The position numbers were made by a program, and so were the translations under genes. Shown here one piece after another: positions 1 through 64,000 of a stretch of 64,000 nt of DNA. The number at the start of each line of letters is the position of its first letter. Within the stretch, counting starts at the first letter, position 1. Source of the stretch: Mycobacterium barrassiae (lineage in GTDB: Bacteria; Actinomycetota; Actinomycetes; Mycobacteriales; Mycobacteriaceae); contig NZ_JACKUK010000009.1 in NCBI RefSeq assembly GCF_025822765.1, positions 246,874 to 310,873 of the forward strand, given 5' to 3'. The notes below the pieces were generated by a model. That model saw nothing but the letters and a program-made list of their open reading frames with translations, made no database searches and was not told the DNA's origin.

Positions 1-32
1 GTCGGCTGCGGGCGGCGCTGGCCGCGCTCTGA
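1..32 (+). CDS. possible 3' end of an upstream gene
   Basis: A plus-strand reading frame entering from the left edge reads RLRAALAAL and stops at TGA 30-32, four bases before the convergent methyltransferase gene ends. The Ala/Leu/Arg tail is typical of the C-terminus of a GC-rich actinobacterial protein, but only nine codons are visible, so this is a weak call and no function can be given. Confidence 0.25.
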   Translation, partial: RLRAALAAL

Positions 33-35
33 ACG

Positions 36-662
36 CTAGGCCTTCAGCGTCGCGACGACGCGACTGCCGATCGGGTGGATCCGCGTCAGCGCCAGCCCGG
101 CCTCACGCGCGATTTCGGCCGCAGAGTCGATACCCACCGACGCCCACGGAAACCAGGGGCCGACCGTGCGCGACGACTCCAGCCGTACCCAGCCGGTGTA
201 CACACCCGTTGCCGCCGCCTCGAATTCGGCGATGCACCGGCCGCCACGGTTCAACAGCTCCGCCGATCGACGCAGCACCCGCAACGGGTCACCGCCCAAC
301 CCGATGTTGCCGTCGGCCAGTAACACCGTGTGCCATCGACCGGTGGCGGGCAGCGCGTCGAACATGTTGCGCCGCAGGACCGGTGCGCCGCGTCGCCGCG
401 CCAACCCGACAGCCTTGGCGGACTGGTCGACACCGAGGGCGGGCACACCGCGGCGCATGAGCTCGGTCACCAACCGGCCTGGGCCGCAACCCAGGTCGAT
501 GGTCGGCCCGCTGCACAGCCCCACCACGGCACGGTCGAAGTGGTCGTCGGCGTCGCGTCCACCGAGCCACCGTCGCACCGGCAGATGACTGACCTCGCCG
601 TCATCCCGTCTGATCCAACACTGTTCGCCGTCCAGCGCGCGGTCATACAGATGTCCCTGCAT
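36..662 (-). CDS. class I SAM-dependent methyltransferase
   Basis: 208 aa. The SAM-binding motif I is visible as DLGCGPGRL around residues 57-65, followed by an acidic residue at the end of strand 2 (ALGVDQSAK) and a hydrophobic strand 4 with LLADGNIGLGG, the layout of a Rossmann-type methyltransferase. The substrate cannot be told. The ATG at 662 lies one base after the TGA of the DUF2064 gene, so the two are very likely translated together as the last genes of a three-gene operon with a family-2 glycosyltransferase. This neighbourhood suggests modification of a glycan, lipid-linked sugar or small metabolite; that is inference. Confidence 0.8.
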   Translation of the reverse strand: MQGHLYDRALDGEQCWIRRDDGEVSHLPVRRWLGGRDADDHFDRAVVGLCSGPTIDLGCGPGRLVTELMRRGVPALGVDQSAKAVGLARRRGAPVLRRNMFDALPATGRWHTVLLADGNIGLGGDPLRVLRRSAELLNRGGRCIAEFEAAATGVYTGWVRLESSRTVGPWFPWASVGIDSAAEIAREAGLALTRIHPIGSRVVATLKA

Positions 663-663
663 G

Positions 664-1323
664 TCAGCACCGCACCGCGCGAGCGAAACGACTGTCCGGC
701 GCGCACATCCGTCGCACCGGCTCGATGTCGTCCACTAGGTCGACGTCCGCCAGTTCGGCCATCAGCTCCACGCGAAACCCCTTGCTGTACAGCGCTGCCA
801 GCGTCAGCGCTCCGGTATCGGACCGCGACATCGGCACCTCCCTGAGACAGTCGGCCATCGACGCATCGGACACTCCCAACACCCACCAGCCGCCGTCGGC
901 GGCCAGCCCGAGCACCGCATCGGTACGGGACAGTTGTTGTGCGCATTCGACGAGCATCTCGGCCGACACCTGCGGGGTGTCCATGCCGATCTGAACCACC
1001 GGGCGAGCACCCGCCGCCGCTGCCGCGTCGAGATGCGCATTGGCAAGTCGCTCAGCGAAACCGTCGCCGCGCTGCGGCACGACCGTGAATGCGTCGAGGC
1101 GGCTGCGGATCTCCGCTGACGCGCTTGCGGCGTCGAGATCCCCCGTCATCGCGACCACGCGCGCCGCAACGGGTGCGGCCGCAACCGCGTCGAGCGTGTC
1201 CAATAGCGCCGCCGCGGCGATGTCGGCGGCCGCCCGGTCCCCGATCGCGGCGGCCAAGCGCGTCTTGGCCTGCCCCGGCACCGGCGCCTTGGCGACGACG
1301 AGCGCGACCACCGGCTCCGTCAC
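664..1323 (-). CDS. DUF2064 / TIGR04282-type nucleotidyl- or glycosyltransferase-like protein
   Basis: 219 aa from a GTG at 1323. The N-terminus (VVALVVAKAPVPGQAKTRL) has the lysine-rich loop of the nucleotide-sugar/CofC-like fold, and the later segments QIGMDTPQV and LGLAADGGWWVLGV match the DUF2064 family, whose members usually lie next to family-2 glycosyltransferases, as here. The start was chosen because GTGA overlaps the upstream stop by 4 nt; a longer frame continues upstream but runs antisense through the glycosyltransferase. The product is probably a cytosolic NTP-sugar enzyme; the actual reaction is unknown. Confidence 0.75.
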   Translation of the reverse strand: MTEPVVALVVAKAPVPGQAKTRLAAAIGDRAAADIAAAALLDTLDAVAAAPVAARVVAMTGDLDAASASAEIRSRLDAFTVVPQRGDGFAERLANAHLDAAAAAGARPVVQIGMDTPQVSAEMLVECAQQLSRTDAVLGLAADGGWWVLGVSDASMADCLREVPMSRSDTGALTLAALYSKGFRVELMAELADVDLVDDIEPVRRMCAPDSRFARAVRC

Positions 1324-1976
1324 GAGATCACCCGCCAGAAGTCGACGGCCGCGATCACACTTCCGCGCAGTGAACCGCTGACCTTCGAGCGTCCACCCGT
1401 GCGCGGGCCGTAATCCACGTCGCGTTCGACGACGCGCCAACCGGCCGCGGCCGCGCGCACCAGGAGTTCGAGCGGATACCCCGACCTTCGGTCCTGCACG
1501 CCGAGATCGAGCAGGGCATCGCGACGTGCGACCCGCATCGGCGCGATGTCGTGCACCGGCAGGCCGTGCTTGCGACGCAGCCGCCAGCACACGGCCGCCG
1601 TCCCGAGCCGGGCATGCCACGGCCAGCGCAGTCCCTTGACCGGCCGACGGCGTCCGGTCGCCATATCCGCGCCGCGCTCGAGTTCGTCGACCAGTTCCGG
1701 CAGGTCGCCGGGGTCCAGGGAGCCGTCGGCGTCGATGACCGCCACGATCGGCGTCGTCGCCGCGACCACGCCGGCGTGCACCGCCGAACCGTAGCCGGGC
1801 CGGGACTCGGTGACCACGTCCGCGCCGTGGCGACGCGCCACCTCGGCGGTGTCGTCGCTGCTGTTGTTGTCGACCACCAGGGGTCGGTAACCCGCAGGGA
1901 TCGCCGCCAGTACCCCCGGGAGTGAGGCGGCCTCGTTGAGGCAGGGCAGCACCACCGTGACGGGAGAGCCGGGCAT
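1320..1976 (-). CDS. family-2 glycosyltransferase
   Basis: 218 aa. GT-A fold signatures are clear: an N-terminal TVVLPCLNEAASLPGVL strand, a nucleotide-binding VVDNNSSDDT and the metal-binding DADGSLDPGD (DxD-type) near residue 85. There are no membrane segments, so it is a soluble or peripheral enzyme of the dolichyl-phosphate-mannose-synthase-like group. It is the first gene of the operon; its stop overlaps the next start by 4 nt. The intergenic space to the divergent response-regulator gene (1977-2076) must hold both promoters, but no confident -10/-35 pair was found there. Donor and acceptor are not predictable. Confidence 0.82.
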   Translation of the reverse strand: MPGSPVTVVLPCLNEAASLPGVLAAIPAGYRPLVVDNNSSDDTAEVARRHGADVVTESRPGYGSAVHAGVVAATTPIVAVIDADGSLDPGDLPELVDELERGADMATGRRRPVKGLRWPWHARLGTAAVCWRLRRKHGLPVHDIAPMRVARRDALLDLGVQDRRSGYPLELLVRAAAAGWRVVERDVDYGPRTGGRSKVSGSLRGSVIAAVDFWRVIS

Positions 1977-2076
1977 GACCTGAGGCTAACCAGTTCAGCG
2001 GGCACCCAACAGGACGATTCGTGACGAATCTCTGACATCCGCGCAGGTAGTAGCGATGCGCGACTAGCCTCGGGGT

Positions 2077-2757
2077 GTGACGCGGGTGCTGATCGCCGAC
2101 GACGACACCGTCGTGCGCGATGTCGTGCGTCGATATCTGGAGCGCGATGGCCTCGAGGTGTCGATCGCGCACGACGGCAAAGAGGCGTTGCGGCTGCTCG
2201 GTTCGCAGCGCATCGACGTCGCGGTGCTCGACGTGATGATGCCCGGCCAGGACGGCCTGACGCTGTGCCGCACCCTGCGGCAACGCGGCGACTACTCGAT
2301 TCCGGTGATCCTGCTGACCGCGCTCGGCGAGGAGGACGACCGGATCGCGGGTTTGGAGGCCGGCGCCGACGACTACCTGACGAAACCATTCAGTCCCCGC
2401 GAGTTGGCGCTGCGGGTGCGGTCGGTGCTGCGTCGCGCACCCACACCGACTGGCCCGATGGCTCTGGACATCACGGTTGGCGACCTGACCGTGTCAACGG
2501 CCGCGCGATCGGTGACCATTGCCGGAACACCGGTTTCGCTGACCAACCGTGAATTCGACCTGTTGCTGTTCTTTCTGACCCACACCGACACGGTGTTCTC
2601 CCGTGAGGAACTGCTCAAGCAGGTGTGGCGCTGGGACTTCGGTGATCTGTCGACGGTCACGGTCCATGTGAAGCGGTTGCGCTCCAAGCTCGGTGCCGAC
2701 CATCGACTGCAGACGGTGTGGGGGCGCGGCTACCTGTGGAGCAGTAGTGCCCACTGA
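2077..2757 (+). CDS. OmpR-family response regulator
   Basis: 226 aa, GTG start. The receiver domain has the acidic pocket (ADDD, residues 7-10), phospho-acceptor Asp52 in VLDVMMPG, and Lys103 in LTKPFSP; the C-terminal half is a winged-helix DNA-binding domain ending in LRSKLGADHRLQTVWGRGY. It is translationally linked to the histidine kinase that follows, whose GTG lies inside its last codons (11-nt overlap), so the pair is a complete two-component system. The signal is unknown. It is not regX3, which is elsewhere in the window. Confidence 0.92.
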   Translation: MTRVLIADDDTVVRDVVRRYLERDGLEVSIAHDGKEALRLLGSQRIDVAVLDVMMPGQDGLTLCRTLRQRGDYSIPVILLTALGEEDDRIAGLEAGADDYLTKPFSPRELALRVRSVLRRAPTPTGPMALDITVGDLTVSTAARSVTIAGTPVSLTNREFDLLLFFLTHTDTVFSREELLKQVWRWDFGDLSTVTVHVKRLRSKLGADHRLQTVWGRGYLWSSSAH

Positions 2758-3772
2758 TCTGTGGGAGATCGCCTGGTGGGCCTTGGCCTGTTCGGTGCCG
2801 GTGGTGCTCGCCGGGGCGCTCATCATCCGGCTGGCCAGGTCCTGGTCGCTGGCGGTCAGCATGGTGGCGCTGGTGTTGATCCCCGTGTTGGCGACGTTCA
2901 CTGGTGTCCTCGGGGCCAGCGGGTTCATGATCACCGAGACGTTCGAGCGGACCGCTGTCGTGCTGGTCATCGTTTCGGTGGTGACGATTCCCGCGGCGGT
3001 GATGCTGGCGCGGTATCAGGCCCGTCGCACCGTGTGGGAACAGGAGATTCGCGAGGCCGAACGGGCCGCCGAACAGTCGCGGCGACGCCTGGTCGCGTTC
3101 GTGAGCCACGACCTGCGTACGCCGCTGGCCGGCATCCGTGCGGTGTCCGAGGCGATCGCCGACGGAGTGGTGCCCGAGTCCGAGGTGCAGGTACACGCCA
3201 AAACGATTGAGCAGGAATCGATTCGGCTCGCCGAGATGGTCGACGATCTGTTCGAGATGTCGAAAATCAACGCAGGGGCCGTGCAACCGGCGTTCGACAG
3301 GGTGGCTCTCGACGAGGTCGTCGACGATGTGCTGGCCGCACACCGGATCGCGGCCGAACGCGCGGGGGTGCACCTGGTGGCCGAGTTGCCATCGAGGCCG
3401 GTGCGGGTGGTCGGCAGCGACCGGGCACTGGTGCGGGTGCTGTCGAATTTGGTGGCCAACGCGATCGCGCACACGCCGGAGGGCGGTCAGGTCTCGTTGG
3501 CGGTCGGTGCAGACGAGAACGGCGCGTGGGCACGGGTGGACGACACCGGAGTCGGGATCTCGGAGGCGGATCTACCGCGGGTCTTCGACGTCGCGTATCG
3601 CGGGTCCAAAGACCGTGTACCGCGAGCGGATTCGTCGCTCCCGAGCGGGTCGGGCCTGGGGCTGGCCATCGCGGCGGGCTTGGTGCAGGCTCACCGTGGC
3701 ACGCTGACGGCGCACAACCTCGACACCGGCGCACGGTTCGAGGTGCGATTGCCGTTGGCGCCAGGCGACTAG
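2747..3772 (+). CDS. HisKA sensor histidine kinase
   Basis: 341 aa from GTG 2747. Three hydrophobic segments (about residues 8-27, 32-50, 65-85) leave almost no extracytoplasmic domain, so it probably senses within the membrane. The H-box FVSHDLRTPLAG places the phosphorylated His at 121; the N-box (NLVANAIAHTPEGG), G1 (DDTGVGI) and G2 (GSGLGLAIA) follow in order. An ATG 18 codons upstream (2693) is possible but would read through the regulator's C-terminus, so the GTG with an 11-nt overlap is preferred. Partner of the preceding OmpR-type regulator. Confidence 0.88.
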   Translation: MPTDLWEIAWWALACSVPVVLAGALIIRLARSWSLAVSMVALVLIPVLATFTGVLGASGFMITETFERTAVVLVIVSVVTIPAAVMLARYQARRTVWEQEIREAERAAEQSRRRLVAFVSHDLRTPLAGIRAVSEAIADGVVPESEVQVHAKTIEQESIRLAEMVDDLFEMSKINAGAVQPAFDRVALDEVVDDVLAAHRIAAERAGVHLVAELPSRPVRVVGSDRALVRVLSNLVANAIAHTPEGGQVSLAVGADENGAWARVDDTGVGISEADLPRVFDVAYRGSKDRVPRADSSLPSGSGLGLAIAAGLVQAHRGTLTAHNLDTGARFEVRLPLAPGD

Positions 3773-3777
3773 CTCGC

Positions 3778-3834
3778 CGAAATAGCATTCCAGGCTGCGA
3801 ATGCCGCAGATGGACGACCCGGAATGCTATTTCG
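3778..3834. terminator. long intergenic inverted repeat (14-bp perfect arms)
   Basis: CGAAATAGCATTCC at 3778-3791 is repeated exactly in reverse complement at 3821-3834, with a 29-nt spacer. It begins 5 bases after the kinase stop and ends 84 bases before the next gene on the same strand, so it probably ends or attenuates the first two-component transcript. There is no U-tract of the E. coli type. Confidence 0.55.
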
Positions 3835-3918
3835 CGGCAACTGGTGGGGGTAGCCCTACCTTCGATCGGGCGGCGTACTGGATGGGTGCAGAGCCGACCC
3901 TTGCCTAGGGTGAGACTC

Positions 3919-5205
3919 ATGACGTCCGGAGCAACGCAGCCCGAGCGCCATCGGCTACTTCGACAACTCGCCGTCGACACCGGCTACCTCCTGGCCGGAT
4001 TCCCTCTCGCCACCGCAGGCTTCGTCGTCATCGTGACGGGTCTGTCCACCGGCATCGGGCTCTTGCTCGTAGTCGTCGGTTTGCCCGTCCTCACCGGTAC
4101 CGTGCTGGCCGCCCGCCTCTTCGCCGACATCGAGAGACTTCGGATTCTTGCGGTGTTGCACCGGCCGCGCATCCGGCCTGCGTACCCGACAGCGCAAGCG
4201 GGCGAAGGTGTTTGGAAGCGGATGATGTCGCCGCTGGTGCAGACTCAGGGCTGGCTCGATGTCGCGCACGCGCTGCTGTGTTTTCCGATCGCAGTGATCA
4301 CCTTCAGCGTCGTCGTCACGTGGTGGACGGCCGCGGTCGGGGGCACGCTGACGGTCCTGTGGGACTGGAGCATTCCGCGCGGGCCGGACAACGTGTCGCT
4401 GGCTGAGCTGGTCGGACTCGGCGACAGCACGTTCGCCAGGATCACCTTCCAAACCGTGCTCGGCCTGCTCTTCTTGGTCACGCTGCCGTGGATGGTGCGC
4501 ATCTGCGCGGTGTCCCAGGCCGGTTTCGGTCGCATGCTGCTCACCGGCGTCGCCGAGATGCGCGAGACGATCACCGTGTTGACCGACCAAAAGGCCGCGG
4601 CGGTGTCCGCGGAGGCGATCGCGCTGCGAAAGCTGGAGCGGGACCTGCACGACGGCCCTCAACAGCGACTCGTCCGCCTGGCGATCGATCTCAGCCGGGC
4701 CCAACAGCAGATCGACGGCGACCCTGACGCGCTGCGGGCCACGCTGGTCGAGGCGGTCGCACAAACCCGGGAGACGCTGGACGAGCTGCGCGCACTGTCC
4801 CGTGGCATCGCACCGCCCGTGCTCGCCGACCGCGGCCTGCCCAGCGCGCTGGCCGCGCTTGCCGGACGGTGCACGGTGCCCGTCGAGTTGGTGGTCGACG
4901 CCGACCTCGGCCTGCCACAGGGCCGACTCGACCCGGCTGTCGAGAACACCGCGTACTTCACCGTTTCGGAAGCCCTGACGAATGTCGCCAAACACAGCAG
5001 CGCATCGACCTGCTGGGTCACCGTCGCCAACGGGCCCGGCCGGTTGTCGGTGCAGATCGTCGACGACGGGACCGGCGGGGCGCACGTCGCCAAGGGACAC
5101 GGTTTGAGCGGGTTGGCCGACCGAGTGCATTCCACCGGGGGTGCGTTCACCGTCACCAGCCCCGCGGGCGGCCCGACCGAGATCAAGGTGGAGTTGCCGT
5201 GTTGA
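3919..5205 (+). CDS. HisKA_3 (NarL-partner) sensor histidine kinase with membrane sensor domain
   Basis: 428 aa from ATG 3919. Four or more hydrophobic segments in the first ~200 residues (about 21-65, 115-145, 178-197) match the 'putative sensor' domain common in actinobacteria. The dimerisation box RDLHDGPQQRL gives phospho-His244, and the C-terminal HATPase has EALTNVAKHS, DDGTGGA and GHGLSGLADRV. The longer upstream frame was rejected because it overlaps the previous kinase antisense-free but has no family similarity. The stop overlaps the next gene by 7 nt, giving a kinase/NarL-regulator pair. Signal unknown. Confidence 0.88.
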   Translation: MTSGATQPERHRLLRQLAVDTGYLLAGFPLATAGFVVIVTGLSTGIGLLLVVVGLPVLTGTVLAARLFADIERLRILAVLHRPRIRPAYPTAQAGEGVWKRMMSPLVQTQGWLDVAHALLCFPIAVITFSVVVTWWTAAVGGTLTVLWDWSIPRGPDNVSLAELVGLGDSTFARITFQTVLGLLFLVTLPWMVRICAVSQAGFGRMLLTGVAEMRETITVLTDQKAAAVSAEAIALRKLERDLHDGPQQRLVRLAIDLSRAQQQIDGDPDALRATLVEAVAQTRETLDELRALSRGIAPPVLADRGLPSALAALAGRCTVPVELVVDADLGLPQGRLDPAVENTAYFTVSEALTNVAKHSSASTCWVTVANGPGRLSVQIVDDGTGGAHVAKGHGLSGLADRVHSTGGAFTVTSPAGGPTEIKVELPC

Positions 5206-5846
5206 GGGTCGTGGTGGCGGACGACTCAGTTCTGTTGCGGGAAGGTCTTGTTCGCCTCCTGACAGATAATGGCCACGACGTCGTGGCCGCGGTCGGTGAC
5301 GGCCCGTCGTTGGTGGACGCGATCGAGCGCCACAGTCCCGACGTCTCGGTGGTGGACGTCCGGATGCCGCCGTCACACACCGACGAGGGCCTACGGGCCG
5401 CCGTCGAAGCCCGACGCCGCGTTCCCGGCTCCCCGGTACTGGTGTTGTCCCAGTACGTCGAACTGTCGTATGCCGACGACCTGCTGGCCGACCGCGTCGG
5501 TGGGGTCGGCTACCTCCTCAAGGATCGGGTCGCGGCAGTCGCGGAATTTCTCGACGCGCTGGACCGAGTGGCGTCCGGCGGGATGGTGCTCGACCCCGAG
5601 GTGGTCTCCCAGTTGCTGGTGCGACGACGCAGCGACCCGTTGAAGGAGCTGACACCGCGCGAGCGGGAGGTGCTCGGACTGATGGCCGAGGGTCGTTCCA
5701 ACGTGAACATCGCCCGGACTCTGGCGCTCGCCGACGGTTCGGTCGAGAAGCACGTACGCAACATCTTCGCCAAGTTGATGCTGCCGCCCGACCTGGAACA
5801 GAACCGCCGGGTGCTCGCCGTGCTGACCTATCTCAGCGGGTCCTGA
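5199..5846 (+). CDS. NarL/LuxR-family response regulator
   Basis: 215 aa. It starts at GTG 5199 (or the adjacent TTG), inside the last codons of the kinase. The receiver has ADDS at the N-terminus, phospho-Asp53 in VVDVRMPP, and Lys in YLLKDRV; the C-terminal LuxR helix-turn-helix is LTPREREVLGLMAEGRSN followed by the recognition helix region SVEKHVRNIFAKL. Almost certainly the cognate regulator of the upstream HisKA_3 kinase. It is closely similar to the regulator at 16.2 kb (shared MPP-H-x-x-EGL and GYLLK segments), suggesting the two systems arose by duplication. Confidence 0.9.
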   Translation: MLRVVVADDSVLLREGLVRLLTDNGHDVVAAVGDGPSLVDAIERHSPDVSVVDVRMPPSHTDEGLRAAVEARRRVPGSPVLVLSQYVELSYADDLLADRVGGVGYLLKDRVAAVAEFLDALDRVASGGMVLDPEVVSQLLVRRRSDPLKELTPREREVLGLMAEGRSNVNIARTLALADGSVEKHVRNIFAKLMLPPDLEQNRRVLAVLTYLSGS

Positions 5847-5927
5847 CCTGCGTGTTCGCCGACCGCCCTAGTATTTGAGTGATTGTTCTACTATCGTCGC
5901 TAACCAGACGACGAAGGGAGGGCGACG

Positions 5928-6374
5928 ATGCCCACGAAAAGTGCCGACAAAGCGCGGCGGAAGTTCAAGTTCGAGCGAAGCGTGGGGCGCATCGTGATGA
6001 ACCCGGTGGTGGCCGCGCTCGACCGGCTCGGGATCCGGTCGTCGCTGGTGGTCGAGGTCGAGACCATCGGCCGCAAGTCGAACGAACCGCGCCGGGTGCC
6101 GCTGGTCGGCCGTATCGACGGCAACGACCTGTGGGTCATCTCCCAGCACGGCCGCCGCGCAGGCTGGGCATACAACATCGCTGCCAACCCGAACGTGCGC
6201 GTGCGGGTGAACAACGAGTGGCGCACCGGCACAGCCACTTTCGAACCTGATGACGATGTGCGCGCCCGCGCCCGAAGCTTCGGCGGACACGGCAGGTTCA
6301 GCCAGTCGGCGACGGCGCTGACCATGCGCGCGATGGAGAGCGACCCGATCTCGGTGCGCATCGCCTTGAATTAA
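5928..6374 (+). CDS. nitroreductase / deazaflavin (F420)-dependent oxidoreductase, Ddn family
   Basis: 148 aa, ATG preceded at good distance by AGGGAGG, a strong ribosome site. The segment VVEVETIGRKSNEPRRVPLVG followed by DLWVISQHGRRAGWAYNI and NPNVRVRVNN is the split beta-barrel signature of mycobacterial deazaflavin-dependent nitroreductase-family proteins, which use F420H2. The substrate is unknown. It is monocistronic between the NarL regulator and an MFS gene. TACTAT at 5889-5894 could be a -10 element; no matching -35 is obvious. Confidence 0.85.
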   Translation: MPTKSADKARRKFKFERSVGRIVMNPVVAALDRLGIRSSLVVEVETIGRKSNEPRRVPLVGRIDGNDLWVISQHGRRAGWAYNIAANPNVRVRVNNEWRTGTATFEPDDDVRARARSFGGHGRFSQSATALTMRAMESDPISVRIALN

Positions 6375-6482
6375 CCAACTTGGACTAACCAGCCTGTCCC
6401 CCGATCGGTGGAATGCGCATTCCTACCGCCACCGGGTGATCAGCGGACAGACGCGGGACCGGTAAAACGGGATCGTTATCCC

Positions 6483-7721
6483 ATGACGATGTCGATCGAG
6501 CGACCGCAAGAGGTCGCCGCCCGGATCGTCGGGGACCGGCGCCTCCTGATCCTGTTGCTGCTGGTGATCCCGCTCAGCCAGATCGGCCTCGACGTCTACG
6601 CGCCGGCACTGCCCCAGATGGCGGCGGATTTCGGTGCATCCGATGCGATGGTGCAGAACACCGTGACCGCATACACGCTCGGGATGAGCGTGGCGTTCAT
6701 TCCAGTGGGATTGCTCGCCGACGCACTGGGCCGCAGGTGGGTGCTTCTCACCGGTACCGCACTCGTCGCCCTGACGAGCATCGGTTGCGCGCTCGCCGGA
6801 AGCCTGCCCTTCCTGCTTGGCATGCGGTTCATCCAGGGCGTCGCCGCAGGCACCTGCCTGTTGATGGCCGCGGTCATCGCCGCCGACTGCTTCCGCGGCG
6901 CCAAGCTGGTTTCGGTGCTCGGTGTGCTGGGCGCGGCATGGGGAACCGCGCCCGTCGTGGCGCCGGCCATCGGCGGATTCGTCGTCCAGCACGGATCCTG
7001 GCGTCTGGTGTTCGCGCTCTTCGCTTTCGCCGTCGTGGTGGTCACCGCGCTTGTCGCCAAGGGGATGCCCGAGACACTGGATAAGGAAAAACGCTCACCA
7101 GTGAATCTTCGGGCCGCGATGCGGGTGCTGGGTGAGGCGTTGCGGCACAAGGTCTTCATCGGATTCGTCTTGATGTTCGGCTTGATCGGCGCGGCACAGA
7201 TGGTGTTCGGCGTCGCCGGGCCATTCCTCTTCGAAGAGGCACTCGGGTTCTCGCCTGCGGCCTACGGTCTGATCGCGCTGGTGATCGGGGCGGCGAATCT
7301 GGTCGGCGAACTGGCGTGTGGTGGCCTGGCGCAACGTATTACGACCCGCAAGCTTGCGCTCAGCGCCTGGACTGTGATGATTCTGGGCGCACTGACGCTG
7401 GTCGTCTCGGCCAGGACCATCGGCGTGAACGGCTGGATCATCACGCTCGGTGCGGCGCTGGTGCTTGGCGGAGTCGGCGTGCTGGATCCGCAGAGCAAGG
7501 GTCTGGCGATGGGCGTGTTCAGCAAGAACATCGGACTGATCGGCGGGCTGCTCAACACCTGCTGCTACCTGATCGTGAGCCTTGCGATGGCGTTGATCGC
7601 GCACCTGCCGGAGACCACTCACGAGCCCCTTGGCTGGTTCTACGTCTCCGCAGGGATGGCTTTTGTCACCATCCTGCTACTCACCCTGCGCTCGCAGGCT
7701 AATCGGGCAGCGAGTTGCTGA
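6483..7721 (+). CDS. MFS drug-resistance transporter, Bcr/CflA-like
   Basis: 412 aa with about 12 hydrophobic segments. The first loop carries SQIGLDVYAPALPQMA and the loop 2-3 motif GLLADALGRRWVLL, which are the family signatures of the Bcr/CflA subgroup of the DHA1 exporters; an inner-membrane proton antiporter is expected. ATG 6483 was chosen over an upstream in-frame codon because the extra N-terminus lacks similarity. The last 23 bases overlap the convergent nitronate monooxygenase gene, so the two transcripts are antisense to each other at their ends. Substrate not predictable. Confidence 0.85.
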   Translation: MTMSIERPQEVAARIVGDRRLLILLLLVIPLSQIGLDVYAPALPQMAADFGASDAMVQNTVTAYTLGMSVAFIPVGLLADALGRRWVLLTGTALVALTSIGCALAGSLPFLLGMRFIQGVAAGTCLLMAAVIAADCFRGAKLVSVLGVLGAAWGTAPVVAPAIGGFVVQHGSWRLVFALFAFAVVVVTALVAKGMPETLDKEKRSPVNLRAAMRVLGEALRHKVFIGFVLMFGLIGAAQMVFGVAGPFLFEEALGFSPAAYGLIALVIGAANLVGELACGGLAQRITTRKLALSAWTVMILGALTLVVSARTIGVNGWIITLGAALVLGGVGVLDPQSKGLAMGVFSKNIGLIGGLLNTCCYLIVSLAMALIAHLPETTHEPLGWFYVSAGMAFVTILLLTLRSQANRAASC

Positions 7722-8817
7722 GCCGTTCCGTCGCAACCAGATAGTCCTCGATGAACTCGCGGACGACCTCTTTGGCGGGCTTGACCTTGTTCATCAAACC
7801 GACCCCCTGCCCCACGAAATAGGTCGCCAGCGCCTGCGCACCCGGATGGCCTTGCGCTGCAAGCACATCGACGCGGCGGACCACCGGCTCGGCCAGCATC
7901 GACTGCAGCGGAAGCGGCAACGTCTGGTGGCCATCCGCGTTCGGCTGCCACGCGTCGGTCCAGTCGGACTTCAGCTGTCGGGCCGGCTTGCCCGTGCGGC
8001 CGGTGGAGCGGATGGTGTCGCGCGACGTCGCCGCCAGGAACTTCTGCACGGTGTGCGGTGCGGTCTCGGCCTCCTCGGTCGTCAACCACACCGACCCGGT
8101 CCAGGCGCCGGCAGCGCCCATCGCCACCGCGGCCGCCATCTGCCGTCCCGTGACGATGCCACCGGCGGCCAGCACCGGGACCGCATCCTCGATCGCCTCG
8201 ATCACTTCGGGGATCAGCACCATCGTCGTGACCTCGCCGCAGTGACCGCCCGCCTCGGTGCCCTGCGCGACGATCAGGTCCACCCCCGCCGCGACCTGCT
8301 TGACGGCATGCTCCTTGGCGCCGACGAGGGCCGCCACGGGAACACCGTGCTCCTTACCCGCTGTGATCATGTAGTCCGGTGGCACGCCCAATGCGTTGGC
8401 GATCAGCTTGATCGGATGGCTCATCGCCACGTCGAGCAGCTCCTTGCCGGTGTTGCCCGACAGCGACGCCCCGCCGGTGAACGGCTTGGCGTCGTCCTCG
8501 ATGTCATGCGCGGCGAGAAGTTCGGACACGAACCTCCGATACTCGTCCGGAATGCGAGCGGCCAGGTCGGCCGAGGTCAGCTTCTCGCCCTTGCCCTCGT
8601 ACGTGGCGGGCACGATCAGGTCGACGCCGTACGACTTGCCGCCGACGTTGTCGTCGATCCACTTCAGTTCCTGGTCCAGCTGTTCCGGGGTGTAAGCCGT
8701 CCCGCCGAGAACACCGAACCCTCCCGCGTTGGTGACTGCGGCGACGACGTCGCGGCAGTGGCTGAATGCGAAAAGGGGGAAATCGATACCGAACTGCTCA
8801 CAGATGGCGGGCTTCAC
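7699..8817 (-). CDS. nitronate monooxygenase-family FMN oxidoreductase
   Basis: 372 aa, GTG start. TIM-barrel flavoenzyme of the 2-nitropropane dioxygenase / nitronate monooxygenase type: N-terminal FPLFAFSHCRDVVAAVTNAG, the VDLIVAQGTEAGGHCG substrate/flavin loop and the phosphate-binding PVLAAGGIVTGRQMAAA. Members oxidise alkyl nitronates or related compounds with FMN; some actinobacterial homologues have other, unknown substrates. It is 13 nt downstream of the hydrolase gene on the same strand, so co-transcription with the epimerase/MTA phosphorylase run is possible. Confidence 0.87.
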   Translation of the reverse strand: MKPAICEQFGIDFPLFAFSHCRDVVAAVTNAGGFGVLGGTAYTPEQLDQELKWIDDNVGGKSYGVDLIVPATYEGKGEKLTSADLAARIPDEYRRFVSELLAAHDIEDDAKPFTGGASLSGNTGKELLDVAMSHPIKLIANALGVPPDYMITAGKEHGVPVAALVGAKEHAVKQVAAGVDLIVAQGTEAGGHCGEVTTMVLIPEVIEAIEDAVPVLAAGGIVTGRQMAAAVAMGAAGAWTGSVWLTTEEAETAPHTVQKFLAATSRDTIRSTGRTGKPARQLKSDWTDAWQPNADGHQTLPLPLQSMLAEPVVRRVDVLAAQGHPGAQALATYFVGQGVGLMNKVKPAKEVVREFIEDYLVATERLSNSLPD

Positions 8818-8830
8818 GCCACCAGTATTA

Positions 8831-9646
8831 CTAGGTCACACCTGTCGACGACAGGAACCCCTGAATATCGCCGATCATCTGCCTGCCGTCCAACAGCTGT
8901 CGGTCGTTGTGGCCTGCACCCGGAACCAAGACGAACTTTTTCGGGTCGTTGGCCGCTTCGTACAGCCGCCTGCTCATGCTCGCGGGCACGGTGCTGTCCT
9001 GGTCGCCGGCGATCACGATGATCGGCACATGAATGGAGCCGATCCGGTCGATGGACGGATAGCTCTCGATCAGCAGCCGACGCGGCAGCCACGGGTAGAG
9101 GAACCCCGCCACGTCGGCGAGCGAGGTGAACGGAGAACGCAGGATCAGCGCCGCGGGCGGACGCTCGACCGCCAGGCCGACGGCGACTGCGGCGCCGAGG
9201 GATTCGCCGAAGTACACCATCTTGTCGACGCCGGGTTGGGCGGCCAGCCACGCCTGAGCGGCGCGCGCGTCGGCCGCCAGGCCGTCCTCCGTGGGGCGGC
9301 CCGGGTTGCCGCCGAACCCGCGGTAGTCGAACAGCAGCACCGAAAGGCCGATCCTGTTCAGGGCGGCGGCCAGCTCGACGCGATCTGTCCGGTCGCCGGC
9401 GTTGCCATGGCACATCAGCACCGCGACCCCGCTGGCGGCAATCGGAAAATACGAAGCACCCAAACGGATTCCATCGTCGGTTTCGAAGGTGACATCGCGA
9501 CCGTTGGATAGCAGCTCGGCAGCGGGAGGCACCGGTCCCGGCGACGGGAAGTACAGCAGCCGTCGCTGCTGCGACCACGCCAACGCCAGCAGACCCGATG
9601 CCACGAACGTGACGATAGCGACCAGCACCGCCGCGCGGCGCATCAT
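8831..9646 (-). CDS. membrane-anchored alpha/beta hydrolase
   Basis: 271 aa. One N-terminal hydrophobic helix (about residues 5-24), then an alpha/beta-hydrolase core with VLMCHGNAGDR, the nucleophile elbow YFGESLGAAV (GxSxG with Ser), Asp in IAGDQDSTVP and a C-terminal catalytic His in PGAGHNDRQL. This matches the BEM46-like group of membrane-tethered hydrolases with unknown substrates. Start ATG 9646 overlaps the preceding stop by 4 nt (ATGA), so it is translationally coupled to the epimerase. Confidence 0.85.
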   Translation of the reverse strand: MMRRAAVLVAIVTFVASGLLALAWSQQRRLLYFPSPGPVPPAAELLSNGRDVTFETDDGIRLGASYFPIAASGVAVLMCHGNAGDRTDRVELAAALNRIGLSVLLFDYRGFGGNPGRPTEDGLAADARAAQAWLAAQPGVDKMVYFGESLGAAVAVGLAVERPPAALILRSPFTSLADVAGFLYPWLPRRLLIESYPSIDRIGSIHVPIIVIAGDQDSTVPASMSRRLYEAANDPKKFVLVPGAGHNDRQLLDGRQMIGDIQGFLSSTGVT

Positions 9647-10674
9647 GCCCGCAACGGGGCGAACGCGAACTCGCGCAACCCGTCGCGCGGGTCGACCGCG
9701 GCGCGGAAGCCCAGCACCTCGGCGGCGCGGGCGGCGTCGGCGACGATGTGGCGGACGTCGCCGCTGCGGTACTGGCCGGTGACGACGGGCGCCTCGGCAC
9801 CGCGGGCGTCGCACAGCTCAGTCGCCACTTCCATGATGGAGATCGGTCGGCCGGAGCAGACGTTGAAGGCGTCGAATCCCTCGAGCGTGGATTCGACGGC
9901 GGCGACGTTGGCCGCTGCGACATCGTCGACGTGGACGAAGTCGCGCATCTGGCCGCCGTCTTCGAAAACCCTTGGCACGTCGCCGGATTCCAGCTCGGAG
10001 CGGAAAATCGCCGCAACCCCGGAATACGGGGTGTCGCGCGGCATGTGCGGACCGTACACATTGTGATAGCGCAGTGCGACGACGGCGCCTCCGACGGCGT
10101 CACTCCATGCCGATGCGTAGTGCTCCTGCGCGGTCTTGCTCGCCGCGTAGAGGCTGCGCGGCCGCAACGGCGTGTCCTCCCCCACCAGCTGCCAGGAGAC
10201 CGGCGCTCCGCAGACGGGACAGCGGTGCTCGAAGACACCGGCGTCGAGGTCGGCCCGCGAGCGCGGCAACGGATCGATCGGGCCGTGCTCGGCGCAGTCG
10301 TACCGGCCCTGTCCGTAGACCACCATCGACGACGCCAGCACCAGCCGCCTGCAGTCGGCGGTGAACATCTCGGCGAGCAGGACCGCGGTGCCGTAATCGT
10401 TGTGGCTGCCATAGGACGGCGCATCGGCGGCGTTCACTCCGGCACCGACCACCGCGGCCTGGTGGCACACCACATCGACGTCCTTGAGCAGCGGCGCCAG
10501 CGCGGAACCATCGCGAACATCGAGCACCTGACAGTCCGGCGGCGGCTGAGCCCCGGGCCCGTGCGCGGCGGGCAGCATCAGGTCGACGGCGACGACGTCG
10601 TGTCCCGCGTCGCGCAGAGCGGCGCCGATCCGGGCTCCGATGAAGCCGGCCGCACCCGTCAGCAGGACTCTCAC
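9643..10674 (-). CDS. NAD-dependent sugar epimerase/dehydratase (GalE3-like)
   Basis: 343 aa from GTG 10674. Extended SDR: NAD-binding VLLTGAAGFIGARIG at the N-terminus, catalytic Tyr/Lys in LYAASKTAQEHY, and RYHNVYGPHMPRD in the substrate half. A cysteine pair around residue 170 (HRCPVCGAP) could bind a metal. Position beside the MTA phosphorylase matches M. tuberculosis Rv0536 (galE3) as I recall it. The GTG overlaps the phosphorylase stop by 4 nt. Likely acts on a nucleotide sugar; which one is not shown. Confidence 0.85.
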   Translation of the reverse strand: MRVLLTGAAGFIGARIGAALRDAGHDVVAVDLMLPAAHGPGAQPPPDCQVLDVRDGSALAPLLKDVDVVCHQAAVVGAGVNAADAPSYGSHNDYGTAVLLAEMFTADCRRLVLASSMVVYGQGRYDCAEHGPIDPLPRSRADLDAGVFEHRCPVCGAPVSWQLVGEDTPLRPRSLYAASKTAQEHYASAWSDAVGGAVVALRYHNVYGPHMPRDTPYSGVAAIFRSELESGDVPRVFEDGGQMRDFVHVDDVAAANVAAVESTLEGFDAFNVCSGRPISIMEVATELCDARGAEAPVVTGQYRSGDVRHIVADAARAAEVLGFRAAVDPRDGLREFAFAPLRA

Positions 10675-11456
10675 GGCAGGTCGAAGGGAAGCTCGACGCC
10701 CTCGTGCGGCAGGCAATGGGTACAGGTCCGCTCCGGGGCGGCGCTGGCCACGTTTTCTATGGCCTCATGCACGAGTTTCTTGAACGGCACCAGGTTGCGT
10801 TGGAACTCGGCGAAGACGTCGACAGCACGCACAGCGCTTCCGCTGTCCACGCCGGCATCCACGTCGGTCACCAAAGCGATGGCCGCATAACACATTTCGA
10901 GTTCACGGGCCAGGACCGCCTCGGGATACCCGGTCATGTTGACCAGGGTGAACCCCTGGCGCGCGAACCATTGACTCTCTGCGCGGGTGGAGAACCGCGG
11001 CCCCTGGATCACCACCATGGTGCCGCCGTCGATGACGCCGGGCAGGCCTGCGGCCGCGGCGCGAAGCACCGGACAGTACGGGTCGGCGAACCCGACATGG
11101 ATACCGCCCGATGCGAAGTAGGTGTCCTCGCGGCCGCTGGTGCGGTCGACCAGCTGATCGGGCACCACCATCGCACCGGGACCGAGTTCGGGGGTGAGGC
11201 TGCCGACCGCGCACGGGCCGAAGACCCGCCGGACCCCGAGGGCACGCAGCGCCCACATGTTCGCGCGGTAGGGCACGGTGTGCGGGGAGAATTCGTGTGC
11301 GACACCGTGACGCGGAAGAAACGCCACCTCGTGACCGCCGACGGTGCCGATGGTGATCTGGGCGCTGGGCGCGCCGTACGGGGTGTCCAGGCTGATGCTG
11401 CGGGCGTCGGAACCGAAGAAGGTGTAGAACCCGCTGCCGCCGATGACTCCGAGCAA
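10671..11456 (-). CDS. mtnP: S-methyl-5'-thioadenosine phosphorylase
   Basis: 261 aa, start TTG at 11456 (no ATG/GTG fits). Phosphorolyses 5'-methylthioadenosine to adenine and 5-methylthioribose-1-phosphate in methionine salvage. Signatures: LGVIGGSGFYTFFG at the N-terminus, RHGVAHEFSPHTVPYRANMW (phosphate/ribose contacts), TMVVIQGPRFSTRAES and NMTGYPEAVLARE. Strongly resembles M. tuberculosis Rv0535. It begins only 7 bases after the stop of a small upstream gene and overlaps the epimerase by 4 nt, so it is the core of a minus-strand operon divergent from menA. Confidence 0.92.
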   Translation of the reverse strand: MLGVIGGSGFYTFFGSDARSISLDTPYGAPSAQITIGTVGGHEVAFLPRHGVAHEFSPHTVPYRANMWALRALGVRRVFGPCAVGSLTPELGPGAMVVPDQLVDRTSGREDTYFASGGIHVGFADPYCPVLRAAAAGLPGVIDGGTMVVIQGPRFSTRAESQWFARQGFTLVNMTGYPEAVLARELEMCYAAIALVTDVDAGVDSGSAVRAVDVFAEFQRNLVPFKKLVHEAIENVASAAPERTCTHCLPHEGVELPFDLP

Positions 11457-11463
11457 GGGGCTG

Positions 11464-11682
11464 CTACTCGTCCGGCGTTTTGTCCTCGATCGACTGCGAC
11501 GCGCGCCGAACCCCATCGCGGATCTCGAACACGTCGGTCGCGAAGCCGCCGATGGCGTTGGCGACGTCCTTGACGGCGGTGGTGATGATCGAAGCCACCT
11601 CGCCGACGGTCGACGCGCCGGACTCGACGATCTCCTGTACGGCGTCCTTGCGGATCTCCGTCTTGCTGAGTCGGTCCTCCAT
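11464..11682 (-). CDS. small conserved hypothetical protein
   Basis: 72 aa, ATG start. The sequence is amphipathic and charged ([19 protein letters not shown] at the start, [17 protein letters not shown] in the middle, [11 protein letters not shown] at the end) with no signal peptide or membrane segment, and looks helical. It is the first gene of the mtnP operon, 7 nt ahead of the TTG start, and is divergent from menA with a 71-bp shared promoter region. I do not recognise a function. Confidence 0.65.
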
Positions 11683-11753
11683 GCGCTCAGTCTGCCACGG
11701 GTGGCGGTGGCGGACGTGGGGAGGAAATCAACCACCGTGTAAGACTTGCGCTC

Positions 11754-12623
11754 GTGGCCAGTTTCGCGCAGTGGGTGGAGGGCGCTCGGCCCAGGACGTT
11801 GCCCAATGCGATCGCGCCGGTCATCGCGGGCACCGGTGCGGCGGGTTGGCTGCACGGGGCGTGCTGGTGGCGGGCTCTGCTGGCTCTTGTGGTGGCCATC
11901 GGCTTGATCATTGGGGTGAACTACGCCAACGACTACTCCGACGGCATTCGCGGCACCGACGATGTGCGGGCGGGACCGCTGAGGCTGGTGGGATCGAAGG
12001 TGGCGTCGCCGCGTTCGGTGCTGACCGCCGCGATCATCAGCCTGGGCATCGCGGGCGTGGCCGGCCTGGTGCTGGCGTGGTTCAGTGCGCCGTGGCTGAT
12101 CCTTGTCGGCGCGTTGTGTATCGCGGGGGCGTGGCTGTACACGGGCGGTTCGAAGCCGTACGGGTATCTGGGGCTGGGCGAGGTCGCGGTGTTCGTGTTC
12201 TTCGGCCTCGTCGCGGTGCTCGGCACGCAGTACACGCAGGCGCTGCGGATCGACTGGGTGGGCGCCGCGATGGCCGTCGCCATGGGCGCCATGTCGTCGG
12301 CGGTGCTGGTGGCCAACAATCTGCGAGACATCCCGACCGACAAGGAGTCCGGGAAGATCACGCTGGCCGTGCGACTCGGCGACCCGCGCACACGGCTGTT
12401 GTATCAGGGGCTGCTGGCGGTGGCGTTCGTGCTGACGGTGGTGCTGATGCTCGCGACGCCGTGGGCTGCGGTCGGGCTGGTGGCGTTACCGCTTGCGGTG
12501 CGCGCCGCGGGGCCGGTGCGAAAAGGGCTCGGCGGCAAAGAATTGATCCCCGTGCTGCGCGACACGGGGCTGACGATGCTGGTCTGGTCGATAGCTGTTG
12601 CCTCAGCGCTGCTTTTCGGGTGA
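11754..12623 (+). CDS. menA: 1,4-dihydroxy-2-naphthoate polyprenyltransferase
   Basis: 289 aa, GTG start. An integral membrane UbiA-superfamily enzyme that attaches the polyprenyl chain to DHNA in menaquinone synthesis. The first Asp-rich motif is [14 protein letters not shown] and the second lies in [19 protein letters not shown]; about eight hydrophobic helices follow. The N-terminal [18 protein letters not shown] is typical of MenA. Location next to mtnP matches Rv0534c-Rv0535. The gene ends inside the left arm of a long palindrome. Confidence 0.93.
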
Positions 12624-12670
12624 TTTCGGCGTGCTAAGTCACGCTGAGCGTGACTACGCACGCCGAAATC
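12622..12670. terminator. bidirectional palindrome, class A copy 1
   Basis: Outer arms GATTTCGGCGTGC (12622-12634) and its reverse complement (12658-12670) pair over 13 bp. An inner hairpin AGTCACGC-TGA-GCGTGACT occupies 12637-12655. It sits exactly between the convergent menA and DUF1214 genes and shares architecture with 56798-56850, so it most likely terminates both transcripts. Confidence 0.7.
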
Positions 12671-12671
12671 G

Positions 12672-13763
12672 CTAAAGAGCGGCGACCTTCACCAGCGATA
12701 CCTCGGGGCGGGCCGGAACCTCGTCGGCCAAGAACCACCGGAATGCGAGATTGCCGCGTGGATAGTCCAGCGTGGTAACCGAATTCGGATGCTCGGTCAT
12801 ACCGCGCGAGATGACGATGGTGACCGAGCCGTCCGCGTTGGGCACCGCCGAGTGGCCGTTGATCGAGCTGCGCGCATCGGCGACACCGGGAGTCGCCATG
12901 AACTGGTTCCACACCACGAGGTTCCAGAATCGGCACGCCGGCGGTCGGTGGGTGACGACAAGCGCCTCGTCCTCCTCCAGCACGAAGCTGCCGTAGGCAT
13001 AGCAGGCGTCGCGTGCCGACCAGCCGAAATTGGCGTCGGGCACCTGATAGGGATCGGCGAATTCGTTTGCGACCGAGGATACTTCGTGTCCGAGCGTGTG
13101 TGCTTCCTCGCTACGAACGCCCACGGCGAGCGGCAGGATCGCGAACATGGTGCGTAACCACGCGGCACTGGAGCGCAGCGCGGCTGCGGTTTCGGCGTCG
13201 CCGTGGCGGAACGGATCGGGTTCGTCGAGCGCCTCGATGTGCCACTTCACCGGGCGACCGGTCTGCGGATCGCCCTGATAGTCGCGCGTCATCAGCACGG
13301 CGGCGTCCGGGGTGGGCCCGAAGTCGAAGCTGAAGTTGCCGTCGGCATCGATGTCGAGATCGTCGTCGCGCACGAGCGCCACGATCCGGTCGGACCACGC
13401 ACCCGGCGAGGGTTCGTTGTAGGCGGTCACCGAGAAGTAGACGCTGTCGCCCTTGTTGCCGCTGATCCGGTAGCGCCGGTTCGGGTCGACCGGGCACATG
13501 AAGTAATAGGCGTCGGTGTTGTCGCCGCCCCATCGGCGGTCGGGTCGGACCGGCGAGTTGACCTCGATCCACAGCGGCCGGCTGGGATCGGAGAACAGGT
13601 AGGTGTCGAACGCGACGCCGAGGGTGGTGGCGAGCATGCGGTAGCCGTCGGCGATGTGCCGGTCGTCGGTCACCGCGCGGTCGCCCTCCAGGAAGGTGCG
13701 GTCCAGACTGCCCAACGTGTCGAGCAGTTCGCGCCAGGCTGCGGTGGATTCGTGCTCTGTCAC
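12672..13763 (-). CDS. DUF1214 domain protein
   Basis: 363 aa from GTG 13763, which overlaps the TetR stop by 4 nt. The C-terminal part (FWNLVVWNQFMATP and the final FRWFLADEVPARPEVSLVKV) is typical of DUF1214; the middle RYRISGNKGDSVYFSVTAY belongs to the same beta-rich fold (DUF1254/1214 group). No signal peptide is visible, so it is probably cytosolic. The biochemical role is unknown; in mycobacteria such proteins often accompany TetR regulators of lipid or xenobiotic genes. It is co-transcribed with and probably controlled by the TetR gene. Confidence 0.8.
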   Translation of the reverse strand: MTEHESTAAWRELLDTLGSLDRTFLEGDRAVTDDRHIADGYRMLATTLGVAFDTYLFSDPSRPLWIEVNSPVRPDRRWGGDNTDAYYFMCPVDPNRRYRISGNKGDSVYFSVTAYNEPSPGAWSDRIVALVRDDDLDIDADGNFSFDFGPTPDAAVLMTRDYQGDPQTGRPVKWHIEALDEPDPFRHGDAETAAALRSSAAWLRTMFAILPLAVGVRSEEAHTLGHEVSSVANEFADPYQVPDANFGWSARDACYAYGSFVLEEDEALVVTHRPPACRFWNLVVWNQFMATPGVADARSSINGHSAVPNADGSVTIVISRGMTEHPNSVTTLDYPRGNLAFRWFLADEVPARPEVSLVKVAAL

Positions 13764-14335
13764 GCGCTGATACCTCTCGTGATGAACTCCGCGGTCCGCT
13801 CCACCCACTTCTCGTCCAACGTCTCCGGATGGGTGATGAGCGCCAGGAAGGTGATGCCCGCGAGGGCGTCGACGATGTCCGCAGAGGTGACCTCGGGACG
13901 CACGTCGCCACGCCTGCGGGCCACGTCGAGCCACTCCTCCAGACCGTCGGAGAGGATGTGGACGAAGCGCTCGAGGAGCGCGGCGTGCAGCGTGGGGTCC
14001 GCGGCCAACTCCCCGACCAGGCCCGGCAGCGCGGCCAGCGCGGCGGGGGTCGTCAAAATGCCGACGCTTCGGCGCATCATTTCGCTGACATCGCCGAGCA
14101 GTTCGCCGGTTTCGGGCAGCGAGGTGTATTCGGTTATCGGGAACACGGCCTCGTGCACCAGGTGCGCCTTGCTGGGCCAGCGCCGATAGATCGCGGGCTT
14201 GCTGGTGCCTGCACGCCGCGCGATGGCATCCACCGACAGCGACGCGTAGTCCGTCTCGGCGAGGAGCTCCACGGTGGCATCGAGAACTGCCGCGTCGATG
14301 CGAGGATCGCGTGGTCGCCCGATTTCAACCATCAT
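13760..14335 (-). CDS. TetR-family transcriptional regulator
   Basis: 191 aa. The N-terminal helix-turn-helix reads SLSVDAIARRAGTSKPAIYRR (residues about 36-56), and the C-terminal ligand domain is the tetracyclin-repressor-like type with AALPGLVGELAADPTLHAA. Two adjacent ATGs (14335 and 14332) can start it; a longer frame to 14395 would swallow the divergent promoter. The first ATG touches a 23-bp palindrome that lies between it and the divergent sulfotransferase, so it is probably autoregulated. Overlaps the downstream DUF1214 gene by 4 nt. Confidence 0.9.
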   Translation of the reverse strand: MMVEIGRPRDPRIDAAVLDATVELLAETDYASLSVDAIARRAGTSKPAIYRRWPSKAHLVHEAVFPITEYTSLPETGELLGDVSEMMRRSVGILTTPAALAALPGLVGELAADPTLHAALLERFVHILSDGLEEWLDVARRRGDVRPEVTSADIVDALAGITFLALITHPETLDEKWVERTAEFITRGISA

Positions 14336-14357
14336 TATGAAACTGACAGTAACATAA
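14335..14357. promoter_or_regulatory. 23-bp palindromic operator, probable TetR site
   Basis: Arms TTATGAAACTG (14335-14345) and CAGTAACATAA (14347-14357) flank a central A. Only the two A/T positions next to the inner tetramers break the symmetry. It occupies the space between the divergent TetR and sulfotransferase starts (28 bp), the classic place for an autorepressor operator. Confidence 0.7.
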
Positions 14358-14363
14358 GTCGGC

Positions 14364-15620
14364 GTGACCGACCCCGCATCTGAGCCAAATCGCACCGTCT
14401 ACCTCGACGATCTCGCAGAGCCACGCTTCTCCCCCGAAGCTGAACCACTGCGCGAGATGATGGGTTCGATGGTGGGCGATTGCCCGCTCGATGCCGACGC
14501 GATGCATGCCAAAGCGATCGCCGAGACCGGTCTGGACGACTTCGGCGCTGACGACTACCGCGAACGACTCGACGTGTATCTTGCTGCATTGCAAGGGATT
14601 CCGGGGATGCACGATGCCGGCATCGTCAATTTCCACACGCAGATCGTCCAGTGGCTCAAGAACCGGCTGTTGCTCACCGACCTGCTGGCCCGCCACCCTG
14701 AGATCAACGACATCGAGCTCGTGCCACCCGTGGTGATCGCGGGGCTGCCCCGCACCGGCACGACACACCTGCACAATCTGCTGGCTGCCGGGTCAACGTT
14801 CCGCACCATTCCGTACTGGGAGAGTAACGAGCCGTTCCCGTTGCCGGCAGAGCAAGGTGTCGAGCCGGACCCGCGCCGGGCGCGGATGGACGTCGCGGTG
14901 CAGGTGATGAACCTTGTGATGCCCTATTTCCCACTGATGCACGAGATGACGACCGATCACGTGCACGAGGAGATTCAGCTACTGGCCAACGACTTCTCGA
15001 CGATGCTTTTCGAGACTCTCGGCCACGTGCCGCGATGGCGCGACTACTACCTGTCCCACGACCAGACCCCGCATTACGAGCACCTGGCCACCCAGTTGAA
15101 GGCGCTGCAGTTCCTGCGCGGCGGACGGCGCTGGCTGCTCAAGTCGCCCCAGCACCTCGAGCAGCTGCCCGTGCTGAACGCGGTATTTCCCGGCGTGGTC
15201 GTCGTTTTCACGCACCGCGACCCGGTGCCGGTGGCGCTCTCGATGCTCGCGATGATCACGTACAGCGCGCGTATGCATCGCTATCCGGTTCCGGTGCAGG
15301 AGATCGCGGCGACTTGGATCGACCGCCTCGAACTGATGCTCAACGGATTGGTTCGCGATCGCGACGTCCTGCCGCCGGAGCGCTCGATCGACATCCGGTT
15401 CGACGACTTCATGGCCGACGAAATAGGCGTCGCCGCAATGATTTACGAGCTCGCCGGGGAGACGCTGACGGGCGAGGCGAAGTCAGCGATCGCCGACTAC
15501 CTGGCCGGGCACCAACGTGGCCGGCTCGGCCGCGTCGCCACGTCGGCAGAGATGTTCGGCCTCGACGAGGACGACGTGCGGGCCCGGTTCGAGCCGTACA
15601 CCCGACGTTTCCTGGCCTGA
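14364..15620 (+). CDS. sulfotransferase-family protein
   Basis: 418 aa, GTG start. A PAPS-dependent sulfotransferase fold is indicated by the 5'-phosphosulfate-binding loop VIAGLPRTGTTHLHNLL (about residues 129-145) and the downstream LLKSPQHLEQLPVL plus VVVFTHRDPVPVALSML, the 3'-phosphate region. Many such mycobacterial proteins act on lipids or sterol-like molecules, but the acceptor here is unknown. It is divergent from the TetR/DUF1214 pair across the palindrome, so it is likely repressed by that TetR. Confidence 0.83.
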   Translation: MTDPASEPNRTVYLDDLAEPRFSPEAEPLREMMGSMVGDCPLDADAMHAKAIAETGLDDFGADDYRERLDVYLAALQGIPGMHDAGIVNFHTQIVQWLKNRLLLTDLLARHPEINDIELVPPVVIAGLPRTGTTHLHNLLAAGSTFRTIPYWESNEPFPLPAEQGVEPDPRRARMDVAVQVMNLVMPYFPLMHEMTTDHVHEEIQLLANDFSTMLFETLGHVPRWRDYYLSHDQTPHYEHLATQLKALQFLRGGRRWLLKSPQHLEQLPVLNAVFPGVVVVFTHRDPVPVALSMLAMITYSARMHRYPVPVQEIAATWIDRLELMLNGLVRDRDVLPPERSIDIRFDDFMADEIGVAAMIYELAGETLTGEAKSAIADYLAGHQRGRLGRVATSAEMFGLDEDDVRARFEPYTRRFLA

Positions 15621-15631
15621 CGGGTTGACCG

Positions 15632-15994
15632 TCAGCCCTCGGCGGTTCCCGTCCAGTACTCGACGAATCGACCGTTCTCGATTCGGAAGATGTCGTTTCC
15701 GGTGTATCGCTTAGGGCCGTCGGGCATCGCGCCCGTTCCAATCCAGCGCGCCGCCAGCATGTCGCCCTCCACCAACGGCTTGATGTCGACGACCATCTTC
15801 AGGTCGGCAAGGATCGACCGGGTCTTGTCGACGATCGCGTGCAATTCCTCCGGCCCGTGTACCTCAAAATTCGGCCAGTGCCCCACGAAATCGTCGGACA
15901 CCAGCTCGTTTGCTATCTGCTGCCCGGACCATAGCTCGTCTATCCACCGACGGTAGAGATCTTTGGCCGCGGTAGCACTGTCAATTGCGGACAT
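15632..15994 (-). CDS. SnoaL-like / NTF2-fold protein
   Basis: 120 aa. The pattern DLYRRWIDELWSGQQIANEL, then SDDFVGHWPNFEVHGPEEL and a closing DIFRIENGRFVEYWTG is that of SnoaL-like ester-cyclase/NTF2-fold proteins, small alpha+beta cones that bind hydrophobic ligands. Catalytic residues cannot be assigned. It converges on the sulfotransferase with 11 bp between stops and stands alone. Confidence 0.75.
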   Translation of the reverse strand: MSAIDSATAAKDLYRRWIDELWSGQQIANELVSDDFVGHWPNFEVHGPEELHAIVDKTRSILADLKMVVDIKPLVEGDMLAARWIGTGAMPDGPKRYTGNDIFRIENGRFVEYWTGTAEG

Positions 15995-16195
15995 GGCGAT
16001 CGGAATACCCCCTGTACTTCCACCCTAAGCAAATGTTGCTACGCCGGTTTCGGGACGTCACCCTTCGTAATGCCCCCACCACCCGAACGTCAGGAAGACA
16101 ATACCGACAAAAATCCGACCACAATCTGACGCGCGACGTATAAGCCCAGTCCCGGCCGCCAGATCCTGCAGCCATCGGGGAAACCCCACCCATCA

Positions 16196-16921
16196 ATGCC
16201 TGCTAGCTGCATTGTCGGCGTACCAGCCGACGAGGTGTGCTGGTTGGTGTCGGTACAGGAAGCCCGGGCGGCCGGGGCACGGGTGATCATCGCCGATGAC
16301 GACGTGCTGTTGCGCGAAGGTCTGGCCAGCTTGCTGGATCGGTCGGGCTTTCACGTCGTCGGACGGGCGGGGGACAGCGCCGAGTTGCTCGCCCTGGTCG
16401 CACAGGAACGGCCAGACCTCGTGATCGTCGACATCCGCATGCCGCCGACGCACAGCAACGAGGGGCTGGACGCGGCCCGCGCGATCCGCGCCGAGTCACC
16501 GGAGACCGGCATTCTGGTGCTCTCCGCGCACGTCGAGGTCGAACACGCGATGGAGCTGCTGAGTGGCGACCGCGCGATCGGTTATCTGCTCAAGAGCCGC
16601 GTCACCGATGTCGGCGACTTCCTGGACACGCTGTGGCGCATCGCCAAGGGCGCGTCCGTGATCGACCCGGCAGTGGTTTCCGAACTGCTGTCGACTCGAA
16701 AAGTGAATGACTCACTGGCCGTGCTGAGTTCGCGTGAATTGGAGGTGCTGGCGCTGATGGCGGAGGGCCGATCCAACGCGGGTATCGCACGACGTCTCTG
16801 GGTCACCGAGGGAACGGTGGAGAAGCATGTCCGCAGCATCCTCGCCAAACTCGACCTGCCCGAGACAGGCGACGATCACCGCCGGGTGCGCGCCGTCATC
16901 ACCTTCCTGGAGGCTCGCTGA
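16196..16921 (+). CDS. NarL/LuxR-family response regulator
   Basis: 241 aa from ATG 16196; GTG 16247 would give a more usual N-terminus and cannot be excluded. Receiver: IIADDDVLLREGL, phospho-Asp79 in IVDIRMPP, Lys in YLLKSRV. The LuxR helix-turn-helix is LSSRELEVLALMAEGRSN with TVEKHVRSILAKL. Very similar to the regulator at 5.2 kb. It lies beside a receiver-only regulator and a GAF kinase, so the likely partner is the kinase at 17.4 kb. Its end overlaps the receiver-only gene by 23 nt in convergent orientation. The 200-bp upstream spacer (15995-16195) shows no recognisable site. Confidence 0.87.
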   Translation: MPASCIVGVPADEVCWLVSVQEARAAGARVIIADDDVLLREGLASLLDRSGFHVVGRAGDSAELLALVAQERPDLVIVDIRMPPTHSNEGLDAARAIRAESPETGILVLSAHVEVEHAMELLSGDRAIGYLLKSRVTDVGDFLDTLWRIAKGASVIDPAVVSELLSTRKVNDSLAVLSSRELEVLALMAEGRSNAGIARRLWVTEGTVEKHVRSILAKLDLPETGDDHRRVRAVITFLEAR

Positions 16922-17306
16922 CCGAACGGTCCTGATTCACATGATTATTGACATTGTTGACCAATTCCACGATCCCGCTGGGCGACAGCCCGATCTTCGA
17001 CAGGAATCCCGCAGCGGGGCTGTCGGCGAGCAGCTCTGCCAGGTCCTGTTCAGCGTGGGCGGAGATCAGGATGACCGGCGACGGCTGCGGCACACCGCTG
17101 TTGTAGAGCTGCTCGACGAGATCGAACCCGCTCTCGTCGCCGAGATCGACGTCGACGAGCGTGACATCCGGTCGCAGGTCCAAGTAGTACCTCAGCCCGT
17201 CGGCACTGTTCGACGCGACACCCACCACGGCGATGCCCGCGCGTTCGAGCATGCTGTGGGCCGCACAGCGGAAGCTGTGATTGTCGTCGACGATCAGGCA
17301 GCGCAT
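16899..17306 (-). CDS. single-domain (receiver-only) response regulator
   Basis: 135 aa from ATG 17306. The upstream GAGGG ends 8 nt before this ATG and supports it over a TTG two codons earlier. Only a receiver domain is present: CLIVDDNHSFR, phospho-Asp52 in LVDVDLGDESG and Lys in AGFLSKIGLSP. There is no output domain, so it probably acts by phosphotransfer or protein contact. It is divergent from the GAF sensor kinase (98-bp spacer) and convergent with the NarL regulator, forming a three-component cluster. Confidence 0.88.
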   Translation of the reverse strand: MRCLIVDDNHSFRCAAHSMLERAGIAVVGVASNSADGLRYYLDLRPDVTLVDVDLGDESGFDLVEQLYNSGVPQPSPVILISAHAEQDLAELLADSPAAGFLSKIGLSPSGIVELVNNVNNHVNQDRSVSEPPGR

Positions 17307-17404
17307 AGCCAATCCCTCAGCAGCATTCCTTCAGCCTGCCCAATGACTGATGGTTTGCACATTGCGGTTAGCAGGAAACTCTGCCCATCGATGGCGCGCG
17401 AAAC

Positions 17405-18970
17405 ATGAAGCGCGACGCCGCGTCCCGACCCTCGCCGCTCGGTGGAGTCCTGGCGACTGTGGTTCGGCCGACCACCCCGCCACTGAGCCTCGGGATCGTC
17501 GTGGCGGCGTTGTTCATCCTCGCCGAGACGCTGATGGTCTACCGCCTCAAGCAGCTCGGCCCGGAAGCCTACGGGGCGATCTTCCTGCTGGGTGTCCTCG
17601 TGATCTCGGCGGGCTGGGGGTTCGGCCTCGCCGTCGCGACCTCGCTCGCCAGCGCCGTCGTCTACTACTACTTCCACATCGTGGACTCCCCGACGCTCAT
17701 CCCTGACGAGCCAGCGGATTTCGTGTCACTGCTGGTGTTTCTGCCCGTCGCACTGTCGGCGAACATTCTCGGCAGGCAGGCCAGACTCCGAGCCGTGGAA
17801 TCCGAGCAGCGGCGCCGGGAAGCCGAGTCCGCCGCGTCGCTGGCGAGCGCGTTGGCCGAACAGCAGGCCGCGTTGCGCCGCGTCGCGACCATGGTCGCGC
17901 AGGGCGTGCCGCCCGCAGAGATCTACCCGGCCGCGGTGACGGAACTGTCCCGAGGTCTTGGCGTCCAGAACGTCACCCTGCTGCGCTACGAGGCCCCTGC
18001 GGGGGCGTACGTCGTCGTGGGTGCGACCGATGAGAACGGCGAACCGATTCTGCCCAACGGGCAATACCTTTCGCTGGAGGGCGACAACGTCGCAGCACTG
18101 ATCCACCGCGAGGTTGCTCCGGCGCGGATGGACACCTACGACGGAGCGGAAGGCCCGACGGCGGAGCGCATCCGCGCACTCGGCCTGAAGGCTGCGGCCG
18201 GCGCGCCGATCGTCGTCGACGGTCGCCTGTGGGGTGCATTGATCGTCGGCTCGGCACAACCCGACCGACTGACTGCGGGCACCGAGGAGCGCATCGGCGA
18301 CTTCGCCTATCTGATTGCCACCGCGATCGCCAACGCCGAAACCCGCGCCGAGCTCACCGCCTCGCGCGCACGCATCGTCGCCGCAGCCGACCAGGCCCGT
18401 CGACGCTTCGAGCGGGATCTGCACGACGGCGCGCAGCAGCGCATCGTGTCGCTGGGTCTCGAGCTTCGCGGCGTCGAGGCGGCCGTCCCGCTCGACCAGC
18501 CGGCGTTACGCAAGCAGATTGCCCAGGTCAACGAGGGGCTGACGGAGATCGCCGCCGATCTGCGGGAGATCTCGCGCGGAATTCATCCCGCGATCCTGTC
18601 CAGGGGCGGCCTCGGCCCGGGGATCAAGGCCCTCGCCCGTAGGTCGACGGTGCCCGTCGCGCTCGATGTCGAAATCGACTGCAGGTTGCCCGAACAGATC
18701 GAAGTGGCGGCGTATTACGTTGTGGCCGAGGCGTTGACGAACACGGCCAAACATGGGCAGGCATCGGAGGTCAGGGTGCGCGCGACCGCCGACGCCGATG
18801 AGCTCCACCTGGAGATCTCCGACGACGGCGTCGGGGGCGCCGTCGTCGGGGCCGGATCCGGGCTCATCGGGCTCAAGGACCGTGTCGCCGCGCTCGAGGG
18901 CCGGCTCGAGATCGTCGCCCCTCCCGAGGGCGGAACGACATTGATCGCCACGATCCCGCTGCCGAACTAG
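17405..18970 (+). CDS. DUF4118-GAF-HisKA_3 sensor histidine kinase
   Basis: 521 aa. An N-terminal four-helix membrane region of KdpD type (DUF4118; about residues 30-120) is followed by a coiled coil rich in Ala/Glu/Arg, a GAF domain (about 160-310), the HisKA_3 dimerisation box RRFERDLHDGAQQRI with phospho-His340, and an HATPase with EALTNTAKHG, DDGVGGA and GSGLIGLKDRV. GAF domains bind small ligands or haem; which applies here is unknown. Its TAG and the PLP-enzyme TAG share a CTAG, a 4-nt convergent overlap. Probable partner of the NarL and receiver-only regulators beside it. Confidence 0.88.
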   Translation: MKRDAASRPSPLGGVLATVVRPTTPPLSLGIVVAALFILAETLMVYRLKQLGPEAYGAIFLLGVLVISAGWGFGLAVATSLASAVVYYYFHIVDSPTLIPDEPADFVSLLVFLPVALSANILGRQARLRAVESEQRRREAESAASLASALAEQQAALRRVATMVAQGVPPAEIYPAAVTELSRGLGVQNVTLLRYEAPAGAYVVVGATDENGEPILPNGQYLSLEGDNVAALIHREVAPARMDTYDGAEGPTAERIRALGLKAAAGAPIVVDGRLWGALIVGSAQPDRLTAGTEERIGDFAYLIATAIANAETRAELTASRARIVAAADQARRRFERDLHDGAQQRIVSLGLELRGVEAAVPLDQPALRKQIAQVNEGLTEIAADLREISRGIHPAILSRGGLGPGIKALARRSTVPVALDVEIDCRLPEQIEVAAYYVVAEALTNTAKHGQASEVRVRATADADELHLEISDDGVGGAVVGAGSGLIGLKDRVAALEGRLEIVAPPEGGTTLIATIPLPN

Positions 18971-20001
18971 TCCCGCAGAGCGTCGAGCAATCGATCGAGG
19001 TCGTTCTCGTTGTTGTACAGGTGAAAACCCACCCGGATCGCACCCGCCCGGACGGAGGCGCGGATACCCGCCCGCTGAAGTCGTTCTGGCCCACCCGCGT
19101 TGGACAGCGAGACGATCGCCGAATCCTGCGGTGGTAGATCGAGTTCGGCCCGCAACCTGTTGGCGAGACCCAGGCAGTGCGCCTGCACCGCATCGCCGTC
19201 GAGCGTCGCCAGCCACGGCAGCGCGAGCCCGGCGCCGAGTGCGCTGAACCAGCTGGGCGACAGGTCGAAGCGCCGCGCGGTGTCCGTCAGCCGGAGCGGC
19301 AGCCCGTAAATCGTCTGCCATGGCTCTTCACCCGCATACCAGTTGGCGGCATGGGGCGTCATGATGCGACTGATTCTGTCGCTCAACGACATCCACGCCG
19401 TACCGCGCGGCGACAACAGCCACTTATAGACGGCCGCCACCGTGACGTCGACCCAGTCCAGCTCGACGCGCTTCCATCCGAGCGCCTGGGTGATGTCGAC
19501 CACCGTCAACGTCTCGGTGCCCGCCACGCGGGCGCGCAGGGCATCCATGTCGAGTATCGACCCGTCGGCCGACTGTACGAGGCTCACCACGACGGCGTCG
19601 AAATCGGCTGCAGCGTCGATCAGTTCGTCGGCAGGCAGCTCGGTGACCGTGACCCCGCGACCCGCCTGGGCGGCGAACGGGAATGTGGTGCTGGTGAACT
19701 CGCCCGGAAGGGTGAGCACCCGGGCACCATCGGGGATCGCGGCGGCCACCAGCCCCAGCGCCGACGAGACGGTGGCAGCCATCGCCACCGAGTCGACGGG
19801 CACACCGGCCAGCGCCGCATAGCCGGCACGTCCGGCGGCCACATGTTCGTCGAAGGATGGGACGTCCATGGTGCCGTTCTGCCAGGTGCCGATGCAGTCC
19901 AGCAGGGCGTCGACGAGGAACTGGGGCGGCAGGCCGTAGGTGGGCGAATTGAGAAATCCGTCGGCCCCGAGGAATTCGGCGCCGAAAGCCTCCCTCGTCA
20001 T
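18967..20001 (-). CDS. class V aminotransferase-fold PLP enzyme
   Basis: 344 aa. Fold-type I PLP enzyme of the aminotransferase class V / cysteine desulfurase-like group: a substrate-side LNSPTYGLPP start, Asp in VVDITQALGW that contacts the PLP ring nitrogen, and Schiff-base Lys in AAVYKWLLSPRG. No cysteine loop typical of IscS is evident, so desulfurase activity is unlikely; an isopenicillin-N-epimerase-like or unknown aminotransferase role is equally possible. It follows the DUF4229 gene with a 4-nt ATGA overlap. Confidence 0.82.
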   Translation of the reverse strand: MTREAFGAEFLGADGFLNSPTYGLPPQFLVDALLDCIGTWQNGTMDVPSFDEHVAAGRAGYAALAGVPVDSVAMAATVSSALGLVAAAIPDGARVLTLPGEFTSTTFPFAAQAGRGVTVTELPADELIDAAADFDAVVVSLVQSADGSILDMDALRARVAGTETLTVVDITQALGWKRVELDWVDVTVAAVYKWLLSPRGTAWMSLSDRISRIMTPHAANWYAGEEPWQTIYGLPLRLTDTARRFDLSPSWFSALGAGLALPWLATLDGDAVQAHCLGLANRLRAELDLPPQDSAIVSLSNAGGPERLQRAGIRASVRAGAIRVGFHLYNNENDLDRLLDALRD

Positions 20002-20306
20002 GGGGTCGGCGGCTCTTCCCCACGGAGCCTGGCCTGCAGCTGTTCGCGGTCCTTGCGACGCCGCTCGTCGAGGACGGCGATGCTGGCCGTCGCGCGACGC
20101 CGCAGCGGGGCGAACATCCAGATGCCGAGCGGCAAGGCGATGATGATCGCGAAGAGGAGCGCCACCACGAGCGGAAAGTCCCGCAGCCCGAGCAGGTGGC
20201 CTGTGCCGAAGATCACGGCGGTCAAGGCGACGACGAGCAGCAGGCGGGCCAGGACGTAGATCACCAGGTCCGCTACGAGCCGGGATCCAGGCCGACGGTC
20301 AGACAC
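19998..20306 (-). CDS. DUF4229 membrane protein
   Basis: 102 aa with two hydrophobic helices (about residues 13-34 and 44-66), then a basic, charged tail rich in Arg/Glu that should be cytoplasmic. Matches the small DUF4229 family; M. tuberculosis Rv0531 holds the corresponding place as I recall. It is the first gene before the PLP enzyme (4-nt overlap) and is divergent from a 52-aa membrane peptide gene. Function unknown. Confidence 0.75.
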   Translation of the reverse strand: MSDRRPGSRLVADLVIYVLARLLLVVALTAVIFGTGHLLGLRDFPLVVALLFAIIIALPLGIWMFAPLRRRATASIAVLDERRRKDREQLQARLRGEEPPTP

Positions 20307-20355
20307 GAAACCGAGCCTACCGACGGCGCGTATATTCGGGATAAGGAGGTTTGAG

Positions 20356-20514
20356 GTGGCGTACCTATTCGCGATGCTCGTTTTGGGCGGGTTGGTCTAC
20401 GTGGGCCTGCGGCTGATGCGCGCGAATGCAACCCGTCCGCGGACTCGCGTGATCGGCCCGGATGACGACCCGGATTTCCTGCGCCGGATCGGTCCGGAGA
20501 ACAAGCCGCGGTAG
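20356..20514 (+). CDS. 52-aa single-pass membrane peptide
   Basis: GTG 20356 is preceded by AAGGAGG at 20343-20349, one of the best ribosome sites in the window. The product starts VAYLFAMLVLGGLVYVGLRL, a single membrane helix, followed by a basic linker and an acidic end (IGPDDDPDFLRRIG). Start, length and topology are consistent with a real small protein; the frame ends 9 bases before the convergent MinD-like gene. Function unknown. Confidence 0.72.
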   Translation: MAYLFAMLVLGGLVYVGLRLMRANATRPRTRVIGPDDDPDFLRRIGPENKPR

Positions 20515-20523
20515 TCGAAATTC

Positions 20524-21636
20524 TCAGACCGGGTCGCGTCGCGTACCCGGGAAACCCGCTGCGACCACGGCTGCCAGCTCCAGCAGCGCCTCCCGGGTCG
20601 GTGGCCTCAACCGTTCCAAGTCGATCTCGGCGCCCTCTTCGAGGTGCGGATCGAACGGCAGCTGCCTCACTGCTCGGCACCGCCGATTGAAGTGGTCAAT
20701 CACCTTGGTCATGTCGACCTTGCCGGAACGCGGCCGCACGGCGTTGATGACCGCGACCGAGTTGCGCACCAGCTCCTGGTGCCCGTGCGCATCCAGCCAG
20801 TCCAGCGTGGCCGACGCGCTACGGGCGCCGTCCACCGAGCCTGAGCTGACCACGATCAGCGCGTCCGCCTTGGCCAGCACCGCCGACATCGCCGAGTGCA
20901 TCAGACCGGTGCCACAGTCGGTGAGCACCAGGCTGTAGAACCGCTCGAGCACGTCAAGGGTGCGCGTGTAGTCGTCGCCGCTGAACGCCTCGGACACCGC
21001 GGGGTCGGTCTCCGACGCCAGGACCTCCAGCCGGCCGGCCCCCTGCGAGGTGTACGCGCGGACGTCGCTGTATGCCTCGATACCCTCGACGTCGCGCAGC
21101 AGGTGTCGTACCGTCGCGGGCGTCTCGAGCGGAATCTTCTCGCTCAGGGTGCCGCGGTCGGGGTTGGCGTCGACGGCGATGACGCGGTCACCCCGCAGCG
21201 ACGCCAGCGTCGCGCCGAGCGTCGCGGTGACCGTCGTCTTCCCCACTCCGCCCTTCAGCGACAACACGGCGATGCGGTGACAGCCGCGCAGCGGCTGCTG
21301 GACCTGAGCGATCAACGCGTCGCGGTGTAGGACCTTCGGGCTCTCGCCGGCGTTGATGAGTTTGAACGAGGCCAGATACAGCCATTTGCGCCACCCCGTC
21401 GAGGGGGCCCGCTTGGGTTGGCCGAGCAGCGCCACCGTGGTCAGGTCGAGATACGGCGGCGGGTCGTCGCCCACTGGCGTGGGCTCCGGGGGCTCGGGGG
21501 GTGTGGTCTCCGGCAGCACGGGCAGCCCGGTAGGGGGCGTCGGTGCGGTCCAGTCCTGCGGGACATCCACCGCAGGGTCTTTGAACCGATTCTGGTCGCG
21601 GAATCCGGTTGGGCCAGAAGAGACGTCCCTGTCCAC
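20524..21636 (-). CDS. MinD/ParA-like ATPase (Rv0530-like)
   Basis: 370 aa from GTG 21636. A proline-rich, probably disordered N-terminus (~85 residues) and a short conserved segment (GWRKWLYLASFKLINAG) precede a deviant-Walker-A P-loop, LSLKGGVGKTTVTATLG, with VIAVDANPDRGTLSEK and DCGTGLMHSAMSAVL as the other ATPase motifs. This is the layout of mycobacterial MinD-like/EspI-like ATPases. It is the last gene of the hemL-ccsA run (2 nt after the ccsA stop), which is unexpected company; a role in positioning or assembling the membrane cytochrome machinery is inference only. Confidence 0.83.
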   Translation of the reverse strand: MDRDVSSGPTGFRDQNRFKDPAVDVPQDWTAPTPPTGLPVLPETTPPEPPEPTPVGDDPPPYLDLTTVALLGQPKRAPSTGWRKWLYLASFKLINAGESPKVLHRDALIAQVQQPLRGCHRIAVLSLKGGVGKTTVTATLGATLASLRGDRVIAVDANPDRGTLSEKIPLETPATVRHLLRDVEGIEAYSDVRAYTSQGAGRLEVLASETDPAVSEAFSGDDYTRTLDVLERFYSLVLTDCGTGLMHSAMSAVLAKADALIVVSSGSVDGARSASATLDWLDAHGHQELVRNSVAVINAVRPRSGKVDMTKVIDHFNRRCRAVRQLPFDPHLEEGAEIDLERLRPPTREALLELAAVVAAGFPGTRRDPV

Positions 21637-21638
21637 GC

Positions 21639-22610
21639 CTACGAGCCCACCCCCGCGTACGAATGCAGTCCGACGGTGACCAGGTTGATGAAGAACAGGT
21701 TGAACACCATCGCGATGAAGCCGGCGACGTTGATCCAGGCGGCCTTGCGGTCGCGCCACCCCGCTGTCGACCGGGCGTGCAGGTAGGCGGCGTAGATCAC
21801 CCAGGCGATGAACGACACCGTCTCCTTCGGGTCCCAGCCCCAGTACCGGCCCCAGGCCTCCTCGGCCCAGATCGCGCCGAAGATGACGCCGAAGCCGAAC
21901 ACCGGGAACGCGAAGATCGTGGTGCGGTATGCGATGCGGTCCAGGGTCTGCGCCTCGGGCAGGCGCTGGACGACGCGGGCGACGACGCCGTCGCGGCCCG
22001 GCTCCCCCAGCGGCGACATCTTCAGCAGGAACAGGATGCTGGCGACGCCTGCGACGAGGAAGACTCCCGAGCCGAGGCTGACCACCGACACGTGGATCGG
22101 CAGCCAGTAGGACTGCAGCGCGGGCATGACCGGTGCGGCATGGGTGTACAGCCACTTGCCGGACACCGTCAGCAGGACCAGCACCGGCGCGAGCACGAAC
22201 ACCCACAGCGCACGCAGATGGGGGCGGCGGAGTACGACGGCGGCGGCCACCAGGCCCGAGAAGCACGTCAGGTTGATGAACTCGTACATGTTGCCCCACG
22301 GCACCCGCGAGGTGGCCAGACCGCGCAGCACGATGCAGACCAGCAGCAGTCCGATCCCGAGATACGTCAGCGCGAGCCCGGCGCCGCCGATCCGCTCGTC
22401 GACACTGCGCCGCGGGGCCTCGGCGACGATGCCCGGGCCGGCGCCCGGGCGCACACCCGCGCCAACCACTTCACGTTCGATGACCTTGCGGCTTCGGCTG
22501 TACGCCAGTTCGACCGCGAGCAGCAGCAGGGCGCCGACGAGTACCACGACCGATGAGGTGAAGGCCCAGTCCGAGTACCGGGCCAGCCCGATGTCGATGT
22601 TGTCGTTCAT
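21639..22610 (-). CDS. ccsA: cytochrome c biogenesis protein CcsA/CcsB (haem handling)
   Basis: 323 aa with about eight hydrophobic helices. The haem-binding WWD-type segment WGRYWGWDPKETVSFIAW is clear, with flanking His residues in helices (SVVSLGSG region and LHARST), as in system II CcsA. It works with ResB to move haem across the membrane and ligate it to apocytochrome c. ATG 22610 overlaps the resB stop by 4 nt, as expected for subunits of one complex. Corresponds to Rv0529. Confidence 0.92.
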   Translation of the reverse strand: MNDNIDIGLARYSDWAFTSSVVVLVGALLLLAVELAYSRSRKVIEREVVGAGVRPGAGPGIVAEAPRRSVDERIGGAGLALTYLGIGLLLVCIVLRGLATSRVPWGNMYEFINLTCFSGLVAAAVVLRRPHLRALWVFVLAPVLVLLTVSGKWLYTHAAPVMPALQSYWLPIHVSVVSLGSGVFLVAGVASILFLLKMSPLGEPGRDGVVARVVQRLPEAQTLDRIAYRTTIFAFPVFGFGVIFGAIWAEEAWGRYWGWDPKETVSFIAWVIYAAYLHARSTAGWRDRKAAWINVAGFIAMVFNLFFINLVTVGLHSYAGVGS

Positions 22611-24259
22611 GAGCTGCTCGCTTGGTGGTTCATGTCAGGTTCCTCTCGCTGCGCATCGCCGGTCCCTGCCAAGAGGCGCTCGGTCAACCGCTCGAACTCG
22701 TCGCCCCAGCCGGAGTTGTCCGTACGGGCCAGCCCGCCCAGCTCGACGCTCACGGTACCTGGGCCGGCGGGCGTGATCCGAATCCAGATCCGGCGCCTGC
22801 GCACCACGAGGGACACCAGCAACCCGGCCATCATCGTCATCGCGAACACCAGCACCCAGATCTGGGCGGGGTCGTGCGACACCTGCACGTTGATGAACGG
22901 CACCGCGCCGTCGAATCGCACGATGGTGCCGTCGTCGAGACGGGTGGACTCGCCGGCGCCGAGGTTGACCCGGGCCCTCTTCGTCAGCCGGCCCTGCTCG
23001 ATGAGTCGCGGGTCGAGGTTGAACAGCGACTGCGGCCTTCCGGAGTCCAGACCGCTGTCGCCCTTGTAGATGTCGATGGCGACGGCCGGGTCGTTCAGTG
23101 CCGGGAAGCTGGACGACAGCAGTGCGCCGTGGAGCAGTTCGGTAGGCGCGAACAGACCCTGGATGGCGATCTGGTTCTCGCGGCGCTCGTCGGCATCGGG
23201 ATAGGTGCCCGCGGGCGGATCGAAGCGCATCGCACCCGAGGACAGCATGGTGATCTGGTCGTCGGGCCGCCACTGCAGCGTCTGAGTGCGGGTCTGCCCG
23301 TCGGGGAAGGTGACGGTGAAGGTCGGGGCGTAGCCGTGGCCCTGGAGGTAGATGCGGTCGCCGCCGATCCGCAGCGGGTGGTTCACCTCCAGCCGGTAGG
23401 GCTGCCATGTGCCTGAGGTCAGGTCCGCCCCCGCCTGGTACTCGATGTCCGCGGCGAATGAGGTGGCCTGTCCGGTCGGCAGGTAGTCGGCCTGGAAGTC
23501 GTTGACCCGCAGGCAGATCGGATGCAGCGACGTGCCGTCGACCGTGTTGCCCGCCCGGAACGAGTCGAACGCCGCCGGCGACGCCGAGCAGAAGCCCGGA
23601 CCCCCGTCGGCGACGACGATGACGTTGCCCTCGTAGCCGAACATCTTGCCGGCGGCGACCGCGACGAGCAGGCCGAGCAGCGAGAAGTGGAAGACGATGT
23701 TGCCGAACTCGCGCAGATAGCCCTTCTCGGCGGAGATTTCGGTCGCCTCGTCCTGTTGGCGAGTCACGGTCCGCCAGCCCCGCAGTCGATCGGTCACCGT
23801 GGCGGCGAATGTCTGCGGCTCGCCGGCCACGTCGGCGGTGTGGTGCTTGGGCAGCCGGGCGAAGTTGCGCGGTGCGGGCACGGGCACCGCGCGCATGCTG
23901 CGGACGTGGTCGATCATCCGCGGGGTCAGGCAGCCCACGAGCGAGATGAACAGCAGCACATAGATTGCGGTGAACCAGAAGCTGGAGAACACGTCGAACG
24001 CCTGCAGTCGATCCAGCCACGGGCCGATCGTCGGATGCTCGGCGATGTACTGCGCGACCTTCGCCTCGTTGAGGCTTCGTTGCGGGAGTAGCGCGCCGGG
24101 CACGGCGCCGAGGGCGAGCAGGAACAGCAGGACCAGTGCGGTGCCCATCGACGTCAGCGTGCGCCACGTGTTACGTACCAGCGCGAGCAGACGTGAAAGC
24201 CCCCTAAACGCCCCCTTTTTAGGGGTTTTCACGTCTGCTCGCGATTGGATGGTGCTCAT
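22607..24259 (-). CDS. resB: cytochrome c biogenesis protein ResB
   Basis: 550 aa. ResB/Ccs1 component of system II cytochrome c maturation: three N-terminal helices (about residues 37-55, 92-112, 190-210), a large extracytoplasmic domain and a last helix near 470. LALGAVPGALLPQRSL and FDVFSSFWFTAIYVLLF are family hallmarks. ATG 24259 overlaps the ccdA stop by 4 nt. Codons 6-26 coincide with a long palindrome (24183-24242), giving an N-terminal extension before RNTWRTLTSMG, where related proteins begin in my memory. GTG 24232 inside the palindrome is another possible start. Confidence 0.9.
   Translation of the reverse strand: MSTIQSRADVKTPKKGAFRGLSRLLALVRNTWRTLTSMGTALVLLFLLALGAVPGALLPQRSLNEAKVAQYIAEHPTIGPWLDRLQAFDVFSSFWFTAIYVLLFISLVGCLTPRMIDHVRSMRAVPVPAPRNFARLPKHHTADVAGEPQTFAATVTDRLRGWRTVTRQQDEATEISAEKGYLREFGNIVFHFSLLGLLVAVAAGKMFGYEGNVIVVADGGPGFCSASPAAFDSFRAGNTVDGTSLHPICLRVNDFQADYLPTGQATSFAADIEYQAGADLTSGTWQPYRLEVNHPLRIGGDRIYLQGHGYAPTFTVTFPDGQTRTQTLQWRPDDQITMLSSGAMRFDPPAGTYPDADERRENQIAIQGLFAPTELLHGALLSSSFPALNDPAVAIDIYKGDSGLDSGRPQSLFNLDPRLIEQGRLTKRARVNLGAGESTRLDDGTIVRFDGAVPFINVQVSHDPAQIWVLVFAMTMMAGLLVSLVVRRRRIWIRITPAGPGTVSVELGGLARTDNSGWGDEFERLTERLLAGTGDAQREEPDMNHQASSS
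24183..24242. repeat. class B palindrome embedded in resB codons 6-26
   Basis: GCGAGCAGACGTGAAA (24183-24198) is perfectly complementary to 24227-24242 (16 bp). A further 8 bp (CCCCTAAA at 24201-24208 with TTTAGGGG at 24218-24225) closes the stem. The same arm sequence occurs at 48131-48189. The copy lies inside the resB frame and keeps it open. Confidence 0.8.
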
Positions 24260-25059
24260 ATCGGCAACGTCACATCACTGACGAAGGCGTCGCGCACCCA
24301 GGACACGAAGTCGTTCCACACCCCGGTGACGAGTGCAGTGCCGACGAGGATAAGCAGGATGCCGCCGAAGATCTGGATGCCGCGGGCGTGGGCGCGCAGC
24401 CAGGCCAGCCCTTGCACGGCCCGCGCCGAGCCGAATGCCAGCAGCACGAACGGAATTCCCAATCCGAGGCAGTACGCGATCACCAGCGCCACCCCGCGCA
24501 GCACGTTGGCGCCGTCGGTTGCCGAGGCCACGGCGATCACACCGGTCAGCGTCGGGCCCAGGCACGGGGTCCAGCCGAGCGCGAACACCGCACCGAGCAG
24601 CGGGGCGCCTGCGAGCGTCGACAGCTGGCGCGGCGCGAATCGGGCGTCGCGTTGCAGCACGGGGATGAACCCGACGAACACCAGGCCCATCACGATGGTG
24701 AGCACGCCGCCAATACGTTGCAGCAGAAGCTGATTGGTGATCAGCGTCGTCGTCATACCCAGCACGGCGACGGTGCCGAGCACGAACACCGCGGTGAACC
24801 CGGCGACGAACAGGGACGCCGCTCCCGCCACCCGCAGTCGCGCGGATTTCGTCGACACCGACGCCGCTGCGGTGTCTGCGCCCGGCCGTACGGGTGCGTC
24901 TTCGACACCGACGACGGCGGCGAGGTACGACAGGTAGCCCGGCACCAGCGGCACCACGCAGGGCGAGGCGAACGAGACGAGCCCGGCGAGGACGCTGACC
25001 AGGAACGCCAGTACGACGGGGCCGCCGGCCACCAGCTCGTCGATCTGGTCGAGGGTCAC
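24256..25059 (-). CDS. ccdA: cytochrome c biogenesis thiol-disulfide transporter CcdA
   Basis: 267 aa, GTG start. Six-helix DsbD-like membrane protein that carries reducing power outward to keep apocytochrome c haem-site cysteines reduced. The redox motifs are SFASPCVVPLVPGYLSYL and LGWTPCLGPTLTGVI, each with the P-C pair of the family. GTGA overlaps the tlpA stop, and the C-terminus overlaps resB by 4 nt. Corresponds to Rv0527. Confidence 0.93.
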   Translation of the reverse strand: MTLDQIDELVAGGPVVLAFLVSVLAGLVSFASPCVVPLVPGYLSYLAAVVGVEDAPVRPGADTAAASVSTKSARLRVAGAASLFVAGFTAVFVLGTVAVLGMTTTLITNQLLLQRIGGVLTIVMGLVFVGFIPVLQRDARFAPRQLSTLAGAPLLGAVFALGWTPCLGPTLTGVIAVASATDGANVLRGVALVIAYCLGLGIPFVLLAFGSARAVQGLAWLRAHARGIQIFGGILLILVGTALVTGVWNDFVSWVRDAFVSDVTLPI

Positions 25060-25664
25060 GTGCCGCCCTTGTTCGGTTCAGGCTCGGCGGCCAGGCGCTC
25101 CACCACGGGCTGCAGATCCTCGGCGAGCAGTTCCCGCAGGAACACCGCGGCGACGCGGTGCTCACGGTCGAGCACCACGGTGGAAGGGATTACGGTCGTG
25201 GGATACCGGCCGCCGAAGGCGATCATGGTGCGCATCGGCGGGTCGTAGATCGACGGGAAGGTGATCTTGCGGTCGATGATGAAATCGGTCGCGGCCTCGC
25301 GGTTGTTGTCGCGAACGTCGATACCGAGGAACGCGACGCCCTTGTCGCGTGTCGCGTCGTAAACCTTCTGCAGCTGGGTGATTTCGGTGCGGCAGGGCCC
25401 GCACCACTGACCCCAGACGTTGATGACGACGACCTTGCCCGCGAAGTCGTCGAGCGAGATCGTCTTCGTGGGATCCCTCAGGTCAGGCCCGGACAGCGGG
25501 CCTGGGCGTCCGCGGCTTTGCGGCGGGTCGTAGAAGATGTCGGTCTTGCCGCCGGGGGCGACGAACTCGAAGGTGCCGCCCTGAGCGACGGCGTCGGTTC
25601 CGGTGGAGCATCCGGCGAGCGCGACGCATGCCGCACTCGCCAGGATGGCCACCAACAGCTTCAC
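25056..25664 (-). CDS. thioredoxin-like lipoprotein (TlpA/ResA type)
   Basis: 202 aa from GTG 25664. A lipoprotein signal is visible: [19 protein letters not shown], cleaved before Cys at the LAGC box. The mature part is a thioredoxin fold with VVINVWGQWCGPCRTEI (WCGPC redox centre), an acid loop (LGIDVRDNNREA) and the cis-Pro in YPTTVIPSTVVLDREHR. It should reduce cytochrome c cysteines at the outer face, receiving electrons from CcdA. Its start overlaps the upstream phosphatase-like stop (GTGA). Corresponds to Rv0526. Confidence 0.92.
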   Translation of the reverse strand: MKLLVAILASAACVALAGCSTGTDAVAQGGTFEFVAPGGKTDIFYDPPQSRGRPGPLSGPDLRDPTKTISLDDFAGKVVVINVWGQWCGPCRTEITQLQKVYDATRDKGVAFLGIDVRDNNREAATDFIIDRKITFPSIYDPPMRTMIAFGGRYPTTVIPSTVVLDREHRVAAVFLRELLAEDLQPVVERLAAEPEPNKGGT

Positions 25665-26269
25665 TGCCCGGCCAGCTCCGAGTATCCCCAGCCGACGAAA
25701 CGATCGTCGTGGAAATAGAAGGACGTCACGGAGGCCAGGTTGCACAGCCGCCGGGTCGGGAAGTGATGCAGGTTCTGCTTTGTCATGGCGCGGCGCAGGG
25801 TTTCGACCGGCAGTTGGTGGCTGACGCACACGGCCTCATGTCCGGCCGCCTTGACCCGCGCGCGGTCCAGCGCCGCCATCATCCGCGCGGCGATCTCCTT
25901 GTACGGCTCCCCCCATGACGGCTGCCGCGGGTTCCTCAAGTGCCACCAGTTGCGTGGATCTCGCAGTGCTCCGTCACCCGGTGACACCCGTTGGCCCTGA
26001 AAGATATTCGTCGACTCGATCAGGTCGTCGTCGGTGTCGATGGGAAGGTCGCGCAGCGCAGCGATCGGCGCCGCGGTCTCCTGCGCGCGCTCCAGCGGGG
26101 ACGCGACGACGTAGGTGATATCGCGTTCGGCCAACCAGTGGGCGACCGACTGCGCCTGGGCTATGCCGCGCTCCGACAGGTGGTAGTCGGGCAGGCGCCC
26201 GTACAGGATCTTCTCGGGGTTGTACACCTCACCGTGACGCAGCACGTGCACGATCGTCTTCTCGGTCAT
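25661..26269 (-). CDS. histidine phosphatase (phosphoglycerate-mutase-like)
   Basis: 202 aa. Branch-1 histidine phosphatase: catalytic RHGEVYNP at residues 11-18, [18 protein letters not shown], a second Arg in [10 protein letters not shown] and the late catalytic His in [13 protein letters not shown]. Too short and divergent for a glycolytic mutase; the real gpm1 is at 58.9 kb. It overlaps hemL and tlpA by 4 nt each, in the place of Rv0525. A phosphatase acting on a small metabolite is likely; the substrate is unknown. Confidence 0.87.
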
Positions 26270-27588
26270 GCCTGCGGCGTCGCTTCCGCGGCGGCACGCG
26301 CGGCGCCCGGCAAGGCGTCGGCGATGCGGTCGAAGGCGTCATCATCCAGAACCGACGAGACGAACCACGCTTCGAAAGCGCTCGGCGGCGGGTAGATTCC
26401 CGCATCCAGCAGCGCGTGGAAGAACGCCGGGAAGCGCCACGTCTCGGAGGCCCGCGCCGACGCGAAGTCGGTGACCGGCTCGTCGGTGAAGAACACGCTG
26501 AGCATGTTGCCGGCCCGCTGAACCCGATGTGCCACACCTGCTTCCGTCAACGCTGCGGTGATCAGCGCGTCGAGGCGGTCGGCGTTGTCGTCCAGTGCGG
26601 CATACACGCTGTCGTCGGCCGCACGCAGAGTCGCCAGTCCCGCGGCCATCGCCACGGGGTTGCCGGACAGTGTGCCCGCCTGATAGACGGGGCCCAGTGG
26701 GGCCAGTCGCTCCATCACCTCGACCCTGCCGCCGAACGCAGCAGCCGGCAGCCCACCGCTCATCACCTTGCCGAAGGTGAACAGGTCGGCGTCGACGGGA
26801 TCGATTCCGTACCAACCAGATCGGCTCACCCGGAACCCCGTCATCACCTCGTCGGAGATGAGCAACGCACCGCGCTCTTGCGTGATGCGGCGAAGGGCGG
26901 CATTGAAACCGGGCAGCGGCGGAACGCAGCCCATGTTGCCGGGGCTGGCCTCGGTGATGACGCAGGCGATCTCGTCGCCGAACCGGGCGAAGACCTCTTC
27001 GACCGCCGCGATGTTGTTGTAGGGCAGGACGATCGTGTCGGCCGCGGCGGCTCCGGTGACACCGGGCGACGACGGCAGGCCGAGCGTCGCGACGCCGGAG
27101 CCCGCGTCGGCCAGCAGGGCATCGCTGTGCCCGTGGTAGCAGCCGGAGAACTTGATGATCTTGGCGCGACCGGTATAGCCGCGGGCCAGCCTGATCGCGC
27201 TCATGGTGGCCTCGGTGCCGGAGTTCACCATGCGGATCCGGTCGACGGGAGCGACCCGGCCGATGATCTCTTTGGCGAGCTCGGTCTCGGACGGGGTGGG
27301 GGCGCCGAACGACAGGCCGTCGGTCGCGATCCGCCGGACGGCGTCGACGACGGCGGGGTGAGCGTGCCCGAGGATCATCGGCCCCCACGAACACACCAGG
27401 TCGACGTAGCTGTTGCCGTCGACGTCGGTGAGCCGGTAGCCGCTGGCGGACGTGATGAAGCGCGGGGTGCCGCCGACGGAGTTGAAGGCCCGGACCGGCG
27501 AGTTCACCCCGCCGGGGATGACGGAGCACGCGTCGGCGAACAGCGCGCCAGACGCCGTGGTCGTCGAGGAGGTGCTACGCATGGCCAC
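26266..27588 (-). CDS. hemL: glutamate-1-semialdehyde 2,1-aminomutase
   Basis: 440 aa from GTG 27588 (an ATG two codons later is equally possible). PLP enzyme converting glutamate-1-semialdehyde to 5-aminolevulinate, after HemA. Signatures: [30 protein letters not shown]-type segment (here [13 protein letters not shown]), [13 protein letters not shown] with the PLP Asp, and Schiff-base Lys in [18 protein letters not shown]. First gene of the haem/cytochrome c run. Matches Rv0524. Confidence 0.95.
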
Positions 27589-27617
27589 CAGTGTCCCAGC
27601 CGGGTCCGATGCGTCAA

Positions 27618-27630
27618 CTACAGGGTGTAG
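27618..27630. promoter_or_regulatory. short inverted repeat upstream of hemL
   Basis: CTACA-GGG-TGTAG, 13 bp, lies 30-42 bases upstream of the hemL GTG. Five-base arms are short, so chance is possible, but the place suits an operator for the haem/cytochrome operon. Confidence 0.3.
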
Positions 27631-27650
27631 GAGCCGTCATTCCCTGCGGG

Positions 27651-28544
27651 TCAGAATTCCCACTTGAACCGCCAGAAAAGGACGGCCAGGACCGAGCTGA
27701 TGCCGCTGATCAGCAAGCCGATGGGGATCCAGTAAACGATCGAGGGCACGCCGACCAGGATTGCGACCATCACGAACGTTCGCCAGGTCGTAGTGCGGGA
27801 GTCTCCCTCGCCGAAGAAACGGGACACGTGTTCGCCGATGTTCTGCGCCACTTCTTCGTCTGCCAACTCCGAGGCCAGCCCGAATCTCTCCACAAGCGTG
27901 AGCCAGTCCTCCTCGAAGAGGAGAAAGCGGGGCTTCTTCGACTTGGGCCTTGCGCGCCAGACGCCCGGTGACGGGTGCGGTGTGATGGCCATGCTGTCCA
28001 GACCCGGACCGTCCACCACCAACACCGGGAGCCCCCCGTAGTGCGCTCGGGTGGCGGTCAGCTCGCCGAACGACGCCGAACCGATGAGCTCATTGGTCTT
28101 GAGGTCGATCACCCGGATCGCATCCCCGCTCACGTCGATCGCACGGCGGGGCGTCTGTTGGTCCCAGGTGCCATACGGATAGAGCAGGTAGCGGACCGGT
28201 GCCTGAAGGTTCTCGCTCTTTAAACGGCGGGCCAGTTCGAGTTTCACCCGGTCCAGATACAGGTCGACGTCGCCTTCGCGGTAACCGAAGCTGCCGACCG
28301 GCGGCTTGGAGAATGTCACGTTGTCGATATCGGCTCGGGTGAGAGCGCCTGGCGCCGCCGGATCGCGCAACGTCACCTCGACCCGTCGGAGAAACGCGTC
28401 GACCTCCTCTCGGTGGTAGGCGCCCTGGCTGCGGGAGGCCTCAGGAAACGCGGCGTTGGTCGGTTCGGGCACCGCGACGGGTTTCCGCTCGGCCAATTGG
28501 CGTTCCAGCTCCGCGATGCGGCGTTCAGGATCGTTTTCGTTCAT
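27651..28544 (-). CDS. DivIVA-motif protein with C-terminal membrane hairpin
   Basis: 297 aa from ATG 28544 (GAGG 5-6 nt upstream). It begins with the charged helix NENDPERRIAELERQLAE common in mycobacterial membrane proteins. It then has two DivIVA-like short motifs (YHREEVDAFLRRVEVTL about residue 45 and REGDVDLYLDRVKLEL about residue 95), a globular middle, and two hydrophobic helices at the C-terminus (about 250-290). Possibly a membrane-tethered protein of the cell pole or septum, by analogy only. It ends 62 bp upstream of hemL on the same strand. Confidence 0.65.
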   Translation of the reverse strand: MNENDPERRIAELERQLAERKPVAVPEPTNAAFPEASRSQGAYHREEVDAFLRRVEVTLRDPAAPGALTRADIDNVTFSKPPVGSFGYREGDVDLYLDRVKLELARRLKSENLQAPVRYLLYPYGTWDQQTPRRAIDVSGDAIRVIDLKTNELIGSASFGELTATRAHYGGLPVLVVDGPGLDSMAITPHPSPGVWRARPKSKKPRFLLFEEDWLTLVERFGLASELADEEVAQNIGEHVSRFFGEGDSRTTTWRTFVMVAILVGVPSIVYWIPIGLLISGISSVLAVLFWRFKWEF

Positions 28545-28566
28545 CACAACCTCGCTAATGTCGCCA

Positions 28567-28893
28567 TTAAAGGCACCACGGATAGCACCGGTCGCTCGGC
28601 GGTGGATTGGGGCCGTCCCAGACATTCGATTCAGGGGGCGGAGGTAGCTTGCTGGCGACGTTGCCCTTGCCGTAGTCGACGTAGTACCAGGTGTGGCAGA
28701 TGTTCATGTCCCACATCCCGTCGTAGACACGACCCGGTCCGGTCACGCCCGTCTGCGGTGAGAACACCATGTCCTGGCCCGGGCACCATTGATATGGGCC
28801 CTGGTTGTCCGCGTGCGCCGTTCCAGCTGCCAGTCCGAATCCACTGAAAATGGTTACAGCCGTTGCCAATCCGGTGAGGAGAGTTCGCCTCAT
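28567..28893 (-). CDS. small secreted protein with signal peptide
   Basis: 108 aa from ATG 28893; GGAAGGA 7 nt upstream fixes the start against a longer frame. A clear Sec signal MRRTLLTGLATAVTIFSGFG... ends in GTAHA-DNQ. The mature ~80 aa has GPYQWCPGQDM, MNICHTWYY and CYPWCL, i.e. four cysteines likely forming disulfides, and a Pro-rich end. This resembles a family of small exported mycobacterial proteins with a GPYQWCPGQ motif, of unknown role. It lies downstream of the first YVTN gene. Confidence 0.75.
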   Translation of the reverse strand: MRRTLLTGLATAVTIFSGFGLAAGTAHADNQGPYQWCPGQDMVFSPQTGVTGPGRVYDGMWDMNICHTWYYVDYGKGNVASKLPPPPESNVWDGPNPPPSDRCYPWCL

Positions 28894-30508
28894 GACGGTT
28901 CCTTCCGTCGGTCGCCCGCAGGCGCGGTTGAGTCCAATTGTGGAGGTCATCACGGCCGTTTACAGCGCTATCACCGAGACAGTGCCTTCCAAGTAATTGA
29001 CGACGTAGAGGTGGTCGCCGTCGGGCACCATCGCCATCTGCCATGCACCGTCACCGACGGTGACGGTGGCGACGATGGTGTTGGTCGACGTGTTGATCAC
29101 CGACACCTCATTGGTCCCGGCGCCGAAACCAGAGACGTAGAGGTAGGTCCCGTCGGCAGAGAAGGCCAGGCCCATCGGATTCCACGCGTCGTCGATGACG
29201 GCGATGACGGCGTTGGTCGCGGTATCGATAACGGAAATCGTGTCGCTGGGGCCGTCGTCGGTTACGTACAGCCGGGTGCCATCGGGACTGAGCGCCAATG
29301 AGATCGGAACATCGCCCACATCGATCACGTCGATGGTGGCGCCTGTGGCGGTGTCGAAAACGGACACGCTGGCCGCGAAATTATTGGCGACATAGAGGGT
29401 GGAGCCGTCGGCGCTGAGGGCGAGGCCCCCCGGATTGTCACCGGTGATGTAAGTAGCCACCACGGTGTTGGTCGCGGCGTCGATCACAGTGACCGAATCC
29501 TCTAACGCGTTAGCCACATACACGCGGCTGCCATCGGCGCTGACCACCATCGTGTACGCGGTGACACCGAGGTTGACGGTGGCGGTGACGGTGTTGGAGG
29601 CGCTGTCAATCACCGATACGGTGCCGCCGGTCGCGTTCGCAACGTAGACCGTGGACCCGTCGGGGCTGACCGCTATGCCCGCAGGCTGGTCGCCTACCGC
29701 GATCGTGGCAATGATGGTGTTGGTGGCCGCGTCGATCACCGAGACGGTGTCGTCCTCTGTGTTGGTCACGTACACGGTGTTGCTGTCGGGGCTGACCGCC
29801 ACCCCGAACGGCGTGTCGCCGACGTCGATGGTGTCGACGACGTGGGGCGTCACTTTGACTTCTGGGCTGGGGTCGATATCGTCGCCGACGGTCACCGGGT
29901 CAAACAGCTGCGGCGGTTTGTTCAGCGTGATCGTGACAGACACCGCGGGACCCTGCCCCCGCTTGGCGAGGCCGTCGCTGATGTCGATGGTGAAGGTGTC
30001 GACCTCAGGGCGGGCGGATTCGGCGTCGGCATCCGGGGTGTAGGTGAAAGTGCCGTCACGGTGAACCACGACGGTGCCGTGTTCGGGCTGTTGGGTGACG
30101 GTGAATGTCAACGGATCACCGTTGGGATCGACCGCGCGCAGATCACCGAAGATCGTCCCGTCGGCCAGTTCGACAGTCTCCTTCGGGTCGTAGGCGATCG
30201 TCGGAGCCCTGTTCGAGAGCGTCTGCTGCTCCTGGCGCCGCGCGAACTCCAGCAGCCCCCACAACGCCGGGGCCTCCACCGGAGGCAACGCGGGCGCATC
30301 CGCCGACACCGGACCCAACCCGACCCACGCCAACACTCCCGCCATCAGGTCGGGCACCTCGTCGACGGGAGCCGCGGCCACCTCCACAGGCTCGGTGACA
30401 CTCACCGGCGCTGTGTCGGGCACAGTGCTGATCGCCGTCACCGGCACCGTCACAGCCGATTCGATTTCGCGCAGCGCGGGCTCTTCAGGGACGTCGACAT
30501 CAGGTTCG

Positions 30509-30719
30509 TCGAGTTTGGTCTCGGGTGCGGGCTCGTTCTGCACCGGCGACTCGTACGTCGGCTGCGCTGCGGGACGGCTGTCGTTGTCCGCCACCTCAGC
30601 GCCGGGGCGTTCGGTCGAGTTTGGTCTCGGGTGCGGGCTCGTTCTGCACCGGCGACTCGTACGTCGGCTGCGCTGCGGGACGGCTGTCGTTGTCCGCCAC
30701 CTCAGCGCCGGGGCGTTCG
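30509..30719. repeat. tandem 105-bp direct repeat with one extra base
   Basis: Copy one is 30509-30613 and copy two 30615-30719; both start TCGAGTTTGG and end GGGCGTTCG. The single G at 30614 between them breaks the frame, since 105 bp (35 codons) alone would be neutral. Identical in sequence to 33175-33385. Confidence 0.93.
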
Positions 30720-31354
30720 ATGACCGTGGTGTCGGGAGTGTGATCCGACCCGGACGGCTCCGGCTCGGCTGGGATCTCGGGGATTTCGACGTCATCGACG
30801 ACGTCCTGGCTCACGGCAAAATCCTCGTAGGCGGGATCCTCGGTCGCCGGCGCCTCGTCAGCGGGCTCCTCGCTGGTGGGGCCGGCCGCGTCGGAGGACG
30901 CAGCGGAGTCGTCCGTCTGCTCGTCGCTGCTTTCGGACTTCTTGTCGGAGTCCTCGGATTTCGTGTCCGAGTTCGTCTCCTGCTCAGCGTCTTTGGTCGA
31001 ACCGACTCTCGTGTTGGCGCCACCAGAGGCACTCACCGACGTCGCGGGTTTCTTGTCGTTCGTCGATGCCGACCCTGCAGCGGAGGAGTCGTTCGACGAC
31101 GACTCCTTCGACGACGCGTCCGATGTGGCGGATGTGGCGGCTGACTCCGACGTGGACGACGCACCGGGCGAGCTCGACGATCCCGACGCGTCCGATCCTG
31201 AATTGGACGACGATGAATCGGACGATGAATCGGACGATGACGAGTCCGACGAAGGATCAGCGACCGCGACCCAGGGCAACGCGACGACCGCGGTACCGAT
31301 ACCCAGCGCCACCGCGAGCGCCCCGACTCTGCCGATGTATTTCGCGTTCTCCAT
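30596..31354 (-). CDS. N-terminal product of YVTN paralogue 1 as it reads
   Basis: 252 aa if no frameshifting occurs: signal-like N-terminus with predicted cleavage near VAVADP, then more than 150 residues dominated by Ser, Asp, Glu and Ala, and one 35-residue repeat ending KLDRTPRR. Such a product would be an exported, disordered acidic protein without the propeller. Confidence 0.55.
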   Translation of the reverse strand: MENAKYIGRVGALAVALGIGTAVVALPWVAVADPSSDSSSSDSSSDSSSSNSGSDASGSSSSPGASSTSESAATSATSDASSKESSSNDSSAAGSASTNDKKPATSVSASGGANTRVGSTKDAEQETNSDTKSEDSDKKSESSDEQTDDSAASSDAAGPTSEEPADEAPATEDPAYEDFAVSQDVVDDVEIPEIPAEPEPSGSDHTPDTTVIERPGAEVADNDSRPAAQPTYESPVQNEPAPETKLDRTPRR

Positions 31355-31486
31355 TTCAGTCTCCGTGAATGCTGTAGTCCTGCGCCGCCGGATGGCGCCG
31401 TAGACCAATTGGACAAAGCCGGGACCGCTACCGATCACAAATAACGCCCCGGTCGATAAGGACGTCCCGACCGTTTGAGTGACGAG

Positions 31487-31542
31487 ATGCAACTGCGCAA
31501 TAGCTGGCGCGGTTCATCGGTGCGTCACTAACCAAATCCAGG
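31487..31542 (+). pseudogene. decayed 5' remnant of the F420-type oxidoreductase gene
   Basis: The spacer upstream of paralogue 1 contains ATGCAACTG, CTGGCGCGGTTCA and a following CGTCAC...ATCCAG, which align in order with the first ~56 bases of the intact gene at 34096. Small indels destroy the frame and similarity ends near 31542. It marks the end of a duplicated segment that included the YVTN gene and the beginning of its divergent neighbour. The rest of 31355-31634 holds the diverged promoter side and no gene. Confidence 0.72.
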
Positions 31543-33174
31543 CTGTTCTCAACCGACCTCTGTCAGAGTCGAATCCGTAGCCGCACCACGGCTTCGCACG
31601 ACCAACGGGTCGGCGACTGCACCCACGGCGTCGTCTAAAGCGCTGACAAATCGATCACCGACACGGTGCCGTCGCCGTTGTTCGCGACGTATAGCGTGTC
31701 GCCGTCCGGGCTTACAACCACCCCGAACGGAGAGTCGCCCACGGCGATAGTGCCGATGACCACGTTGGTGGCGGTATTGATAACCGACACGGTGCCACCG
31801 CCGGCGTTGACGACGAAGGCGTAGGCGCCATCGGCGCTGACCGTGACTTCCACCGGAAAGTCGCCGACGGCGATGGTGGTGACCGAGTTCGTGGCCGTAT
31901 TGATCACCGACACGGTGTCGTCGTTGGCGTTGACGACGTAGACGCGGGCGCCGTCCGGCCTGACCGCTATGCCGAGCGGGTCGTCGCCGACGGCGATGGT
32001 GGTGACCGAGTTCGTGGCCGTATTGATCACCGACACGGTGTCGTCGTTGGTGTTCGTGACGTAGAGAGTGCCACCGTCGGGGCTGACTGCAAGGTTATGT
32101 GAGTTGTCACCCACTGCAATGGTCGTGAGGTGGTGGGTGGCGGTGTCGATGACCGAAACGGTCCCGTCATTTTGGGTGACATAGACAGTGCCACCGTCGG
32201 GGCTGACCGCAATCCCGTCGGGAACGACGCCCACCGAAATTGTGGCCGTGACCGTGTTCGTCGTGGTGTCGATGACCGAAACCGTGCCGCCCAAGTTGGC
32301 GACGTAAGCAGTCGCGCCATCTGGGCTTACCGCCACCTCGCGCGGTTCGTCACCGACGGTGATGATGGCGACAACACTGTTGGTCTCGGTGTCGATCACT
32401 GTCACGGTGTTGCCGGTGAAGAAGCCGTTGTTGGTCACGTATAGACGCGTGCCGTCAGGACTGATGGCCATCTCGTTCGGGTTACTTACTTCGATGGTGT
32501 CGACGACCTGAGGAAACACCTTTATGTCTGGGCTGGGGTCGATATCGTCGGCGCCGGCCGACGGGTCGAACACCGACGGCGGGCGGTGCAGCGAGATCTT
32601 GACCGACAAGGCGGGGCCCACCTTCTTCGCAACGCCGTCGCTGATGTCGATGGTGAACGTGTCGAGTTCAGGGCGAGCGGATTCGGCATCGGCGTCGGGG
32701 GTGTAGGTGAAGGTGCCGTCACGGTGGATCACGACGGTGCCATGGTCGGGTTGTTGGGTGACGGTGTACGTCAACGCATCGCCGTCGGGATCGATCGCAC
32801 GCAAATCGCCGACGATCGTCCCGTCGGCCAGCTCGACATTCTCTTTCGGGTCGTAAGCGACGGCCGGCGCCCTGTTGGACAGGCTCTGCTGCTCCTGGCG
32901 GCGCGCGAACTCCAGCAGCCCCCACAACGCAGGGGCCTCCACCGGAGGCAACGCCGGCGCATCCGCCGACACCGGACCCAACCCCACCCACGCCAACACT
33001 CCCGCCATCAGGTCGGGCACCTCGTCGACGGCAGCGGGCACAGCCACCTCCACAGGCTCGACAACGCTCACCAGCGTCGGGACAGGCTCTGTGCTGATCG
33101 CCGTCACCGGTACCGTCGCGGCCGATTCGATTTCGGGCACCGCGAGCTCTTCAAGGACGTCGACATCAGGTTCG

Positions 33175-33385
33175 TCGAGTTTGGTCTCGGGTGCGGGCTC
33201 GTTCTGCACCGGCGACTCGTACGTCGGCTGCGCTGCGGGACGGCTGTCGTTGTCCGCCACCTCAGCGCCGGGGCGTTCGGTCGAGTTTGGTCTCGGGTGC
33301 GGGCTCGTTCTGCACCGGCGACTCGTACGTCGGCTGCGCTGCGGGACGGCTGTCGTTGTCCGCCACCTCAGCGCCGGGGCGTTCG
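33175..33385. repeat. tandem 105-bp direct repeat, second locus
   Basis: Copies 33175-33279 and 33281-33385, separated by one G at 33280. Same unit and same extra base as 30509-30719. Confidence 0.93.
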
Positions 33386-33969
33386 ATGACCGTGGTGTCG
33401 GGAATGTGATCCGACCCGGACGGCTCCGGCTCGGCTGGGATCTCGGGGATTTCGACGTCATCGACGACGTCCTGGCTTGCGGCGGGATCCTCGTAGGTGG
33501 GCTCCTCGCTGACGGGACTCGCCGACTCAGAGGCCGCAGCCGACTCTTCCGACTTCTTGTCGGAATCGTCCGACTTCTCGTCGGAATCGTCCGACTTCTC
33601 GTCGGAATCCTTGTCCTGCTCAGCGTCTTTGGACGAATTGACCCTGGTGTTGGCGCCACCTGAAGCGCTCACCGACGTCGTAGGGTTCTTGTCGTTCGTC
33701 GGTGTGGACCCTGCGTTCGAAGAGTCCTTCGAGGACGGCTCCTTCGACGACGGTGCCGACGACGACTCCGATGTGGACGACGCACCGGGCGTGCTCGACG
33801 ACCCCGACGCGTCCGACCCCGAATCCGACGATGAGGACGAATCGGATGATGACGACGAGTCCGACGAAGGGTCAGCGACCGCGACCCAGGGCAACGCGAC
33901 GACCGCGGTCCCGATACCCAGCGCCACCGCGAGCGCCCCGACTCTGCCGATGTATTTCGCGTTACCCAT
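33262..33969 (-). CDS. N-terminal product of YVTN paralogue 2 as it reads
   Basis: 235 aa without frameshifting: exported, acidic and disordered, ending KLDRTPRR exactly as paralogue 1. Intact promoter side and ribosome site suggest it is at least transcribed and started. Confidence 0.55.
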   Translation of the reverse strand: MGNAKYIGRVGALAVALGIGTAVVALPWVAVADPSSDSSSSSDSSSSSDSGSDASGSSSTPGASSTSESSSAPSSKEPSSKDSSNAGSTPTNDKNPTTSVSASGGANTRVNSSKDAEQDKDSDEKSDDSDEKSDDSDKKSEESAAASESASPVSEEPTYEDPAASQDVVDDVEIPEIPAEPEPSGSDHIPDTTVIERPGAEVADNDSRPAAQPTYESPVQNEPAPETKLDRTPRR

Positions 33970-34095
33970 CTCGGTCCCCGTGAATGCCGTAGTCCTGCGC
34001 CGCCTGGCGGCGTACGGCAATTGGACGAAGCGGGACTTGCTACCGATCCCAATAAGTCCCTGGCCGATGAAGCACTCGACTGCTTGACTGAGAGG

Positions 34096-34476
34096 ATGCA
34101 ACTGCCGCAATGGCTGGCGCGGTTCAATCGGTACGTCACCAACCCGATCCAGCGGCTATGGGCCGGTTGGGCGCCGACGATGGGCATCCTCGAACACACC
34201 GGCCGGAAATCGGGCAAGTCGTACCGGACCCCGTTGACGGTTTTTCCGACCGACGAAGGCGTGGCGATCCTGCTGACCTACGGTCCGAATCGCGACTGGC
34301 TGAAGAACATCACGGCGGCCGGAGGCGGTCGGATGAAGCGATACGGCCGGACGTTCGAGCTGCGCGACCCGGTCGTGATGGCGAAGCCGCAGGCGGCGCA
34401 GTACGTGGTCAGCCGGTGGCAGACGATCTTCGCGCTACTTCCGTTCGGGCAGGCGGTGCTGCTCACCCGGGTTTGA
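34096..34476 (+). CDS. nitroreductase / deazaflavin-dependent oxidoreductase, Ddn family
   Basis: 126 aa from ATG 34096 with GAGAGG directly upstream. MGILEHTGRKSGKSYRTPL, then YGPNRDWLKNITAAGG and the closing FALLPFGQAVLLTRV are typical of the shorter mycobacterial F420-dependent nitroreductase-fold proteins. Physiological substrate unknown. Divergent from YVTN paralogue 2 across 126 bp, and its 5' end was duplicated together with that gene (remnant at 31487). Confidence 0.85.
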   Translation: MQLPQWLARFNRYVTNPIQRLWAGWAPTMGILEHTGRKSGKSYRTPLTVFPTDEGVAILLTYGPNRDWLKNITAAGGGRMKRYGRTFELRDPVVMAKPQAAQYVVSRWQTIFALLPFGQAVLLTRV

Positions 34477-34482
34477 GTGCGC

Positions 34483-35841
34483 TCAGCGCCGCACCTCGAT
34501 GCGCGCGTGGATGGGCCCCTTCGCCACCGTGGTGAAGGGCACCTCGGTGAAGAAGTCACGGTCCACCGAGCGGACTCTCAGGGCCCGGACGATGGTGGCC
34601 AGCGCCAGCGTCGTCTCCAACCGTGCGAAGTGTTCGCCGATGCACGGCCGTCCGCCGCCGAGGAACGGGAGGAACTGCCAGCGGTCCCGCGCGCTGACGT
34701 TTTCCGGGCTGAACCGATCGGGATCGAACTCCATGGGATTGGGCCACAGTGTCGGATCATGGTGCAGCGCATAGATTCCCACGGCCACCAGCGTGCCCGC
34801 TTCCACGCGGTACCCGGCAACCGCGATGTCGCGCGTCACCAACCGCCCCACCCCCGCCGCGGGCGGGCACAGGCGCAACGCCTCATGTAGTACCTGCACG
34901 GTGTATCCGAGCCTGGGCACGTCGTCGGGCGTCAGCTCTCGATCACCGATCGCGGCCGCCTCGGCGGCTACGCGATCCTGGACGTCGGGGTGGTGTCCCA
35001 GAACCCAGAGCGAGTAGGTGAGCGCCGTCGCGGTGGTGTCGTGCCCGGCGAGCATGAAGATCAGTAGATCGTTGGAGATGTCTTCATCGGAGATCGGCAG
35101 CCCGGTCTCCGGGTCTCTGGCCGCGAGCAGGGCCTGCACCAGCGGTGCATCCCGCGTCGGGTCCGCTCTGCTGGCACGCACCATCTCGTCGGTGATCTTG
35201 CGCATTCCAGCGACCGCCGCACGGGCGCGCCGACGCGCGGGCGTCGGCATCCATCGCGGCGCGCGCACCGGTCGCAGCGCACGGTCGGCGGTGTACGAGG
35301 ACGCGACGTGCATGCAGGATGCGATCGTGTCGGCACGCTCGTTGAGATCGATGCCCAGCACAGAACGGCCGAGCGACTGCATGGCGACGCGGCGGCATTC
35401 GACGTCGAGGTCCACGTCCCCGCCATCCGGCCAGCTGTCGACGAATTGCTTTGCCGCCCTGGACATGTGGCCGCCGAAGTTCTTGACGGTTTGCTTGGTG
35501 AACACCGGTTGCAACGCCCTCCTGCGGGGGCGCCACTGCTCGTTGGGCAGGACGAACAAGCTGTCGCCAGCCATGTTCCGCACCTCGTCGTGGACAACGC
35601 ACCGGTCAGAAGACGCGTCGCCGCGTCCCAACACGTCACGCATCGCCTCCGGGCAGAACACGGCCACGATCGGCGGCATCAGTTTCTTGGGGCCGAGTTG
35701 AATCCGCGTGACCGGGCCGCCGACGTCGCGGATGACTTCCTGGCCGGTATCGAGTCGACGTACCAGCTTCACCAACTCCCTGATCGGGAGTGGGTTCTTC
35801 GGCACCAACGGCAGGGCGCTGACGTCGAGGTCGGTCGTCAT
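34483..35841 (-). CDS. cytochrome P450
   Basis: 452 aa. Complete P450: I-helix oxygen-binding FMLAGHDTTATAL, K-helix EALRLCPP (ExxR), the meander PMEFDPDRFSPEN and the haem loop FLPFLGGGRPCIGEHFA with the thiolate Cys. Length and the AGHDTTA motif suit class-CYP102/CYP4-like or fatty-acid-type bacterial enzymes, but family and substrate cannot be set from sequence alone. No ferredoxin or reductase gene adjoins. It lies 10 nt downstream of a flavin-fold gene, so co-transcription is likely. Confidence 0.92.
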   Translation of the reverse strand: MTTDLDVSALPLVPKNPLPIRELVKLVRRLDTGQEVIRDVGGPVTRIQLGPKKLMPPIVAVFCPEAMRDVLGRGDASSDRCVVHDEVRNMAGDSLFVLPNEQWRPRRRALQPVFTKQTVKNFGGHMSRAAKQFVDSWPDGGDVDLDVECRRVAMQSLGRSVLGIDLNERADTIASCMHVASSYTADRALRPVRAPRWMPTPARRRARAAVAGMRKITDEMVRASRADPTRDAPLVQALLAARDPETGLPISDEDISNDLLIFMLAGHDTTATALTYSLWVLGHHPDVQDRVAAEAAAIGDRELTPDDVPRLGYTVQVLHEALRLCPPAAGVGRLVTRDIAVAGYRVEAGTLVAVGIYALHHDPTLWPNPMEFDPDRFSPENVSARDRWQFLPFLGGGRPCIGEHFARLETTLALATIVRALRVRSVDRDFFTEVPFTTVAKGPIHARIEVRR

Positions 35842-35851
35842 GTATCGATCA

Positions 35852-36343
35852 TCACCCCGAGCCTGCGGACCAAGTCAGGGGCGCACCTTCACCTTTCATC
35901 ATGACCGTCCCGGCCATCACCCGCAGCCGATACGGGGCAAGCCGCAGCACGGCGAAATCGCCGGAGGTCGGTCCGTCGGCCCACTGCGGAATGATTCGCG
36001 GGTCGTAGCCGACCGGCGCAGGGGCGTTGGCGAATTTGTCCCAGACCGCGGTGCGGGTCTCGTCGTCGAGGTACCACTCGACCAGGCATTCGGCGCTACA
36101 CGTGTCGTGGGTCGGCGCCCAGTAGTTCAACGACATCTGCGGGTGCACGGCGAGGTGGGCCTTTTTCACGGGGCTCGGCACCGTCGCGATCCACCCGAAC
36201 AGATCCGTCCCGTCCCACTCCCAGATGGGGTGAAGAACTCGGCTGCGCGGATGGCCGTTGGCGTCGACGGTGGCGGCCGACGCCCACACGATCGAGTGGG
36301 CCATCTCGATGAAGGCGGGCGCGATCTGCTCGAGAGAGGTCAC
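35852..36343 (-). CDS. pyridoxamine-5'-phosphate-oxidase-like flavin/F420 protein
   Basis: 163 aa, GTG start. Split-barrel fold: IVWASAATVDANGHPRSRVL followed by LFGWIATVPSPVKKAHLAVH and LNYWAPTHDTCSAEC, as in PPOX-family oxidoreductases that bind FMN or F420. No residues permit a specific reaction to be named. Upstream of the P450 by 10 nt and probably in one operon with it, hence possibly linked to its electron transfer or product metabolism (inference). Confidence 0.78.
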   Translation of the reverse strand: MTSLEQIAPAFIEMAHSIVWASAATVDANGHPRSRVLHPIWEWDGTDLFGWIATVPSPVKKAHLAVHPQMSLNYWAPTHDTCSAECLVEWYLDDETRTAVWDKFANAPAPVGYDPRIIPQWADGPTSGDFAVLRLAPYRLRVMAGTVMMKGEGAPLTWSAGSG

Positions 36344-36362
36344 GCCGGAACTCTACGCGGCC

Positions 36363-36671
36363 TTACGGCTTGCCCTCCTCCCTCTGCTCGCTGAACTTCG
36401 GATTGCCGTCATCGTCAATCCAATCGTTGACCGCGGTGCCCGATACTGCGCCGTCCGTGCCCGGCATGGTGACCGTGGGACGCTCCTCCTCGTAGTCCTT
36501 GCGCATTTCCTTGGCTTTGTCTCGGTGCTCGTCGGTGATCTCCGGCTTCTCGGTGGGTTCCGGTGGATCGGGAGCATCGACGACGTTGTGGTGTTCGTCG
36601 GTTTGCGGCTCGGCGTCGCGCCGCTCCTGTGTGCTCTGCAGTTCGTCTGTGCCCTGCTGTTGTTCGGTCAT
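36363..36671 (-). CDS. small charged hypothetical protein
   Basis: 102 aa, ATG start. Very rich in Glu, Asp, Pro, Gln and Lys (TEQQQGTDELQSTQERRD at the start, EKPEITDEHRDKAKEMRKDY in the middle), with no membrane segment or signal, so probably disordered. Found 19 bp upstream of the PPOX-like gene. I do not recognise it. Confidence 0.6.
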   Translation of the reverse strand: MTEQQQGTDELQSTQERRDAEPQTDEHHNVVDAPDPPEPTEKPEITDEHRDKAKEMRKDYEEERPTVTMPGTDGAVSGTAVNDWIDDDGNPKFSEQREEGKP

Positions 36672-36715
36672 GTCTAGGGACTAACCCCTGGTGTGATCCA
36701 TCAAACAGAGCTTTG

Positions 36716-37312
36716 CTAACCAGTTAATACCGACCGCAGTGCGACCGGCAGGCTGGGCAGGAAGTGCCGGGTGGCGAACGCGCGGACGTCTTCGGCGGTC
36801 TCCAGGGGTTGGGAGCTGGGCAGCAGCAGCACCATTGCCGCGTAGCGCAGGATCGTGTCGGCGAACTCGTTGACCGCCTGTTCGCCTATCCGCTCGGCGA
36901 AGCCGGCGGGGAAGATGACGCGCAACGCCTCGGCCATCCGGACGATCGCCGCGCCATAGTGTGCGCCCAGCAGTTCGAGGACCAGCGCGGGCTCATCCCT
37001 GATCATCCGGTCCAGCACCCGATGTCTGCGGAACTTCAAGATCGCGAGGGTGAACGCTTCGACGTAGTAATTGGACTGCGGGCCAGCCTGTTTCAGCTCG
37101 TTGGCGATGTCGGCGAACAGCGCCACATTCTCGCGTTCGATGACGGCGGCGATCAGGTCGTCCTTGTTGCGGAAGCGCCGGTAGATGGTGGTCCGGCTGA
37201 CCTTCGCGCGGCGTGCGACGTCGTCGAGCGCGACCCGGCGGAACCCGTGTTGTTCGAACTCGGCGACGGCGGCGTCGAGGATGGTTCCCGTCGTGGCGTC
37301 AGCCTCTGGCAT
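36716..37312 (-). CDS. TetR-family transcriptional regulator
   Basis: 198 aa. N-terminal helix-turn-helix [21 protein letters not shown] (about residues 26-46) with a long helical ligand domain. Its start overlaps the end of the MpaB-like gene by 14 nt, so it is co-transcribed behind the enzyme and probably represses that operon through the palindrome at 38169-38188. Confidence 0.88.
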
Positions 37313-38156
37313 AGCCGGTCTGGGCGAAGCTGTTGTAACGCAGTCGCATTGGCAGATGATCCCACACCCAGTTCACCGGCCGGGAACGCCAGAACGCGGC
37401 GAAGCGCTGATATCTGCGTTCTTGGCGCTCGCTCCACGGCAGACCGAGCAGGTCGCGGGTCCGTGGCGGCATCCCGCCGGTGGTCAGGAAGGCCGCGATC
37501 GGGTTGAACGCCGGCGCGATGACGCGCCACACAAGTGGTGGAATCCCCTTGGGGCACGGGAACCCCTTGGTGACGTAGCCGACGCCGTACTTCGCGGTCG
37601 GATGCGCGACCACGATCTCGTCGATCATCCGGTTCCAGTAGCGTTCGAACTCGTCGTAGTCAGCGGGCATCGGTCGCTCGCTGACGCCGTAGCGGCGATA
37701 CCAGGTCTTGGACTCGAGGTAGATCTGTTCCTTCTCCTCGCGGGTCAGTCGCTTGACGAAGGTGTCGGCGAAGTAGAGCACCTGGTCGACGAACGTCGCG
37801 TGGGCCCAGAAGTAGGTGTCGGGATCGAGGGCGTGATAGCGGGACCCGTCCGGCATCTCCCCCTTGATGCTCGTATGGAAGTCGCGGACCCGGGTGCCCT
37901 CGTTGTCGTCGTCGGCGCCGTAGACCGTCATGAAGATCGGCGGCAGTGACCGCTTGACGCGCGCCGCGGTGTCGGCGAAGAACACCGAATGGTCCAGCAC
38001 CCCCTGGCCGAGTTCGGCGAGCATGTTCTGCAGCACCGCCGGCCGCGGGCCGATCAGGTACATGCGGTTGTCCCCGAAATACCGCCAGACCAGCGATTCC
38101 GGGCCCAGTGGGAGGGCATCGAGCGTCTGTTCGGCGTTCTCTGCCAAGTCAGTCAT
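37299..38156 (-). CDS. MpaB-like oxygenase (DUF2236)
   Basis: 285 aa from ATG 38156. Family features: [19 protein letters not shown], an HxxxE-like [14 protein letters not shown], and [14 protein letters not shown] at the C-terminus. Members bind b-type haem and include the latex-clearing protein and mycophenolic-acid MpaB; many mycobacterial copies have no known substrate. No signal peptide. The gene is divergent from the wax-ester synthase and carries its own TetR gene behind it. Confidence 0.84.
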
Positions 38157-38168
38157 GTGGAACAGTGT

Positions 38169-38188
38169 TACAAATTCCGCACTTTGTA
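38169..38188. promoter_or_regulatory. inverted repeat between MpaB-like and wax-ester synthase genes
   Basis: TACAAA (38169-38174) and TTTGTA (38183-38188) are separated by 8 bases, just 13 bases before the MpaB-like ATG. The AT-rich arms and place fit a TetR-type operator. Confidence 0.45.
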
Positions 38189-38305
38189 CCAAGCGGTTGT
38201 GAGGGGGCTCACCCGGCCCACGTACCGGAGTGCAGAACGACGGCTGCGGAAATGGCGATTTCGATGACGCTTCGGCACCGCGCTCCGCGGCCTACCCTCG
38301 ACAGG

Positions 38306-39703
38306 GTGAGTGGCACCCGTAAACGTCTCAGCCCGCAGGACATGCTCTTCTTGTACGGCGAAACCCCCAGCTCGATGATGCATGTCGCGGCACTGATGCC
38401 GTTCACGCCTCCATCCGACGCGCCGCCGAACTATCTGCGCCAGATGTTCGAGGACACCCGCGACCTCGAGGTGGTGTCGCCCTGGAATCGCAAGCTGGCC
38501 CATCCGCGCATGCTGTACCGGCCGGACCAGGCGTGGGTGGTCGACGACAAGTTCGACATCGACTACCACGTCCGCCGGTCGGCGCTGGCCAGCCCGGGCG
38601 ACGAACGCGAGTTGGGCATCCTGGTCTCCCGGCTGCACAGTCACCCCATCGACTTCACCCGGCCGCCGTGGGAACTGCATTTCATCGAGGGCCTCGAGGG
38701 TGGCCGCTTCGCGATCTACATGAAGATCCATCACTCGTTGGTCGACGGCTACACCGGTACGAAGATCCTGCAGCGCAGCATGACGACGGACCCGTCGCTG
38801 CGTGGCCAACCGCTGTTCTTCAACGTCTCGCCGCCGTCGCGGCCGCGCAGCAGCGACGCGCGCCCGTCGCGCAATCCACTGACCAGCCTGCTCGGCGCGG
38901 CCGTCGGCAGCACCCGGTCACTCCTCAACGTCGGAATGGCGTTGTACAACACGCAGATTCGCGGTGACGACGAATACGGACACATCGCCACCTCACTGCA
39001 GGCCCCGCACTCGATCCTCAACGGCCACATCAGCCGTAATCGCCGCTTCGCCACGCAGGTGTATCCCCTCGAGCGCCTGAAGACCATCGGCATCAAGCAC
39101 GGCGCCACAGTCAACGACGTCGCCCTTGCCATCATCGGGGGCGGGCTGCGCGCCTTCCTCACCGAGCTCGACGAGCTGCCCGAGAAGCCGCTGATCGCCT
39201 TCCTTCCGGTCAACGTCCGCCCGAAGGACGACGTCGGCGGCGGCAATTCCGTCGGCACGATCCTGGTCAGCATGGGCACCGACATCGCCGACCCCCTCGA
39301 GCGGCTGCAGTCGATCACCCTCGCGACCAAGGCGACGAAGGCGCAACTGCAGGACATGTCGCAGACCGAGGCGCTCACCTACAGCGCGGCGCTGATGGCG
39401 CCGGCGGCGTTGCAGATGACCAGCGCGATGACCGGCATCACGCCGCCGCTGCCGTTCACCTTCAACCTGTGCGTCAGTAACGTCCCCGGCCCCAAGGAGA
39501 CGCTGTATCTCAACGGCAGCCGGCTGGAAGCCACCTACCCGGTGTCCATCCCGATGCACGGCATGGCCCTCAACGTCACGCTGCACAGCTACGCCGACAT
39601 GCTGAACTTCGGGTTCGTGGGATGCCGCGACGCGCTGCCACACCTGCAGCGGCTCGCGGTGTACACCGGCGACGCCCTCGACGAGTTGGAGAAGCTGGCC
39701 TGA
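38306..39703 (+). CDS. wax ester synthase / diacylglycerol acyltransferase (WS/DGAT)
   Basis: 465 aa from GTG 38306; upstream ATG and GTG codons exist but the family usually begins at RLSPQDMLFLYGETP. Catalytic HHxxxDG is seen as KIHHSLVDGYTG (about residue 147). The C-terminal half keeps NDVALAIIGGGLRAFL and FNLCVSNVPGPKETLYLNG. The enzyme esterifies diacylglycerol or fatty alcohols with acyl-CoA at the membrane, forming storage lipid. Divergent from the MpaB-like gene; probably under the same operator. Confidence 0.9.
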   Translation: MSGTRKRLSPQDMLFLYGETPSSMMHVAALMPFTPPSDAPPNYLRQMFEDTRDLEVVSPWNRKLAHPRMLYRPDQAWVVDDKFDIDYHVRRSALASPGDERELGILVSRLHSHPIDFTRPPWELHFIEGLEGGRFAIYMKIHHSLVDGYTGTKILQRSMTTDPSLRGQPLFFNVSPPSRPRSSDARPSRNPLTSLLGAAVGSTRSLLNVGMALYNTQIRGDDEYGHIATSLQAPHSILNGHISRNRRFATQVYPLERLKTIGIKHGATVNDVALAIIGGGLRAFLTELDELPEKPLIAFLPVNVRPKDDVGGGNSVGTILVSMGTDIADPLERLQSITLATKATKAQLQDMSQTEALTYSAALMAPAALQMTSAMTGITPPLPFTFNLCVSNVPGPKETLYLNGSRLEATYPVSIPMHGMALNVTLHSYADMLNFGFVGCRDALPHLQRLAVYTGDALDELEKLA

Positions 39704-39713
39704 TCGCGGGGCG

Positions 39714-39950
39714 TCAGCCTCGCCGCAGCCGCGTCACGCCCAGAACCGCCAGCACGCCGGCGACCGTCGCCAAGAGCAGAGACAGCGTGAGCAGCGGCGG
39801 GCTGTAGACCAGCGACGTGGTCAGCGGCTCGCCTTCGATGATCGGTGGCACTTGCACCGTCGACATCGACGCGATCCAGCTCAGGACGGAACCGACAGCC
39901 GCCACGAGCGCGAGCACCAGTTCGACGATTCCGCGAACGCGGACTCTCAC
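39714..39950 (-). CDS. small two-helix membrane protein
   Basis: 78 aa from GTG 39950, which overlaps the upstream gene's stop by 4 nt. Two hydrophobic helices (about residues 8-28 and 52-73) are separated by an external-type loop with STVQVPPIIEGEP and followed by a basic end. Last gene of the hemA-to-membrane-protein run. Function unknown. Confidence 0.62.
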   Translation of the reverse strand: MRVRVRGIVELVLALVAAVGSVLSWIASMSTVQVPPIIEGEPLTTSLVYSPPLLTLSLLLATVAGVLAVLGVTRLRRG

Positions 39951-40438
39951 GAGGTCCGCTCCGGCGGGATTCGTTCCTCGACGAGCCGGGTGAGCTCGGT
40001 GCGCAGGCGCTTGTGCTTGCGCGCCCACGCCTGGGCGCTGCGGTCGTTGGTCAGCTTCAGGCCGATGCCTGTGCGTCCACGGGGTACCCCCGTGAGCTCA
40101 CCGAGTGCGCGCGACGACTGCCATTTCGGCGGTTCGGGGCCGCTGGGCTCGGGATAGATCCGCACGATTTCGTCGATGCTGAGCCGTTCCTCGCCCTGCC
40201 GCAGTTGATCCGGCGTCAGTTCCACTGAAGTGTGGATGCGGGCCGCCTTCACCTGGATCGCGAGAAAGCCCGTGACGAGAACGAAGAAGATCCCGGGAAC
40301 GAGCCACTGGATGCCGTATCCGGCCGACAGCTGAATCAGCGCCATGGCGATCCCCGCCGCGGGACCCGCCAAAAGCCACCACCAGCTGGCCCCCTGCTCG
40401 TAGAACAGGACCTGACGCGGGGTACTGGTTTCCGTCAC
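39947..40438 (-). CDS. DUF3093 membrane protein
   Basis: 163 aa from GTG 40438. Two hydrophobic helices near the N-terminus (about residues 21-60) and a soluble C-terminal domain (SSRALGELTGVPRGRTGIGL, ARKHKRLRTELTRLVEERI). This matches the actinobacterial DUF3093 layout. It overlaps genes on both sides by 4 nt, so it belongs to the operon of small membrane proteins downstream of hemB. Role unknown. Confidence 0.7.
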   Translation of the reverse strand: MTETSTPRQVLFYEQGASWWWLLAGPAAGIAMALIQLSAGYGIQWLVPGIFFVLVTGFLAIQVKAARIHTSVELTPDQLRQGEERLSIDEIVRIYPEPSGPEPPKWQSSRALGELTGVPRGRTGIGLKLTNDRSAQAWARKHKRLRTELTRLVEERIPPERTS

Positions 40439-40818
40439 TGCGCTGCCTCTTGGTCGAACCACTCCTGCGCCGGAGGTCGCATCATCAGCACGGCGCCGCC
40501 CATCGTCAGGATCATCGGGAGGAGCCAGATCGGCCCACGGCTGAAGACCGCGAAGAGGGCGAGCAGCACCACGATCGCCAGCGAGAGCGCGATCCCGGCG
40601 CGCCGAAACTGGGCATGCCCGACGCGCGCCCGGCCGGCCAGAAAGCCCAGGCCGAGGCCCGCCACGGCGAACAACGCTCCCATGCCGCGGAACAGTGTCG
40701 GGAGGTTGTCGGGCGCGAACGTCAGCAGCAGCCCGAACGCCACCAACATCACCGCAGCGGCCGCCCAACACCAGAATCCGGCGGCGACGACGCGCGGTCG
40801 TGACTGTGGAGCTGTCAT
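40435..40818 (-). CDS. membrane protein (Rv0513/Rv0514-like position)
   Basis: 127 aa with four hydrophobic helices (about residues 12-33, 40-60, 76-93, 96-115). An Arg-rich loop (AGRARVGHAQFRRAG) should face the cytoplasm. It overlaps the DUF3093 gene by 4 nt and lies 20 bp after another membrane protein gene. No enzymatic motif is present and the function is unknown. Confidence 0.65.
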   Translation of the reverse strand: MTAPQSRPRVVAAGFWCWAAAAVMLVAFGLLLTFAPDNLPTLFRGMGALFAVAGLGLGFLAGRARVGHAQFRRAGIALSLAIVVLLALFAVFSRGPIWLLPMILTMGGAVLMMRPPAQEWFDQEAAQ

Positions 40819-40838
40819 GGTCGGGTCAGCCTAGCGCC

Positions 40839-41255
40839 TCACCGCGTGAAGAATTCGTGGGCGTCTTTGCGGTGCAGCAGGAACACACCCCCGGCGATCA
40901 GCACCGATCCGAGGATGCCGGTGACCGCGTAGGTCAGCGCCGAGGCGGTGGGTCGCTCGCCGGCGAACAGATTGCTCGCGACGTAGACGATCGTCGCGAC
41001 ACCACCACCGGTCAGCAGTGTGCGAGCCCAGCGGTAGCCGTGGCGCATCAGAATCTGGAAGGTCAACACGACCGCAGCCAGGATCAGCACGAAGAGCACC
41101 GAGAGCGCGAGCACCGCACCCGGCAACTGCCTGACTGCCGTGCCGAACAGATCCACGATGTGGCCGATGACCAGTAGCGGTAGTGACGCCACCCACAGCC
41201 AGAATCCGGTGTCGACGTCCACCGGCCGGGTGGCGGGTTCGACCGGTGACGTCAC
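40839..41255 (-). CDS. membrane protein next to hemB
   Basis: 138 aa, GTG overlapping the hemB stop by 4 nt. Four hydrophobic segments (about residues 18-40, 47-67, 80-100, 107-127) and an amphipathic N-terminus. Its tight coupling to hemB suggests a link with haem synthesis or its membrane delivery, but the sequence itself shows no haem or metal site. Confidence 0.68.
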
Positions 41256-42232
41256 GCCAGCCAGCCGGCGACGTCGGCCGCCCAGTACGTCAGCACGATG
41301 TCGGCACCTGCGCGCCGGATGCCGGTCAACGTCTCCAGCGCCACCGTCTGCAAGTCGATCCAGCCGTTGGCGGCCGCGGCGCAGATCATCGCGTACTCAC
41401 CGGAGACCTGGTACGCCGCGACCGGTACCGGCGAGATGTCGGCGGCCGCACGAACCACATCGAGATAGGCCATGGCGGGCTTGACCATCACGATGTCGGC
41501 GCCCTCGTCGATATCGAGTTGCACCTCGTGCAGCGCCTCGCGTGCGTTGCCCGGATTCTGTTGGTAGGTACGGCGATCGCCGCGCAAGCTGGATGCGACG
41601 GCCTCACGGAACGGGCCGTAGAAGCCCGAGGCGAATTTCGCGGCGTAGGCCAGGATCACCGTATCGGTGTGCCCCGCCGCGTCGAGACCCGCGCGGATGG
41701 CCGCGACCTGACCGTCCATCATGCCGCTGGGTCCGACGACGTGGGCTCCCGAATCCGCCTGTGCGACAGCGAGTTCGACGTACCGGGCGTTGGTGGCGTC
41801 GTTGTCCACCCTGCCCGTGGCGTCGAGGACCCCGCAGTGGCCGTGGTCGGTGAACTCGTCGAGGCAGGTGTCGGCCATCAGCACGGTGTCCTCGCCGAGG
41901 TCCTTGGCCAGATCGCGCAAGGCCACGTTGAGGATGCCGTCCTCGGATACGCCGATCGACCCGCTGGCGTCCTTGTCCTCGTCGCGTGGCACGCCGAACA
42001 GCATCAGGCCGCCGACCCCTGCGGCCACGGCCTCGGCGGCGGCGCGACGCAGCGAGTCACGAGTGTGCTGCACGACGCCGGGCATCGATCCGATCTCGCG
42101 GGGTTCGTCGATGCCGTCCGCGACGAACATCGGCAGCACCAGATGCCTTGGCTCCAGCGACGTCTCGGCCACCAACCGACGCAACGCGGGCGTCGACCGA
42201 AGCCGACGGGGTCGATGGCTGGGGAAGGCCAC
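41252..42232 (-). CDS. hemB: delta-aminolevulinic acid dehydratase (porphobilinogen synthase)
   Basis: 326 aa from GTG 42232. Condenses two 5-aminolevulinates to porphobilinogen. Both Schiff-base lysines are visible: [16 protein letters not shown] and [14 protein letters not shown]. The metal site region reads [16 protein letters not shown], which has the Cys/Asp-rich character that decides between Zn and Mg use. Ten bases after hemD, 4-nt overlap with the next gene. Matches Rv0512. Confidence 0.95.
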
Positions 42233-42242
42233 GGTTGGGCTC

Positions 42243-43940
42243 CTAGCGGCGGCGGCTCTTCTTACGCGGCGGCGGCAGCGCCCCCTCGGCGCGCAACCGG
42301 GCCGCGTGCTCGGCAAGTGCCTCGACCAGCGGGCCCACCGCGGCGACCTCCGGCTGCACGTCGACGCGCAGACCGAATTCCGCTGCGGTTTCAGCGGTCT
42401 TGGGCCCGATGCACGCGACGATCGTGCGCGCGTGGGGCTTGCCCGCGATGCCGACGAGGTTGCGCACCGTCGAACTCGAGGTGAAGCACACCGCGTCAAA
42501 ACCGCCGGTCTTGATCATCTCGCGGGTGTGCGCCGGTGGCGGCGCAGCGCGCACGGTGCGGTATGCGGTGACGTCCTCGATCTCCCAGCCGCGTTCCCGC
42601 AGACCCTCGGCCAACGTCTCGGTGGCGATGTCGGCGCGCGGCAGCAGCACCCGGTTCACCGGATCGAAAACGTCGTCGTAGGGCGGGAACTCGTCGAGCA
42701 GACCGAGCGACGACTGTTCCCCCGCAGGCACGAGCTCGGGATTGATACCGAAGGCACGCACCCGATCGGCCGTCGCCTGACCGACGCAGGCGATCTTCAC
42801 TCCGGAGAACGCGCGAGCGTCGAGACCGAACTCGTTGAACTTCTCCCACACTGCACGCACCGCGTTCGTGGAGGTGAACACCACCCACTGGAACCGGCCG
42901 TCGACGAGTCCCTTGACCGCACGCTCCATCTGCGCGGGGCTGCGCGGCGGTTCGACGGCGATGGTCGGCACCTCGATCGGCAACGCGCCGTGCGACACCA
43001 GCCGTTCGCTCATCTCGCCGGCCTGGTCCTTGGTGCGCGGCACCAGCACGGTCCAGCCGTACAGTGCGCGGCTCTCCCACCAGTTCAGCTTGGCCCGGTT
43101 GGCGACGGTCTTGCCGATGGTGACCACCAGCGGTCCCGCCTGGGCCCACGCGTCAGCCGGGGACGGGCCGGCCGGTTCGCTGCCTGCCAGGGTGGCCTTG
43201 TCGAGCAGGCCCGCGAGGGTGGTCTGCACCGAACGCTGTTGGCACGTCGTGCCGTTCGCGGTCACCACGGTGGGCGTCGTGTCCGCGAGCCCGTGCTCGA
43301 TCAGCGTGCGCGCCGAGTCGGGCAGATGAGACGCCGTGGCGCGCAGGATCAGCGGGCCAGGCGCCGCGGCCAGCGACTCCCAGTCGACCTCACCGCGGAC
43401 ATCGGCGACGGTGTGCGCCGAACCGAGCGGAAGACCTGCGTACGTGGGCACCGCCGTGGTGTCGGGCAGACCCGGAATGATCTCGAAATCCAAATGCGTC
43501 TTCGCCAGCGCGGTCACCTCGGCGATCACCGCGTCGACCGAAAGCGGATCGCCCGCCACCAGTCGCACGACATCGACACCCGTACGCGCCTCGGCCGCCA
43601 GCGTCTTGGCCACCTCAGCCGGATCACCCAGCGCGGGCCGCACGTCGGGCCCGCCTGAGATGGACGGCAGCTCAGCAACCGCGGCGCCATCAGTTCCGTC
43701 GCCGTCGGTGGCGGCTTGCGGTGGCTCGGCGGGTTCGGGCCCGGATGGCGGCGGAAGCTCGGAACCCGCTAGGGCGAGCACTGCTTCCGGCACGTCGGGG
43801 TCGGTGAACACCAGGGCGGCGTTGCCTAGCACGGTGCGGGCCCGCGTCGTCAGCAGGCCGGGGTCACCCGGGCCTGAACCGACAAACGTGATGCGGCCCG
43901 GCTTCGGCTTGCGGACTCGCCCGCTCCCATGGCCTGTCAT
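42243..43940 (-). CDS. hemD: uroporphyrinogen-III synthase fused to a methyltransferase-like domain
   Basis: 565 aa, two domains. The N-terminal half has the SUMT/CobA-like start [18 protein letters not shown] and a later [17 protein letters not shown]; the C-terminal half (from about residue 300) is uroporphyrinogen-III synthase with [31 protein letters not shown] and [14 protein letters not shown] Pro/Ser-rich insert (residues about 58-95) interrupts the methyltransferase part, so its activity is uncertain. It cyclises hydroxymethylbilane; Rv0511 has the same fusion. Confidence 0.93.
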
Positions 43941-43947
43941 CTATCAC

Positions 43948-44886
43948 TCACCTCTGCTCTGTGCGATCCATGAGCTCGCGCGCCCCGAGTTCGAACAACT
44001 CGTCGGCCACCGAGAGCCCCAGCTCCCGTGCCCGATCGGTCGTCCCGACCCCGGACGCGCGGATCACGTCGGATCCGTCCAGCGCCGCCACGCAGCCGCG
44101 CAGCGACACCTCTTCGAAGACTCGGCCGTCCTCGTCGATGGACTCGACCACCTCGGCGATCGCACCCACCGGAGCAGAACAACCCGCCTCCAGTGCGGAG
44201 AGCAGGGCCCGTTCAGCGGTGACCGCTGCGCGGGTGTCGGCGTCGTCCAATTCCGACAGCAGCGCGGCGAGCTCGGTGTCGCCTGCGCGGCACTCGACCG
44301 CAAGCGCACCTTGAGCTGGCGCTGGCAACATCTGCACCGGCTCGAGAGTCTCGGTGACATCGGCCAGTCGTCCAATGCGGGCCAGACCCGCACGGGCGAC
44401 GACGATGCCGTCGAGATCACCGTTGCTAACCCTGTTCAACCTGGTATCAAGGTTGCCTCTTAGGGGGCGGATTTCCAAACCGAGACCCAATGCACTAAGC
44501 TGCGCGGCCCGTCGCGGGCTCGACGTCCCGATGACCGAGCCCGCTGGCAACTCCCCCAGCACCAGTCCGTCCCGGGCCACCAAGGCGTCGCGAGGGTCCT
44601 CGCGCGGGGGTATCGCGGCGATCTTGAACCGCGGGTCGGGTGCGGTGGGCAAATCCTTGTAGGAATGCACGGCCATGTCGACCTCGCCGCGGTCGATGGC
44701 CTCGCGGAGGGCGGCGGTGAAAACGCCGATGCCGATCTCGGCGACGGGTTGGTCGGAGCGGTCGCCCTCAGTCGACACGATCACCAGTTCGGCAGCGTGC
44801 CCTCTAGCGACCAGTTCGTCTCTGATGACACCGGCCTGTGTCGTGGCCAAGAGGCTGCCGCGAGTGCCTATCCGAATTACCGTCAA
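43948..44886 (-). CDS. hemC: porphobilinogen deaminase (hydroxymethylbilane synthase)
   Basis: 312 aa, TTG start at 44886, three bases after the hemA stop. Polymerises four porphobilinogens on a dipyrromethane cofactor; the cofactor Cys is in [14 protein letters not shown]. Other signatures are [26 protein letters not shown] and [11 protein letters not shown], with the catalytic Asp in HSYKD. Seven bases separate it from hemD. Weak TTG start after hemA may lower its translation relative to the first gene. Confidence 0.95.
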
Positions 44887-44889
44887 GCT

Positions 44890-46233
44890 CTACTCGGACT
44901 TGTCGAGATCGGGTGCGATCAAAGGCAATTCGCTTGCCGCGACGGCATCGACGGCCTGCTGGTCGAGCTCGAAGAGCTCCCGTAGCGCCTCGGCGTAGCT
45001 GTCGCCGCCGGGCGCGCTGGCCAGCTGCTTGACCCGCACTGTCGGGGCGTGCAGCAGCTTGTCAACCACACGGCGCACGGTCTTGGCGACCTCGTCGCGG
45101 TGCGCGGCATCGAGGCCCGGCAGCCGGTTGTCCAGCCGCAGCAATTCAGCCTCGACGACGTCGGCGGCGCGCTGCCGCAACGCGGTGACGGTGGGGGTGA
45201 CCTCGGCCATCCGCTGGCCGGCCAGGTAGTTGGCGACCTCGGTGGCAACGATCGCGCGGGCGGCCTCGGTGTCGGTGGCCGCGGCCCGGGCGGAGGGCTC
45301 ACGCTGGATCCGGTCCATGTCGACGACGTAGACGTCGGGCAGCCCGGCGACAGCGGGGTCGACGTTGCGCGGCATGCCGAGGTCGCAGATCACCAGCTGT
45401 TTCGGCATCTGGCCGTGCGCCAGCCCGCGGTGCACGTCAGCCAGGGACACGACGGGACGAACGGCGCCGGTACAGCTCACGACGACGTCGGCGTCCGTCA
45501 GCGTCGGAGTCAGATGGTCGAACGGGAAGGCCTCGGCCGTCACCCCGAGCTCACGGACCTTCTCGGCGAGCCGCTTGGCCCGCGGCAGCGACCTGTTGAC
45601 GACGTGGATGCGCGCGACGCCCGCTTTGACCAGGTACTTGGCCGCGAGCGAACCCATCGAGCCCGCACCGATGACGACTGCGCTGCGGCCCTCCAACGTG
45701 CCGAGCTTCTTGGCGGCCATATCCAGGGACACCGACACCACGGAGGCGCCTGCGGCGTCGATTCCGGTCTCGGCGTGCACCCGCTTGCCGACGGACAGGG
45801 CGCGCTGCGACAGCTCGTGGAGGGTGCGGCCGACGGTGTTGTTCGCTTCGGCGGTGGCATACGCACGACGCACCTGCCCGAGCACCTGCTGTTCGCCGAC
45901 GACCGCGGAGTCCAGGCCGCTGGCCACCGCGAACAGATGCTCGACGGCCGCTTCGGCGTAGCGCACGTAGGCGTATTTCGTCAGATCGTTCAGGCCCATG
46001 CCGGATTGCTCGGAGAGCACCTGACCGATGACCGAAAGCCCACCGTGGAATGCCTCGACAACGGCGTAGACCTCGACGCGGTTGCAGGTGGACAGCACCA
46101 TGGCCTCAGTCACCAACGACGACTGCAGCACCTTCTGGACGATCTTTGCCTGTTCGGCCTCATCGGTGCTCAGCTGCTCGAGGACCGACACCGGCGCGCT
46201 GCGGTGCGAAACCCCGAAAAGCAACACGCTCAC
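44890..46233 (-). CDS. hemA: glutamyl-tRNA reductase
   Basis: 447 aa, GTG start. Reduces Glu-tRNA to glutamate-1-semialdehyde, the committed step of the C5 haem route. Catalytic Cys50 is in [19 protein letters not shown] domain [17 protein letters not shown]; then the C-terminal dimer helix with [18 protein letters not shown]. First of hemA-hemC-hemD-hemB. The 90-bp spacer to the glutaredoxin-like gene (46234-46323) may contain its promoter; no clear element was found. Confidence 0.96.
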
Positions 46234-46323
46234 GGCTTCTCCACCACATCTCTCCCCGTCGCTCCGCTCGCCCCAGGAACGTCATCCACGGTAGCCGCTG
46301 ACCAGCTGGCCCACCAAATTTGC

Positions 46324-46578
46324 TCAGCTGCTCAAGTCGGCTCGCAACCTGGGCTCATCGACTTCCCAGTAGCTGTGCTCGGCGCCGTCGAGCAGCACCA
46401 CCGGCAGCCGGTCGCCGAACTCCGCCCGCAGCGCCGGGTTACCCGCCGCGGCGGCGGCATCGACGTCGGTAACCGTCAAAGCGAAGCCCAGCTCGGCGGC
46501 CAGCTGCTCGAGCCGTGCCGCGGCCCCGGTGCAGATCGTGCAACCCGCCCGCGTGAGCAACTCAACCTGCCTTTGCAT
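46324..46578 (-). CDS. glutaredoxin-like protein
   Basis: 84 aa. Thioredoxin-fold with an N-terminal redox pair in LLTRAGCTICTGAAARLEQL and the cis-Pro LPVVLLDGAEHSYWEV, of the DUF836 group. Position before hemA matches Rv0508. Likely reduced by mycothiol or a thioredoxin reductase; partner unknown. Divergent from the HAD gene with 38 bp between. Confidence 0.85.
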   Translation of the reverse strand: MQRQVELLTRAGCTICTGAAARLEQLAAELGFALTVTDVDAAAAAGNPALRAEFGDRLPVVLLDGAEHSYWEVDEPRLRADLSS

Positions 46579-46616
46579 CCCGCAAGTATCGCTGCCCGGT
46601 GACCTAGGCTGAATTC

Positions 46617-47516
46617 GTGTCCGATTCCGACGTCATCGAGCCTGCCGCGGGTGACGCCGACCATCAGCGGCTCGCCGGCGAGGCCAGCGCGAGTGCAGCA
46701 GTCACCGACCTGACCGCGGTCGTCACACCGCCCGCGCCGCCGCCCGATCTGACCGCGGCGGCGTTCTTCGATGTCGACAACACGCTGGTGCACGGGTCGT
46801 CGCTGATCCATTTCGCGCGCGGCTTGGCTGCCCGCAAGTACTTCACCTACAAGGATCTGGGCCGGTTCGCCTACGCGCAGGCCAAGTTTCAACTACTCGG
46901 CCGAGAGAACAGCGACGACGTGGCCGAGGGCAAGCGCAAGGCGCTCGCGTTCATCGAGGGCCGGTCGACCGCGGAGTTGATGGCCCTTGGCGAGGAGATC
47001 TACGACCAGATCATCGCCGACAAGATCTGGCCGGGCACGCGCGCACTGGCGCAGATGCACCTCGACGCCGGACAGCAGGTCTGGCTGGTCACCGCCACGC
47101 CCTATGAGTTGGCCGCCACCATCGCCAAGAAGCTCGGCCTGACCGGTGCGCTCGGTACCGTCGCCGAATCGGTCGACGGCGTCTTCACGGGCCGGCTGGT
47201 CGGCGACATCCTGCACGGCGCGGGTAAGGCCCACGCGGTGCGTTCGCTGGCCATCCGCGAGGGCTTGAACCTGCGGCGCTGCACCGCCTATTCGGACAGC
47301 TTCAACGACGTGCCGATGCTGTCGCTGGTGGGCACAGCCGTGGCGATCAATCCCGACGCCGACCTGCGCGACCTCGCGCGGGAGCGCGGTTGGGAGATCC
47401 GGGACTTCCGCACGGCGCGCAAGGCCGCGCGCATCGGAGTGCCGTCGGCGCTGGCACTCGGCGCCGCCGGAGGCGCGCTCGCGGCGATCGTGTCGCGGCG
47501 CCAGGAGGGCCGCTGA
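46617..47516 (+). CDS. HAD-IB-family phosphatase (SerB1-like)
   Basis: 299 aa, GTG start. Haloacid-dehalogenase fold: nucleophile [13 protein letters not shown] (about residues 56-68), a Thr in [12 protein letters not shown], Lys in [12 protein letters not shown] and DxxxD-like [13 protein letters not shown] disordered ~40-residue N-terminus and a final hydrophobic helix ([16 protein letters not shown]) suggest membrane association. Annotated as serB1 in M. tuberculosis (Rv0505c), but real phosphoserine activity is not proven by sequence. Confidence 0.85.
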
Positions 47517-47579
47517 ACCACCGGACCGGCACAGCCGCGCTGATAGGCTCGCGCCGCCCATACGAGACGAAGAGAACCC

Positions 47580-48119
47580 ATGGCTATCGCTGAGAACATC
47601 ATCGGAACCCACTACCGCTACCCCGACTACTTCGAGGTCAACCGCGAGAAGATCCGTGAGTTCGCGCGGGCCGTCAAGGACGACCACCCGGCGCACTACA
47701 GCGAGGAAGCCGCCAAGGAGTACGGCCACGATGCCCTCGTCGCGTCACTCACCTTCCTGGCTGTGGCGGGCCGTCGCGTGCAGCTGGAGATCTTCAATCA
47801 CTTCGATGTGCCGATCAACATGGAGCGGGTGCTGCACCGCGACCAGAAGCTGGTCTTCCACCGGCCCATCCTGGCCGGGGACAAGCTGTACTTCGACTCC
47901 TACCTGGACTCGGTGATGGAGTCGCACGGCGCGATCCTCACCGAGATCCGCGGCGAGGTGACCGATGCCGAGGGCAAGCCGGTGATCACCAGCATCGTCA
48001 CCGTGATGGGTGAGGCCGAGAGCGACTCGGAGGCCGACGAGGTGAGCGCGAAGATCGCCGCCGCGCGCGATGCCGCGATCTCGAAAATGATTGCTGGGCA
48101 AAGCTCTAAGGAGAGCTAG
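47580..48119 (+). CDS. MaoC-like hydratase / HadA-like dehydratase (Rv0504c-like)
   Basis: 179 aa, ATG after AAGAG. Hot-dog fold N-terminal MaoC type: [29 protein letters not shown] with the conserved His, and [16 protein letters not shown]. This is the UPF0336 family that includes HadA and HadC, subunits of the mycolic-acid 3-hydroxyacyl-ACP dehydratase, though catalytic residues reside in HadB. It ends 11 nt before a class B palindrome. The cyclopropane synthase gene that follows in M. tuberculosis (cmaA2) is absent here. Confidence 0.85.
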
Positions 48120-48130
48120 CGATTTCGTTG

Positions 48131-48189
48131 GCGAGCAGACGTGAAAACCCCTAAAACGGGTCGTTTGAGGGGGTTTCGCGTCTGCTCGC
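48131..48189. terminator. bidirectional palindrome, class B
   Basis: GCGAGCAGACGTGAAA at 48131-48146 pairs with 48174-48189 over 16 bp with one G-T wobble; inner pairs CCCCT/AGGGG and AAACG/CGTTT close a GGT loop. It lies between convergent genes (hadA-like ends 48119, acyltransferase ends 48200). Same arm as 24183-24242. Confidence 0.72.
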
Positions 48190-48199
48190 GGTGGATCCC

Positions 48200-49321
48200 C
48201 TATCCGAGGAACGCGTTACGCCTATTGGCCAACAGCTGGTACAGCGTCTGCTGGATGGTTTCGCGGACGTGGTCGGTGAGCTCGAACGTCACCATCGGAT
48301 CGTCGGCGGCGGCCTCGTCGTAGTCGGCGGTGTAGATCGGTTCGCCGAACTGGATGTGCCACTTCGACGGCAGCGGCACCAGCCCCACCGGGCCCGCCAA
48401 CGGGAACAGCGGCGTGATGGGGAAGTACGGCAGCCCGAGCAGACGGGCCAACAGCTTGACGTCGGCCACCATCGGATAGATCTCTTCTGAGCCGACGATC
48501 GAGCACGGCACGATGGGCGCCTTGGTCCGCAGAGCAGCCGAAACGAACCCGCCCCTGCCGAATCGCTGCAGCTTGTAGCGGTCCTTGAAGTGCTTGCCCA
48601 GCCCCTTGTAGCCCTCTGGGAAGACAGCGGTCAGCTCGCCTGCGGCCAGCAGTCGGTGCGCGTCGGACGTGCATGCCATGGTGTGGCCGGCCTTGCGCGC
48701 GGCCTGCCCCACCATCGGCATGTTGAAGACCATGTCGGCGGCCAGCAGACGCAGGTCGCGATTGGTCGGATGGTTGTCATGGACGGCCACGGACGCCATC
48801 AGCCCGTCGAAGGGCAGCACCCCGGCGTGGTTGGCGACCACCAGAGCGGCCCCGGTCTCGGGCAGGTTCTCGATACCGCTCACCTCGACCCGGAACCACG
48901 ACTTGAAGAACACTCGCAGCAAAGGCAAGAAGATTGCGTTGTTGAGGTGGGAATCGAACCCGAACTCGTCGACCGTGTAGTCGCCCATCATCCGCTTGCG
49001 GATGAACTCCGCGCCGGCGGCGATTCGCTTGGCGAGTTCGGTGGGCGTCTCATCACCGGCCGCGACGCCCAAACCGGCGCCACGAATCTGGTCGATTTCA
49101 TGAACGACTGCGGCGATCTGCTCGACAGAAGCCTGCGCTCCGCCGTCCGAGAGCATCGAGGGATGTCGGCGGGAACCTTGTGCCCGCGCCGCAGCGGCGC
49201 GTCGGGAAGCCGTGGATCGGCCCGAATTCGAGTGCAGCGGAATAACTTTGGCCTTCGACTCACCCGCCACGTTGGTTCCCTCTCCCCCACCCGATATGAA
49301 CTGCTGGCCTATCTTCCCCAT
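48200..49321 (-). CDS. 1-acylglycerol-3-phosphate acyltransferase-like protein (Rv0502-like)
   Basis: 373 aa from ATG 49321, overlapping the galE-like gene by 13 nt. A ~100-residue Ser/Arg/Ala-rich start with AKVIPLHSNSGRSTASRR precedes the PlsC-type domain with LVVANHAGVLPFDG (NHxxxxD variant of the HX4D box), FPEGYKGLGKHFKDRY and PIVPCSIVGSEEIYPM. Membrane-associated acyl transfer to a lipid is likely. Operon with bS22, BldC-like and galE-like genes. Confidence 0.86.
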   Translation of the reverse strand: MGKIGQQFISGGGEGTNVAGESKAKVIPLHSNSGRSTASRRAAAARAQGSRRHPSMLSDGGAQASVEQIAAVVHEIDQIRGAGLGVAAGDETPTELAKRIAAGAEFIRKRMMGDYTVDEFGFDSHLNNAIFLPLLRVFFKSWFRVEVSGIENLPETGAALVVANHAGVLPFDGLMASVAVHDNHPTNRDLRLLAADMVFNMPMVGQAARKAGHTMACTSDAHRLLAAGELTAVFPEGYKGLGKHFKDRYKLQRFGRGGFVSAALRTKAPIVPCSIVGSEEIYPMVADVKLLARLLGLPYFPITPLFPLAGPVGLVPLPSKWHIQFGEPIYTADYDEAAADDPMVTFELTDHVRETIQQTLYQLLANRRNAFLG

Positions 49322-50397
49322 CGTTGCGCCACAGATACGGCGCGGCTCTCCAATGAGCGTACCCACTTCGGGTCGATGATCGGAGTCAACCCGCGACCCC
49401 GGACGTAGTCGTCGAACGCTTCCAACGTCGTCCACTTCGGGTTGTACCCAAGCTCATTGCGCATCCGCGTCGTGTCCATGACGCGCCCATAACTCAGATA
49501 GTCGAGCTGCTCGCGATCGACTTCAGTGTAGCGAGTCGCGCGCCATAGCGAATCCACAGCGGCCAGCGCCGACCGCGGCACCGGCAGCGCCACGCGGCCG
49601 GAGCGCCGGATGGCCTGACTCATCATGATGATGCCTTCCGCGCCGATGTTGAAGGTGCCCGCACAGCCCGCGATCGTGGCACGCTCCAGCGCGCCGAGCG
49701 CGTCCTGCTCGTGCAGCAGCTGAAGCCTGCCGTCGTGCCCGATCACCGTGGGCACCACGGGCCCGGCGAGATAGCGCGACAGCGCGGTGTCCATCGCGGG
49801 GCCGATCATGTTCGCCAGTCGCAGGATGGTGACCGTGATGTCGGGACGGCGTCGACCCAGCCCGCGCGCATAGCCCTCGATGTCGATGCTGTCGCGGGCG
49901 AAGCCCTCACCCGGCGGCCGCCGCGCGGTGCTGGTCTCGGTGAACTTGACCGGATCGTGCGGGTGCGACCCGTAGACCTCCGACGTCGACTTCACGATCA
50001 CACGTCGCACCGACGGCGCCTTCTGGCAGGCGGCGAACAGCTGGATCGCGCCCATCACGTTGAGTTCCTTGAGCGCGGCGCGCCCACCCGAGCGCGGTGC
50101 GTACGACGCCGCGGCGGCGTGCACGACGGTATCGACGTCGCCGTTGCGGATGACCTTGCCGATGAACGGGTTACGGATATCAGCCCGCACGAATTCGGCG
50201 CGACCCATCCTGCGCAGCAGATCCTTGCTCGGCGCGATCGCGTCGACGGCGATCACGTGGTTGATCAAGGGATTCTGGGCCAGCCGGGCCGTCAGATAAC
50301 CGCCCAGGAACCGGCACGCGCCGGTGACCAGTACGACCTTGGGGTAGCCGGCGGCATCCTCAGAAGAACGGTCCGAAGAGCGACCCTCAGAATCCAT
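49309..50397 (-). CDS. NAD-dependent epimerase-like protein (GalE2-like), active-site deviant
   Basis: 362 aa. Extended SDR with VVLVTGACRFLGGYLTARL (GxxGxxG) and Asp in AVDAIAPSK binding NAD. A Ser is present in VKSTSEVYGSHPHD, but the usual Tyr-x-x-x-Lys is not: the aligned stretch is ARDSIDIEGYARGL. So either catalysis is by other residues or it only binds nucleotide sugar/NAD. Corresponds to Rv0501. Start ATG 50397; about 30 bp upstream is the bS22 gene. Confidence 0.83.
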   Translation of the reverse strand: MDSEGRSSDRSSEDAAGYPKVVLVTGACRFLGGYLTARLAQNPLINHVIAVDAIAPSKDLLRRMGRAEFVRADIRNPFIGKVIRNGDVDTVVHAAAASYAPRSGGRAALKELNVMGAIQLFAACQKAPSVRRVIVKSTSEVYGSHPHDPVKFTETSTARRPPGEGFARDSIDIEGYARGLGRRRPDITVTILRLANMIGPAMDTALSRYLAGPVVPTVIGHDGRLQLLHEQDALGALERATIAGCAGTFNIGAEGIIMMSQAIRRSGRVALPVPRSALAAVDSLWRATRYTEVDREQLDYLSYGRVMDTTRMRNELGYNPKWTTLEAFDDYVRGRGLTPIIDPKWVRSLESRAVSVAQRWGR

Positions 50398-50426
50398 CCG
50401 GTCAGCCTAGCGACCAAGCAAGAGAA

Positions 50427-50528
50427 CTACTTGCCGAGCTTTCTGCGCTGCACCCTCGTGCGACGAAGCAACTTGCGGTGCTTCTTCTTCGACATGCGCT
50501 TGCGCCGCTTCTTGATGACTGAACCCAT
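50427..50528 (-). CDS. ribosomal protein bS22 (33-aa AURKAIP1/COX24-domain peptide)
   Basis: Start ATG 50528, stop TAG 50427-50429. The product is [20 protein letters not shown] and then [13 protein letters not shown], 33 residues with 20 Lys/Arg. This is the peptide known as Rv0500B, found as bS22 near the decoding centre of mycobacterial small ribosomal subunits. It lies between the BldC-like and galE-like genes. GGAG just upstream is the probable ribosome site. Confidence 0.92.
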
Positions 50529-50685
50529 GGACTCCGCTACCTAGATGTATTTGTGCACTTACATGCACCACGCCCGTCTGTGCACTCCGTGCACGTGACT
50601 CGACCCGCTACCTTACCTGGGCGGCCCGGGTAACTGAAAAACGCGTGACGATGATCAAGCGGCGGAGGGCAACCGGCCTTCGCGA

Positions 50686-50943
50686 TCAGCCTGCGTCGAA
50701 GTACGAGCTCTCGAGCATGTCGTGGACGGCCTTGGCATGCACCCGGAAGGATCGCCCGACACGCACCGCAGGCAGCTCCCCGTTGTGTACCAATCGATAT
50801 ACCGTCATCTTGCTGACCCGCATGAGACTGGCCACTTCGGCGACGGTGAGGAATTGAGCACGTGGCGGCTGGCCGTCGGAAGCGGCGTTGTCTCGCTTGC
50901 CGCTTGCCGAATCGCGCCCCGATGGCCCGTTCATAGACGTCAT
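50686..50943 (-). CDS. BldC/excisionase-type helix-turn-helix regulator (Rv0500A-like)
   Basis: 85 aa. A disordered Ser/Gly-rich start is followed by a MerR-like single helix-turn-helix: FLTVAEVASLMRVSKMTVYR, LVHNGELPAVRVGRSFRVHA. Such small proteins bind DNA, often as BldC-type filament-forming regulators. First gene upstream of bS22; its own upstream region contains an AT-rich palindrome (51063-51078). Targets unknown. Confidence 0.88.
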   Translation of the reverse strand: MTSMNGPSGRDSASGKRDNAASDGQPPRAQFLTVAEVASLMRVSKMTVYRLVHNGELPAVRVGRSFRVHAKAVHDMLESSYFDAG

Positions 50944-51062
50944 CGCAACCCAATCAGTTCAGGCACGGGCAGTTCCAGCAGCTTCCCCACCGCTGGCACA
51001 GACTCGTGCTTACACGAGGAGAATAGCGTGGCGGATGGGGTTACTGCGACGGGTGTGGGCTA

Positions 51063-51078
51063 ATCAATTTGAATTGAT
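51063..51078. promoter_or_regulatory. AT-rich palindrome upstream of the BldC-like gene
   Basis: ATCAATT-TG-AATTGAT: 7-bp arms in a highly GC-rich genome. It lies 120 bp upstream of the BldC-like start and 5 bp from the proC stop, so it may mark a promoter or regulator site for the BldC/bS22/galE-like operon. Confidence 0.5.
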
Positions 51079-51082
51079 TGAA

Positions 51083-51955
51083 CTACGCTGATGTAATTCC
51101 TAGCTGCTCAGAGCGCGTTTTTGCGGCTTCCACCGCGGCCGCGACGGCGGCCCGCAAACCGCCCCGCTCGAGTTCTCGCAGACCAGCGGCGGTGGTACCC
51201 CCGGGCGAGGTAACTGTCGCGCGCAGCTGTGCGGCGGAGGTGTCGATCGCCGCGCCCAGCGCCACATCGCCGCCTCCTTCGGACTTGTCGAGGCGCTCCA
51301 GCAGCATCGCGGCCGATCCCGCCATCGTCTGGACGACGAGATCGGTCGCTACCGAGCGCGCCAGACCGGCCGCCACGCCCGCGTCGACCATGGCCTCGAC
51401 CATCAGGAAGAAGTACGCCGGGCCCGACCCGGAGACGGCCGTGACCGCGTCGAGCTGCGATTCGGGCACGGTGAGTACACCACCGACCGCGTCGAAGATC
51501 GACGACACCGCCTTGAGGTGCTCCGCGGTGGCGAATCGACCGGGCGCGAGCGCGCTCACGCCGCCGCCGACGACGACCGGGGCGTTGGGCATCACCCGGA
51601 TGACGGGCGATCCCGCGGGCAGCTTGTTCTCGTAGAACGCCGCAGTGACACCGGCCGCCACGGTCACGAAAACCTTTTCGGCGGTGTCGGTTTCGGCTCG
51701 CGCGGCGGCATCGGCGATCTCGGCGACCAGACCTTCGACGTCGAACGGCTTCACCGCGACGATCACGTAGGTTGCGGTATCGACCGCGTCGCCAACCGTC
51801 GTGACCAGCACCGAGTACGTCTCTGACAGGTACTTGGCCCTGTCCGGGTCCTTCTCGGCAACCACGAGGTCCTTGACCTGCCGTCCGGCGCGCAACATGC
51901 CCGACAGCAGTGCCTCACCGATACTTCCACCACCGATGATCGCGATTCTGGCCAT
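51083..51955 (-). CDS. proC: pyrroline-5-carboxylate reductase
   Basis: 290 aa from ATG 51955 (a start four codons upstream is possible). Last step of proline synthesis: NAD(P)H reduction of P5C. N-terminal IAIIGGGSIGEALLSGML, IVAVKPFDVEGLV in the Rossmann part, and the family signature TAVSGSGPAYFFLMVEA, ending with LRATVTSPGGTTAAGL. Place between Rv0499-like and BldC-like genes matches Rv0500. Confidence 0.95.
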   Translation of the reverse strand: MARIAIIGGGSIGEALLSGMLRAGRQVKDLVVAEKDPDRAKYLSETYSVLVTTVGDAVDTATYVIVAVKPFDVEGLVAEIADAAARAETDTAEKVFVTVAAGVTAAFYENKLPAGSPVIRVMPNAPVVVGGGVSALAPGRFATAEHLKAVSSIFDAVGGVLTVPESQLDAVTAVSGSGPAYFFLMVEAMVDAGVAAGLARSVATDLVVQTMAGSAAMLLERLDKSEGGGDVALGAAIDTSAAQLRATVTSPGGTTAAGLRELERGGLRAAVAAAVEAAKTRSEQLGITSA

Positions 51956-51985
51956 GCGGGCAAGCATTGCAGACGCCGCGACCGG

Positions 51986-52813
51986 TTACTGCGCGGGCGG
52001 CACCAACGCCAGCTGGCGGCTCTGCACCACGATGTGGCCCTCGCAGTCGACGACGATGTGGTCCTCGTCGAACCAGTCCTGGCCGATCTGCACCGTCGTA
52101 CACAGCACCCGCAGCCACCCGTCGGCCGGCAGCGCCCGCAGATAGGCGGTCAGCTGCACGGTGGGCGCCCAGCCGAACCGGTTGACCCCGAAGGTCACCG
52201 GAGCCGAGACGTCGCCGCACAGCAGCGCGAAGAGCACGTCCGGGGCCACCCCCTTCGGCCGCACCCAGTACTCGATCACCGGCGGGCCGCCGTCCGCGCG
52301 GGGCGCCATCGTGGTCAGCGACGGACGGATGTCGCAGCCGTGCGCGAGATGGACGATGTCGGCCATCGGATGGCCCTCCCCGATCGGCTCCAGGCCCGGC
52401 GGCGGATCCGGCTGCATCAACGGGACCACCGGGTTGACCGACAGCAGCGGCGGTACGTGGTGCTCCGGTTCGCCGATCGTCACCGCCGCCCGCACGGCGG
52501 TGCGGTCCCCCTGGGTGAGTTCGACGTCGATCAGGCTCACGCGACGCCCACGCTTGCGCACCGTCGTGGTCACGCGCATCGGCCCGGGATCGGGCGCCCA
52601 CAGGAAGTTTCCGGAAACCGCGATCGGTTGCGCGTTCTCGTCCGCTGCGCCGGCCCAGTGCTCCGTGCGCGCGGCGTTCGCGCACAGCGCCAGCATCGCC
52701 CCGCCGTGCACCTTCTCGCCGATGGTCCAATGTTCGTTCAGCTCACCGTCATACACGCCGTCCCCGGCGCTGGTCAGCTTCATGGCGTCGGTGAACAGGG
52801 TTGAGCTCGGCAC
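51986..52813 (-). CDS. acyl-CoA thioesterase-family protein (Rv0499-like)
   Basis: 275 aa, GTG start. Double hot-dog fold as in TesB-like proteins: EHWTIGEKVHGGAMLALC at the N-terminus, SGNFLWAPDPGPMRVTTTVRK, and TAYLRALPADGWLRV in the second half. The N-terminal Gly-rich helix is conserved, but the catalytic Asp is not assignable by eye. Probably cytosolic acyl-CoA hydrolase. Between proC and the isomerase gene. Confidence 0.8.
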   Translation of the reverse strand: MPSSTLFTDAMKLTSAGDGVYDGELNEHWTIGEKVHGGAMLALCANAARTEHWAGAADENAQPIAVSGNFLWAPDPGPMRVTTTVRKRGRRVSLIDVELTQGDRTAVRAAVTIGEPEHHVPPLLSVNPVVPLMQPDPPPGLEPIGEGHPMADIVHLAHGCDIRPSLTTMAPRADGGPPVIEYWVRPKGVAPDVLFALLCGDVSAPVTFGVNRFGWAPTVQLTAYLRALPADGWLRVLCTTVQIGQDWFDEDHIVVDCEGHIVVQSRQLALVPPAQ

Positions 52814-52841
52814 GTGTTTCCTTGTCTCGTCAGCGATTTCG

Positions 52842-53687
52842 TCAGCGCAGCAGGTTCTGGCGGGCGAACTGCAGCGACTCGACCAGCAGCGCCTCCCGCT
52901 CGGCGGCCGTCCGCGCGCCCGATGTGGTCACCTCGAGGATCACATGCCCGGCGAAATCACTTGCGGCCAGCATCTCGCAGACCTCAACGGTGGGCTGGCT
53001 GCCGCGGCCGGGGACGAGATGTTCGTCGGTCGACGCGCCGCTGCCGTCGCACAAATGCAGGTGCACCAGGCCGTCGCCCATGCGGCGCGCCATCTCGAGC
53101 GCGTCGGTGCCCGCGGTCGCCGTGTGCGACAGATCGAGCGTGTAGTGCGCATGGTTACCGTCGAGCGGGTCGTAGGACGGCGCGAACGCCGAAATGCCCG
53201 GCCCGGGCTTGCCTCCGCGCTTGCGCATGCGCTCGATCGACGTCTGGCCGGCGCCGAAGAACCGGTCGGCGCGGAACGGGAACATGTTCTCCACCGCCAC
53301 CATCACATCGCTGGACGCCTCGAGTTCGGCGACCTGATCGGTGAACCCCTCGGCGTACCGGCGCTGCCACCGGAACGGCGGATGGACGACCACCGTCTGC
53401 GCGGCGAGTTGTTCGGCGGCGCGCACACTGCGCTCCAGTTTCGGGATCGGGTTGGCACCCCACACCCGCTGCGAGATCAGCAGGCACGGTGCATGCACCG
53501 AAAGCACCGGCATGTCGTACCGCTTGGACAGTTCGGCGATGGCGTCGATGTCCTGAGAGACGGTCTCGGCCCAGACCATGAGCTCGACACCGTCGTATCC
53601 GAGTTTCGCGGCGTACTCGAAGGCGGCCTCGGTCCTCAGGGGATACACCGAGGCCGTCGACAGACCGACCTTGATCGCTGGGCGCAC
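52842..53687 (-). CDS. sugar phosphate isomerase/epimerase-like TIM barrel (Rv0498-like)
   Basis: 281 aa, GTG start. AP-endonuclease-2 type TIM barrel: VGLSTASVYPLRTEAAFEYA, GYDGVELMVW with metal Glu, LSVHAPCLLIS, and VAVENMFPF, HYTLDLSHTATAG, HLHLCDG as the later metal ligands. The natural substrate is unknown; related proteins handle sugars or xylose-type compounds. About 28 bp before the Rv0499-like gene in the same direction. Confidence 0.83.
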   Translation of the reverse strand: MRPAIKVGLSTASVYPLRTEAAFEYAAKLGYDGVELMVWAETVSQDIDAIAELSKRYDMPVLSVHAPCLLISQRVWGANPIPKLERSVRAAEQLAAQTVVVHPPFRWQRRYAEGFTDQVAELEASSDVMVAVENMFPFRADRFFGAGQTSIERMRKRGGKPGPGISAFAPSYDPLDGNHAHYTLDLSHTATAGTDALEMARRMGDGLVHLHLCDGSGASTDEHLVPGRGSQPTVEVCEMLAASDFAGHVILEVTTSGARTAAEREALLVESLQFARQNLLR

Positions 53688-53726
53688 GTTGTTTATTCGA
53701 CGTCTATCAACTGGCAGTGGTCGCCG

Positions 53727-55004
53727 TTAACCCGACTGCAGCAGCGCCAGCGGCCCCAACGTGACCAGAGCCCCGACGGCCACCGCGATCAGCGTGCTGC
53801 CGATGTCCTCGGTCTTGCGCACCACCCGGACACCGACGACCAGGCCGAGAATCACCAGGACGGACAGCACCAGCGCGACGATGTTGTTCCACTTCCACAG
53901 CTGGTCGAAAGCGACGAACAACCCCGCGCCGAATGCGACGGCGAAGACGCACTGCCCGACGATCCACACGCCGTGCATGAACGACGACATGGCCCCGCCC
54001 GTTTCGGCCTTCCGGTCGACGGCGATGACTTCTGTGTCGGCGCCAGCGCGGACGGCCCCCTCGTCGTCGCCGGTCGGGCCGCCGAACAAGTCGTCCGCAC
54101 CGGAGCGCAGATAGGACACCGAGCTCTTCGATGCCTCGGTGTCGTCTTCGGCGGCGGCTTCCGTGTCGACAGCGTCGTCGCCCGCTTCAGTTTTCGCATC
54201 CGACCAGTCCAGGGCGAGCTCGTCCTCGACCGGATCCGGATCGGGGCTCATCTCCTCGGCGTCGGGGACGACGCTGAACCGGCGCGAGCCCGGCCGACGC
54301 GGCGGCACGAAGAACGGCAGGTCGACGTCGGTTTCTCGTTGCTTGATGTGGGCGGCGTAGTCGGAAACGGCGCCGGCGTAGTCGTCGTCCGAGTCGTCGG
54401 AGTCGTCGTCGGACTCGTCGGCCTCCTCGGCCTCCTCGGCCTCCTCGGCGTCCTCGGCGTCCTCGGTGTCGGTTTCTGTGGCTTCGGCTTCCTCGGTGTC
54501 GGCTTCCTCGACGTCCGTGGCGTCCTCTGCCTCGGGTGCCTCGGCGTCCGTGGCGTCCTCTGCCTCGGGTGCCTCGGCTTCCGTGGCGTCCTCTGCCTCG
54601 GGTGCCTCGGCTTCCGTGGCCTCGGCTTCAGTCGCTTCGACCTCGGCCTCCTCCTGCTCGACAACGCCGTTGCCGGCAGCGGGGCTGCTCAGGTCGGTGG
54701 ACTCGGTTTCGGGCTGGGCTTCGGCCTCGGCGGCTGGCTGCTCCTCGGCGGCGGGCTGCTCGGGCTCGGCGGGCTCTTCGACGGGTTCCTCGACGGGCTT
54801 TTCGACGACGGGCTCGCGGGCCAGGTCACGGTCGGTGACGATCGGAATTTCACCGGTCAGCTCAGCGACGGAGATGGAGCCGGTGTCACCGCGACGACGC
54901 CTGCGACGCCCACCAGCAGGCGGGGCGCCGATGGTGCCGTTGCGCGCCAGCAACTCCGCAACCGAGATCGGTCGCGTGCTCTGGCTGTCGTCTGATCTAG
55001 TCAT
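53727..55004 (-). CDS. acidic membrane protein with tandem repeats (Rv0497-like)
   Basis: 425 aa. The N-terminus has two copies of an ISVAELL/ISVAELT motif followed by an Arg run. A long Glu/Ala/Thr/Asp region (about residues 70-210) holds [11 protein letters not shown] units repeated in tandem. A folded stretch ([19 protein letters not shown]) is followed by two or three hydrophobic helices at the C-terminus (about 340-420). The M. tuberculosis relative is shorter. Such ISVAELL segments are seen in mycobacterial divisome/cell-wall proteins, but no function is shown here. Confidence 0.75.
54529..54627. repeat. three tandem 33-bp repeats inside the Rv0497-like gene
   Basis: The units begin GCCTCGGGTGCCTCGG at 54529, 54562 and 54595. 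Each is 11 codons long, so copy number can change without breaking the frame. The third unit is incomplete. Confidence 0.9.
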
Positions 55005-55018
55005 CGTCTTTCTGCCGG

Positions 55019-55984
55019 TCAGCGTCGCTGCACGGACGTCTCCACCAAGGCCGTTCCATCGGCCTCGCTGTCGAGTTTCCGCAGAATCAGCCCTTCTCGC
55101 AATGCCCAGGGGCAGATATCCACACTTTCGACATCAAGGGCCTTCATACTCGCCTCAGCTACCAACGCTCCGGCCACGATCTGCGGCGCGCGCTCGGCAC
55201 TCACTCCTTCCAATTCCGCACGGTCAGCCGCGGTCATCCTAGAGATGAATGCTATGAGCTGCCTCAGCCCGGTGGCCGTGAGCGTCCGTTTCACCCGTGG
55301 ACCTGCCCCGGACGGGGCCGCGCCGGTGAGGCGGGCCAGCGAACGGAATGTCTTCGACGTCGCCACCGCCAGATCCGGCGGACCTGCCTTGAGCATCTCG
55401 GCGCCCGCGTCAGCAAGCTCCGTCGCCAACCAATCGCGAAGCATCGCGACGCGGCGCCGGCCCGGTGGATCGTCGGGTAGCCACTCCCGGGTCAGCCTGC
55501 CCGCGCCGAGCGGCAGCGACAGCGCCACCTCGGGCTCCTCGTCGACACCGTTCGACAGTTCCAACGAGCCGCCGCCGATGTCGATGTTGATGATGCGTCC
55601 CGCGCTCCAGCCGTACCACCGGCGCACCGCGAGGAACGTCAGCCGGGACTCGTCGACCCCGGTGAGCACCTGCAGCGCGACACCGGTCTCGGCGTGCACC
55701 CTGGCGAGGACTTCTTCGGAGTTCTTCGCATCGCGGACAGCGGAGGTGGCGAAGGCCATCAGCTCGGCGCAGCCCGAACTCGCCGCGATCTTGGAGAACT
55801 CGTCGAGGGTGCCGATCAACTTGTCGGCGCCCTTGCGGGTGAGCTTGCCGTTGCTGTCGATCGCCTCGGCCAGGCGCAGCGCGGCTTTGGTGGAACTCAT
55901 CGGTGTCGGATGGCCGCCGCGACGCGCGTCCACCACGAGGAGGTGGACGGTATTGCTGCCGACATCCAGCACGCCTAATCGCAC
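55019..55984 (-). CDS. ppx: exopolyphosphatase / pppGpp phosphohydrolase family (Ppx1-like)
   Basis: 321 aa, GTG start. Actin-like ATPase fold: [20 protein letters not shown] at the N-terminus, [13 protein letters not shown], and [16 protein letters not shown] in the second domain. Short form without a C-terminal HD domain, as in Rv0496. It removes terminal phosphate from short polyphosphate; in mycobacteria it may affect (p)ppGpp balance. Divergent from the Cys-rich gene across 33 bp, a short shared promoter. Confidence 0.9.
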
Positions 55985-56017
55985 CCTTTCAACCTAATGG
56001 GTTTACCGTTGAAAACT

Positions 56018-56794
56018 GTGAGCGCATCGCATCCCGGTGAGGTTGAACTCGACTTTGCCCGCGAGTGGGTCGAGTTCTACGACCCTGACAACCCCGAACA
56101 TCTGATCGCCGCGGACATGACCTGGCTGCTGTCCCGGTGGACGTGCGTGTTCGGCACGCCCGCCTGCCAGGGGACGGTGGAAGGCAGACCCGACGACGGC
56201 TGCTGCTCGCACGGCGCGTTCATGTCCGACAAGGACGACATCGCCAACCTGGACGCTGCGGTCAAACTCCTGACCGACGAGGATTGGCAGTACCGCGAAA
56301 AGGGGCTCGGCAAAAAGGGCTACCTCGAGATGGACGAGTACGACGACAAGCCCAATCTGCGCACCCGAAAATACAAGGGCGCCTGCATCTTTCTGAACCG
56401 CCCCGGCTTCCCTGGCGGTATCGGATGCGCGCTGCACTCGAAGGCGCTCAAGATTGGTGTCGAGCCGATGACGCTGAAGCCCGAGGTGTGTTGGCAGCTG
56501 CCGATCCGCCGTACTCAGGAATGGGTGGAACGTCCTGACGGCAGCGAGATCCTCAAGACGTGGATCACCGAATACGACCGGCGCGGCTGGGGCGAGGGTG
56601 GCGCCGACTTGCACTGGTACTGCACGGGCGACCCGAATGCGCACGTCGGGAAGAAGCAGGTGTGGGAGTCCTACCGTCCCGAACTCACCGAGCTGATCGG
56701 CGAGAAGGCTTATGCCGAGTTGGCCGCAATGTGTAAGCGGCGCAGCGCCTTAGGGCTGATCGCCGTGCATCCCGCGACACGCGCCGCCGAATAA
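56018..56794 (+). CDS. cysteine-rich conserved protein (Rv0495c-like)
   Basis: 258 aa from GTG 56018 (ATG 55997 is possible). Nine cysteines in characteristic positions: [63 protein letters not shown] and MCKRR. This pattern resembles metal- or FeS-binding YkgJ/DUF3109-type proteins, but I cannot prove the family. Cytosolic, no signal peptide. Divergent from ppx and convergent with regX3 through a palindrome. Confidence 0.82.
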
Positions 56795-56797
56795 CTA

Positions 56798-56850
56798 GCG
56801 ATTTCGGCGTGACTGGTCTCGCTGAGCGAGACTAAGCACGCCGAAATCGC
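56798..56850. terminator. bidirectional palindrome, class A copy 2
   Basis: Outer arms GCGATTTCGGCGTG (56798-56811) and reverse complement 56837-56850 pair over 14 bp; inner hairpin GTCTCGC-TGA-GCGAGAC at 56816-56832. It lies between the convergent Rv0495c-like and regX3 genes. Compared with 12622-12670 the inner stem has a paired A-T to T-A exchange. Confidence 0.75.
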
Positions 56851-56859
56851 TGAAAAACG

Positions 56860-57546
56860 CTAGCCCTCGAGCTTGTAGCCCAGGCCGCGGACCGTAATCA
56901 GGTGCACCGGATTCGCGGGGTCGGCCTCGATCTTCGACCGCAGCCGCTTCACATGCACGTCAAGAGTCTTTGTGTCGCCGACATAGTCGGCGCCCCACAC
57001 CCGGTCGATGAGTTGACCGCGCGTCAGCACCCGGCCGCTGTTGCGCATCAGATACTCGAGCAGGTCGAACTCCTTGAGTGGCAACGTGATCGGATCACCG
57101 TTGACCGACACGACGTGCCGCTCGACATCCATCCGCACCGGCCCGGCCTCGAGCACACCATCGCCGATCCCGTTGTCGTCGTTGTCGTTACCGCGACGCA
57201 GCACCGCGCGGATACGCGCAATCAGCTCCCGTGCCGAGTACGGCTTGGTGACATAGTCGTCGGCTCCGAGCTCGAGCCCCACGACCTTGTCGATCTCGCT
57301 GTCCCGCGCCGTCACCATGATGACGGGAACGCTTGAGCGCAAACGCAATTGCTTGCACACATCAGTGCCGCTCATCCCCGGAAGCATCAGGTCCAGCAGG
57401 ACGATGTCGGCACCGGCCCGCTCGAACTCGGCCAGGGCCGAGGGCCCGTCGGCCACCACAGTGGCCTCGAAGCCCTCCTTGCGCAGGAGAAAGGCCAGGG
57501 GATCGGCCAAGGACTCTTCGTCCTCCACGATCAACACGCTGGTCAT
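56860..57546 (-). CDS. regX3: phosphate-responsive response regulator RegX3
   Basis: 228 aa. OmpR-family: acidic pocket VEDEES, phospho-Asp52 in LLDLMLPG, Lys in VTKPYSA, and a winged helix with [17 protein letters not shown]. Partner of SenX3 and known in mycobacteria to control phosphate uptake genes and virulence functions. The two genes overlap by 4 nt (senX3 stop at 57543). The 3' end faces a class A palindrome. Confidence 0.95.
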
Positions 57547-58742
57547 CTGTCTAGCTGGTCCTCTCGTTCGTCGTGCACTTCTGGGTCTTCGTCACCCTTG
57601 GGGAACGCCGGAATCGACAGGGTGAACGTCGATCCCGTGCCCGGCTGACTCCACAGCCGGATCGATCCGTTGTGATTGGCGGCGACGTGTTTGACGATCG
57701 CCAATCCGAGCCCGGTGCCGCCGGTGGCCCGGGACCGCGCCTTGTCGACGCGGAAGAACCGTTCGAACACCCGCTCCTGATCGGCGCTTGCGATGCCGAT
57801 ACCGCGGTCGGTGACGGCGATTTCGATGTTGTCGCCGCGACGACGCCTGCTGATCGACACCGACGAACCGTTGGGCGAGTACGCGATGGCGTTCGAAACC
57901 AGGTTGGCGATCGCGGTGACCAACAGCGCCTGATCGCCGAGCACGCGGTATCCCGTCGGCGCATCGGTGGTGATCGCGATGTCGGCGTTATCGGCGGCCA
58001 CCTTGTACCGCGACAGCGCCTCCGCGACGACGGTGTCGACGTCGACGGATTCGAGGTCGGGCAACGGCTCGGCGCCCTGCAGCCGCGACAGCTCGATCAG
58101 CTCACCGACCATGTTGGCCAGCCTGTTGGACTCGGTCAGCATCTTCTCGGCGAACCGGCGCACCGTCTCCGGGTCGTCCGCCGATGCCAGCACCGCCTCG
58201 GCGAGCACACCCATCGCGCCGACCGGGGTCTTGAGTTCATGGCTGACGTTGGCGACGAAGTCGCGGCGGGTCGCCTCCATCCGGGCGTGTTCGGACTGAT
58301 CGTCGACGTAGACGACGGCGAAGCGGCGGTCCTGCTCGGTCAGCAGGCGGACGTGACCGCGCACCGACAGCCCGGAGCGGCCAGGATGCGCACGCTTCCG
58401 CGGAGATAAGTCGACCTCGACGTCCTCGCCCGTGGTCAGGGTGCGTTCGGCCGCCAGCCAGGCGCGGTTGTCGAGCAGCCGGTCGCGGACCAGCCCCAGC
58501 TCGCGAGCCCGGTCGTTGGTGTAGACCACGTCACGGTAGGTGTCGACCACGACGATCCCGACTGGCGACTGCGACACGATGTGGGCGAGCATCTGCGAGA
58601 CGGTGATGCCCGTCTGCGCGGTGGCCCTGCGCTGCCTGCGCTCCTGCAGACGGGGTGCCAGCCCCGTCCCGAGCGCCACCCCGATCACCAGGGTGAGCAG
58701 TGCGACGGATGCTGCGAGCAGCACCGCCGTTAGCACACTCAC
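57543..58742 (-). CDS. senX3: phosphate-sensing histidine kinase SenX3
   Basis: 399 aa, GTG start. Two N-terminal hydrophobic stretches (one clear helix at about residues 4-28), a PAS domain ([18 protein letters not shown]), H-box [15 protein letters not shown] with His168, N-box [16 protein letters not shown]1 TDRGIGIA and G2 [12 protein letters not shown]. Acts as kinase/phosphatase on RegX3. There is no MIRU repeat between senX3 and regX3, unlike M. tuberculosis. Confidence 0.95.
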
Positions 58743-58883
58743 GCGAAAATCGTACGCATCCGGTGAACGTCATCCCAGCAGCGTGCGGCCAAACCGGGAC
58801 ATGTCACACAAGGAATCGCCGAAATTCGAACCCCGGCTGTCCGCTGTTAACCCGCCGTTTGCCGGCGCGATCGATTTCGGGGC
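58743..58883. promoter_or_regulatory. senX3 upstream region with one PHO-box-like half site
   Basis: 141 bp between senX3 and gpm1. On the minus strand GTTCACC (about 58761-58767) resembles the core of actinobacterial phosphate-box half sites; a second properly spaced copy is not evident. Offered only as a possible RegX3 contact. Confidence 0.3.
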
Positions 58884-59633
58884 TTACTTCGCGCCCTGCG
58901 CCGCCACTGCGGCCGCGCCGGCCGCTGCCGCCTCCGGATCCAGGTAGGTGCCTCCGATGACCTTCGGCTTGAGGTCGCCGTCGAGGTCGTAGCGCAGCGG
59001 AATGCCGGTGGGGATGTTGAGGCCGACGACGTCCTCGTCCGACATCCCGTCCAGGTACTTCACCAGCGCGCGCAGCGAGTTGCCGTGGGCGGCGATCAGC
59101 ACCGTCTTGCCGGCGCGCAGGTCGGGTTCGATCGTGCTGGTGTAGTAGGGCACGAACCGCTCGACGACGTCCTTGAGGCATTCGGTGAGCGGCGTTCCGC
59201 CCTCGATGTCGGCGTAGCGCGGGTCGCCGTCCTGGCTGTAGGTGCTGCCCGGCTCGATGGGCGGTGGCGGGGTGTCGTAGCTGCGACGCCACTTCATGAA
59301 CTGATCGTCGCCGTACTTCTCCTTGGTCTCCGCCTTGTTCAGACCCTGCAGCGCGCCGTAGTGCCGCTCGTTGAGCCGCCAGTCGCGGTGCACCGGAATC
59401 CAGTGCCGGTCGGCGGCGTCCAGCGCGAGATTCGCGGTGGTGATCGCCCGGCGCAACAGCGATGTGTACAGCACGTCGGGCAGGCGATCGAGTTCCTTGA
59501 TCAGCTCACCGGCGCGCACCGCCTCGGCCCTGCCCTTGTCGGTGAGGTCGACATCGACCCAGCCGGTGAACAGGTTCAGCGCGTTCCACTCGCTCTCACC
59601 GTGGCGGAGCAGGATCAGCGTGGAGTCTCCCAT
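58884..59633 (-). CDS. gpm1: 2,3-bisphosphoglycerate-dependent phosphoglycerate mutase
   Basis: 249 aa. Glycolytic mutase: phospho-His11 in [12 protein letters not shown], then [30 protein letters not shown] (full mutase loop) and the second His in [14 protein letters not shown]. Length and loops fit dPGM enzymes, unlike the short relative at 25.7 kb. An Ala-rich tail follows. 10 bp after the YbjN gene in the same direction; neighbour of senX3 as in M. tuberculosis. Confidence 0.95.
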
Positions 59634-59643
59634 GCCGAAGAGA

Positions 59644-60171
59644 CTATCTTGAGGCCGATTCCCCGTCGTCTTCGTCGTCGTCGTCGATCAGGTGAGCGAA
59701 GGCCTGCAGGTTCTTCAGCGACTCGCCGCGCGACACCCGCCACTCCCACTCCTTCTGGATCGACGACCGAAAACCCAACTCCAGCAACGTGTTGAAGTCC
59801 GCATCGACGGCCTCGAGCACCTGCCCGAGCACCCGGTCGATCTCGTCGGGGGTGACCGAGGCCAGCGCCATCCGGCCGACGAGGTAGATGTCGCCGACGT
59901 TGTCGAGCGTGTACGCGACGCCGTAGAGACGGCGATTCCGCTTCAGCAGAAAGCGGTAGACGCCCTCGTGGTTCTCGTCGGGCTTGCGGCAGACGAACGC
60001 CTCGACGCGCACCGAGTGTTCACCGATGGACAGGATGGTGTTGGTCTTCAGCCGCCGCTCGCCGGGCAGTTCGACGATGATGCCGGGCAGCCCGCCGTGC
60101 GCGCCCTCGTGGCGGGTGCAGACGAGGCCGTTCTCCTTGCAGGTCTGCTCGATGATCTCCGCAGCGTTCAC
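59644..60171 (-). CDS. YbjN-domain protein (Rv0487-like)
   Basis: 175 aa from GTG 60171. YbjN fold: [53 protein letters not shown] and [20 protein letters not shown]. Such proteins are chaperone-like and of unclear role. The C-terminus is acidic ([14 protein letters not shown]). GTGA overlaps the mshA stop by 4 nt, so it is translated together with mshA. Confidence 0.88.
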
Positions 60172-61511
60172 GCCCGGACCCCGCGGCGGATCGTGAATCG
60201 CCTGCCGCTGCGCCGCGCCGCGACGTCCTTGCGCTGACGTGCGCGGTAGTCGGCGTTCGCGCGGCCGTAGCTTTCCAGCAGGGCGTCGACGGTGTGGGCC
60301 CACGAGAACGTGGCGGCGTGCTCGACGGCGGCGGCACGCATGGTGTCGGGGCCGCGGTCCAGCAGGGCGCCGATCGCCTTGGCCCAGTCGTCGACGTCGT
60401 GGCCGTCGACCAACGTCCCGGTGACACCGTCGCGCACCGCGACCGGCAGCCCGCCGACGGCGGCGGCCACCACCGGGATACCGCAGGCCTGTGCTTCGAT
60501 CGCGACGAGTCCGAATGACTCCGAATAGCTGGGCACGGCAACCAGATCGGCGGCACGGTACACGTCGACCAGTCGATCGCGCGGCTGCGGCGGCAGGAAC
60601 GTCACATGTGCGGAGATACCCAGTTCCTCGGCCAGTCGAATCAACGACTCGGGTGCGGCCAGTCCGCTGCCGGACGGTCCGCCCGCGACCAGTACGCGCA
60701 GCGCGCTGAAACGGTCGGTGAGCCGGGCGGCGGCGCGCAGCAGCACATCGGGTGCCTTGAGCGGCTGGATCCGCCCCACGAATGCCAGCACCTGCTCGTC
60801 GTCGGCGAGGCCGAGTGCGGCGCGGGCGGCGGCGCGGTCGCCGGGCGTGAACAGTTCGAGGTCGACACCGGGGTGCACCACGTCGATGCGGGCCGGGTCG
60901 GCGTGGTGTAGCGAAACCAGTTGCTGCGCTTCGGTTTCGGTGTTGACGATCAACCGGTCCGCCTCGTCGACCACCTGTTGTTCTCCGACCGCGCGCAACG
61001 GCGGCTCGGGGGCGTCGCCGTCGGCCAGCGCCGCGTTCTTCACCGCGGCCAGCGTGTGCGCCGTGTGCACGAGCGGCACCGCCCACCGATCCCGTGCCAG
61101 CCAACCGACCTGACCCGACAGCCAGTAGTGCGAATGCACGATGTCGTAATACCCGGGCTCATGGGTGGCCTCGGCCCGCAGTACGCCGGCGGTGAAGGCG
61201 CACAACTGGGTGGGCAGGTCGTATTTGTCGAGCCCTTCGAACGGGCCGGCGACGACATTGCGGACCAGCACCCGGGGCGCGACGTGGACGACGGGGGCAT
61301 CGGTCGACGACGTGGCCCTGGTGAAGATCTCCACCTCGACACCGCGCCTGGCCATCTGCAGCGCGCTCTGCAGGACGTAGACGTTCATCCCGCCTGCGTC
61401 GCCGGTACCGGGCTGCGCCAACGGCGACGTGTGCACCGACAAGACGGCTACGCGTCGAGGAACCACTAGACCGGCGATGTCCGATCGGCTCAGATCCGTG
61501 GCTGGGCGCAC
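60168..61511 (-). CDS. mshA: D-inositol-3-phosphate glycosyltransferase MshA
   Basis: 447 aa, GTG start. First enzyme of mycothiol synthesis: joins UDP-GlcNAc and inositol-3-phosphate. GT-B family 4: [71 protein letters not shown] and the donor motif [20 protein letters not shown]. Forms an operon with ybjN-like and gpm1. Presence supports an actinobacterial, mycothiol-producing host. Confidence 0.95.
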
Positions 61512-61547
61512 ACAGTCATGTCTACACCGTGCGGGGACGGCGGCTCG

Positions 61548-62849
61548 TCACGCACTCACTTCGGGGCGCCGGTTCAGTGCCCGCTTCATCGCGCCGATGG
61601 GATCGGCATAGAGCCCGACGAGGGACACCACGCCTGCACCGGCCTCCTGCACCCGGTTGCCGAACGCCGTCAGCCGGATCTGCCGCGGTGGCATCACCGA
61701 CCGCGCCGCGTAGGCCGCCTCCACCAGTTCCATGCCCTCCGGATATTCGGTGAAGGCCTGGCCACCGACCACGAGGTCGTCGGGATTGAGCAGGTCGCGC
61801 AGCAGGGCGACAGCCTCGCCCAGCACCCTCGCCCGCTCGGCGAGCAGCGCCTGCGCTTGCTCGTTGCCTCCCCTGGCGGCCCGCAGCACCGCCGACATCG
61901 TCGACGACGGTCCGTCGCCTGCGATGATGCGTGCCTTACGGGCGGCGATCAGCACAGCCTCGTCGCTCACGGTGGACTCCAGCTGGCCGGTGCCACCCAG
62001 GAGTTCGGAGTGGGCGGGCAACGCGGCGATGGTGCCGGGTCCGCTGGCGGGTGAGTGCACCCGTCCGCCGATGGACAGCGCGTAGCCCACGGTCTCGCGG
62101 GCGTAGACGTAAAGGCTGGTCGAGCTGGCTGTGGGCGCACCGCCCGCGATCTCGTTGACCGGCAGTCGGCGGGCCCCGAGCAGCAGTTCCGCACCGGCCA
62201 TCGCGTCGACGTGGGATGCGACCGACACCGGCAGTCCGAGCGCCTCGGCGAGCACCGGTCCGACAGGGGCGTCCGACCAGCCCAGCCGCGGATGGTCGAG
62301 GTAGCCCGTCGCGCTGTCGACAACACCGCCCGCGGCGACGCCCACCCACAGCGGGCGACGGCGGTGCCAGCGGGCGAGATAGCGGCGGGCACTGGCGGCG
62401 AGCGAGGCCAGCGCGGCGGCCTGCGGTCCCCGCGGAGTCGGCGTCTCGACCACATCGAGCGTGCGGCCGAACAGGTCGGTGGCGACGATGCTGGTGGTAC
62501 GGGCACCGATGTGGATGCCCAGCGTCAGATACGGCTCGTGGTTGACCTCGACCGGGACGCGCGGGCGGCCGATGGCGCCGGAGACGGCCAGGTCAGCGCG
62601 TTCCCGCAGCACACCCGCGTCTAGCAGCGCGGTGACCTGACGGTTGACCGTCGCGATACTGAGCTGGGTGACTTGGGCGATGACGTCACGGGCGATCGGA
62701 CCGCGCAGGCGGGCCGCCCCGAACACGGATCCCGCCGCGGCCTCGGCCACCCGCAGCGACGGTGCGACGACGTGGTGGCGGGCCAGCAACGCACGCTTGG
62801 CGTGAGCGGCGGAAGAGGGCTTACGAAGAGTGGCGGTTGCAGTGCGCAC
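61548..62849 (-). CDS. ROK-family transcriptional regulator (Rv0485-like)
   Basis: 433 aa from GTG 62849 with AAGGA 8 nt upstream; a longer frame exists but lacks family similarity. N-terminal winged helix (TQLSIATVNRQVTALLDAG), then a ROK sugar-kinase-like domain with LGIHIGARTTSIVATDL, VGVAAGGVVDSATG and LVVGGQAFTEYPEG. The zinc-binding Cys cluster of typical ROK proteins is missing. In M. tuberculosis it affects PE/PPE expression. 36 bp before mshA, and divergent from the SDR gene. Confidence 0.86.
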   Translation of the reverse strand: MRTATATLRKPSSAAHAKRALLARHHVVAPSLRVAEAAAGSVFGAARLRGPIARDVIAQVTQLSIATVNRQVTALLDAGVLRERADLAVSGAIGRPRVPVEVNHEPYLTLGIHIGARTTSIVATDLFGRTLDVVETPTPRGPQAAALASLAASARRYLARWHRRRPLWVGVAAGGVVDSATGYLDHPRLGWSDAPVGPVLAEALGLPVSVASHVDAMAGAELLLGARRLPVNEIAGGAPTASSTSLYVYARETVGYALSIGGRVHSPASGPGTIAALPAHSELLGGTGQLESTVSDEAVLIAARKARIIAGDGPSSTMSAVLRAARGGNEQAQALLAERARVLGEAVALLRDLLNPDDLVVGGQAFTEYPEGMELVEAAYAARSVMPPRQIRLTAFGNRVQEAGAGVVSLVGLYADPIGAMKRALNRRPEVSA

Positions 62850-63025
62850 AGGGATTGTCCTTTTGTGAAGTCGGCCGGTGGGTTCGGTGCCGCACCCGGC
62901 GACTGTCAATCAGGACAGCGGAATCAGGAGCGGCGAAGTGCGCAACAACAACAGTGCCGCGTGATGCGGGCGGCCTGACTCCTGGACATAGGGGTGAACT
63001 TAGCACGCCAACTAAAGTTGGGCCT

Positions 63026-63784
63026 ATGACGACACCAGAGACCGACAAGCGCGTCGCGGTGGTCACCGGCGCCAGCGCCGGGATCGGTGCGGCAACTGCG
63101 AAAACCCTTGCAGCCCTTGGCTTTCATGTGGTTTGCGCAGCCCGCCGCGCCGAGCCCATCAAGGCCCTTGCCGAGGAGATCGGCGGCACCGCAATTGTGA
63201 CGGACGTCACTAATGCGGATTCCGTCAAAGCCCTGGCAGACAGCCTGAACAGGGTCGATGTCCTGGTGAACAACGCGGGCGGGGCGCGCGGACTGGACCC
63301 GATCGCAGAAGCCGATATCGAGCACTGGCGGTGGATGTGGGAGGCCAATGTGCTCGGCACGCTGCTGGTCACCCGTGCGCTGCTGCCGAAGCTGATCGAC
63401 TCCGGTGACGGGCTGATCGTCACGGTCACGTCGATTGCGGCGGTGGAGATCTACGACAACGGCGGCGGCTACACCTCCGCCAAGCACGCCCAGGGCGTAC
63501 TGCATCGCACCCTGCGCAGCGAGCTACTCGGAAAACCGGTGCGGCTCACCGAAGTTGCGCCGGGCATGGTGAAGACCGACTTCTCGCTGAACCGGTTCGA
63601 GGGCGACGAGGAGCGCGCGGCGAAGGTCTACGAAGGTGTCACGCCGCTGGTAGCCGAGGACATCGCCGAGGTGATCGGGTTCGTTGCCAGTCGCCCGTCG
63701 CACGTCGACTTGGATCTGATCGTGGTGAGGCCGCGCGATCAGGTCAGCGGGGCGAGCGGATCCCGTTTCAACCGCCAGACCTAG
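63026..63784 (+). CDS. short-chain dehydrogenase/reductase (Rv0484c-like)
   Basis: 252 aa from ATG 63026. Classical SDR: VVTGASAGIGAATAKTLA for NAD(P) binding, VLVNNAGGARG, catalytic Ser in VTSIAAVEIYD, and Tyr/Lys in YTSAKHAQGVLH. The Arg pair in CAARRAEP suggests NADP. Substrate unknown; YdfG-like enzymes handle 3-hydroxy acids. Divergent from the ROK regulator (176 bp between). Confidence 0.92.
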   Translation: MTTPETDKRVAVVTGASAGIGAATAKTLAALGFHVVCAARRAEPIKALAEEIGGTAIVTDVTNADSVKALADSLNRVDVLVNNAGGARGLDPIAEADIEHWRWMWEANVLGTLLVTRALLPKLIDSGDGLIVTVTSIAAVEIYDNGGGYTSAKHAQGVLHRTLRSELLGKPVRLTEVAPGMVKTDFSLNRFEGDEERAAKVYEGVTPLVAEDIAEVIGFVASRPSHVDLDLIVVRPRDQVSGASGSRFNRQT

Positions 63785-63797
63785 AGCCGACAGCCGT

Positions 63798-63867
63798 TCA
63801 CAATGTCAGCCTGAGAGCGTCGCCGTGCACATATAGCCTCGGCCGCGCTGTCAGCACGACATTGTGA
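63798..63867. terminator. inverted repeat downstream of the SDR gene
   Basis: TCACAATGTC at 63798-63807 and its reverse complement at 63858-63867, 50 bases apart. It begins 14 bases after the SDR stop. Long loop, no U-tract; termination is only probable. Confidence 0.45.
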
Positions 63868-63898
63868 GTCCGAGCCCTAGACGGTATGGAGGCTGACT

Positions 63899-63915
63899 CG
63901 AGGCCGAAGGCCTCG
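63899..63915. other. small GC hairpin in the last spacer
   Basis: CGAGGCC-GAA-GGCCTCG, 7-bp stem with a three-base loop. It lies in the 63785-64000 spacer, which otherwise holds no convincing gene. Confidence 0.4.
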
Positions 63916-63984
63916 GGCTGCAAATGGACGTGGGTTGCCGATCGCGGGTGAACACTCGCATCGGTAGAGCCACAGTTGCAGATC

Positions 63985-64000
63985 AGGAGGCCTCCGGTGA
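63985..64000 (+). promoter_or_regulatory. possible ribosome site and start of the next gene
   Basis: AGGAGG at 63985-63990 is followed six bases later by GTG at 63997-63999, right at the window edge. AGGAGGCCTCC is also partly palindromic, so this may be chance. Confidence 0.3.

Follow-up and report, generated by a model that had tools for sequence, protein, structure and literature searches.

The paired tandem repeats and frame breaks of two neighboring β-propeller genes in the draft genome of Mycobacterium barrassiae are almost certainly artefacts of assembly and not biology. The two genes, A and B, lie in tandem on the minus strand within positions 28960..33969 of the window, i.e., the whole stretch of 64,000 nucleotides that was analyzed, which belongs to contig C9 of a 49-contig draft. 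Both duplications have the dimensions expected if two contig tips, each running 124 nt into a sequence common to A and B, had been set end to end, and the same pattern was found at unrelated loci of the assembly, including the 23S rRNA gene. In the living strain both genes are likely unbroken.

Gene pair and frame breaks

In the draft, A and B are each read as two frames, an N-terminal and a C-terminal one, with the split in the middle of a tandem pair (Table 1). The upstream frames read RTPRR and then a stop, at 30596 in A and at 33262 in B, just past the junction. Beyond the duplicated stretch, the downstream frames remain open for 515 and 512 codons, respectively, and the open reading frame (ORF) listing gave no sign of decay in them. 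The sequence is thus as the original prediction had described it, with two tandem YVTN paralogues, a frame break at the repeat junction of both, and downstream frames of more than 500 codons carrying an adhesion-like domain and seven propeller blades.

The N-terminal and C-terminal pieces of both genes were submitted to domain searches separately. TIGR02276 matched seven stretches in the C-terminal piece of A, in that of B and in the orthologue of a relative with a complete, one-contig genome (G039). The scores were 218.9, 238.2 and 232.8 bits, respectively, against a cut-off of 27.85, which places all three among the YVTN β-propeller repeat proteins. Parts of the propeller also scored above the cut-offs of Pfam YNCE, Lactonase and other propeller models. 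The NCBIfam equivalog models that were hit scored far below their cut-offs, and therefore no specific function follows. Searched alone, the N-terminal piece of A matched no Pfam family at E 0.01, and that of B gave one Pfam match, below its cut-off. Judged by eye, gene A starts with a putative hydrophobic, export-type N-terminus, which is followed by a Ser/Asp-rich stretch.

Table 1. Positions of the two genes, of the inferred contig tips and of other repeats (window positions unless a locus is named).
Feature	Position	Strand	Basis or remark
Gene A	start codon 31354-31352, stop 28960	-	ORF listing
Gene A, N-terminal frame up to join	30614..31354	-	ORF listing; no Pfam family at E 0.01
Gene A, C-terminal frame past duplicated stretch	28960..30507	-	ORF listing; Big_9/cadherin-like domain; seven YVTN propeller repeats
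Gene A, inferred left contig tip	30489..30612		124 nt identical to 33155-33278 of B
Gene A, one-base spacer G	30613..30613		between two inferred contig tips
Gene A, inferred right contig tip	30614..30737		124 nt identical to 33280-33403 of B
Gene B	start codon 33969-33967, stop 31635	-	ORF listing
Gene B, N-terminal frame up to join	33280..33969	-	ORF listing
Gene B, C-terminal frame past duplicated stretch	31635..33173	-	ORF listing; Big_9/cadherin-like domain; seven YVTN propeller repeats
Gene B, inferred left contig tip	33155..33278		124 nt
Gene B, one-base spacer G	33279..33279		124+1+124 comparison
Gene B, inferred right contig tip	33280..33403		124 nt
Ordinary short-period pairs, 32-33 nt	54512 and 54547 (again in L019); L062:11785		other kind, outside the 60-400 range

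Anatomy of the tandem pairs

The repeats are exact tandem pairs of period 106, located at 30508-30613/30614-30719 in A and at 33174-33279/33280-33385 in B, and all four 106-nt copies are 100% identical. The original prediction had described two 105-bp repeats with one extra base at 30614 and 33280; a 105-nt unit plus one junction base is an equivalent description, and either 30613 or 30614 (33279 or 33280 in B) may be taken as the position of the extra G. Alignment of the paralogues gave an identical block of 249 nt, 30489-30737 in A and 33155-33403 in B. In either gene this block is made up of exactly 124 nt, one base and another 124 nt. The left half ends with the same 105 nt with which the right half begins, and when written once the stretch common to A and B is 143 nt long. 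Counted from either end of this sequence, which another locus also carries, the duplication is bounded at 124 nt.

Contig tips and overlap length

Leaving aside contigs made up of N alone, the draft has 41 contigs with 82 tips, and 58 of these tips were examined. Thirteen tip pairs dovetail by at least 16 nt, and all of these overlaps are 121-124 nt long, six of them exactly 124; a further 11 pairs have a common prefix of 123-124 nt. From these lengths we infer a contig overlap of 124 nt and k = 125, so that tips overlap by k-1. Both the position of the breaks and the length of the duplications follow from such an overlap.

One contig of this assembly (C4 of G000; 24,593 bases; L056, L102) overlaps by 124 nt at its own two ends, one of the six exact cases, and is therefore probably circular. 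Over its first 20 kb, 30% matches a Mycobacteroides chelonae plasmid at 87.6% identity, under a MobF relaxase gene. From its sequence, C4 is likely a small plasmid.

The same pattern at other loci

Contig ends and the window, together 1,024,221 non-N bases (about 12 kb of them counted twice, as L018 overlaps the window), contained 13 exact tandem pairs of period 60-400, and the duplicated span was 105-124 nt in every one of them. The spacer was a single N in eight pairs and contained no N in five. All five sites without N, the two in the window and those at L098, L104 and L110, fit 124+1+124. At L098 (1086-1334), comparison with a paralogue at L114 (G000 C16:180619-181219) showed two matching halves of 124 nt around a single base that differs; this join falls between, and overlaps, two neighboring open frames that look membrane-protein-like by eye. 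At L104 the halves correspond to the starts of contigs C40 and C21 (124 nt each); at L110 one half is the 124-nt end of C31 and the other the 124-nt start of C37. A single base separates the halves at each locus. Among the eight sites with an N spacer, only L077 was searched for partners; for its right half a second match was found at the end of contig C15, and for its left half none in the genome.

Within a 23S rRNA gene (L068, on G000 contig C16) there are three tandem pairs of exactly 124 nt, at 402-650, 1315-1563 and 2333-2581, each with one N as its spacer. Real tandem insertions of exactly 124 nt inside a 23S rRNA gene are not credible, and hence the rRNA operon of this assembly has been misjoined as well. 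As controls, 400,000 bases of contig interior from the same assembly and 414,001 bases of the complete 6.2-Mb genome of G039 were searched, and neither contained a tandem pair of period 60-400. The pattern thus occurs at unrelated loci of the assembly and is absent from the 414 kb of the finished relative. When the scan of contig ends and window was widened to periods of 30-600, all the extra pairs were ordinary ones of 32-33 nt (Table 1). Against an artefact, the sampled contig ends contain 14 isolated N positions, 6 of which lie away from tandem pairs.

Comparison with relatives and between paralogues

The 106-nt unit was searched against 148 genomes of the genus, including its own. At E 0.001, twelve of the 147 others gave a match, which spanned 50 nt or less in 11 cases, and only G039 matched the whole unit, once. 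With a 721-nt query at E 1e-20 against 397 genomes, own included, again only G039 matched across the unit. Of 396 genus genomes, the window's own among them, 214 had a protein match to the middle domain, and the comparison at the site used G039 alone out of these 214 carriers. Contig scans with one piece and with the three-row alignment gave no confirmed relative among the named genomes.

The syntenic place in G039 is occupied by one propeller gene with the same neighbors. It contains a single unit, which is 83% identical, and its frame is open for 864 codons from stop to stop. This alignment with a related genome, which the original prediction had proposed as a check, thus yielded a whole gene with one unit.

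The alignment shows A and B to be diverged paralogues, 55-73% identical over the propeller and 96-100% identical around the site (150-column windows). At the latter place, the identity of both to G039 is 77-81%. The stretches 30489-30811 and 33155-33477, about 320 nt, differ by one mismatch, and elsewhere the two genes are 55-96% identical (150-column windows). This near-identical stretch likely reflects local gene conversion, and such homogenization is also the likely reason that the repeat is long enough to break the assembly at this place.

G039 has one gene (L017:5034-7313) where the window has two (28960-33969). Over the propeller this gene resembles A (81-93%), and in its N-terminal and middle parts most windows show a similarity to B that equals or exceeds that to A. 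Loss of the interval from G039 by recombination would fit the sequences, as would a duplication that arose later in the lineage of the window.

Proposed origin of the breaks

The assembly would have come from a de Bruijn graph at k = 125, so that its contigs overlap by 124 nt. The 143-nt stretch in which A and B are identical exceeds this overlap, and the graph would branch there, each contig running exactly 124 nt into the common stretch from its own side. If scaffolding then joined the two tips within each gene through a spacer of one base, leaving the overlap unmerged, 2x124-143 = 105 nt would be written twice with one base between, alike in A and B, which gives a period of 106. The overlap of the tips in the window, 105 nt, is shorter than 124 nt, which counts against the proposal but would be accounted for by the repeat of 143 nt. 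At other loci of the assembly the spacer is often still an N. The spacers in the window read G, which also counts against an artefact, since a later filling step must be assumed for them. Our guess for the tool behind the one-base spacer is ABySS or SOAPdenovo2.

Overlap artefacts of about k-mer length are known from de Bruijn assemblies. The parts of PMC5368935 that we draw on describe, for de Bruijn assemblers, gaps placed between contigs that overlap and effects seen k bases from contig ends. As here, contig ends at unresolved repeats share sequence of about k-mer length. Those parts concern false variant calls at position k, whereas the present case involves false tandem duplications and frameshifts.

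Alternative explanations

Four readings had been offered in the original prediction. The one that invoked an assembly error over repeats stood, and a gene-conversion lesion, programmed frameshifting and on/off switching did not, given the arithmetic of the 124-nt overlap and the recurrence of the pattern, including in the 23S rRNA gene. A lesion spread by gene conversion would start from a real 106-nt tandem duplication in one paralogue, e.g., by end-joining plus one base, which was then copied to the other so that both genes were broken. The higher identity of A and B to each other than to G039 around the site makes local homogenization plausible, and the downstream frames of both genes are without decay. 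However, an identical block of exactly 2x124+1 nt would then be a coincidence, and the 11 other sampled tandem pairs of like kind and the contig-tip overlaps of 121-124 nt would remain to be accounted for. We consider such a lesion very unlikely, and there is correspondingly little chance that a real duplication, homogenized between the paralogues, silences the two putatively exported propellers at the same time.

Gain and loss of the 106-nt unit could in principle switch the frame on and off, as the unit is an exact tandem copy whose length is not a multiple of three, and the complete relative has one unit. The 124+1+124 block, the other tandem pairs and the tip overlaps oppose phase variation just as they oppose gene conversion. 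Moreover, a like pattern lies inside the 23S rRNA gene, and among the 147 other genomes of the genus the whole unit was matched in G039 alone, where it occurs once. Switching of this kind is extremely improbable. The probability that ribosomes are programmed to shift frame at the junction is close to nil, even though the downstream frames of A and B stay open for more than 500 codons: the junction coincides with the inferred contig join, no slippery site was seen there by eye, and the G039 gene is read in one frame with no shift, so that conservation of a shift was not found in the one close orthologue compared.

The original prediction had also held that independent loss of both genes at the same base is improbable. 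The pattern is indeed far beyond chance, and an assembly artefact is its almost certain cause. Describing the genes as broken, as the prediction did, was not borne out, since a contig overlap of 124 nt explains the break and unrelated loci show the pattern too.

Significance

The twin break of A and B is almost certainly a de Bruijn artefact, ordinary in the sense that overlap effects of this sort are known, and the biological readings fall away. In a draft genome, an exact tandem copy with a one-base spacer, bounded at the distance of one k-mer overlap from a repeat's ends, mimics a frameshift common to two genes, a contingency locus or a pair of pseudogenes, and the 124+1+124 test distinguishes such a join from biology without reads. 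Annotation would probably mark A and B as broken, and the 23S rRNA gene of the same assembly was hit by a like join. The break in A and B is a warning only and says nothing about the living bacterium. Because the assembly artefact accounts for the pattern, switching, programmed frameshifting and a shared loss of the two genes are not needed to explain it.
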